The notes beneath the pieces are model-generated. The model worked only from the letters and a program-made list of their open reading frames with translations. It was not told the DNA's origin and searched no databases. A stretch of 32,556 nucleotides of DNA from Rhizobium sp. Q54 (lineage in GTDB: Bacteria; Pseudomonadota; Alphaproteobacteria; Rhizobiales; Aestuariivirgaceae): NCBI GenBank assembly GCA_945889445.1, contig CAMDBX010000046.1:1-32556 (forward strand), given 5' to 3'. Shown piece after piece: positions 1 through 32,556 of the stretch. The position numbers and the translations under genes were made by a program. Within the stretch, counting starts at the first letter, position 1; the number at the start of each line of letters is the position of its first letter.

Positions 1-333
1 GCCCGGATCGCCACCCACGACATCGATCAGGTGCTGAACGGCGACAAGACCGCGTTCGTGCGCTTCTCTGCCTTCGACACCCACAAGACGCCTGAGCTGA
101 ACGGCAACATCGTCAGCGTCAGTGCGGATCTGACAGTCGATCAGATGACAGGTGTTCCCTACTATCTTGCGCGCATCTCAATTCCGCGCACGGAACTGGC
201 AAGACTGAAGCAGAAGCACCTCGTTCCGGGCATGCCCGCCGAAATCTACGTCCGCACCCAGAACCGCACCGTCCTCTCCTACCTCTTCAAGCCAATCGAG
301 GACCAAATGGAACGCGCCTTCCGCGAACGGTGA
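1..333 (+). CDS. HlyD-family type I secretion periplasmic adaptor, C-terminal part
   Basis: The reading frame is already open at base 1 and stops with TGA at 331-333, so only the last 110 residues are present. They match the C-terminal part of HlyD/PrsE/LapC-type membrane fusion proteins: a beta-rich segment with TAFVRFSAFD, then an ELARLKQKHLVPGMPAEIYV-type stretch, and the family ending RTVLSYLFKPIEDQMERAFRER. Such proteins join an inner-membrane ABC transporter to an outer-membrane TolC-like channel and export proteins in one step. By family habit the partner ABC ATPase gene should lie upstream, outside the window. The substrate cannot be inferred. The following 194 bases to the convergent gene hold no convincing gene. 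Confidence 0.88.
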   Translation, partial: ARIATHDIDQVLNGDKTAFVRFSAFDTHKTPELNGNIVSVSADLTVDQMTGVPYYLARISIPRTELARLKQKHLVPGMPAEIYVRTQNRTVLSYLFKPIEDQMERAFRER

Positions 334-527
334 GTACCGCCGCAGAGGAACCATGCTTGCGGCGCGGCTCCTCTGTCCATAACCTCGCTAGGCTGTCGGG
401 ATTCCGCAACTTCGAGACGACCTGGGTTCAACGTCGACCGCGCATGCGAAGCCACGTCGCCACAGGGACATGCGAGTGCGCCTTCCGTCTGACCCATTCT
501 CCGGAAGAGAGGGGAATGAGTTGAAGA

Positions 528-1808
528 TCAATCCAGCTTGATCGTTTCCGCGATCTCGATGCCGAAACCCGATAGGCCGACGTAGTGGCGGTTGGAGGAG
601 GACACGAGTCGGATCGAGCTGACGTTGAGATCGCGCAGTATCTGCGCACCCAGCCCCACATCGCGCCAGGACTTCTGGCGCTGGGCGGCGCTGCCGGTCT
701 TCTCGGCACCCGATAGCTGGCCTGCCGGAACGCCGGCGGCCCCTTCCTGCAGGTAGACGAGGATGCCGCAGCCCTCGCGCTTGAACACCTCGAACACCTT
801 GTTGAGCGTGGTGCGCTTGCCGAACACGTCCTCGATCACGTTCTCGCGGTGCAGACGCACGGGTACGGCCTTGGCCGTGGAGACATCACCGAAGACGAGC
901 GCCAGCTGCTCCACCTGGTCGAAGGGGGTAACGAAGGAATAACCCTTGGCCTTGCCGATCACCGTCTCGACGTCGAACTGCGCCGTCTGCTCGACGAGGC
1001 GCTCGCGGCGCTGGCGATAGGCGATGAGGTCAGCCACCGAGATGATCTTGAAGCCATGCTCACGCGCGAAGGCGAAATTCTGGGGCCCGCGCTTCACCGA
1101 GCCATCGTCATTGACGAGTTCGCAGATGACGCCTGCGGGGTGGAGGCCCGCCAGCTTCACGAGGTCGACCGCGGCTTCCGTGTGGCCCGAACGCATGAGA
1201 ACCCCGCCGGACTTGGCGACCAGAGGGAAGATGTGGCCGGGGCGCACGAAGTCATCGGCCACCACGTTGCGGTTGGCGAGCGCGTGGCAGGTGGCGGCGC
1301 GTTCCTTGGCGGAAATACCGGTGGTGAGGCCTTCCTTGTAGTCGATCGTCACGGTGAAGGCGGTGCCCATCGGCGCGTCGTTCAGGGCCACCATCGGGTC
1401 GAGCTTCAGGCGCTTGGCGTCCTCCGCGGTGATCGGGGTGCAGACGATGCCGGAGGTGTGCCGCACCATGAAGGCCATCTGCTCCGGCGTGATCTTGGCG
1501 GCCGCACCGATCAGGTCGCCCTCGTTCTCGCGGTCGTCGTCGTCAACCACCACCACCATTTCGCCAGCGGCAACCGCCTTGATTGCATCCTCGACGGTAT
1601 CGAGCTTCTGTTCATTCGCCATGGTCTGATCTCCAAAATCGGCGGGGCGCACCTTGTTGCCCGTGGCGGCGGCAATCTTGTTGGCCAGGTCGAGGGAGGG
1701 CAGCGCCCCCGCCACGAGCTGCGAAACGCGGCCCTGGGTAACCCCCAGCCGGCGTGCCAGTTCGGATTGCGATGTGCCGCTATTAGCGAGCCACTCGGAA
1801 AGCTTCAT
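528..1808 (-). CDS. ribB: HTH-RibB fusion: DHBP synthase with N-terminal DNA-binding domain and degenerate GTP cyclohydrolase II domain
   Basis: 426 residues in three parts. Residues 1-60 form a Cro/YdaS-like helix-turn-helix (SQSELARRLGVTQGRVSQLV). Residues 66 to about 270 are 3,4-dihydroxy-2-butanone-4-phosphate synthase, which makes the four-carbon riboflavin precursor from ribulose 5-phosphate; metal and substrate motifs are present (DDDDRENEGDL at 89-99, HTSGIVC, TGISAKERAAT, RPGHIFPL, GHTEAAVDL). The rest resembles GTP cyclohydrolase II, but the zinc Cys cluster (C-x-GD-x-FGS-x-RCDC type) is replaced by ENVIEDVFGKRTTLNKV, so GTP cyclohydrolase activity is not expected. An internal ATG at 1622-1620 (Met63) has a good GGAG site eight bases upstream and would give ordinary RibB without the HTH. 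The long start at 1808 has no Shine-Dalgarno but sits where a leaderless transcript would begin. RibB identity is sure; use of the long start is inference. Confidence 0.9.
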   Translation of the reverse strand: MKLSEWLANSGTSQSELARRLGVTQGRVSQLVAGALPSLDLANKIAAATGNKVRPADFGDQTMANEQKLDTVEDAIKAVAAGEMVVVVDDDDRENEGDLIGAAAKITPEQMAFMVRHTSGIVCTPITAEDAKRLKLDPMVALNDAPMGTAFTVTIDYKEGLTTGISAKERAATCHALANRNVVADDFVRPGHIFPLVAKSGGVLMRSGHTEAAVDLVKLAGLHPAGVICELVNDDGSVKRGPQNFAFAREHGFKIISVADLIAYRQRRERLVEQTAQFDVETVIGKAKGYSFVTPFDQVEQLALVFGDVSTAKAVPVRLHRENVIEDVFGKRTTLNKVFEVFKREGCGILVYLQEGAAGVPAGQLSGAEKTGSAAQRQKSWRDVGLGAQILRDLNVSSIRLVSSSNRHYVGLSGFGIEIAETIKLD

Positions 1809-1813
1809 GAGAA

Positions 1814-1834
1814 ATTATTAGCACTGCTAATAAT
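1814..1834. promoter_or_regulatory. Perfect 21-bp palindrome, probable operator of HTH-RibB
   Basis: Arms ATTATTAGCA (1814-1823) and TGCTAATAAT (1825-1834) are exact reverse complements around a single C. The site ends six bases upstream of the ATG of a gene whose first 60 residues are a helix-turn-helix. It covers the -10 element and most of the spacer of the promoter proposed here, the classic position for a repressor site. AT-richness contrasts with the GC-rich surroundings. The palindrome is seen directly; binding by the fused HTH is inference. Confidence 0.7.
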
Positions 1835-1843
1835 CGCCTGCAA
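1815..1843 (-). promoter_or_regulatory. Predicted sigma-70-type promoter of HTH-RibB (leaderless)
   Basis: On the minus strand TTGCAG (1843-1838) is separated by 17 bases from TAATAA (1820-1815). Counting about seven bases downstream of the -10 puts the transcription start on or next to the A of the ATG at 1808, so the long form would be translated from a leaderless mRNA. This fits the absence of a Shine-Dalgarno there. The element is predicted by eye only. Confidence 0.5.
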
Positions 1844-1859
1844 ACCCCTTCGCGGGGTT
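1843..1859 (-). terminator. Hairpin at the end of the dipeptidase gene
   Basis: AACCCC (1843-1848) and GGGGTT (1854-1859) pair around a five-base loop and overlap the stop codon of the upstream dipeptidase gene. There is no real T run, so termination may be weak. It could separate the dipeptidase transcript from the HTH-RibB promoter immediately downstream. Confidence 0.4.
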
Positions 1860-2901
1860 ATTCACCCCAGCTGCGTTCCAGAACCTTCATCCAGTTCTCG
1901 GAGCACAGCTTCCGGCTGAGTTCAGTGCCATATCCGTGCGCCACCATGGCCTCGACCAGCCGGGGAAGGCCGGTGACGTCGCCGATCTGCGAGGGGATTC
2001 GGGCGCCGTCGAAGTCGGAGCCCAGCCCCACGTGGTCCTCGCCCGCCACCTTCATCAGGTGGTCGAGGTGCCGGAGCATGGTGTCCAGCCCGTTCTCGCT
2101 CTGCCAGCGGCCGTCGGCGCGCAGGAAGCCGTTGGCGAAGTTCAGTCCCACCATGCCGCCCGACTTGCCGATGGTCTTCAACTGCTCGTCGGTGAGGTTG
2201 CGCGAGGAGGCGGACAGCGCATGGGCGTTGGAGTGGGTGGCGACGATGGGCGCGTCCGAATGCCGCGCCACGTCCCAGAAGCCCTTTTCATTGAGATGCG
2301 AGACATCGAGCATGATCTTGAGCTCGTTGCAGCGGCGCACCAGCGCCTTGCCTGCCTCGGTGAGGCCTGGGCCGGTATCGGGCGAGGACGGGAATTTGAA
2401 CGGCACGCCGTGGCCGAATGCATTGTAGCGGCTCCACACGAGGCCCAGCGAACGCAGGCCCGCCTGGTGCAGCACGTCCAGCGACTTGAGGTCAGGGTCG
2501 ATCGCTTCGGCACCCTCGATGTGGAAGATCGCGGCGATCTTGCCTTGCGCCACCGCATCGCGGATTTCGGCGGCGGTTCTGCACACCTTGAAGCGACCCT
2601 CGGAGCGCTCCGCGATGCGGAACAGGATTGAGGCCATGCCGATGGTGGCATTGAGCGCGCCGAACTGGCCCACCTGGTTGGCGGGCGGCGGGTTCATGTC
2701 TTCGTCGTCGTCGAGGTCGGCATCCTCGGGGCTGGGCGCGAAGATGGCGAAGAAGCCGCCCTGGAAGCCGCCCTTGATCATGCGCGGCAGGTCGAGGTGG
2801 CCACCCGTCTCGCCGTTCAGGAAGTCGGCAACGGGATCGCCCTGTTTCTTCATCCACAGGCGGAGCAGCACGTCGTTGTGGCCGTCGAAGACTGGAACCA
2901 A
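1858..2901 (-). CDS. Membrane dipeptidase family protein (peptidase M19)
   Basis: 347 residues, typical for the M19 renal-dipeptidase family, which are zinc metallopeptidases hydrolysing dipeptides (some members prefer D-amino-acid dipeptides). The N-terminal metal motif FDGHNDVLLR supplies His8 and Asp10; further family motifs are FHIEGAEAID, LDVSHLNEKGFWDV, PIVATHSN and HVGLGSDFDG. No signal peptide is visible, so a cytoplasmic location is likely, as in many bacterial members. The start is TTG, chosen because the family motif begins almost at once and an AAGGATG ribosome site lies upstream. Gap to sodB upstream is 71 bases and holds a strong hairpin, so it probably has its own promoter or is read through. 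Confidence 0.88.
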   Translation of the reverse strand: MVPVFDGHNDVLLRLWMKKQGDPVADFLNGETGGHLDLPRMIKGGFQGGFFAIFAPSPEDADLDDDEDMNPPPANQVGQFGALNATIGMASILFRIAERSEGRFKVCRTAAEIRDAVAQGKIAAIFHIEGAEAIDPDLKSLDVLHQAGLRSLGLVWSRYNAFGHGVPFKFPSSPDTGPGLTEAGKALVRRCNELKIMLDVSHLNEKGFWDVARHSDAPIVATHSNAHALSASSRNLTDEQLKTIGKSGGMVGLNFANGFLRADGRWQSENGLDTMLRHLDHLMKVAGEDHVGLGSDFDGARIPSQIGDVTGLPRLVEAMVAHGYGTELSRKLCSENWMKVLERSWGE

Positions 2902-2923
2902 GGTCAGGCATCCTTCATGTGGA

Positions 2924-2948
2924 AACGGCCGGGCATGACCCGGCCGTT
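2924..2948 (-). terminator. Terminator hairpin after sodB
   Basis: Ten-base perfect arms AACGGCCGGG (2924-2933) and CCCGGCCGTT (2939-2948) around a five-base loop, lying 25 bases after the sodB stop on the minus strand and followed by TTTCC. It is GC-rich and strong, with a short T run. Confidence 0.65.
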
Positions 2949-2972
2949 GTTGTCTTGCACGCTAGCAGGCAA

Positions 2973-3572
2973 TCACGCCTTGGAGAACATCTCGTCGACG
3001 TAGTCCCAGTTGACCAGGTTGTCGACGAAGGCCTCGAGGTACTTGGGGCGCAGGTTGCGGTAGTCGATGTAGTAGCTGTGCTCCCACACGTCGCAGCCGA
3101 GGATGGGCGAGGCGCCGTGCATCAGCGGGTTCTCGCCGTTCGGCGTCTTCATGATGACGAGCTTGCCGTCCTTCTTGGCAATCCACGCCCAGCCGGAGCC
3201 GAACTGCGTGACGCCGGCCTGGATGAAGTCGGTGCGCATCTTGTCATAGCCGCCGAGATCGGCGTCGATGGCGGCCTGCAGCTTGGCCGGAATATTCTTG
3301 CCGCCGCCGTTGGGCTTCATCCAGTTCCAGAAGTGCAGGTGGTTGTAGTGCTGGCCCACGTTGTTGACGAGGGGCGCGATCTTGTCGGCAAACGCGACCT
3401 TGCAGATCTCCTCGATCGACTTGTCCGCCAGCGGGCTGTCCTTCAGCGCGGCGTTGCCGTTGGTCACGTAAGCCATGTGGTGCTTGTCGTGGTGGTATTC
3501 GAGCGTCTCCTTGGACATGTAGGGTCCGAGCGCGTCATAGGCATAGGGCAGGGCGGGCAGTTCGAGAGCCAT
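2973..3572 (-). CDS. sodB: Superoxide dismutase, iron type
   Basis: 199 residues, full length for the Fe/Mn superoxide dismutase family, which converts superoxide to hydrogen peroxide and oxygen in the cytoplasm. The four metal ligands are visible: His27 (EYHHDKHH), His77 (YNHLHFW), Asp160 and His164 (GCDVWEHSYYIDY). Gln73, four residues before the second histidine, corresponds to the Gln of iron enzymes rather than the Gly/His arrangement of manganese enzymes, which favours iron; cambialistic use cannot be excluded. An AGGAGG site lies close upstream of the ATG. It has its own promoter (3602-3630) and terminator, so it is probably monocistronic and divergent from the cupin gene. Confidence 0.95.
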   Translation of the reverse strand: MALELPALPYAYDALGPYMSKETLEYHHDKHHMAYVTNGNAALKDSPLADKSIEEICKVAFADKIAPLVNNVGQHYNHLHFWNWMKPNGGGKNIPAKLQAAIDADLGGYDKMRTDFIQAGVTQFGSGWAWIAKKDGKLVIMKTPNGENPLMHGASPILGCDVWEHSYYIDYRNLRPKYLEAFVDNLVNWDYVDEMFSKA

Positions 3573-3601
3573 GGTGGTTCCTCCTTGAAAGCTGTCGGCA
3601 C

Positions 3602-3630
3602 TATCTAGTCCGTGCCGCTTGAACGTGCAA
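3602..3630 (-). promoter_or_regulatory. Predicted sodB promoter
   Basis: On the minus strand TTGCAC (3630-3625), a 17-base spacer, then TAGATA (3607-3602), about 30 bases before the sodB ATG. Good spacing and match to a housekeeping promoter; predicted by eye. Confidence 0.5.
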
Positions 3631-3665
3631 GGAACCCCGCTAGGATCAGGGGGTGAGGTGAATTC

Positions 3666-4403
3666 ATGTCAAAACCCAAAATCATCCCTTTCGACGCCAA
3701 TGCCCCGCTCAGCCCTTGGGAGGACTTCCCCGAGGGGGAGATCGTCTCCGGGACCAGCAAGCACAGCGGGATCACCCTGTTCGAGGACAAGGCGCGCGGG
3801 CTCACCGCCGGGGTCTGGGAACAGGGCGCGAACGAAAGCCGCTGGATCGACTATCCGGTGAACGAGTTCATGACGGTGCTGGAAGGCGAGGTGGTGATCG
3901 TCGAGGAGGACCGCACCGTCTCCATCAAGGCGGGTGAGAGCTTCATCATCCCCAAGGGCCTGCGCTGCCGCTGGACCCAGCCGGGCCACGTGCGCAAGTT
4001 CTTCGTCATCTTCGAGGACGCCTCCGGGCTGGTGAACAAGGGGCCGCTGCGCACCATCAAGATCGACCCGGCGGTGAAGCTGGAACCCTCCACGCCCCCC
4101 GCCGCCGCCATGCTGCTGTCACCTGTGCCCACGCAACACGCACATGACTATTTCTCGGATGCCACGGGCCAGTTGAACATCGGCGTATGGGACACGACGG
4201 GATACCACCGCAAGCTCATCGACTTCCCGCGCCACGAGCTGATGTGCCTGCTGGAGGGCTCGGTGGAGTTCGAGGATGACAAGGGCGTGAAGCAGCGCTT
4301 CACGGCGGGCGACACCTTCTTCGTGCCGATGGGCACGCCCAATAGCTGGAAGTCGGAAGGCTATCTCAGGAAGATCTTCGTCATCTTCCAGCCCTCAGCA
4401 TAG
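3666..4403 (+). CDS. Two-domain cupin protein (DUF861/Cupin_3 type)
   Basis: 245 residues holding two cupin barrels. The first (about 40-125) contains YPVNEFMTVLEGEVVI and FIIPKGLRCRW; the second (about 160-243) repeats the pattern with FPRHELMCLLEGSVEF and FFVPMGTPNSW. The pairs LRCRWTQPGHVRKFFVIFE and PNSWKSEGYLRKIFVIFQ show an internal duplication. This is the cupin subgroup found in ureidoglycine aminohydrolase-like and EutQ-like proteins; the actual substrate is unknown and the metal-binding histidines of classic cupins are only partly present. A GAGGTG ribosome site precedes the ATG. It is followed after 11 bases by the DUF2165 gene, so the two are probably cotranscribed. Confidence 0.85.
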   Translation: MSKPKIIPFDANAPLSPWEDFPEGEIVSGTSKHSGITLFEDKARGLTAGVWEQGANESRWIDYPVNEFMTVLEGEVVIVEEDRTVSIKAGESFIIPKGLRCRWTQPGHVRKFFVIFEDASGLVNKGPLRTIKIDPAVKLEPSTPPAAAMLLSPVPTQHAHDYFSDATGQLNIGVWDTTGYHRKLIDFPRHELMCLLEGSVEFEDDKGVKQRFTAGDTFFVPMGTPNSWKSEGYLRKIFVIFQPSA

Positions 4404-4414
4404 GGAGGATTGCG

Positions 4415-4906
4415 ATGATCGCCGTCCGTCTCGCGAAGATCGCGCTCGTGGCTGCTGCCGGGATGTTCTGCCTGCTCGTGGCCTACAACAACATCGTGGA
4501 CTACGGCAGCAACTTCATGTTCGTGCAGCATGTGCTCAGCATGGACACGACCTTCCCCGACAATGCAGTCCGCAGCAGCCGCGCCATCACCGATCCGCAG
4601 GTGCATCATATCGCCTATTGGCTGATCATCGCGGCTGAGCTTGGAGTGGGCCTTCTATGCCTTGCCGGTGCCGTCCGGCTCCTGGTGTTATTCAAGGCGT
4701 CTGCAGTTCACTTCAACAGGGCCAAGACCACCGCCACTCTCGGCCTCTCGGCCGGAATGCTCTTCTGGTTCTTCGGTTTTATCGTGGTGGGTGGCGAATA
4801 GTTCCAGATGTGGCAATCACAGATCTGGAACGGGCAGGAGGCTGCCTTCCGCTTCATCGCGTCATTGGGGCTGTTTCTCATCTTCCTCAGTTTCGAGGAC
4901 CGCTAG
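4415..4906 (+). pseudogene. DUF2165 family membrane protein interrupted by an in-frame amber codon
   Basis: The frame runs from ATG 4415 to TAG 4799-4801 (128 residues), continues open in the same frame for 34 more codons and ends at TAG 4904-4906. The extension (FQMWQSQIWNGQEAAFRF, then LGLFLIFLSFEDR) is the conserved C-terminus of DUF2165, whose family motif is GGEWFxMWQSQxWNGQ. The amber codon therefore replaces the conserved Trp after GGE, a single TGG-to-TAG change. Without readthrough the product loses its last transmembrane helix. DUF2165 proteins are small four-helix inner-membrane proteins of unknown function; helices are visible near residues 5-25, 68-90 and 105-125. A recent nonsense mutation or a sequencing error are the two simple explanations. 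Confidence 0.85.
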
Positions 4907-4929
4907 GCACGGGGCTGGTTCTCAAGGTG

Positions 4930-5015
4930 CCGTCACCCCGGCGAAAGCCGGGGCCCAGCTTTGCGTCAGCACAGGCGGAAAGAAAGCTGGGTCCCGGCTT
5001 TAGCCGGGATGACGG
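4930..5015. repeat. REP-like palindromic doublet (family 1)
   Basis: Two 33-base units in inverted orientation (4930-4962 and 4983-5015), each with a core hairpin of the CCCCGGCGAAAGCCGGGG type followed by CCAGCTTT at the inner side, separated by 20 bases. The same unit occurs at 31876-31910 and 32281-32368 around a GIY-YIG gene. The right unit ends two bases from the stop codon of the convergent GNAT gene, so it may also serve as its terminator. Confidence 0.85.
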
Positions 5016-5017
5016 AC

Positions 5018-5482
5018 CTAAGGAGAAAGCACCTTCTCCATGAACACGCTGTTCGGATCATCCGCCGGATAATCACCAAACGCCCCGCGGTCCACATATC
5101 CGAGCCGGCGATAGAGCCCCAGCGACTCCGGCTGGTGGATGCCCGTCTCGAGCCTTGCGATCAGCCTGCCGCAGGCCATCGCCTCGTCCTCGATCCGCTG
5201 CATCATCAGCTTGGCGAGGCCCAGTCCGCGCGCAGCGGGCGTCACGTAGATGCGCTTTACCTCGGCATAGTCGCCATGCAGCCAGCAACCGCCGATGGCG
5301 ACGACCTCTCCGCCGCGATGCGCCGCGAAGAAACGCATCTCGGGCTGGCGCAGCGTTTCGATGTCGAGCAGGTGATTGCTCTCGGCCGGATAGAGCGGCA
5401 CGAGATAGGCGTCGAGTTCCGCCACCATCGCCCGAACCGGCGGGTGCGCCGGGTCGGCGATGGTGATGACCACTGTCGTCAC
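5018..5482 (-). CDS. GNAT family N-acetyltransferase
   Basis: 154 residues with the GNAT acetyl-CoA binding motif at about 78-95 ([18 protein letters not shown]), preceded by the beta-bulge strand [16 protein letters not shown] and followed by [19 protein letters not shown]. It should transfer an acetyl group from acetyl-CoA to an unknown amine acceptor. The GTG start overlaps the TGA stop of the glutaryl-CoA dehydrogenase gene in a GTGA, so the two are translationally coupled; metabolic linkage is only suggested by this. Confidence 0.85.
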
Positions 5483-6657
5483 TGGAAGGCCTGAAGCCCG
5501 GTCTGGGCGCGGCCGAGGATCAGCGCGTGGACGTCATGCGTGCCCTCATAGGTGTTCACAGTCTCGAGGTTCACCATGTGGCGGATGACGTGGTACTCTT
5601 CCGAGATGCCGTTGCCGCCATGCATGTCACGCGCCATGCGGGCAATGTCGAGCGACTTGCCGCAGTTGTTGCGCTTCATCAGCGAGATGGCGGGCGGCGC
5701 CACGGTGCCGCGTTCGAGCCCACGGCCCAGCGCCATGCAGCCCTGAAGGCCCAGCGCGATTTCGGTCTGCATGTCGGCGAGCTTCTTCTGCACGAGCTGC
5801 GTCGCGGCCAGCGGCTTGCCGAACTGCTTGCGGTCGAGCGTGTATTGCCGTGCGCGGTGCCAGCAGTCTTCCGCCGCACCCATGACACCCCAGGCTATTC
5901 CGTAGCGCGCCTTGTTGAGGCAGCCGAAGGGACCACCGAGGCCCTTGGCGTTGGGAAGCAGATGGTCGTCCGTCACTTCCACATTGTCGAGCACGATCTC
6001 GCCCGTTACCGAGGCGCGGAGCGAAATCTTGCCTTCGATGACGGGTGTCGAGAAGCCCTTCATGCCGCGCTCGACGATGAAGCCGCGGATCACGCCATCT
6101 TCCGTCTTGCCCCACACCACCGCCACGTCGGCGATGGGCGAGTTCGAAATCCACATCTTGGCGCCGTTCAGTACATAGCCGCCGTCAACCTTCTTGGCGC
6201 GGGTCTTCATGCCGCCGGGGTCGGAGCCGGCATCGGGCTCGGTCAGGCCGAAGCAGCCGACCCACTCGCCGGTGGCGAGCTTGGGCAGGTACTTCTTCTT
6301 CTGCGCCTCGGTGCCGTAGGCCTCGATCGGGTGCATGACGAGCGAGTTCTGCACGCTCATGGCGGAGCGATAACCTGAGTCCACACGCTCCACTTCACGT
6401 GCCACAAGGCCATAGGCGACGTAGCCGAGGCCGGAGCCGCCGAACTCGGTCGACGTCATGACGCCGAGGAAGCCCATCTCGCCCATCTCGTTCATGATCT
6501 CGCGGTCGAAGCGCTCGTCGCGGAAGGCGGATTTGACGCGTGGGCTTAGCTTGTCCTGCGCGAAGGCGCGCGCGGCGTCGCGGATCATGCGTTCTTCGTC
6601 GGTGAGCTGGGATTCGAGGTCGAGCGGGTCTTCCCAGTTGAATTCGGCAGCGGCCAT
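5479..6657 (-). CDS. gcdH: Glutaryl-CoA dehydrogenase (acyl-CoA dehydrogenase family)
   Basis: 392 residues, full length. It oxidatively decarboxylates glutaryl-CoA to crotonyl-CoA in lysine, tryptophan and aromatic breakdown, using FAD and passing electrons to ETF. FAD and substrate motifs are [43 protein letters not shown] and [19 protein letters not shown]. The catalytic base is Glu371 in [18 protein letters not shown], the C-terminal signature shared by glutaryl-CoA dehydrogenases. An AAGGGAG site precedes the ATG. The upstream 81 bases separate it from the isochorismatase gene and should hold its promoter. The GNAT gene follows with overlap. Confidence 0.92.
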
Positions 6658-6738
6658 GAAAAACTCCCTTGGATTGGCGCCTAATGAGCAACGCCGGGCG
6701 GACTTGTCAATTCCGCGAAATGTCGTATCGCCTTGCGC

Positions 6739-7290
6739 TCAGCGCACAAGTGACGAAAGCGCCTTGAATTCCACCGTCCCGGCCTTTCCCAGCAGTTCGA
6801 ATACGACCATTTCGGTATTGACCACCGCCACCCCGTGCTGGCGCATGCGCTCCATGGCCAGCGCATGGGAGGCCGGCGCCCGGGACGCCATGGCATCGGT
6901 CACCGCGAACACCCCGAAGCCCGCGGCGGACAGGTCCGCCGCCGTCTGCATGACACAGACATGGGATTCGATCCCGGCGAGGATGACGAGCGGCCGGCCC
7001 GCCTCATGGTGGGCGATCAGGTGGTCCTTGATCGCCTTGTCCTTCCAGCAGGAGAAGGCGAGCTTCTCGAACACCGGGGCATTGCCGATCTCGGCGGTGA
7101 GACCCGGCACGGTGTGGCCCAGCCCCTTCGGATACTGCTCGGAGACGGTGACCGGAACCTCCAGCGCCTTCGCTGCTTTCAGAAGGACGGCGCAGCGGGC
7201 TTCCGCCTCCATGCCCCCGGTCATGGCGGGCAGAAGGCGCTCCTGCATGTCCACCAGCAGCAGTGTGGACTTCGAGGCATCAACCAGCAT
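6739..7290 (-). CDS. Isochorismatase-family cysteine hydrolase
   Basis: 183 residues with the full catalytic triad of the family: Asp14 (LLLVDMQERLLP), Lys76 (FEKLAFSCW) and Cys112 (AGIESHVCVMQTA). Close relatives are YcaC-like hydrolases; the substrate is unknown. Its ATG lies inside the end of ptrB (11-base overlap), so it is the third and last gene of a tight msrB-ptrB-hydrolase operon. No signal peptide is seen. The family call is firm, the role is open. Confidence 0.88.
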   Translation of the reverse strand: MLVDASKSTLLLVDMQERLLPAMTGGMEAEARCAVLLKAAKALEVPVTVSEQYPKGLGHTVPGLTAEIGNAPVFEKLAFSCWKDKAIKDHLIAHHEAGRPLVILAGIESHVCVMQTAADLSAAGFGVFAVTDAMASRAPASHALAMERMRQHGVAVVNTEMVVFELLGKAGTVEFKALSSLVR

Positions 7291-9379
7291 TGGCCAGGCC
7301 TGCCACCTTGAGGCCGAAGGCGTAGACGAAGGCCACTTCCTTCAACCGGTCGAAGCGGCCCGAGGCGCCGCCGTGGCCTGCACCCATGTTGGTCTTGAAC
7401 AGCAGCAGGTTTTCGTCGGTCTTCATGTCGCGCAGCTTGGCAACCCATTTGGCGGGCTCCCAATAGGTGACGCGCGGATCGGTGAGGCCGCCCACCGCGA
7501 GGATGTTGGGGTAGGCCTTGGCCTCCACCCGGTCATAGGGCGAATAGGCCATGATGTTTTCATAGGCCTGCTTCGACTCGATCGGGTTGCCCCATTCGGG
7601 CCATTCGGGAGGGGTGAGCGGCAGCGTGTCATCGAGCATGGTGGTGAGCACGTCGACGAAGGGAACCTCCGCCACGACGCCGCGGAACAGGTCGGGCGCC
7701 ATGTTGGTTACAGCCCCCATCAGCATGCCGCCGGCGGAGCCGCCCTGCGCCACGATGTTGCCCTTTCTCGTATAGCCCTTGTCGATCAGGAACTGCCCGC
7801 ATGAGATGAAGTCGCGGAAGGTGTTCTGCTTCTTCTCCATCTTGCCGTTCTTGTACCAGCGACGGCCCTTTTCCTGGCCGCCGCGGATATGCGCCGTGGC
7901 ATAGATGAAGCCGCGGTTCACCAGCGACAGGATGTTGGTGTTGAACCCGGCGGGGATCGAGATGCCGTAGGAGCCATAGCCATAGAGCCAGACAGGTTCC
8001 GAGCCGTCGAGCTTCGCGTCCTTGCGGTAGAGCAGGGTGACGGGGATCGTCTCGCCGTCGTGCGCCGGTGCCATCAGGCGGCGGGTCACATACTGCGAAG
8101 GATCATGGCCGCTCGGCACGGCCTGTGTCTTGCGCAACACGCGGCTGCGGGTTTTCATGTCGTAGTCATAGACCTGCGCCGGCGTGGTGGGCGAGGAATA
8201 GGTGAAGCGCAGCGTGTCGGTGTCGAACTCGCGCATCTCGCCGAAGCCCAGCGAATAGGCCTCCTCGTCGAAGGCGATGGCGTGTTCCTCGCCCGTCTCC
8301 ATGTTGCGCACCACGATGCGGGGCAGCGCGTTCTCGCGCTCCATGCGGATGAGCCAGTCCTTCAGCACGATATAGGAGACGATGAAGACGCCGGGCCGGT
8401 GCGGGATCAGGTCCTTCCAGTTCTCCTTGGCCGGATCGGCGACCGGCGCGGTGACGAGCTTGTAGTCCTCGGCCCCGCCCTCGTTTGTCTTGATGATGAA
8501 CTGGTCGGCGCGATGTTCGACGTCATATTCGATGCCCTCGACGCGCGGGGCGACGAGGCGCGGCGGTGCATCGGGCTTCTCCGCATCTATCAGCCAGATT
8601 TCGGAGGTGTCGTGGTCGTGGATGCTGATGGTGATCCACTTCTCCGAATTGGTCTTGCCCACGCCGGTGAACTTGCCGGTGTCCTTCTCCTCGTAGGTGA
8701 GGGTATCGGCAGATTGCTCCGTACCCAGAACATGTCGGAAGGTCTTCAGCGGGCGGTGGTTCTCGTCCTGCAGCGTGTAAAAGAAGCTCCTTCCGTCAGA
8801 AACCCAGGTGGCTTCGCCAGCAGTGTTCTCCAGAATGTCCTTGTGCCCGGCACCCGTGGCGGCATCGCGCACGTGGAGCTCATAGAATTCGGAGCCATTG
8901 CCGTCGAAGGACCACGCAATCAGCTTCTGGTCGGGCGAGAGGTCGATGCCACCGAAGCGGAAGTATTCGCGGCCCTTGGCCAGCTCATTGCCATCGAGCA
9001 GGAGTTGCTCCGGGCCATCCTTGCCGCGCGGTTTCCGGCAATAGCGCGGGTGCTGGCCGCCGGTCACGTAGCTCGAATAGTAGTCATAGGCGCCATCGGG
9101 GGCTGGCACCGAGGAGTCGTCCTCCTTGATGCGGCCCTTCATCTCGGCGAAGAGCTGCTCCTGAAGCGCCTTGGTGTCGGCCATGACGGCCTCGTGATAG
9201 GCGTTCTCGCCCTCGAGGAAGGCGCGGATCTCGGGAGGCAGCACGGCGGGATCATGCATCACCTCCTGCCAGTTGTCGGCCTTCAGCCAGTGATAGTCGT
9301 CGCGCTTCTCATGGCCGTGCCAGGATTCGACGCGCGGGCGCTTCTCCGCCCGCGGCGGCTTCGGAACAGATGTGGTCAT
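7280..9379 (-). CDS. ptrB: Oligopeptidase B, S9 prolyl oligopeptidase family
   Basis: 699 residues: an N-terminal beta-propeller (about 70-400) that restricts access to short peptides and a C-terminal alpha/beta-hydrolase domain. The serine protease triad is visible: Ser548 (QGGSAGGMLMG), Asp634 (GGLTDPRVTYWEP) and His669 (GAGHGGASGR). The oligopeptidase B hallmarks EVPFVDVLTTMLD and YATAHIRGGQEKGRRWYKNGK are present; such enzymes cleave after Lys or Arg in the cytoplasm. The frame stays open far upstream, but the start at 9379 is chosen because msrB occupies the upstream DNA in another frame, ends two bases before this ATG, and homology begins here. Coupling to msrB suggests a shared role in handling damaged proteins, which is inference. 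Confidence 0.92.
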   Translation of the reverse strand: MTTSVPKPPRAEKRPRVESWHGHEKRDDYHWLKADNWQEVMHDPAVLPPEIRAFLEGENAYHEAVMADTKALQEQLFAEMKGRIKEDDSSVPAPDGAYDYYSSYVTGGQHPRYCRKPRGKDGPEQLLLDGNELAKGREYFRFGGIDLSPDQKLIAWSFDGNGSEFYELHVRDAATGAGHKDILENTAGEATWVSDGRSFFYTLQDENHRPLKTFRHVLGTEQSADTLTYEEKDTGKFTGVGKTNSEKWITISIHDHDTSEIWLIDAEKPDAPPRLVAPRVEGIEYDVEHRADQFIIKTNEGGAEDYKLVTAPVADPAKENWKDLIPHRPGVFIVSYIVLKDWLIRMERENALPRIVVRNMETGEEHAIAFDEEAYSLGFGEMREFDTDTLRFTYSSPTTPAQVYDYDMKTRSRVLRKTQAVPSGHDPSQYVTRRLMAPAHDGETIPVTLLYRKDAKLDGSEPVWLYGYGSYGISIPAGFNTNILSLVNRGFIYATAHIRGGQEKGRRWYKNGKMEKKQNTFRDFISCGQFLIDKGYTRKGNIVAQGGSAGGMLMGAVTNMAPDLFRGVVAEVPFVDVLTTMLDDTLPLTPPEWPEWGNPIESKQAYENIMAYSPYDRVEAKAYPNILAVGGLTDPRVTYWEPAKWVAKLRDMKTDENLLLFKTNMGAGHGGASGRFDRLKEVAFVYAFGLKVAGLANAG

Positions 9380-9381
9380 GC

Positions 9382-9783
9382 TCAGGCCTTCTCGTCCGGC
9401 TTGAAGTTCATCGCCACGCCATTCATGCAATAGCGCAGGCCCGTGGGCTTCGGCCCGTCGGGGAAGACGTGGCCCAGGTGCCCGCCGCAATCGGCGCAGT
9501 GCACCTCCGTGCGCTTCATGAACCACGAGCGGTCCTCGGTGGTGCCCACCGCACCCTCTGCGATGGGCGCGAAGAAGCTGGGCCAGCCGGTGCCGGATTC
9601 GAACTTGGTGTCGGCGGCGAAAAGCTCCTTGCCGCAACCGGCGCAGGTGAACACACCCTCGCGCTTCTCGTGGTTCAGGGGGCTCGTGCCGGCCCGCTCG
9701 GTTCCGTGTTCGCGCAGCACGCGATAGGCTTCGGGCGTCAGGGCTTCGCGCCACTCGGCGTCGGATTTTTCGATTTTGCTCAT
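9382..9783 (-). CDS. msrB: Peptide-methionine (R)-S-oxide reductase MsrB
   Basis: 133 residues from the ATG at 9783. It reduces the R form of methionine sulfoxide in proteins using thioredoxin. Zinc ligands are the two CxxC pairs Cys47/Cys50 ([11 protein letters not shown]) and Cys96/Cys99 ([17 protein letters not shown]); the catalytic cysteine is Cys119 ([13 protein letters not shown]). The substrate motif SGTGWPSF is intact. An in-frame ATG further upstream (9912) would add a 43-residue stretch of unlike composition and is rejected. It is the first gene of the msrB-ptrB-isochorismatase operon; the 191 bases upstream, shared with the divergent DUF2336 gene, should hold both promoters. Confidence 0.95.
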
Positions 9784-9974
9784 CTGGGGCTCTCTTTCGT
9801 CCACCAATGTGGGGGATCGGAGTGGAAATGTGAAGCGCAGCCCGGCACTTCGCAAAATCGTGAAAGGTTCGATTAAGCATGGCGGCAGGCTGCCCCGCGC
9901 GGCATAATGCAAAACCTCCAGTTTTAATCAAATCCTCAAATGTCGCCTGCTCTATGGTTTGCGAAGAGGAACTG

Positions 9975-11189
9975 ATGCCGCTCGATGCGCCCATGGCCGA
10001 CCGTGATCCCGCCCCGCGACGCGGCACGGTGGACTCGTTCCGGCTGCTCACCGCAAGGCTGAAGCGTCTGGATGTGCCGCCGCCGCCGGTGGTGATGGCC
10101 GAGCCGCCACCGCCGCCGTTCGCTGCTGTCGTGCTGCCCCCCGCACCACCCGATCCTGGCGAAGCCGCGTCTGCCTTGCTCGACATCGTCTGGGGGGCGG
10201 TGGACCTGCCGCCGCAAGAGCGCAGCATGGCAGGCGATACGCTGCTCCTGCTGCTGCCGAAGCTTTCGGCCCGTGACCTCGGCATGCTGGCCGAGCGCAT
10301 TGCCGCCATGGACCAGCCACAGCCATTGCTGGTGTCGCGGCTGGTGAATGATCCCCGGCCCGAGGTAGGCGGGGTGGTGCTGGAGCGCAGCGCGCACCTC
10401 GACCAGGCTGACATGCTCGCTGCCTGCCATGATGGCGATCATGAGCGGTTGCGTCTGCTTGCCCGTCGCCGCCACGTGCCGGCGGCCCTGGCCGACCGGC
10501 TTGTGGATTCAGGTGACCTGCTGTGCCAGCTGGCCCTGCTGCGCAATCCGGGCGCGGATATCTCGTTCCGGTCCTTCCTCAGGCTGTCGCAGGTGGCGGG
10601 AGAGCATCCCGGCCTGCAGGTGCCGCTGGCGCTGCGCACCGACCTGCCGCTGGCCGTGGCGCTGGACCTGCTGTGGCGGCTGCCCCCGGAACTGCGACGG
10701 GTGGTCATCGCGCGTTTCCTGTCAGATTCGGTGACGCTCGGCCGCATCCTTGCCATCGGGCTGGCGGCGGGCGGAACGCCGCTGCCGCCGGACGGCGCCG
10801 CGCCGTTGGGCGATGTGGAGGGCGCGCTGGAGGCGCTGCTGGCCGGGCAGCGGCCCAACTCCGCCAGCCGCTTCGCCAGCCTCGCGGGCATCACGCAGGA
10901 CACCGTGGAGCGCATCTTCGCTGACAGCGACGGCGAGGCGCTGGTTGTGCTGCTCAAGGCGCTGGGCCTCGGCCGCTCGCGGATCGACGATGCCCTGGAC
11001 CGGATCCGCGCCGGCACCAGCCTCATCCGCGAGGGCCGCCCGCAGGAGGAACTGAAGGCCATGTTCGATGCGCTGTCCTTCACCAAGGCCCGCGTGCTGC
11101 TCACCTACTGGGACTGGTTCACGCGCCGGGTGGGCCCTTATTCCGAACTCGCCGAAGCGGGCCTTGTTGAAGCCGGTCCGCTCGCCTAA
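9975..11189 (+). CDS. DUF2336 domain-containing protein
   Basis: 404 residues. An N-terminal Pro-rich linker (PPPPVV, PPPPPF, PPAPPDP) is followed by a long helical-repeat region with many Leu-Arg pairs and the DUF2336-type C-terminus (MFDALSFTKARVLLTYWDWF). DUF2336 proteins are common in alphaproteobacteria and have no settled function; the repeated helices recall HEAT-like repeats. The start at 9975 is preferred over the in-frame ATG at 9879 because GAAGAGGA sits just before it and the extra 32 residues look non-coding. It runs just upstream of mucR with a 34-base gap, so cotranscription is likely. Confidence 0.82.
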   Translation: MPLDAPMADRDPAPRRGTVDSFRLLTARLKRLDVPPPPVVMAEPPPPPFAAVVLPPAPPDPGEAASALLDIVWGAVDLPPQERSMAGDTLLLLLPKLSARDLGMLAERIAAMDQPQPLLVSRLVNDPRPEVGGVVLERSAHLDQADMLAACHDGDHERLRLLARRRHVPAALADRLVDSGDLLCQLALLRNPGADISFRSFLRLSQVAGEHPGLQVPLALRTDLPLAVALDLLWRLPPELRRVVIARFLSDSVTLGRILAIGLAAGGTPLPPDGAAPLGDVEGALEALLAGQRPNSASRFASLAGITQDTVERIFADSDGEALVVLLKALGLGRSRIDDALDRIRAGTSLIREGRPQEELKAMFDALSFTKARVLLTYWDWFTRRVGPYSELAEAGLVEAGPLA

Positions 11190-11223
11190 ACAGGGCCAGC
11201 AATCCGAGGAAGACCTGCCGCCG

Positions 11224-11628
11224 ATGGAAAACAACAAGACCCTCATCGAACTGGCTGCCCAGATCGTGGCGGCCTATGTCGGGCACAATACCGTTGAGCA
11301 GGCGGACCTGCCGAAGCTGATCGGCGGCGTGCACAAGGCGCTGGAGCAGGTGGCGGGCGTCACCGGCCGCAAGGACGAGGGCAATGAACCGAAGCCCCCG
11401 GTGAGCGTCAAGAAGTCGATCACGCCCGACTACCTGATCTGCCTCGAGGACGGCAAGAAGTTCAAGTCGCTGAAGCGCCACCTGCGCACCCACTTCAACC
11501 TGACGCCCGAGCAGTACCGCGAGAAGTGGGGCCTGCCGGCGGACTATCCCATGGTGGCGCCGAACTATGCCAATTCGCGCTCCAACCTGGCCAAGAACAT
11601 GGGGCTCGGCCAGCGCAAGGCGCGCTGA
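11224..11628 (+). CDS. mucR: Ros/MucR family zinc-finger transcriptional regulator
   Basis: 134 residues. The N-terminal oligomerisation region begins LIELAAQIVAAYV; the C-terminal prokaryotic zinc finger has ligands Cys73, Asp76, His86 and His90 (ICLEDGKKFKSLKRHLRTHF), i.e. the second cysteine of Ros is an aspartate, as in MucR and the Ml proteins. NLTPEQYREKWGLP and the basic tail are conserved. MucR proteins are H-NS-like silencers that bind AT-rich DNA and affect exopolysaccharide, motility, cell cycle and virulence genes. A GAGGAAG ribosome site lies 11 bases before the ATG. The gene follows the DUF2336 gene by 34 bases. Confidence 0.93.
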   Translation: MENNKTLIELAAQIVAAYVGHNTVEQADLPKLIGGVHKALEQVAGVTGRKDEGNEPKPPVSVKKSITPDYLICLEDGKKFKSLKRHLRTHFNLTPEQYREKWGLPADYPMVAPNYANSRSNLAKNMGLGQRKAR

Positions 11629-11729
11629 GGCGGCCCCTAAAGATTTTATTCCGCCTGACTCTTGCGGATCAGCCGTTCACGATTCATAAACGAGTCGTTG
11701 AGCAAGGCATCGATTCGCAAGGGGCGGAG

Positions 11730-12233
11730 TTGGCTAAAGGTTCGGTCAACATAGCATTCAGGGCACAGTTGGTTGTGCCCGAGCAGCGCCAGCTCTATGA
11801 CTACTGGCTGTCCCGCGCAGAACAGGGTTTGCTGCCCACCCGCGCCGACATCAATCCCGCCCACATTCCGCGGCTTCTGCCCTTCATCAGCCTGATCGAC
11901 GTGGGTGACACGATCGAGCGTTCCCGGGTCCGGCTGGCCGGCACAAGGCTGCGCGACGTCTTCGACCGGGAGATCACCGGGCTGCACATCGACGACCTCG
12001 ACCTCGGTCTCAAGCGCGACTACTGGATGACTGCCTATCGCCACACTGCGGTTGATGGCAAGCCAACCCAGGGCATCGTGCGTGGGCCCAGGGTGAACAA
12101 GGAGCACCTGGTGCAATACTGGGTCCGCCTGCCGCTGGCCGCCGACAACGGCTCCGGCGTCCGCATGATCCTCGGCCTCGACTATTTCCTGTCCGGCCTC
12201 GAGGACGAGCAGCGCCAGGCCAACGCCGGCTGA
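11730..12233 (+). CDS. PAS_5-type PAS domain protein
   Basis: About 167 residues. The pattern QRQLYDYWLSRAEQGLLPTR, INPAHIPRLLPFISLIDV and RVRLAGTRLRDVFDREITG is the PAS_5 family seen in alphaproteobacterial stand-alone PAS proteins, which probably sense or bind a small ligand or partner and have no output domain. The start is uncertain: no ATG lies at the right place, and the TTG at 11730 is chosen because AAGGGG lies five bases upstream and conserved sequence begins soon after. The frame is open further upstream into mucR. It ends 141 bases before the DUF6456 gene. Confidence 0.72.
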   Translation: MAKGSVNIAFRAQLVVPEQRQLYDYWLSRAEQGLLPTRADINPAHIPRLLPFISLIDVGDTIERSRVRLAGTRLRDVFDREITGLHIDDLDLGLKRDYWMTAYRHTAVDGKPTQGIVRGPRVNKEHLVQYWVRLPLAADNGSGVRMILGLDYFLSGLEDEQRQANAG

Positions 12234-12255
12234 AGCCTTGCCCCACATGACTGGC

Positions 12256-12281
12256 GTCCTCCCGGCGAAGGCCGTGAGGAC
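12256..12281. terminator. Hairpin with a REP-like core after the PAS_5 gene
   Basis: GTCCTC and GAGGAC (12256-12261, 12276-12281) enclose CGGC-GAAG-GCCG with one mismatch between the two stem blocks. The inside CCCGGCGAAGGCCG is the core of the family 1 palindromic repeats of this window, so this is probably a decayed repeat that may act as terminator. Confidence 0.5.
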
Positions 12282-12296
12282 AGGCTATTCCCATGG

Positions 12297-12329
12297 CAGG
12301 AAATAAATCAAAGAAGGCATTTATTCCTG
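12297..12329. promoter_or_regulatory. Imperfect inverted repeat upstream of the DUF6456 gene
   Basis: CAGGAAATAAA (12297-12307) and TTTATTCCTG (12320-12329) are reverse complements apart from one extra A. The AT-rich site lies 46-78 bases before the ATG, and a TATATT (12343-12348) possible -10 follows 17 bases after TTTATT. A regulator binding site is plausible; MucR-type proteins prefer such AT-rich DNA, but nothing here assigns the binder. Confidence 0.35.
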
Positions 12330-12374
12330 TTTTGTTCCCTCCTATATTGCCACTTCTGTTAGGAGGAAAGCCCC

Positions 12375-12908
12375 ATGCGTGAGATGCCCGCCAAGTCCGC
12401 CACCGTCACCGCCAGCCCCGCCTTCAATGAGGCTGAAAGTCCGCTCACCTGGCTCCGGTCGCGGCGCGGGAAGGATGGCAAGCCGTTGATTTCCGAGGTG
12501 CAGTATCTCGCCGGCGAACGGCTGCGCATGGACTTCGAGCGGGCGATGCTGGCCCGCCGCACCACGCTGAACTGGGACCTCGCGGGCGCCGGCGCGCGCA
12601 GCGGCAATGTCTCTGCCGAGTTGAGCGACGGGGCCATTGCCGCGCGTCAGCGTTATCATGCCGCCCTCGACAGCGTGGGGCCGGAACTCGCTTCGATGCT
12701 GGCGCAGGTGTGCTGCCTGTCTGCCGGCATCGAGCAGGCGGAACGCGTGCTCGATCTGCCGCAACGGAGCGGCCGCGCCGTGCTGGGCTTGGCCCTCACC
12801 GCACTGGCACGCCATTATGGCATGGCCGCGCCGCAGCGCCGGGACAGCATCGCGGGATGGGCCATCGACGGCGATCGCCCGGCCTCGGGCGGAGCGGCGA
12901 GGCGCTAG
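12375..12908 (+). CDS. DUF6456 domain-containing protein
   Basis: 177 residues with the family landmarks ESPLTWLRSRRGKDGKPLIS, QYLAGERLRMDFERAML and, near the C-terminus, LPQRSGRAVLGLALTALARH. DUF6456 is an alphaproteobacterial family of unknown biochemical function; its helical C-terminus looks like a compact DNA- or protein-binding fold. A strong AGGAGGA site lies just upstream of the ATG. The stop codon overlaps that of the convergent sufE gene within the palindrome CTAG, so there is no room for a separate terminator between them. Confidence 0.85.
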   Translation: MREMPAKSATVTASPAFNEAESPLTWLRSRRGKDGKPLISEVQYLAGERLRMDFERAMLARRTTLNWDLAGAGARSGNVSAELSDGAIAARQRYHAALDSVGPELASMLAQVCCLSAGIEQAERVLDLPQRSGRAVLGLALTALARHYGMAAPQRRDSIAGWAIDGDRPASGGAARR

Positions 12909-13327
12909 GCGTGGAGGGCTGTCTGGGCGTCCGACTTGATGCGCTGGATCATCGAGGCGAAGCCATTGGAGCGCTGCTGGGTGAGATGACCCGAAAGCCC
13001 GAGCTTGCCGAGAACCTCGCCCGCATCGGTGGCGAGGATCTGGCGGGCGGTCTTGCCGGAATAGATCATGAAGGCGATGGCGACGAGGCCCTTGACGATC
13101 AGCGCGTCGCTGTCACCCTGGAAGGTGATCACCGGATCGTCCTTGGGGCCGCCGGCCTGGGAGGTGATCCACACCTGGCTGGCGCAGCCCTTCACCTTGT
13201 TTTCCGCCGTGTGGTCGCCCTCGGGCAATGGGGCCAGTTCGCGGCCAAGCTCGATCACATGGCGATAGCGGTCCTCCCAGTCGTCGAGGATTTCGAAGTC
13301 GGCGAGAAGATCGTCGATGGCGGTCAA
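12905..13327 (-). CDS. sufE: SufE family sulfur acceptor protein
   Basis: 140 residues, full length. SufE accepts persulfide sulfur from the cysteine desulfurase SufS and hands it to the SufBCD scaffold during iron-sulfur cluster assembly. The active cysteine is Cys48 in ENKVKGCASQVWI; DDWEDRYRHVIELGREL and GKTARQILATDAGEVLGKLGL are family-typical. The start is TTG at 13327, supported by a GGAAGG site nine bases upstream and by the normal SufE N-terminus (TAIDDLLADFEILDDW). It stands away from any suf operon. A formate dehydrogenase with many iron-sulfur clusters lies in the same window, a link that is only circumstantial. Confidence 0.93.
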   Translation of the reverse strand: MTAIDDLLADFEILDDWEDRYRHVIELGRELAPLPEGDHTAENKVKGCASQVWITSQAGGPKDDPVITFQGDSDALIVKGLVAIAFMIYSGKTARQILATDAGEVLGKLGLSGHLTQQRSNGFASMIQRIKSDAQTALHA

Positions 13328-13382
13328 GGCTTTGGCCTTCCAGTGTTGCGCGGGCCTGAGATAGGCCGCGCCGACCGCAAGC

Positions 13383-13799
13383 TCAACCTTCTTTCATGGG
13401 GCCGCGCCATGGCGGCACGAGATCATCGAGGCCGAGGGTGGACTGGCCGCCTGGATCGGATGACGCCGGGGGCGGCATGTCGCCATCCACGGTGATCACG
13501 GCAAATGGGCCCTCGCCCTTGCCAGGCCCGCTTTCGCCCTCCCACGCCCAGCCCCACAGCAGCGAGGCTGAATAGAGTGCCTTGGCCTCGAGGCGGCCCG
13601 CCAGATAGCCTGCCACGCCGCACACATCCGGCTGGCGGCTGCAGAACGACCACGCATCCGACGCCGCCGAGCCCGCTGACGACAGCACCTCGAAGGTTGA
13701 GGGCTGGTCGGCGTCGGAGCCCTTCGCCATCTCGTCCGGCGGCGACGGCAGAAGCAGACCTGCTGCACCCAGCAGTATGATGGTTCGGAAAAGACGCAT
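13383..13799 (-). CDS. DUF5330 domain-containing exported or membrane-anchored protein
   Basis: 138 residues from the ATG at 13799. It begins with a hydrophobic segment (MRLFRTIILLGAAGLLLPSP) that can act as signal anchor, then a short conserved region with two cysteines (WSFCSRQPDVCGVAGYLAGRL), the usual DUF5330 pattern, and a Pro/Gly-rich C-terminus. AAGGA precedes the start at a good distance; an in-frame ATG 13 codons upstream would put charged residues before the hydrophobic segment and is less likely. Function unknown. It is divergent from the peptidoglycan-binding-domain gene with 191 bases between. Confidence 0.75.
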   Translation of the reverse strand: MRLFRTIILLGAAGLLLPSPPDEMAKGSDADQPSTFEVLSSAGSAASDAWSFCSRQPDVCGVAGYLAGRLEAKALYSASLLWGWAWEGESGPGKGEGPFAVITVDGDMPPPASSDPGGQSTLGLDDLVPPWRGPMKEG

Positions 13800-13920
13800 C
13801 CCGGTCCTTGTTCTCCAGACTTTCCGACGGCTTACCACCGCAGTGTTGACCGGGTGGTGAAAAGTTTGGGCTTATTTTGCGTTAAGAACTGCTCCGCCAC
13901 GCGAGCCCCGGAAAGGCCTC

Positions 13921-13945
13921 GTTAACCCCGATGGGTGCAAGTTTG
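13921..13945 (+). promoter_or_regulatory. GTTAACC-GATG-GCAAGTTTG promoter motif, copy 1
   Basis: GTTAACCCCGATGG followed by TGCAAGTTTG, 46-70 bases before the ATG of the peptidoglycan-binding-domain gene. A near-identical block occurs at 14991-15013 before the 67-residue gene. TTAACC is a CtrA half site, but no second TTAA lies seven bases away here. Confidence 0.4.
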
Positions 13946-13990
13946 CAGTTCGCGGGAACAGCGGGATGAAAGTGAAGTCGGGTCGGCGTC

Positions 13991-14644
13991 ATGCGTGAGA
14001 AGGTGGAGAAGGGTGGCCGCAGGATCAGGATGGTTCCGCTTGCCGCGTGGAGCCTGACCGCGATCATGTCGGCCGCCATCGCCGGCAATGCGCTGTTTGG
14101 CCAGCCGGCGGCAAACCGCATGGTGCAGGCCAGCGTGGCCGAGAGCCCGGGAGATCTTGCGCCACCCACCGGCACGCGCACCATACAGCTGAAATTCGAT
14201 CCCGTGGTCGAGGCCGTGCAGCGCGAGCTGATGTCGGCCGGCTACTACAAGGGTCCCGTCGACGGGGTGAATGGTCGCAAGACGCGCCAGGCCATTGCCG
14301 CCTACCAGCAGGCCATGGGCCTTGAGGCCGACGGCACGCCGACCACCGACCTCGCCGAGCACATTCGCTTCACCCGCGAGGTTTCGGAAGCATCGCTGTT
14401 CACCGGCACGGTGGCGGCCGCACCCGATGCCGAGCAGCGCGCCGCCATTCGCCGCGTACAGACGGGTCTGGCCGAGCTCGCCTATACCCCCGGTGAGATC
14501 AATGGCGAGCTGACGCGCGAGACGCGCGACGCCATCATGGCCTTCCAGCGCGACCACAAGATGCCGGAAACCGGCGAGGTGAGCGACGAGCTCATCGCCG
14601 AACTCGGCAAGGTGAGCGGCCAGTCCGAAACAGCGACGCAGTAG
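13991..14644 (+). CDS. Membrane-anchored protein with two peptidoglycan-binding domains
   Basis: 217 residues. A short basic cytoplasmic end is followed by one transmembrane segment (about 14-36, PLAAWSLTAIMSAAIAGNAL). Two PG_binding_1 modules follow in the periplasm: the first around 72-125 (VEAVQRELMSAGYYKGPVDG, GRKTRQAIAAYQQAMGLEAD) and the second around 148-208 (AAIRRVQTGLAELAYTPGEI, TRETRDAIMAFQRDHKMPET). There is no catalytic domain, so it probably tethers or senses the cell wall. DUF1491 follows after four bases and is likely cotranscribed. A CtrA-like half site upstream suggests cell-cycle control. Confidence 0.85.
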   Translation: MREKVEKGGRRIRMVPLAAWSLTAIMSAAIAGNALFGQPAANRMVQASVAESPGDLAPPTGTRTIQLKFDPVVEAVQRELMSAGYYKGPVDGVNGRKTRQAIAAYQQAMGLEADGTPTTDLAEHIRFTREVSEASLFTGTVAAAPDAEQRAAIRRVQTGLAELAYTPGEINGELTRETRDAIMAFQRDHKMPETGEVSDELIAELGKVSGQSETATQ

Positions 14645-14648
14645 GCCG

Positions 14649-14984
14649 TTGCGACTCAAATCCGCAATCTGGGTATCCGCCTTCCTTCGCCGCTGCACGG
14701 TGGAAGGGATATTCGGCGCCGTGGTTCGCCGTGGTGCCGAGGAGGCGGGTGCCGTGCATGTGATCGTCAACCATCTTGACGGCACCTGCCATTTGCTTGG
14801 GCCTGCGCCCGGCGAAGCCTATGATGAGCTGGGCGACCGGCGCTGGATCGCCGAGATCACGCCACCGCAGACCCTGGCCGATGCCATGGCGCTGCTCGAG
14901 CGCCGCATCCGCTTCGATCCGGACCTGTGGATTGTCGAGGTCGAGGACCGCAAGGGCATGGCGGGACTCACGCCCACCCCTTAA
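14649..14984 (+). CDS. DUF1491 family protein
   Basis: 111 residues starting RLKSAIWVSAFLRRC, the typical DUF1491 N-terminus, with RRGAEEAGAVHVIVNHLDGT and the C-terminal RIRFDPDLWIVEVEDRKG. The start is TTG, four bases after the stop of the peptidoglycan-binding-domain gene; it fits the family start exactly and suggests translational coupling. Small cytoplasmic protein, conserved in alphaproteobacteria, function unknown. Its stop codon lies inside a CtrA-type box serving the next gene. Confidence 0.85.
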   Translation: MRLKSAIWVSAFLRRCTVEGIFGAVVRRGAEEAGAVHVIVNHLDGTCHLLGPAPGEAYDELGDRRWIAEITPPQTLADAMALLERRIRFDPDLWIVEVEDRKGMAGLTPTP

Positions 14985-14997
14985 GGGCTTGTTAACC
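14981..14997 (+). promoter_or_regulatory. CtrA-type binding site (TTAA-N7-TTAACC)
   Basis: TTAA at 14981-14984, exactly seven bases (GGGCTTG), then TTAACC at 14992-14997. This matches the full CtrA consensus known from Caulobacter and other alphaproteobacteria. It sits 53 bases before the ATG of the 67-residue gene and overlaps the stop codon of DUF1491. Confidence 0.6.
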
Positions 14998-15013
14998 ATG
15001 ATGCGCAAGTTTG
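14991..15013 (+). promoter_or_regulatory. GTTAACC-GATG-GCAAGTTTG promoter motif, copy 2
   Basis: GTTAACCATGATG followed by CGCAAGTTTG, matching the block at 13921-13945 and overlapping the right half of the CtrA-type site. The ATG of the downstream small gene is 37 bases further on. Confidence 0.4.
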
Positions 15014-15049
15014 GGCCCATGGAGTGATCCACAACCCGAAGGCAGTGCC

Positions 15050-15253
15050 ATGCAAGCCCGTTGGACAAACACCGTCGTCGAATTTCCGCTGGACCGGGTT
15101 CGCCCCGCCAGTGGCGAAGCAACGCGTGCAAGTGCCGAGGTGCTGATCTTCACCGGCGTGCGCATCGAGCGCATGTATGACCTGGCCGAACGCCTGCCAC
15201 CCGCGCGCACCGGCTACGTGTCCAACGCGCGGATGGACATCGACTTCTGGTAA
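15050..15253 (+). CDS. Small conserved-looking protein of unknown function, 67 aa
   Basis: 67 residues: QARWTNTVVEFPLDRVRP at the N-terminus, AEVLIFTGVRIERMYDLAER in the middle and ARMDIDFW at the end. Soluble, no signal peptide or membrane segment. I do not recognise a named family. Reasons to believe it: GC-rich codon use like its neighbours, a GGCAG ribosome site before the ATG, a complete CtrA-type box upstream, and a hairpin terminator right after it. The frame stays open upstream to an ATG at 15020, but 15050 fits the ribosome site better. Confidence 0.65.
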   Translation: MQARWTNTVVEFPLDRVRPASGEATRASAEVLIFTGVRIERMYDLAERLPPARTGYVSNARMDIDFW

Positions 15254-15267
15254 GCTGGCAGCGCTGT

Positions 15268-15283
15268 CCCCGTCGCAACGGGG
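15268..15283. terminator. Hairpin between convergent genes
   Basis: CCCCGT and ACGGGG pair around CGCA, midway between the stop of the 67-residue gene and the stop of the convergent DUF1254 gene. Could serve both directions; no T run on either side. Confidence 0.45.
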
Positions 15284-15300
15284 CGATCAGCAAGTGAGTC

Positions 15301-15870
15301 TCAGCTTTGAGGTGCGGCAGCCGCCATGCAGCGCGAGCGCGCCACCTGCTCGGCGGCGATGCTGCGCAGCCCGATCTCCGGTGTCGGATACCACACCACG
15401 GCAATTCCGCGAGGCTCGGGCGAGGTGACGGTCCAGCCCGAGTCGATATCGGCGATCGCTTCCTTTTCCGTGGCCTTGATGATCTGCTCGATGAGACCCG
15501 GCGCGCGTGACAGGCTGACGGTGAAGCTGTTGGCGCCTGACTGGCGATTGTTCACCGAATAGATGGCCTCCGCCTTGTCGGTGTAGATGGTGGTGATCCA
15601 GAATCCATCCGGCAGGTCGGCGGCGAAGGTCACGTTGCCCTTGCCCACGTCGAACAGGCAGACGCCGGTGACGCCAAAGCGGGGAAGGCCGGGGAACAGC
15701 TTCGCCTGCTCCTGCGGAGAGAGGATGAAGAAGCTGTTCCTGCCATGCGCCTCGGCAAGCTTGCCGACCTCGCGCGAGAACCACCAGCCCGGCACGAACA
15801 GCGCGAAGGCCGTGTGCGCGAGCACGCCTGCCACCACGGCCACCAGCAGCCAGAACAGGTGCTTCTTCAT
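15301..15870 (-). CDS. DUF1254-type membrane-anchored protein
   Basis: 189 residues from the ATG at 15870. One N-terminal transmembrane helix (KKHLFWLLVAVVAGVLAH) and an extracytoplasmic part containing FGVTGVCLFDVGKGNVTFA and GFWITTIYTDKAEAIYSVNN. This resembles the short DUF1254 proteins that in alphaproteobacteria are encoded beside a DUF1214 protein, as here (four-base ATGA overlap with it). Function unknown; an envelope role is suggested by topology and by the adjacent penicillin-binding protein gene. It is the last gene of the mrcA-DUF1214-DUF1254 run. Confidence 0.75.
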   Translation of the reverse strand: MKKHLFWLLVAVVAGVLAHTAFALFVPGWWFSREVGKLAEAHGRNSFFILSPQEQAKLFPGLPRFGVTGVCLFDVGKGNVTFAADLPDGFWITTIYTDKAEAIYSVNNRQSGANSFTVSLSRAPGLIEQIIKATEKEAIADIDSGWTVTSPEPRGIAVVWYPTPEIGLRSIAAEQVARSRCMAAAAPQS

Positions 15871-16418
15871 GAGCAGACCCCGCGCTTGATGCTGAAGGGC
15901 GGTGCCAGTGGACGCGCCGTTTCGGCGAGTGCGGAGTAGAGCAGGGTGAAGCGCCGCCGCTCCGGCGCCTTTAGCCAGTTGCCTTGTTGCGGCGCAGTGG
16001 CCGCCGTGATGGTCACGCTGCCGTCCGCCTCGCGCACCGCGGTGTCGCTGTCGGCGGTGGTCTGCAGTTCGGCGCTGGCCGCGGTCCCCTGCACGATGCC
16101 GATGCTCCACCAGCGCGGCAGCGGGCCGGTGGAGGTGATGACATAGCTGCAGGTGCCGGTGAGTGGGCGGCCCTCGTCGTCGGTCTCTGCCGTCGCCTCG
16201 CCAAGCTGGCTGGGTGCGGGCGGCAGGCGACCCTCGAGCAGGTAATGGGCGCGCACGTAGAAGGCATCGGAACCTGCCATGGCGGCAGCACGGCTCTGCC
16301 ACGGCACATCGCCCGCCACGGTCTCGACGCCGGCCGACTGGATGAGCGCAAACGCGGTGAAGCATCCGACGGCAACGCCGGACGTGACATAGAGCGTTGC
16401 CCAGATGAATCGCCGCAT
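15867..16418 (-). CDS. DUF1214 domain protein, membrane anchored
   Basis: 183 residues: one N-terminal helix (FIWATLYVTSGVAVGCFTAF), then GSDAFYVRAHYLLEGRLPPA, LTGTCSYVITSTGPLPRWWS, VREADGSVTITAATAPQQGN and a FTLLYSALAETARPL strand. This is the DUF1214 fold seen in small alphaproteobacterial membrane proteins. It starts three bases after the penicillin-binding protein gene and overlaps the DUF1254 gene by four bases, so the three are almost surely one transcript. Function unknown. Confidence 0.8.
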   Translation of the reverse strand: MRRFIWATLYVTSGVAVGCFTAFALIQSAGVETVAGDVPWQSRAAAMAGSDAFYVRAHYLLEGRLPPAPSQLGEATAETDDEGRPLTGTCSYVITSTGPLPRWWSIGIVQGTAASAELQTTADSDTAVREADGSVTITAATAPQQGNWLKAPERRRFTLLYSALAETARPLAPPFSIKRGVCS

Positions 16419-16421
16419 GGA

Positions 16422-18791
16422 TCAGAAGATACTGTCGAACAGAGTCTTTTTCTTCTTCTTCTTTTTCTTCTTCTTGGGCTGGTCGGACTGGGTCGGGTCC
16501 TCGTCGCCCCCGAAGATCTGCTCGACGAAGTTGCGCTTGCGCTTCTTCGAGGTCGGATCGTCGACATTGGCCTTGGGCAGCACCAGCGCGTCGCCCTTCG
16601 GTGCGGCGGGCTTGGCGGCGGCGGCGGCGGCAGCGGCGGCGGCAGCCGCGGCGGCGGCAGGCGGTGTCGTCTCGAACAGGTCGAACATGCCGTTCAGCAC
16701 GCCGTTCACGTCGCCCGTTCCGGCATCGGCCTGCTGGATGTCGGTGCCGGCGCCCTGGGCCTGGTCGGTTTCATCGCTCACCGTCTCGGGTGCCATGGGC
16801 GGCAGTGCCTGGGCGGCGGCAACCGCATAAGATTCGTCATAGGGCACGCCCGCAAAGCCCACCGGCTGCAGGCCGCGCTCCGCCTCCATCATGACGCGCT
16901 TCCAGATCGGCGCGGGGATCAGGCCGCCGGTCACGTCCTTCATCGGCGTGAAGTCGTCGTTGCCCACCCAGACACCCGCCACGTTGTTGCCGGTGAAGCC
17001 GATGTACCAGGCATCGCGATAGCCCTGGTTGGTGCCGGTCTTGCCGGCCACCGGTTCGAAAGCGAGGTCGGCGCGCCGGCCGGTGCCCTGGCGGACCACG
17101 GCGTTGAGCATGGTGTTGAGCTCCGCCACCGTCTCCTCCGGGAACACGCGCTTGGGAAGGTCCGTTGCATCCCGCGTGCGCTCATAGAGCACGTCGCCGT
17201 TGGAGCGGCGGATTTCGAGCACGGTGTAGGGCTTGGCGGCAAGCCCGCCCGAGGCGAAACTGATGTAACCCGTGGTGAGGTCCATCAGTGACAGGGCGCT
17301 GGTGCCCAGCACCATGGGCGCCCAGGTTTCGAGCTGGCCCTTGATGCCGGCGAGGTGGGCCGTGTCGATGATGGCGGTGCGGCCGATGTCGATCATCAGC
17401 TTCACCGGAATCGAATTGTAGGAATGCGCCAGCGCGTTGAGGAGCGTGGTGCGGCCGGCATATTTGCCCGTGTAGTTGCGCGGCGCCCAGTTGCCCACCG
17501 CCACCGGACCGTCGACTACCGTGTCGCTCGGCTTATAGCCCTTGAGAAGCGCCGCCATGTAGACGAAGGGTTTGAACGACGAACCGGACTGGCGCATCGC
17601 GTCGGTTGCGCGGTTGAACTGGCTGATCTCGTAATCAGTACCGCCGACAATGGCCCTCACCGCACCATCTGTGGCCATGACCACGACGGCGCCCTGAGTG
17701 AGGTGGTAGGGCTCGCGGGCGGCGGCCACCTCCTCGTTGACGATGGCCTGCGCGGCTGTTTGCAGCGGCAGGTTTATCGTGGTCTTCACCTCGAGCACAT
17801 AGTCGCCGGTGATGCCCTTCTGGTCGACCAGCGCCATGGTGTCGCGATAGGCGAAGTCGAGGAACCAGTTGGGGCTGTCGGAAATCCGCTGCTGGATGGA
17901 ACTGGCGGGTTCGCGCCGTGCCTGCAGCAGCTCGCCCTGGGTGATGAAGCCCGCGTCCAGCATGCGATAGAGCACGGTGTTGGCGCGCGCCCGCGCGAGA
18001 TCGAGGTTCTGGTGCGGGGCGTATTTGGTGGGCGCCTTGAACAGGCCCGCCAGCATGGCGGACTCCGGCAGGGTGATGTCACGCACCGACTTGCCGAAAT
18101 AGAACTGCGAGGCTGCCTCGATGCCATAGGCACCGCCGCCGAGGTAGGAACGGTCGAGATAGAGCTTGAGGATCTCCTGCTTGGAGAGGCGGGCCTCGAT
18201 CCAGATCGACAGGAAGGCCTCGTGCACCTTGCGGCGGATGGTGCGCTCGGGGCTGAGGAACAGGTTCTTCGCCACCTGCTGGGTGAGCGAGGAGCCGCCC
18301 TGCACCACGTCATTGGCGCGCGCGTTCTGGATGATGGCGCGGAAGGTGCCGATCACGTCGACGCCGAAATGGTCGAAGAAGCGCGCATCCTCGGTGGCCA
18401 GCACCGCCTTGATCATGTGCGGTGGAATGTCGGCCAGGGGAATGGCGTCGTCCTGGCGGATGCCGCGGCGGCCGATGATTTCGCCATCGGCCGTGGTGAA
18501 GGTCACGGCATATTCGCGGCCGCGGTTCCACACGTCGCCGGTACCGGAGAAGGGCGGCAGGGCATAGGCGAGCAGCAGGAAGCAGAAGATCACCCCGAAA
18601 GTCAGGCCGTCGTCGAGGAGGTCGATGAAGACGCGCTTCACGCCCCTGAGGCGGAAACGCTCCAGGAAGCTGCGGTAGGCCGAATGCGTCCGCTTGAGGA
18701 AGTCCCACGTCTCGAACACGGCGGTGCTGACGACACCGTCAGCCCGCCAGAGTCGGCCGGACAGGGATTCATGCGATGGGATTTTCGACAC
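16422..18791 (-). CDS. mrcA: Penicillin-binding protein 1A, bifunctional peptidoglycan synthase
   Basis: 789 residues. A cytoplasmic N-terminus of about 60 residues, one transmembrane helix near 62-80, then a GT51 glycosyltransferase domain (catalytic Glu134 in ATEDARFFDHFGVD; GGSSLTQQVAKNLFL) that polymerises lipid II. The transpeptidase domain has Ser404 in SGSSFKP, SYN at 457-459 and KTG at 584-586. The C-terminus is odd: about 15 consecutive alanines, then a basic stretch (SKKRKRNF) and ten lysines in a row just before TLFDSIF. These codons vary (GCC, GCG, GCT; AAG, AAA), so the tail is not simple slippage of one triplet. DUF1214 and DUF1254 genes follow directly. Confidence 0.94.
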   Translation of the reverse strand: MSKIPSHESLSGRLWRADGVVSTAVFETWDFLKRTHSAYRSFLERFRLRGVKRVFIDLLDDGLTFGVIFCFLLLAYALPPFSGTGDVWNRGREYAVTFTTADGEIIGRRGIRQDDAIPLADIPPHMIKAVLATEDARFFDHFGVDVIGTFRAIIQNARANDVVQGGSSLTQQVAKNLFLSPERTIRRKVHEAFLSIWIEARLSKQEILKLYLDRSYLGGGAYGIEAASQFYFGKSVRDITLPESAMLAGLFKAPTKYAPHQNLDLARARANTVLYRMLDAGFITQGELLQARREPASSIQQRISDSPNWFLDFAYRDTMALVDQKGITGDYVLEVKTTINLPLQTAAQAIVNEEVAAAREPYHLTQGAVVVMATDGAVRAIVGGTDYEISQFNRATDAMRQSGSSFKPFVYMAALLKGYKPSDTVVDGPVAVGNWAPRNYTGKYAGRTTLLNALAHSYNSIPVKLMIDIGRTAIIDTAHLAGIKGQLETWAPMVLGTSALSLMDLTTGYISFASGGLAAKPYTVLEIRRSNGDVLYERTRDATDLPKRVFPEETVAELNTMLNAVVRQGTGRRADLAFEPVAGKTGTNQGYRDAWYIGFTGNNVAGVWVGNDDFTPMKDVTGGLIPAPIWKRVMMEAERGLQPVGFAGVPYDESYAVAAAQALPPMAPETVSDETDQAQGAGTDIQQADAGTGDVNGVLNGMFDLFETTPPAAAAAAAAAAAAAAAKPAAPKGDALVLPKANVDDPTSKKRKRNFVEQIFGGDEDPTQSDQPKKKKKKKKKKTLFDSIF

Positions 18792-18835
18792 GCTTCAGAC
18801 CGACCTCGAGGCTTGCCGCCAATTAGGGGGCGATT

Positions 18836-18913
18836 GTGACGAAAACGCGCCGTCCCAACCACACCGGGAAGAAAGCTACCAAGTGGGCCGCCATCTTGCC
18901 AGCACAAGGTTGA
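18836..18913 (+). CDS. Possible 25-residue basic small ORF upstream of the YcgN gene
   Basis: GTG start at 18836 with AGGGGG six bases before it, 25 codons, TGA at 18911-18913. The peptide is basic ([18 protein letters not shown]). It lies in the divergent gap between mrcA and the YcgN-type gene, 31 bases before the latter. It may be a leader peptide or chance. Low confidence. Confidence 0.2.
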
Positions 18914-18944
18914 CTTTCGGTGTCTCTTCCACTCCAAAGGCCAG

Positions 18945-19412
18945 ATGGCCGACAGCGCACCCTTCTGGAAAACCAAGTCTCTCGCCGAAATGAGCCGGGA
19001 GGAGTGGGAATCGCTGTGCGATGGCTGCGGCCGCTGCTGCCTGAACAAGCTGGAGGATGAGGACACCGGCCGGTTCCTCTACACGCGGGCCGCGTGCAAG
19101 CTGCTCGATCTCGGCAGCTGCCGCTGCACCGACTACCCCAACCGCCAGGCCAAGGTGCCTGACTGCGTGCAGCTGACGCCGGAGAACGTGGGGTCATTGG
19201 GATGGCTGCCAGCCACCTGCGCCTACCGGCTGCTGGATGAGGGCAAGAAGCTGCCTTGGTGGCACCCGCTGGTGTCGGGCACGCACGACACGGTAACGGA
19301 AGCCGGCATCTCTGTCGCCGGCGAGGTCTACTCCGAAGAGGGGATCACGGTGGAAGAACTGGTGGACCACCTGTGGCGGCTGCCGGCGGCGAAGCGGCGG
19401 GTGGTGAAGTAG
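18945..19412 (+). CDS. YcgN family cysteine cluster protein (UPF0260)
   Basis: 155 residues with the CxxCxxCC metal-binding cluster near the N-terminus ([15 protein letters not shown]) and further cysteines in [18 protein letters not shown] and [10 protein letters not shown]. This matches YcgN/UPF0260, small cytoplasmic proteins thought to bind zinc or iron; the role is unknown. Divergent from mrcA. The first ATG (18945) gives the family N-terminus ([19 protein letters not shown]). Confidence 0.88.
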
Positions 19413-19421
19413 TATGCTCGT

Positions 19422-19572
19422 CCTCTCCCGCGTAGCGGGAGAGGAGGGTGCCCCAACGCAGTTGGGGTAGGTGAGGGGCTGTGGACGCCGAACCCTCAGG
19501 TCTTGCCTCCCTCATCTCCCCGTTGCGTTCCGCAACGGGTCCCTTCTTCTCCCGCTGAAGAAGCGGGAGAAG
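19422..19572. repeat. REPIN-like cluster of four palindromes (family 2)
   Basis: Four perfect hairpins fill the gap between two convergent genes: 19422-19444 (arms CCTCTCCCGC/GCGGGAGAGG), 19451-19467 (CCCCAAC/GTTGGGG), 19519-19539 (CCCGTTGCG/CGCAACGGG) and 19546-19572 (CTTCTCCCGCT/AGCGGGAGAAG). The outer two and the inner two are related in inverted orientation, so the whole is a doublet of two diverged units. Its sequence differs from the family 1 and family 3 repeats of this window. Confidence 0.85.
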
Positions 19573-19581
19573 ACAAAAAAG

Positions 19582-19809
19582 TCACGCGTCCGCCGTCTTC
19601 GGGCGCTTGATGAGCGCTGCAGCCTTCACGATCGTCGCGTCGAGGCCTTCGCCACCCGTCTCGAGGTGGGCGAGCAGCATGGTGCGCATGCGCGGGTCCC
19701 AGAACTTGCTGATGTGGTCGGCGGCGTCCTTCACCGCGGCTTCGGGGCCGGAGCCGTTGAAGAAGGAGGCGATCTGGTTCGCCATCCGGAGCATGTCTTC
19801 GTGCTGCAT
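19582..19809 (-). CDS. fdsD: NAD-dependent formate dehydrogenase, delta subunit
   Basis: 75 residues. The pattern MLRMANQIASFFNGSGPEAA, VKDAADHISKFWDPRMRTML and LAHLETGG is the FdsD signature. FdsD is a small accessory subunit of the FdsABG formate dehydrogenase, needed for activity and thought to act in cofactor loading or complex stability. It starts two bases after the fdhD stop and is the last gene of the fds operon. Confidence 0.9.
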   Translation of the reverse strand: MQHEDMLRMANQIASFFNGSGPEAAVKDAADHISKFWDPRMRTMLLAHLETGGEGLDATIVKAAALIKRPKTADA

Positions 19810-19811
19810 CT

Positions 19812-20651
19812 CTAGTCCCTGTCGAAAAGCATGACGCCACGGCTTGCGAGCGCGGCCAGTTTAAGGCGCGCCTGCCGCGCGAGCGACAGGGCGAGTGCGG
19901 TGGGCGCGGAAACGGTGGCCAGCGCGCCGATGCCGGCGATGGCGCACTTCTGCACCAGCTCGAAGCTGCAACGGCTGGACATCAGCACGAAGCCCTGGGT
20001 GAGGTCATGGCCATCACGCGCCAGCGCGCCGATCAGCTTGTCCAGCGCGTTGTGGCGGCCTACGTCCTCGCGGCTCAGGAGAATTTCTCCGTCCACGGAG
20101 CACCAGGCGGCGGCGTGCACCGTGCGGTTCACGCGGCTCATCGGCTGGTGGGCGGGCAGTTGCTCATAGGCCCGCGCCACGGCCTGCTGGCGAAGCTCCA
20201 CCGCGGGAAGCACGGATGAAGGCATGCGGATTGCGTCCTTCATGTCCTCGATGCCGCAAAGACCGCATCCGGTGCGGCCTTCGAGGCTGCGCTTTGCCAT
20301 GCGGTCGCGGTTGATCCTGTCTTCCGGCACGGAGAGGTCGATCGCGTAGCCCTGCTCGGTGGGCAGAACCAGCACGGCCGTAACGTCCGAGGCCTTGGCG
20401 ATGAGGCCCTCGGCAATGGCGAAGCCAATGGCGAAGTCCTCGAAGTCGGCGGGCGTGCCCATCATCACGGCGTAGTTCTGCGAATTGAACTGCACGGCGA
20501 GCGGAACTTCCTCCGGCACCTGCCAGACCGTTTCCTCGTCACCCGCCAGCGTGTGCAGGACGCCGTGGGCGGCAATCGACGTGCGCAAAGCTTCCACGTC
20601 CCCCGGATGAACCGGGGGGCGCTGATGCTTCATGGCACGGCGGTCGCTCAT
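19812..20651 (-). CDS. fdhD: Formate dehydrogenase accessory sulfurtransferase FdhD (FdsC)
   Basis: 279 residues from the ATG at 20651, which overlaps the fdsA stop as ATGA. FdhD proteins carry sulfur from a cysteine desulfurase to the molybdenum cofactor, making the active sulfurated form of formate dehydrogenase. The essential CxxC is Cys129/Cys132 in GRTGCGLCGIEDM. Other family motifs are VPLAVQFNSQNYAVMMGTP, LSREDVGRHNALDKLIGAL and SSRCSFELVQKCAIAGIGAL. In Rhodobacter-type operons this gene is called fdsC. The frame is open upstream but those codons lie within fdsA. Confidence 0.93.
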   Translation of the reverse strand: MSDRRAMKHQRPPVHPGDVEALRTSIAAHGVLHTLAGDEETVWQVPEEVPLAVQFNSQNYAVMMGTPADFEDFAIGFAIAEGLIAKASDVTAVLVLPTEQGYAIDLSVPEDRINRDRMAKRSLEGRTGCGLCGIEDMKDAIRMPSSVLPAVELRQQAVARAYEQLPAHQPMSRVNRTVHAAAWCSVDGEILLSREDVGRHNALDKLIGALARDGHDLTQGFVLMSSRCSFELVQKCAIAGIGALATVSAPTALALSLARQARLKLAALASRGVMLFDRD

Positions 20652-23527
20652 TCGGCGGCAACCATCGGGGCAACGCGCTTGTTCTCTTCCTCGCGCTCCT
20701 CCCACTCCTTCTGCCACTCGGAGGGCTGGTTGGAGAGGTTCACCTGAACGGCCGTCACCTTGTATTCGGGGCAGTTGGTGGCCCAGTCCGAATTCTCGGT
20801 GGTGATCACGTTGGCGCCCGACACCGGGTGGTGGAAGGTGGTGTAGACCACGCCCTGCGGCATGCGCTCGGAAATCCGGGCGCGCAGCGTGGTGGCGCCG
20901 ATGCGGCTCGAGATCGACACCATGGTGCCGTCCTTGATGCCGCGCACTTCGGCGTCATGCGGGTGGATGTCGAGCACGTCCTCCTTGTGCCACGTCACGT
21001 TATCGGTGCGCCGCGTCTGGGCGCCGACATTGTACTGCGACAGGATGCGGCCCGTGGTGAGGATCAAGGGGAAGGAGCGGTTGGTGCGCTCGGTCGTCGG
21101 CACGAACTCGGTGACCACGAAGCGGCCCTTGCCGCGCACGAAGCCGCCCACATGCATGAGGGGTGTGCCCTCCGGCGCCTTGTCGTTGCACGGCCACTGG
21201 ACGGAGCCCAGCGTGTCGAGCTTGGCGAAGGAGACACCGGCGAAGGTGGGGGTGAGGCGGGCGATCTCGTCCATGATCTCCGAGGCATTGTTGTACTGCA
21301 TCGGATAGCCCATGGCGGTGGCAAGCTCGCAAACGACCTGCCACTCGTCCTTGCCCTGCAGCGGTGCCTTGACCATGCGCACGCGGTTGATGCGGCGCTC
21401 GGCGTTGGTGAAGGTGCCGTCCTTCTCGAGGAAGGAGGTGCCGGGCAGGAAGACATGGGCGAAGGCGGCAGTCTCGTTCAGGAACAGGTCCTGCACCACG
21501 ACGCACTCCATCGACTCCAGCGCGTGGTTCACGTGCTTGGTGTTAGGGTCCGACTGGGCAATGTCCTCGCCCTGAACGAAGATGCCCTTGTAGGTGCCTT
21601 CGACGGCGGCATCGAACATGTTGGGAATGCGCAGGCCCGGCTCGTTGTCGAGGTGGGTCTGCCAAACGCTTTCGAACATCTGGCGCACCGTGTCGTCACC
21701 GACGTGGCGGTAGCCCGGGAATTCGTGCGGGAAGGAGCCCATGTCGCAGGAGCCCTGCACATTGTTCTGTCCACGGAGCGGGTTCACGCCCACGCCGTTG
21801 CGGCCCACGTTGCCCGTGAGCATGGCGAGGTTCGCCATGCCCATGACCATGGTGGAACCCTGGCTGTGTTCGGTGACGCCGAGGCCGTAGTAGATGGCGC
21901 CATTGCCACCGGTGGCGAAGAGGCGGGCCGCAGCGCGGACTTCCACCGCGGGAACGCCGGTGATCGGCTCCAGCGCCTCAGGCGAGTTGCGCTCTTCACG
22001 AATGAAGGCCTCCCAGCGGGCAAACTCCACCGGGTCGCAGCGCTCGGTGATGTAGTCGCGCTTCTCGAGACCCTCGGTGAGGATGACGTGGGCCAGTGCG
22101 TTGATTACCGCCACGTTGGTGCCGGGGCGGAGTTGCAGGTGGTGCGAGGCCTTGACGTGGGCGGAATCGACGAGGTCAATCCGGCGCGGGTCGGCGACGA
22201 TGAGCTTGGCGCCCTCGCGGATACGCCGCTTCATGCGCGAGCCGAACACCGGGTGGGCGTCGGTCGGGTTGGCGCCGATCAGCAGCAGCACGTCCGACTC
22301 ATCGACCGACTTGAAGTCCTGCGTGCCGGCAGAGGTGCCAAAGGTGCGCGACAGGCCGTAACCGGTGGGCGAGTGGCAAACACGGGCACAGGTATCGACG
22401 TTGTTGTTCTTGAAGGCGGCGCGGATCATCTTCTGCACCACGAAGACTTCTTCATTGGTGCAGCGCGAGGAGGTGATGCCGCCAATCGAGGTGCGGCCGT
22501 ACTTCTCCTGGATCGCCTTGAAGCGCGAGGCGGTGTAGCCGATGGCCTCGTCCCACGACACGGCGCGCCACGGGTCGGTGATCTTGTCGCGGATCATCGG
22601 GGTGGTGATGCGATCCTTGTGAGTGGTGTAGCCCCAGGCGAAACGGCCCTTCACGCAGGAGTGGCCCTCGTTGGCGCCACCATCCTTGTAAGGCACCATG
22701 CGGACGACTTCGTCGCCCTTCATCTCGGCCTTGAAGGAACAGCCCACGCCGCAATAGGCGCAGGTGGTGACGACGGAATGTTCGGGCTGGCCCATTTCGA
22801 TCACCGACTTCTCGGAGAGCGTGGCGGTGGGGCAGGCCTGCACGCAGGCGCCGCAGGAAACGCATTCGGAGTCGAAGAAGGCCTCGTCCATGCCGGCCGA
22901 CACGTGGCTGTCGAAGCCGCGGCCGTCAATCGTCAGCGCAAAGGTGCCCTGCACCTCTTCGCAGGCGCGCACGCAGCGCGAGCAGACGATGCACTTGGCC
23001 GGGTCGAAGGTGAAATAGGGGTTCGAGTCGTCCTTGGGCTGGTAGCGGATGTTCTGCGTGCCATCGGCGCGCTTCTTCGAGACGTGGTTGTCGCCATCAT
23101 ACCCATAGCGCACGTCGCGCAGGCCCACGGCACCGGCCATGTCCTGCAATTCGCAGTCGCCGTTCGCGGCACAGGTCAAACAGTCCAGCGGATGGTCGGA
23201 GATGTAGAGCTCCATCACGCCCTTGCGCAGCTGGGCCAGGCGCTGGGTCTGGGTCTTGACCTTGATGCCGGGGGCGACGGGCGTGGTGCAGGAGGCGGGC
23301 GTGCCCTTGCGGCCCTCGATCTCGACGAGGCAGAGGCGGCAGGAGCCGAAGGCATCCAGCATGTCGGTGGCGCAGAGCTTGGGGATCTTGGTGCCAAGCT
23401 CCATGGCGGCGCGCATGATCGAGGTGCCCTCGGGCACGGTGATCTGCTGGCCGTCAATCTCGAGGGTCACCATCTTGGTGGAGGTGACCTCGGGTGTGCC
23501 GTAGTCGGTTTCTTTAATGAGAGTCAT
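20648..23527 (-). CDS. fdsA: NAD-dependent formate dehydrogenase, catalytic alpha subunit
   Basis: 959 residues. It oxidises formate to CO2 at a bis-MGD molybdenum (or tungsten) centre and feeds electrons through iron-sulfur clusters to FdsB. Order of domains: a [2Fe-2S] ferredoxin domain (Cys52, 63, 66, 80); a NuoG-like His-Cys [4Fe-4S] site (His112, Cys116, 119, 125); two ferredoxin-type clusters (Cys179/182/185/189 and Cys222/225/228/232); a [4Fe-4S] next to the cofactor (Cys256, 259, 263, 291); then the molybdopterin domain. The metal ligand is Cys384 followed by catalytic His385 (CARVCHSPTGYG); it is Cys, not selenocysteine. The start at 23527 is chosen for AAGGAG upstream. All cofactor residues look intact. 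Confidence 0.96.
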   Translation of the reverse strand: MTLIKETDYGTPEVTSTKMVTLEIDGQQITVPEGTSIMRAAMELGTKIPKLCATDMLDAFGSCRLCLVEIEGRKGTPASCTTPVAPGIKVKTQTQRLAQLRKGVMELYISDHPLDCLTCAANGDCELQDMAGAVGLRDVRYGYDGDNHVSKKRADGTQNIRYQPKDDSNPYFTFDPAKCIVCSRCVRACEEVQGTFALTIDGRGFDSHVSAGMDEAFFDSECVSCGACVQACPTATLSEKSVIEMGQPEHSVVTTCAYCGVGCSFKAEMKGDEVVRMVPYKDGGANEGHSCVKGRFAWGYTTHKDRITTPMIRDKITDPWRAVSWDEAIGYTASRFKAIQEKYGRTSIGGITSSRCTNEEVFVVQKMIRAAFKNNNVDTCARVCHSPTGYGLSRTFGTSAGTQDFKSVDESDVLLLIGANPTDAHPVFGSRMKRRIREGAKLIVADPRRIDLVDSAHVKASHHLQLRPGTNVAVINALAHVILTEGLEKRDYITERCDPVEFARWEAFIREERNSPEALEPITGVPAVEVRAAARLFATGGNGAIYYGLGVTEHSQGSTMVMGMANLAMLTGNVGRNGVGVNPLRGQNNVQGSCDMGSFPHEFPGYRHVGDDTVRQMFESVWQTHLDNEPGLRIPNMFDAAVEGTYKGIFVQGEDIAQSDPNTKHVNHALESMECVVVQDLFLNETAAFAHVFLPGTSFLEKDGTFTNAERRINRVRMVKAPLQGKDEWQVVCELATAMGYPMQYNNASEIMDEIARLTPTFAGVSFAKLDTLGSVQWPCNDKAPEGTPLMHVGGFVRGKGRFVVTEFVPTTERTNRSFPLILTTGRILSQYNVGAQTRRTDNVTWHKEDVLDIHPHDAEVRGIKDGTMVSISSRIGATTLRARISERMPQGVVYTTFHHPVSGANVITTENSDWATNCPEYKVTAVQVNLSNQPSEWQKEWEEREEENKRVAPMVAAE

Positions 23528-23540
23528 CTGTCGTGGCTCC

Positions 23541-25064
23541 TTATTCGGCGGCAAGCGCTGCGGGCTTGTCGAAATCTTCGGGGAAATGCTTGATGGCGCT
23601 CATGACCGGCATGGGGGTGAGGCCGCCCATGGCGCAGAGCGAACCGTCGGTCATGGTCTGGCAGAGGTCGGAGAGCAGTTCGAGGTTGGCGTCACGGTCC
23701 TCGCCGGCGACGATCTTGTCGATCACCTCGACGCCGCGCGTCGAGCCGATGCGGCAGGGCGTGCACTTGCCGCAGGATTCAATCGCGCAGAACTCCATGG
23801 CGAAGCGCGCCTGGGCGGCCATGTCGACCGTCTCGTCGAACACCACGATGCCGCCGTGACCGACCATGGCCTGGGCGGCGGCGAAGGTTTCATAGTCCAT
23901 CGGCATGTCCATCTGGGAGGCCGGGACATAGGCGCCGAGCGGACCGCCGACCTGGATGGCGCGGATGGGCTTGCCCGTGAATGTGCCGCCGCCGAAGGTT
24001 TCGACCAGTTCACGCAGGGTGACGCCGAAGGCCTTCTCGACCAGCCCGCCCTGCCTGATGTTGCCGGCGAGCTGGAACGGCAGCGTGCCGCGCGAGCGGC
24101 CCATGCCGTAATTCTTGTAGGCCGTGCCGCCCTCGGCGAGGATGAAGGGGACGGCGGCGAAGCTCAGCACGTTGTTGATGACGGTGGGCTTGCCGAACAG
24201 GCCTTCGAGTGCGGGGATCGGCGGTTTGGGGCGCACCGTGCCACGCTTGCCCTCGAGAGACTCGAGCATGGCGGTCTCTTCACCGCAGATATAGGCGCCC
24301 GCACCGCGGCGCACCTCGAGGTGGAAGGTTTTGTCCGTACCCTGAATATTCGCACCCAGCCACTTGGCGGCGACCGCATTGGCGATCGCCTCCTTCATGG
24401 TGGCGATGGCATCTGGGTATTCCGAGCGGATATAGACGTAGCCCTTGGTGGCGCCCACGGCGATGGCGGCAATCGTCATGCCCTCGATGAGCATGAGGGG
24501 GTCGCCCTCCATGACCATGCGGTCGGCGAAGGTGCCTGAGTCGCCTTCATCCGCGTTGCAGCAGATATATTTCTGGTCGGCCCTGGCATCGAGCACGGTC
24601 TTCCACTTGATGCCGGTGGGGAAGCCCGCACCGCCGCGGCCACGAAGGCCCGACTCGGTGACTTCAGCCACGATGGCCGCGCCTGCAAGGCCCAGCGCCT
24701 TCTTGAGGCCGTCGAAGCCGCCGAGCTTCACATAGTCCGAAACCGAAACGGGATCAGTGATGCCGCAGCGCGCGAAGGTGAGGCGCTCCTGATTCTTGAG
24801 ATAGGGGTGATCCTCGATGTTGCCGAGGCGCAGCGTGTGGGCGCCAGCCGTGGCAATGGGCAGCGAGGCGACGTCATCGATGGTGACCGGGCCATAGGCG
24901 ATGCGGCCATCCTTGGTCTCGACCTCGACGAGGGGCTCGAGGAAGAGGAGGCCGCGCGAGCCGTTGCGGACGACTTCATGGCCGAGCTTCGCAAGCGCTG
25001 CGGCCACTTCATCGGCACCGACCGAGCGGGCGGCGGAATCACGGGGAACGAAGACCTTGCTCAT
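23541..25064 (-). CDS. fdsB: NAD-dependent formate dehydrogenase, beta (diaphorase) subunit
   Basis: 507 residues. This NuoF-like subunit takes electrons from FdsA and reduces NAD+ with FMN. An N-terminal region of about 110 residues, related to a thioredoxin-like fold, precedes the NuoF core. FMN and NAD motifs are GLRGRGGAGFPTGIKW (139-154) and GAYICGEETAMLESLEGKRG (256-275). The [4Fe-4S] ligands are Cys431, Cys434, Cys437 (ESCGKCTPCRIGS) and Cys477. The start at 25064 overlaps the fdsG stop as ATGA; the frame continues open upstream only within fdsG. Gap to fdsA is 13 bases. Confidence 0.95.
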   Translation of the reverse strand: MSKVFVPRDSAARSVGADEVAAALAKLGHEVVRNGSRGLLFLEPLVEVETKDGRIAYGPVTIDDVASLPIATAGAHTLRLGNIEDHPYLKNQERLTFARCGITDPVSVSDYVKLGGFDGLKKALGLAGAAIVAEVTESGLRGRGGAGFPTGIKWKTVLDARADQKYICCNADEGDSGTFADRMVMEGDPLMLIEGMTIAAIAVGATKGYVYIRSEYPDAIATMKEAIANAVAAKWLGANIQGTDKTFHLEVRRGAGAYICGEETAMLESLEGKRGTVRPKPPIPALEGLFGKPTVINNVLSFAAVPFILAEGGTAYKNYGMGRSRGTLPFQLAGNIRQGGLVEKAFGVTLRELVETFGGGTFTGKPIRAIQVGGPLGAYVPASQMDMPMDYETFAAAQAMVGHGGIVVFDETVDMAAQARFAMEFCAIESCGKCTPCRIGSTRGVEVIDKIVAGEDRDANLELLSDLCQTMTDGSLCAMGGLTPMPVMSAIKHFPEDFDKPAALAAE

Positions 25065-25552
25065 GAGCGGCACTCCGCGACGATCGTCTCGAACTTCTTG
25101 GCATCCACCCGGCCGACCAGCTTGTCGTCCACCATCACGGCAGGCGAGAGCGCGCAATTGCCGAGGCAGTAGGCGGCCTCGAGCGTGATTGCGCCATCGG
25201 CGGTGGTCTGGCCCAGCTTCACCTTGAGGAAACGCTCGATCATGGAGACGAGCTCATTGGCACCCATCGACTGGCAGGCTTCCGCCCGGCAGACCTTGAT
25301 GACGTGGCGGCCAGCGGGCTCGCGGCGATAGTCATGATAGAAGGTGACAACGCCGTGAACCTCGGCGCGCGACAGGTTCAGCGCCTTGGCCAGCGCGGGG
25401 AGCGCGGCCTCGGGGATGAAGCCCAGATGCTCCTGCAGGTCATGGAGGATTTCCAGCAGCGCATCGGGGCGGTTGCCGTAGCGGAGGGCGATCTCCCGGG
25501 CGGCCGTCGCCTCACGCGGGGAAAGATCGAGAAGGGTGGTTTTCTGAGACAT
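25061..25552 (-). CDS. fdsG: NAD-dependent formate dehydrogenase, gamma subunit
   Basis: 163 residues. NuoE-like [2Fe-2S] protein that partners FdsB in the diaphorase half of the complex. The four ligands are Cys88 and Cys93 (KVCRAEACQSMGA) and Cys129 and Cys133 (AYCLGNCALSPAVMV). The N-terminal helical region contains GNRPDALLEILHDLQEHLGF. First structural gene of the fds operon; the 188 bases upstream hold a family 3 repeat and a short dyad. Confidence 0.95.
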   Translation of the reverse strand: MSQKTTLLDLSPREATAAREIALRYGNRPDALLEILHDLQEHLGFIPEAALPALAKALNLSRAEVHGVVTFYHDYRREPAGRHVIKVCRAEACQSMGANELVSMIERFLKVKLGQTTADGAITLEAAYCLGNCALSPAVMVDDKLVGRVDAKKFETIVAECRS

Positions 25553-25597
25553 GCCAACCTAATGGCGCAAGTGGAGTGTAAATTCCAATTGACGGGT

Positions 25598-25613
25598 CCT
25601 ATGGGGTCATAGG
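25598..25613. promoter_or_regulatory. Short dyad upstream of fdsG
   Basis: CCTAT (25598-25602) and ATAGG (25609-25613) around GGGGTC, 46-61 bases before the fdsG ATG. LysR proteins often bind short dyads at this distance, so FdsR binding is possible. An AAATTCC half site identical to that of the fdsR dyad lies nearby at 25580-25586. Weak evidence. Confidence 0.3.
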
Positions 25614-25640
25614 GAGGGACGATGAGGGGTTGCCCGTTGG

Positions 25641-25740
25641 CCCCCCACCCCTGCCCCTCCCCACGAGGGGGAGGGGAACCAGGTGAGGCGCATCCGTTCT
25701 TGCTTTCCCTCCCCCTTGTGGGGAGGGGTAGGGGTGGGGG
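25641..25740. repeat. Palindromic repeat pair (family 3), copy 1
   Basis: A 36-base unit (25641-25676) built on CCCCTCCCCACGAGGGGG and a 34-base inverted counterpart (25707-25740), about 30 bases apart. The second unit abuts the stop codon of the Cys/His-rich gene. A second pair lies at 26027-26117 on the other side of that gene. Confidence 0.85.
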
Positions 25741-25953
25741 TCAACCCCCGATCTTGCCCACAACCTGGCCCAATCCAGCCGCCATCATGTCCAGTGCCCG
25801 GCCGAAGCGGGGGCGGCCCAGCTCTTTTTCGAGCGGGCAGGCATCGTCGTTGCAGTGGTGATCGTCACGGCAGTGGCCCTCGGTTTGGTTCAGGGGCACA
25901 TAGCAATCATGAGTTGCGCAGTGGGCATGGGTGCCGTCCGGGGAATGCTTCAT
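25741..25953 (-). CDS. Cys/His-rich small protein in the formate dehydrogenase locus, 70 aa
   Basis: 70 residues. The first 39 hold five cysteines (12, 17, 28, 34, 39) and seven histidines (3, 9, 11, 15, 27, 32, 33), e.g. THAHCATHDCYVP and GHCRDDHHCNDDACPLEKEL; the last 30 are a plain helix-like tail (RALDMMAAGLGQVVGKIGG). Such density suggests metal binding, possibly zinc or iron. I do not recognise a named family. AGGAG eight bases before the ATG supports translation, and that site lies in a perfect hairpin. It sits between fdsR and fdsG in the same orientation, with palindromic repeat pairs on both sides. An in-frame ATG eight codons upstream is less likely because it would lie within the hairpin. 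Confidence 0.65.
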   Translation of the reverse strand: MKHSPDGTHAHCATHDCYVPLNQTEGHCRDDHHCNDDACPLEKELGRPRFGRALDMMAAGLGQVVGKIGG

Positions 25954-25955
25954 GG

Positions 25956-25980
25956 ATTTTGCTCCTGTTGGGAGCAAAAT
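25956..25980 (-). promoter_or_regulatory. Perfect hairpin covering the ribosome binding site of the Cys/His-rich gene
   Basis: On the minus strand ATTTTGCTCC, loop CAACA, GGAGCAAAAT, then CC and the ATG. The arms are exact 10-base reverse complements and the Shine-Dalgarno AGGAG begins at the last loop base and runs into the stem, so folding would hide it. It could be an RNA switch, thermometer or sRNA target, or a protein operator. Confidence 0.55.
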
Positions 25981-26026
25981 GGGGGAAGTGGAGTCTGGCA
26001 GCCTTGACTGAGATCAAGCGGAACGA

Positions 26027-26117
26027 CCCCCTCCCCACAAGGGGGAGGGGGATTCCTGCCGGCACGGCTGCGCGCTTGATTCCCCTCCCCCTCGTGGGGA
26101 GGGGCAGGGGTGGGGGG
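26027..26117. repeat. Palindromic repeat pair (family 3), copy 2
   Basis: Units 26027-26051 (CCCCCTCCCCACAAGGGGGA core) and 26082-26117 (inverted, ending in CAGGGGTGGGGGG), same family as 25641-25740. It fills most of the gap between fdsR and the Cys/His-rich gene and ends 15 bases from the fdsR stop; its strong stems could stop fdsR transcription. Confidence 0.85.
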
Positions 26118-26131
26118 CTTCGCGTGCCGCC

Positions 26132-27025
26132 CTATGCCTTGAGAGTTCGGGCGGCGGCGAAGAGGCCTGCGACGAGGGGGGAAAGGGGCTCCCGCGGGAG
26201 GCCGACGAGGCCGACCTTGTGCTCCAGCTTGGGGTTGACCAGCGGGATCGCCCGCACCCCCTCCAGCTTGCCCAGCACGTTGATGAAATAATCCGGCATG
26301 ATGGACGAGAGGCCCATCGACTTGACCGAGGCCAGGAGGTTCATGATCGAGTTGGTCTCGAGCCGGGGCGAGGGGTGGACATTGGCCACTGCGAAGGCGC
26401 GGTCGATGATGCGGCGGTTCTGCATGTTCGGCGTCAGGAGGCAGAGCGGCTCCTGCGCAGCCTCGGTCCAGGTCACGGCGGATTTATCCGCATACGGAGA
26501 ATTTTCGCCGACGAAGAGACAGTAGTGCTCGTCGTAGAGCGCATGCTGCATCAGGCCTTCGACCGGCTCATTGTCGAGATAGGTGATGCCGACGTCGATG
26601 GCGTGTTCGTGCAGGTTCCGCAGAATTTCCTCCGAGGACTGGGAGAGCACGGTGAACTCGACGCGCGGATGCTCACGTTCCATGGCGCGGGTGAGAAGAG
26701 ACACCTTGGGCTGTGCCGATGGGATGACGCCGAGGACGAGGCGGCCGACCAGTTCACCCTTCTTCGAGCGGATGGTGCCGAGCTCCTGGGTGAGGCCCTG
26801 CCAGTTGTCGAGGATCAAGTGCGCCCATTTCAGCACGCGCTCGCCCTCGGGCGTGAGCCCGATGTAGCGCTGTCCGCGCTCGACGATGGGAACGCCCAGC
26901 TCCTGCTCCAGCTGGCGGATGCGCCCCGACAGCGTGGGCTGGGTGACGTTGCAGGCCTGCGCGGCACGGGTGAAGTGCTTTTCACGCGCGAGCGCTGCGA
27001 GATACTGAAGCTGGCGGATATCCAT
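26132..27025 (-). CDS. fdsR: LysR family regulator, probable FdsR
   Basis: 297 residues. N-terminal winged helix-turn-helix (QYLAALAREKHFTRAAQACN, VTQPTLSGRIRQLEQELGVP) and C-terminal effector-binding domain (SQSSEEILRNLHEHAIDVGI, NSIMNLLASVKSMGLSSIMP). In organisms with fdsGBACD a LysR gene called fdsR stands at this position and responds to formate; here it lies upstream in the same orientation, separated by the Cys/His-rich gene and repeats, instead of divergent as LysR genes often are. A large dyad just upstream suggests self-regulation. Confidence 0.85.
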   Translation of the reverse strand: MDIRQLQYLAALAREKHFTRAAQACNVTQPTLSGRIRQLEQELGVPIVERGQRYIGLTPEGERVLKWAHLILDNWQGLTQELGTIRSKKGELVGRLVLGVIPSAQPKVSLLTRAMEREHPRVEFTVLSQSSEEILRNLHEHAIDVGITYLDNEPVEGLMQHALYDEHYCLFVGENSPYADKSAVTWTEAAQEPLCLLTPNMQNRRIIDRAFAVANVHPSPRLETNSIMNLLASVKSMGLSSIMPDYFINVLGKLEGVRAIPLVNPKLEHKVGLVGLPREPLSPLVAGLFAAARTLKA

Positions 27026-27055
27026 GATTGAGGAATAGCCGGGGACGGTGACGGT

Positions 27056-27099
27056 TCAAGGACAAAAGAAAATTCCTCGAAATGGAATTTAGTCCTTGA
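27056..27099. promoter_or_regulatory. Nested dyad upstream of fdsR
   Basis: Inner arms AAATTCC (27070-27076) and GGAATTT (27084-27090) around seven bases; outer arms TCAAGGAC (27056-27063) and GTCCTTGA (27092-27099) are also exact reverse complements. The inner part fits the T-N11-A style of LysR sites. It ends 30 bases before the fdsR ATG and overlaps a weak -35 (TTGAAC on the minus strand), so autoregulation is plausible. Confidence 0.55.
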
Positions 27100-27237
27100 C
27101 AGCGCGCGCTCGTTGGGGTCACCGTGGGCGCAGGCGGCTACATCGGCGGGCGGTCGCTGGAGAAGGTGGCCGACGCGGTGAAGGCCCCGCGGCGCACGGG
27201 ATTTCCATTCATCCGCGGTTCAGATAGGAAGGGGTAG
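27100..27237 (+). other. Possible remnant of a coding region
   Basis: 45 open codons after a TGA, ending in TAG at 27235-27237, with a coding-like peptide (GVTVGAGGYIGGRSLEKVAD, then AVKAPRR). No good start codon or ribosome site is seen. It may be the tail of a small membrane protein gene cut off by a deletion, or chance in GC-rich DNA. I do not recognise the family. Confidence 0.2.
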
Positions 27238-27246
27238 GACGCGATC

Positions 27247-27501
27247 ATGAAAATTGCCTCAGCCACGCGCATTCGACTGACCACTGCGGGAGCCCTGCTT
27301 GCCGCGGCCCTTTGGACCGTGCCCGCGGGCGCACAGCAGGTGGCCCCGTCACAGGCGGTGAAACTGGCGCTGCAGGCGGTGCCGGGTGCCGAGGCGCTGG
27401 GTGTGAAACTCAAGGGCGGCAACTATGTGGTGCGCCTGAAGCAGGACGGCAGCGTGATCCAGGTGCTGGTCGATGCCACCACCGGCCAGGTGTCGCAGTA
27501 G
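27247..27501 (+). CDS. PepSY domain-containing exported protein
   Basis: 84 residues: a signal peptide (about 1-29, with LTTAGALLAAALWTVPAGAQ) and one PepSY-like module (SQAVKLALQAVPGAEALGVK, NYVVRLKQDGSVIQVLVDAT, TGQV). Such small periplasmic PepSY proteins are often encoded beside PhoPQ/FeuPQ-like two-component systems and are thought to modulate them or peptidases. Here the response regulator gene starts 12 bases later, so cotranscription and a role in the sensing pathway are likely. AGGA precedes the ATG. Confidence 0.82.
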   Translation: MKIASATRIRLTTAGALLAAALWTVPAGAQQVAPSQAVKLALQAVPGAEALGVKLKGGNYVVRLKQDGSVIQVLVDATTGQVSQ

Positions 27502-27513
27502 CGGGGAACAGCC

Positions 27514-28185
27514 ATGCGCCTACTCGTCGTCGAGGACGATCCCGACCTCCGCCGCCAGCTGACAACGGCGCTGGCGGATGCGGGCTATGCGGTGGACGCC
27601 GCCAAGGACGGCGAGGAGGGGCACTTCCTTGGTGATACCGAACCCTATGACGCGGTGGTGCTCGACCTCGGCCTTCCCATCATCGACGGCGTGAGCGTGC
27701 TGGAGAAGTGGCGGCGCGCCGGACGCAAGATGCCGGTTCTCATTCTCACCGCGCGCGACCGCTGGTCCGACAAGGTGGCGGGCTTTGACGCAGGCGCCGA
27801 CGACTATGTCGCCAAGCCCTTCCACATGGAGGAGGTACTGGCGCGCATCCGCGCGCTGCTGCGCCGCGCCGCGGGCCATGCCACCAGCGAGCTTTCGGTG
27901 GGGCCCGTGGTGCTTGACACCAAGAGCTCGCGCGTCAGCGTCGACGGCATGCCGGTAAAGCTCACATCGCTCGAGTTCCGGCTGCTCTCCTATCTCATGC
28001 ACCACAAGGGCAAGGTGGTGTCGCGCACCGAGCTTGTCGAGCATCTCTACGACCAGGACTTCGACCGCGACTCCAATACGGTCGAGGTGTTCGTGGGCCG
28101 CCTGCGCAAGAAGCTGGGCGTCGATGTGCTGCACACCATTCGCGGCATGGGCTACACCGTGACCGAGTCGGACAATGCGGCCTAG
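27514..28185 (+). CDS. OmpR/PhoP family response regulator
   Basis: 223 residues. Receiver domain 1-115 with acidic pocket Glu7/Asp8/Asp9, phosphoacceptor Asp51 (YDAVVLDLGLPIIDG), the conserved Thr (LILTARD) and Lys (DDYVAKPF). A winged-helix DNA-binding domain follows (about 128-220; LTSLEFRLLSYLMHHKGKVV, NTVEVFVGRLRKKLGVDVLH, TIRGMGYTV). It overlaps the kinase gene by 11 bases. Closest in style to PhoP/FeuP regulators; signal unknown. Confidence 0.93.
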   Translation: MRLLVVEDDPDLRRQLTTALADAGYAVDAAKDGEEGHFLGDTEPYDAVVLDLGLPIIDGVSVLEKWRRAGRKMPVLILTARDRWSDKVAGFDAGADDYVAKPFHMEEVLARIRALLRRAAGHATSELSVGPVVLDTKSSRVSVDGMPVKLTSLEFRLLSYLMHHKGKVVSRTELVEHLYDQDFDRDSNTVEVFVGRLRKKLGVDVLHTIRGMGYTVTESDNAA

Positions 28186-29542
28186 CTCGCTGTCGAGCCG
28201 GCTCATCCTGTCATCGCTGGTCGTCAGCGTCGTGCTGCTCGTGGCAACGGGCCTGCTGCTTGCCAGTCTCTTCACCGCCGCGCTGGAGCGCAATTTCGAC
28301 CAGCGGCTGCGCTCCGTGCTGGACGGTCTTCTCGCCAATATCGAGGTGACGGCGGAGGGGAGCCCGCGCCTGTCGAGCGCCATCGTCGACCCGCGCTTCG
28401 GGCTGCCGCTGTCGGGCTGGTATTGGCAGGTGGTGCCGGTGGATGCCGCGCAGGGCACGGCCGACCTCGCCTCCAACTCGCTCCTCGAACAGCGGCTCAC
28501 CGTGCCGCCGGAATTTGCGGGAAAAGTCGGCGTTCAGGCCTTCTACCTCACGGATACGCTGGGCGTGACGCTGCGCGCCATCGCGCAGGTGTTCACGCTG
28601 CCCGGCAGCACCCGGCAATATTCCGTGCTGGTGGCCGGAAACTACGATGAACTTTCAGCCGAGGTGCAGAGCTTCAACCGCGCGCTGATTTCAAGCCTGG
28701 TGCTGCTGGCACTGGGGTTGGCGCTGGCGGTGTTCGTGCAGGTGCGTTTTGGCCTCAGGCCGCTGCGCGCCATGCAGGCCAAGCTGCTGGCCATTCGCCA
28801 GGGCGAGGTGACGGAACTGAAGGGCGAATACCCGGCCGAACTCAGGCCGGTGGCGGATGAGCTGAACCTGTTGATCCAGTCCAATGCCGAGATCGTGGAA
28901 CGGGCGCGCACGCAAGTGGGCAATCTGGCCCATGCACTGAAGACGCCACTCAGCGTACTGACCAACGAGGCGGCGGGGCAGGAGACACCGCTTGCCGCCA
29001 AGGTGACGGAGCAGACCGGGTTGATGCGCGACCAGGTGAGCCTCTACCTCGACCGTGCCCGGCGCGCGGCGCGCGCCCAGGGGCTGGGTGCCGTGACCGA
29101 GGTGAAGCCCGTGCTGGAGGCGCTGGCCCGCACGCTGGAGCGCATCAACCGCGACAAGGCCGTCACCGTGACCGTTGACTGCGCGGAGGCGCTGAAGTTC
29201 CGCGGCGAACGCCAGGACCTCGAGGAGATGGTCGGCAACCTGATGGACAATGCCTGCAAGTGGGCGGCCGCGCGGGTGACCGTTTCCGCCCGGCCGGCTC
29301 CGTCCGCGGCGGGGCGCAGCCTGCTGGTGATCGCCGTCGAGGACGATGGGCCCGGACTTCCGCCCGAACTGCGCTCGCAAGCCCTGAAGCGTGGTCAGCG
29401 GCTGGACGAGACCAAGCCCGGCTCCGGTCTTGGTCTTGCCATCGTTCGGGAGACCGCGGCCATGTATAATGGGGACGTGCAGCTGGACGAGGCCTCACTG
29501 GGCGGGTTGCGGGCATCGCTTACGCTCGGATCTGCATCCTGA
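28175..29542 (+). CDS. Sensor histidine kinase, PhoQ/FeuQ-like
   Basis: 455 residues. Two transmembrane helices (about 8-34 and 170-190) enclose a periplasmic sensor of about 135 residues. After a HAMP-like linker comes the phosphoacceptor His253 (NLAHALKTPLSVL; ALKTP rather than EIRTP, as in PhoQ-type kinases), then the ATPase domain with N box (GNLMDNACKWA), G1 (VEDDGPGLPPE) and G2 (PGSGLGLAIVRE). Partner of the response regulator upstream, with overlapping start. The PepSY protein may be its periplasmic modulator. Confidence 0.92.
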   Translation: MRPSSLSSRLILSSLVVSVVLLVATGLLLASLFTAALERNFDQRLRSVLDGLLANIEVTAEGSPRLSSAIVDPRFGLPLSGWYWQVVPVDAAQGTADLASNSLLEQRLTVPPEFAGKVGVQAFYLTDTLGVTLRAIAQVFTLPGSTRQYSVLVAGNYDELSAEVQSFNRALISSLVLLALGLALAVFVQVRFGLRPLRAMQAKLLAIRQGEVTELKGEYPAELRPVADELNLLIQSNAEIVERARTQVGNLAHALKTPLSVLTNEAAGQETPLAAKVTEQTGLMRDQVSLYLDRARRAARAQGLGAVTEVKPVLEALARTLERINRDKAVTVTVDCAEALKFRGERQDLEEMVGNLMDNACKWAAARVTVSARPAPSAAGRSLLVIAVEDDGPGLPPELRSQALKRGQRLDETKPGSGLGLAIVRETAAMYNGDVQLDEASLGGLRASLTLGSAS

Positions 29543-29735
29543 AATTGCAGTTCCATAGACTGAACGCACGGTCAACAACTCCGGCTTGCAATCGTTCCAC
29601 CTTCGCCCTATGATTAGCTCACGTTTGGCGCTAGATTCGAAATGAAGCGCCACCTCAAGCTGAGCAATGAAATCGTTCAGTGTTTCTCGCTAACCGTGCT
29701 CTTCGTAAGATCCCCCCGGTCGCGAAGGCACAGCG

Positions 29736-29765
29736 GAAGGGCGGGCCCGCAAGGACCCGCCCTTC
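29736..29765. terminator. Hairpin terminator after the GlxA-type gene
   Basis: GAAGGGCGGG and CCCGCCCTTC (29736-29745 and 29756-29765) form a ten-base perfect stem. On the minus strand it lies about 30 bases after the glxA-type stop; on the plus strand it is about 195 bases after the kinase gene and is followed by ATTATTG. The 190 bases between kinase and hairpin show no convincing gene. Confidence 0.6.
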
Positions 29766-29793
29766 ATTATTGCAATCCTTTTAGTTCGCCTGC

Positions 29794-30783
29794 TCAGGCG
29801 ACCTCGGTGCCCTCGATCACCGGGATGCCGCGCTCGCGATAGGGCGTGCGACCGTAGAAGGCGCGGTAGCATTTCGAGAAATGCGAGGGCGACGAGAAGC
29901 CGCAGGCCAGCGCCACGTTGATCACCGACATATCCGTCTGCAGCAGCAGCGAGCGCGCCTTCTTGAGACGGAGTTCGAGGTAATAGCGCTTGGGGCTCCG
30001 GTCGAGGTAGCGACGGAACAGCCGTTCGAGCTGGCGGGTGGAGAGGCCCGCCTGCTTGGCCAGAATCGAGGGCGACAGCGGCTCCTCGAGGTTCTGTTCC
30101 ATCTCCTCGATGATGCCGACGAGCTTGGGGTGCCTGGCGCCGATGCGGGCGGGCAGCGACATGCGCTGGTGTTCGGAATGGTGGCGGATCGGTGAGTGCA
30201 GAATGCCCTCGGCCACACCGGAGGCGAGTTCCGGCCCGTGCTGGCTGGCGATCAGCGTCAGCATCATGTCCAGCGCCGTGGTGCCGCCGGCACTGGTGAA
30301 ACGGTCACGGTCGATTTCGAACAGCCCGCCGGTGGCATCGAGCTCCGGGAAGGCCTCGGTGAAGCCCGGCATGTTCTCCCAGTGGATGGTGCATTTATAG
30401 CCGTCGAGCAGGCCCGCCTCGGCAAGGATGTGGGCGCCGGTGCAGACGGCGCCGATCGAAGTGCCCCTGCGCGCCACCTTGCGCAGCCAGGCGACCAGGC
30501 GCTTGTCGGTGTGGCGCTGCACGTTGAGGCCGGCGCAGATGAGGATGGTGGCGTCGTCCGGGATCGACGACAGGTCGCCGTCGACCATGGCGAGGATGCC
30601 GTTGGAGGCGGCCACCGGCTGACCGTCAATGGAATGCATGGTCCACTTGTAGAGCGTCTTCTCGGACATGCGGTTGGCGAGACGCAACGGTTCTATGGCC
30701 GAGGTGACCGGCATCATGGTGAATTCCGGCACCACGACGACGGCCATGTGCTGGGGCAATTGCTTTGGGGGATCGCCGAACAT
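29794..30783 (-). CDS. GlxA-type AraC family regulator with DJ-1/PfpI domain
   Basis: 329 residues. The N-terminal DJ-1/PfpI-like amidotransferase fold (about 10-180; VVVVPEFTMMPVTSAIEPLR, ILICAGLNVQ, GAVCTGAHILAEAGLLDG) is a ligand-sensing module; the C-terminal part is an AraC double helix-turn-helix (LAKQAGLSTRQLERLFRRYL, SVINVALACGFSSPSHFSKC, FYGRTPYRERG). Relatives include GbdR and similar regulators of betaine and quaternary amine catabolism. The start at 30783 is chosen for the AGGAG ten bases upstream; an in-frame ATG at 30846 has none. Divergent from the MetF-like gene, which is the likely target. Confidence 0.85.
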   Translation of the reverse strand: MFGDPPKQLPQHMAVVVVPEFTMMPVTSAIEPLRLANRMSEKTLYKWTMHSIDGQPVAASNGILAMVDGDLSSIPDDATILICAGLNVQRHTDKRLVAWLRKVARRGTSIGAVCTGAHILAEAGLLDGYKCTIHWENMPGFTEAFPELDATGGLFEIDRDRFTSAGGTTALDMMLTLIASQHGPELASGVAEGILHSPIRHHSEHQRMSLPARIGARHPKLVGIIEEMEQNLEEPLSPSILAKQAGLSTRQLERLFRRYLDRSPKRYYLELRLKKARSLLLQTDMSVINVALACGFSSPSHFSKCYRAFYGRTPYRERGIPVIEGTEVA

Positions 30784-30972
30784 GCGGGCGGGGCTCCTAT
30801 TTGAACCCTTTTTGCGCAAGTTTGAGGCATTGTCCACCAGCGTCATGCCGCAGCCGGAAAACGACACAGGCTCTGCAGCCCGGTCGCATTCGTAATGGCG
30901 GGGTCGCAAACATCCGGGCGGGGAGGTTGCGGCGGGGGCAATGTCCGCCCACCCTAACGGAGCCAGACGTCC

Positions 30973-31842
30973 ATGAACGCCCCGATCACCGCTGCCGGAT
31001 CCTCCACCGCCTCCTTCCTGCGCCTCTCTTCCATCGAGATCACGCCGAAGCAGGTGGAAAAGCTGCCGTTGCTGAAGGACAAGCTTGTTCCAGGCTGCCG
31101 CGTCTTCGTGGCGCTGATCGATGCTGGCGACTTGAGCGGCCAGATCGAGGCGGTGAAGCAGTTGAAGGCCGCGGGCTTCCAGCCGGTGCCGCATGTGCCC
31201 GCCCGTTTCGTCAAGGACGAGGCGGACCTCCGCGCCCGCATCAAGGCGCTGGCCGAGGCCGGGTCCGACACCATGCTGGTGCTGGGCGGCGGCGCGCCCG
31301 AGCCCATCGGCCAGTATGACGCGGCGATCCAGCTGATGCAGACCGGCGTGTTCCAGGCCAATGGCGTGAAGAGCATCGGCATCGCCGGCCACCCCGAAGG
31401 CAACCCGGACATCACCAAGATCCACGGCGAAGCGGTGCTGCTGAAGGCGCTGAAGGAGAAGCAGGATTACATCAAGGCCAATGGTCTCGATGGCTTCATC
31501 GCCACGCAGTTCCTGTTCGAGGCAGGCCCGGTGACGGAATGGGCGAGGGGCCTGCGGGCCGCAGGCATCGACCTGCCGATCTATGTGGGCATTCCCGGCC
31601 CTGCCACCATCAAGACGCTGGTGAAATATGCCGCCATGTGCGGCGTGGGCAACTCCGCCCGCTTCATCCGCAAGCAGGCGCTGAACATCACCAAGCTGCT
31701 GACCGTGAACACGCCGGATGATTTCGTGGCGGGCTTGGCGCAGGTGCATTACGGCCAGCCGGAGCTGGGCATTGCGGGCCCGCATCTTTATCCGTTCGGC
31801 GGCTTCGACAAGCTGTTCGACTGGATCGCGACGGTGAAGTAA
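30973..31842 (+). CDS. Methylenetetrahydrofolate reductase (MetF) family protein
   Basis: 289 residues with a TIM-barrel MTHFR pattern: SSIEITPKQVEKLPLL at the start, AAGFQPVPHVPARFV, TMLVLGGGAPEPIGQYDAAI, SIGIAGHPEGNPD and GFIATQFLFEAGPVTEWA. Canonical MetF makes methyl-THF for methionine synthesis; this divergent type, next to a GlxA/GbdR-like regulator, may instead act on methyl-THF from demethylation, running in the oxidative direction. That is inference. GGAG lies ten bases before the ATG. It is followed after 33 bases by the GIY-YIG repeat unit. Confidence 0.82.
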   Translation: MNAPITAAGSSTASFLRLSSIEITPKQVEKLPLLKDKLVPGCRVFVALIDAGDLSGQIEAVKQLKAAGFQPVPHVPARFVKDEADLRARIKALAEAGSDTMLVLGGGAPEPIGQYDAAIQLMQTGVFQANGVKSIGIAGHPEGNPDITKIHGEAVLLKALKEKQDYIKANGLDGFIATQFLFEAGPVTEWARGLRAAGIDLPIYVGIPGPATIKTLVKYAAMCGVGNSARFIRKQALNITKLLTVNTPDDFVAGLAQVHYGQPELGIAGPHLYPFGGFDKLFDWIATVK

Positions 31843-31875
31843 GGGCCTAGGGCCTCACAATATCGATTACTCAAC

Positions 31876-31910
31876 GACCGTCATCCCGGCGAAGGCCGGG
31901 ATCCAGCTTT
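31876..31910. repeat. REP-like palindrome (family 1), left of GIY-YIG gene
   Basis: Single unit with core CCCGGCGAAGGCCGGG and inner flank ATCCAGCTTT, 33 bases after the MetF-like stop. Perfect inverted match to 32334-32368. Confidence 0.9.
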
Positions 31911-31942
31911 GCTTGCCGCACGTGCTGAATTAGCCTTTCGTT

Positions 31943-32263
31943 ATGGAAGGCGAGAAGAATCCCGCCGTCTACATGATGGCGAACCGCTACCGCGGAACGA
32001 TCTATATCGGTGTCACCAGCGGCTTGTGGTCTCGTGTGTGGGATCACAAGAATGGCACGACGCCTGGGTTCACCTCACACTACAGGCTGGTGAGGCTGGT
32101 CTGGTATGAGCATCGGATCTCGATGGAGGCTGCCATTCGCCGCGAGAAGCAGTTGAAGGAATGGCAGAGGGCCTGGAAAATTCGTCTCATCGAGACCATG
32201 AATCCGGAGTGGCGCGATATGCATGAAGAGATCGATCCGGTTGCTACGCTCGTGGAGGAGTGA
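31943..32263 (+). CDS. GIY-YIG nuclease family protein
   Basis: 106 residues, a stand-alone GIY-YIG domain. The signature appears as AVYMMANRYRGTIYIGVTSG, with the catalytic-region arginine in LWSRVWDHKNG, then YRLVRLVWYEHRISMEAAIR and EWQRAWKIRLIETMNPEWRD. No DNA-binding extension, as in many short alphaproteobacterial copies. No Shine-Dalgarno is seen before the ATG. It lies within perfect 35-base inverted repeats of a REP family, the same relation that RAYT transposases have to REPs in other bacteria. Biological role is unknown. Confidence 0.9.
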   Translation: MEGEKNPAVYMMANRYRGTIYIGVTSGLWSRVWDHKNGTTPGFTSHYRLVRLVWYEHRISMEAAIRREKQLKEWQRAWKIRLIETMNPEWRDMHEEIDPVATLVEE

Positions 32264-32280
32264 TGCACTCCTTCAATTCT

Positions 32281-32368
32281 GTCGCCCCGGCGAAGGCCGG
32301 GGACCAGTTCCATGGTTCAGTGCGTGCGGTGAGAAAGCTGGATCCCGGCCTTCGCCGGGATGACGGTC
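32281..32368. repeat. REP-like palindromic doublet (family 1), right of GIY-YIG gene
   Basis: Inverted units at 32281-32309 (CCCCGGCGAAGGCCGGGG core) and 32334-32368 (CCCGGCCTTCGCCGGG core) 24 bases apart, beginning 17 bases after the GIY-YIG stop codon. Same doublet layout as 4930-5015. Confidence 0.9.
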
Positions 32369-32400
32369 CTTTTGGGGTGGACTAGCGCACAAAAGAGATG

Positions 32401-32556
32401 GCCGGGACAAGTGTTTGGACCGGGGACATGGTTGACGCCTGTTCGGAGACATGGCTGACACGTTACTGTTCCGTCAAGTTGATTGAAGTGATGAGGTGGG
32501 AGGCGAAGAACACGCCGTAGTGGCCGTCTTTGCCGAGAGGCCGGATGGCGAGGCGT
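32401..32556 (-). mobile_element. End of an insertion sequence (IS481/IS3-like), cut by window edge
   Basis: Contains the transposase 3' end and, downstream of its stop, two 12-base direct repeats with one mismatch (GACATGGTTGAC 32425-32436, GACATGGCTGAC 32448-32459), offset 23 bases, as expected for transposase-binding repeats near an IS end. The exact terminus is not determinable here and the 32401 boundary is a guess. It lies about 30 bases from the family 1 repeat. Confidence 0.5.
32463..32556 (-). CDS. Transposase C-terminal fragment (integrase-core type)
   Basis: Thirty codons and a TAA; the gene runs off the right edge. The peptide RLAIRPLGKDGHYGVFFASH followed by LITSINLTEQ resembles the C-terminal beta-barrel-like end of IS481-type transposases (pattern: AIRP, DG, VFF, I-L). 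Only this end is visible, so activity cannot be judged. Confidence 0.6.
   Translation of the reverse strand, partial: RLAIRPLGKDGHYGVFFASHLITSINLTEQ

What the first reader, a model, noticed from the sequence alone, without database searches (positions are those of the whole stretch)
528..1834. Riboflavin enzyme RibB fused to a helix-turn-helix, with a perfect palindrome over its own promoter
Seen: a Cro/YdaS-like HTH (residues 1-60) is in frame with DHBP synthase, and a perfect 21-bp AT-rich palindrome (1814-1834) lies over the predicted -10 and spacer, six bases before the ATG. No room exists for an FMN riboswitch, the usual control of ribB in many bacteria (only 49 bases to the upstream gene). 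Inference: the enzyme is a self-repressing trigger enzyme, perhaps sensing substrate or flavin through its catalytic part.
Basis: partly seen in the sequence, partly recalled or inferred. Interest (0 to 1): 0.78.

Follow-up and report, generated by a model that had tools for sequence, protein, structure and literature searches.

The report
Self-regulating riboflavin enzyme RibBX
In many bacteria of the order Rhizobiales, an enzyme that makes vitamin B2 appears to carry its own DNA-binding domain, with which it would control its own gene and sometimes a vitamin B2 importer, and the gene also seems built to make a second, purely enzymatic form.

Summary
In detail: a Cro/CI-type HTH (residues 6-50) is fused in frame to DHBP synthase, and a perfect 21-bp palindrome (1814-1834) lies 5 bases before the ATG. 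The fusion occurs in 74 of 397 sampled genomes of the order and in Zavarzinia. An operator TNAGY-N3-RCTNA lies upstream: 53 of 55 held-out HTH+ genes score 10 or more, against 0 of 47 HTH-less genes. The half-site base tracks residue 30 of the predicted recognition helix. In 10 of 11 genomes of the window's family it occurs once, at this gene. In 7 genomes of another family a second site lies 6-64 bp upstream of an FMN riboswitch before a RibN-like importer. Unforeseen: 135 of 135 distinct HTH+ genes have an internal in-frame start before RibB, 130 with a Shine-Dalgarno; the HTH start looks leaderless. Best reading: an autoregulated trigger enzyme, probably with a second, HTH-less product. Binding, repression, ligand and short form are inferred. 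Riboswitch replacement fails at gene level: HTH-less ribBX genes lack one too (0 of 40).

The parts
528..1808 (-). hth-ribBX gene, 426 aa: HTH + DHBP synthase + RibX
   Evidence: ORF; Pfam domains
1605..1808 (-). Cro/CI-type HTH and linker (residues 1-68); predicted recognition helix 25-32 with Q30
   Evidence: HTH_3 E=1.3e-9 on this piece; helices 3-10, 14-21, 25-32, 39-48, 55-58; pLDDT<50 at 60-66
1017..1592 (-). DHBP synthase (RibB) catalytic domain
   Evidence: PF00926 E=5.6e-84; DDDDRENEGD and RSGHTEAA invariant in 37 of 37 rows
540..989 (-). RibX: GTP cyclohydrolase II-like domain lacking the zinc cysteines
   Evidence: PF00925; alignments
1814..1834 (.). 21-bp perfect palindrome ATTATTAGCACTGCTAATAAT, inferred operator (core TTAGC-N3-GCTAA, centre at -16)
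1815..1820 (-). inferred -10 element (TAATAA) inside the operator, transcript start at or near the ATG
   Evidence: sequence; on relatives; not reported by the strict scan
1839..1844 (-). weak inferred -35 element (TTTGCA)
   Evidence: sequence only; not reported
1620..1622 (-). internal in-frame ATG (Met63), inferred start of an HTH-less RibBX
1631..1634 (-). Shine-Dalgarno GGAG before the internal start

Best explanation
The gene encodes an autoregulated trigger enzyme. Full-length HTH-RibBX, presumably a dimer because the site is a two-fold palindrome, binds TNAGY-N3-RCTNA at its own promoter and represses it; in one family (code f41, probably Stappiaceae) it probably also controls a RibN-like riboflavin importer from a site just upstream of the importer's FMN riboswitch. 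The mRNA probably begins at or near the HTH start codon, so the long form is translated leaderless, while a Shine-Dalgarno-led internal start before the RibB domain yields plain RibBX enzyme. Shown by comparison: the fusion, the conserved site, its absence at the HTH-less genes examined, the agreement of base and residue, the ribN sites, and the conserved internal start. Inferred: actual binding, repression rather than activation, use of the internal start, and that the RibX domain, which lacks the residues for catalysis, senses a flavin or pathway intermediate.
For: Operator: 78 of 81 motif-defining loci score 10 or more of 12, against 2.5% of 8100 dinucleotide shuffles; 53 of 55 held-out HTH+ genes against 0 of 47 HTH-less ones. 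Base/residue agreement: of 65 genes with Ala at the helix position 64 have C/C in the half-sites; of 52 with Gln 40 have T/T or A/A. Specificity: one match per genome, at ribBX, in 10 of 11 family genomes searched; 7 further matches with centres 6-64 bp upstream of an FMN riboswitch before an EamA-type permease (Pfam for five of the seven). A weaker second site over the -35 in 48 of 58 genes whose main site is near -61, against 15 of 116 control windows. Internal start: 135 of 135 genes, 130 with a Shine-Dalgarno of 4 nt or more, against 292 of 2719 other in-frame starts; the HTH start has one in 6 of 135.
Against: No binding, expression or ligand data. With the main site near -61 an activator is conceivable, and two stand-alone XRE proteins of Wolbachia activate a riboflavin gene (PMC3518464, passages). 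The base/residue agreement rests on few independent switches: 2 of 3 supported tree pairs concordant, sign test median p 0.5; 4 Gln genes have C/C and 8 more are asymmetric or G/G. One genome (L017) has only a variant palindrome, of an arm length that 97 of 1000 shuffles reach. The Shine-Dalgarno excess shrinks against an amino-acid-preserving null (mean 76.4, maximum 92, of 135). Some extra matches recur away from riboflavin genes in pairs of related genomes. Counts are not corrected for relatedness.
Confidence: 0.78

Rival explanations
1. The HTH-operator pair is real, but the protein activates rather than represses, at least where the main site lies near -61.
For: 65 of 135 genes have the main site centred near -61, a classic position for an activator (recalled). 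Two XRE-type regulators of Wolbachia, wBmxR1 and wBmxR2, raise expression of a ribA reporter (PMC3518464, passages).
Against: 48 of 58 such genes also have a weaker site centred at -35..-30, over the -35; groups A and B have the main site near -16 or -34 (21 and 47 of 135), which fits occlusion of polymerase.
Confidence: 0.2
2. The palindrome is bound by another regulator and the HTH on RibBX has another role, such as oligomerisation.
For: No binding data exist; XRE proteins are numerous in bacterial genomes (general knowledge).
Against: Site and HTH occur together (53 of 55 against 0 of 47), the half-site follows the helix residue, and the match is unique to this gene in 10 of 11 genomes.
Confidence: 0.06
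3. The internal start with its Shine-Dalgarno is a relic of the unfused ribBX start and is not used.
For: HTH-less ribBX proteins begin in about the same place; Glu-rich linkers favour GAG codons, so the amino-acid-preserving null already gives 76 of 135.
Against: 130 of 135 against a maximum of 92 in 200 recodings; linker length and sequence vary while a start with spaced Shine-Dalgarno persists across families.
Confidence: 0.3
4. The inverted repeat acts as an RNA hairpin at the ribosome-binding site rather than as a DNA operator.
For: In the window it lies next to the ATG.
Against: In 112 of 135 genes it lies near -34 or -61, upstream of the inferred transcript start, and it recurs upstream of the ribN riboswitch in 7 genomes.
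Confidence: 0.04

Closest known systems
RibBX (Brutinel 2013, Shewanella; Nouwen 2021, Bradyrhizobium; A. baumannii structure 6mnz)
   Same: DHBP synthase plus a C-terminal GCHII-like domain without catalytic residues; 6mnz is the third-ranked PDB chain for the predicted model and aligns to RibX. The passages read in PMC10012899 say the X domain regulates RibB activity by an unknown mechanism.
   Different: An HTH is not mentioned in PMC10012899 (0 occurrences). The two primary papers were known only from its reference list; one was asked for and is not held, neither was read.
RbkR, archaeal riboflavin kinase and regulator
   Same: A riboflavin enzyme that is also a gene regulator; a relative without the N-terminal HTH is enzyme only (PMC8305020, table passage).
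   Different: Different enzyme (riboflavin kinase) and different domain of life; homology of the HTH was not tested.
wBmxR1 and wBmxR2 of Wolbachia
   Same: XRE-type regulators in an alpha-proteobacterium that bind a riboflavin gene promoter (PMC3518464, passages).
   Different: Separate proteins, not fused to the enzyme; activators; neither binds its own promoter, according to the passages read.
Trigger enzymes PutA, BirA, NadR
   Same: Enzymes with a DNA-binding domain that act as transcription factors (PMC8249747 and PMC6978683, passages).
   Different: None of those named in the passages makes riboflavin; an internal start was not looked for in them.
XRE-family autoregulators with palindromic sites
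   Same: Cro/CI-type HTH, palindrome upstream of the own gene (PMC12565409, passages).
   Different: Here the rest of the protein is a full biosynthetic enzyme.
FMN riboswitch control of riboflavin genes
   Same: Same pathway; ribN of alpha-proteobacteria carries the riboswitch (PMC4418817, passages).
   Different: Absent at the HTH+ genes scanned (0 of 20); at ribN in 7 genomes both signals coexist.

Membership tests
RibBX | intact DHBP synthase domain | tested here: met
   E=1.7e-83; motifs invariant in 37 of 37 rows
RibBX | GCHII-like C-terminal domain lacking the zinc cysteines | tested here: met
   alignments to 4i14, 6mnz, 2bz0: no cysteine in the window where 4i14 and 2bz0 have C...RCDC; in that stretch 3 of 37 rows have a single cysteine, none has three
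RibBX | no GTP cyclohydrolase II activity | not testable with these tools
   needs an assay
trigger enzyme | enzyme and DNA-binding domain in one protein | tested here: met
   (sequence and predicted fold)
trigger enzyme | a conserved site at the gene it would control | tested here: met
trigger enzyme | DNA binding or repression that changes with substrate or product | not testable with these tools
   needs gel shift and reporter assays
XRE (Cro/CI) autoregulator | HTH_3 above its cut-off and a palindrome upstream of the own gene | tested here: met
   (34.3 bits, cut-off 23)
YdaS | PF15943 above its cut-off | tested here: not met
   (18.8 bits, cut-off 30)
RbkR | riboflavin kinase domain | tested here: not met
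   one search lists HTH, DHBP synthase and GCHII-like domains, no kinase
FMN-riboswitch-controlled gene | RF00050 near the gene | tested here: not met
   none in the assembly

The most novel reading that the evidence does not exclude
A two-product vitamin gene: a leaderless long isoform acts as repressor and enzyme, a Shine-Dalgarno-led short isoform as enzyme only, and the dead GTP-cyclohydrolase domain RibX has become the metabolite sensor of a riboflavin regulon in which, at ribN, a protein operator and an FMN riboswitch control one promoter in series.
Probability: 0.4. Interest if true: 0.85.

Novelty: new variant of a known kind. Interest (0 to 1): 0.72.

Why it matters
Bacterial riboflavin genes are known mainly for control by the FMN riboswitch. 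Here a biosynthetic enzyme seems to be its own transcription factor in a large group of alpha-proteobacteria, with a predicted operator and a second target, the importer, so the claim can be tested at once. It gives the puzzling RibX domain a candidate role as sensor, and it suggests a compact way to make repressor and enzyme from one gene by two kinds of translation start.

Tried and rejected
Riboswitch replacement at gene level: rejected, because HTH-less ribBX genes also lack an FMN riboswitch in the 1.1-kb stretches fetched (0 of 40); one further upstream of an operon would be missed. Genome-level contrast: FMN riboswitch in 15 of 74 HTH+ and 134 of 323 other genomes (Fisher p 0.0005), not corrected for relatedness. 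In the window's genus 0 of 8 HTH+ against 5 of 5 other genomes have one, but 3 of those 5 (G104, G264, G280) had no ribB match at all.

RibX as the missing GTP cyclohydrolase: considered because 27 of the 40 HTH+ genomes searched (of 74) have no other PF00925 match while all 40 have RibD_C (my note says 25, which is wrong). Thought unlikely because zinc ligands and the GRGIGL stretch are lost; a route with formamidase BrbF and an undiscovered GTP cyclohydrolase is published (PMC9478397, abstract and sections 4, 6 and 10 read).

Independent fusions as proof by convergence: two genomes carry an unrelated HTH on RibBX (L240, L241). One has an arm-7 palindrome that 73 of 1000 shuffles reach, the other has none of arm 6 or more, so they prove nothing.

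Other extra operator matches: 76 matches in 43 genomes, 44 at ribBX, 7 at ribN, 25 elsewhere, against 18 for the reversed control pattern (two of the 76 places were not listed, one of them G077's single match, known). Of the 25, ten were looked at. Most look like chance, but two contexts recur in pairs of related genomes: beside a LysR-type gene (G132, G160) and 39 bases before a membrane transporter gene (G328, G353). Further targets are not excluded.

Motif-agnostic palindrome length separates the groups only weakly.

Rows dropped: L259, L264, L269 and L280 (catalytic motif not found) from the HTH-less operator count; L017, L148, L224 and L239 were misfiled as HTH-less by my pattern, and L233 was missed. 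All five are HTH+; 4 of these 5 score 11. They are not among the 55 held-out or the 135 distinct genes. L240 and L241 were left out of both groups.

Full report
What is there. The ORF 528-1808 (-) encodes 426 residues: HTH_3 at 6-50, DHBP synthase at 73-264 and a GTP_cyclohydro2-like domain at 274-423. The last lacks the zinc cysteines seen in 4i14 and 2bz0; none of 37 homologues aligned has the three-cysteine pattern. That makes it RibX. A predicted model (mean pLDDT 79) shows a five-helix HTH with helix 25-32 in the recognition position and a low-confidence linker at 60-66. It matches Mtb RibA2 and the A. baumannii RibBX structure 6mnz. The palindrome 1814-1834 is exact, 5 bases before the ATG, in a 49-base gap. 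The nearest named relatives found are an Aestuariivirga litoralis locus and a MAG (both 94% over the first 103 residues).

How widespread. Two more carry a different HTH. The N-terminus of one of them (L146) equals that of the Zavarzinia marina locus L063. The 80 named loci include Microvirga, Roseibium, Xanthobacter, Ancylobacter, Rhodoblastus, Phreatobacter and Methylocella (461 stretches encoded a relative and the best 80 were kept).

The operator. In the window and 80 named loci, from which the motif was taken, 78 of 81 score 10 or more of 12; shuffled upstreams do so in 2.5% of 8100 trials. In 55 other HTH+ genes it is 53 of 55, and in 47 HTH-less ribBX genes 0 of 47, although a longer stretch was searched in the latter (p 4e-27, relatedness ignored). 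Over the 74 HTH+ genomes of the order, 71 score 10 or more, 2 score 9 with the same visible site, and 1 has a variant palindrome.

Base and residue. On 118 HTH+ genes: with alanine at the variable helix position (residue 30 in the window), 64 of 65 have C/C at the variable half-site base and 1 is T/C. With glutamine, 38 of 52 have T/T, 2 A/A, 4 C/C, 1 G/G, and 7 are asymmetric; the one serine gene has C/C. I recall, from no call, that the matching residue Q33 of phage 434 repressor touches bases. On a tree only 3 supported independent switches exist, 2 of them concordant, so this is agreement, not statistical proof of co-evolution.

Where it sits. Among 135 distinct genes the main site is centred near -16 (21), -34 (47) or -61 (65), with 2 others. 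The best consensus -10 ends 5-9 nt before the ATG in 20 of 21, 30 of 47 and 61 of 65 of these groups (no shuffled control). If so, the transcript begins at about the ATG. In the -61 group 48 of 58 scored genes have a second, weaker site over the -35, against 15 of 116 control windows. This favours occlusion of polymerase, but an activator is not excluded.

Targets. Of 13 HTH+ genomes of the window's family 11 were searched: the pattern ATTAGYNNNRCTAAT occurs exactly once in 10, at ribBX, and not in the other, G247, whose site departs from the pattern by one base. In 43 genomes with the TTCAG type every genome has a match and there are 76 in all. Seven genomes, all of family f41 (G116, G300, G328, G353, G271, G286, G341), have an extra match with its centre 6-64 bp upstream of an FMN riboswitch that precedes an EamA-type permease of RibN size. 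Pfam was run on the permeases of five of the seven; those of G300 and G353 were judged from their translations, which resemble those of G116 and G328. Thirteen of the 43 genomes have an FMN riboswitch. Three of these (G041, G198, G294) have it before ribH without a match there (ribH of G294 judged from its translation), and three (G365, G366, G388) were not examined.

The internal start. All 135 distinct genes have an in-frame ATG, GTG or TTG 18-34 codons before the DHBP synthase DD..RENE motif. The best one has a Shine-Dalgarno of 4 nt or more in 130 and 5 nt or more in 97. Other in-frame start codons of the same genes have this in 292 and 95 of 2719. The HTH start itself has 4 nt or more in 6 of 135. 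Recoding the preceding codons silently gives 76.4 and 52.0 on average and at most 92 and 65 of 135 in 200 trials. I took the best of the candidates in the zone, which favours the observed value somewhat. In the window it is GGAG (1631-1634) and ATG (1620-1622). A second, HTH-less product is therefore likely but not shown.

Riboswitch. The assembly has none. Near HTH+ genes 0 of 20 loci scanned, out of more than 135 held, have one; near HTH-less ribBX genes 0 of 40. So at this gene the HTH does not replace a riboswitch. In the window's genus 8 HTH+ genomes have none and the 5 others have one. In G322 it precedes ribD-ribE-ribBA, with Pfam support, and G186 shows the same order of reading frames; in G264 and G280 it precedes an EamA permease; G104 was not examined.

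Literature. Ten searches, for RibBX, for HTH with DHBP synthase, for ribB with XRE family, for trigger enzyme, RbkR, ribBA or ribN with riboflavin and the like, listed no paper whose title or abstract start describes this fusion. The library lacks most subscription journals, and the two primary RibBX papers were not read, so prior mention cannot be excluded.

Noticed in passing
whole genome G000 and 39 other HTH+ genomes: 27 of 40 have no GTP cyclohydrolase II domain other than the zinc-less RibX, though all 40 have RibD_C; good places to look for the undiscovered 'BrbG' enzyme proposed in PMC9478397.
   Followed up: partly
L240 and L241: RibBX joined to two HTH domains that do not look related to the main one, so HTH fusion to RibBX may have happened more than once.
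   Followed up: partly
L351/L352 and L356/L357: Operator-like matches recur in pairs of related genomes beside a LysR-type gene and before a membrane transporter gene; chance, shared descent or further targets.
   Followed up: partly
1841-1857: GC-rich hairpin (AACCCC-GCGAA-GGGGTT read on the minus strand) right after the stop of the upstream gene; may end that transcript. Not listed by the terminator scan.
   Followed up: no
16422-18791 (-): A protein recognised from memory as a class A penicillin-binding protein carries a run of 15 alanines and a C-terminal run of 10 lysines.
   Followed up: no
19812-25552 (-): Gene cluster that looks, from memory of the translations, like an NAD-dependent formate dehydrogenase operon.
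   Followed up: no
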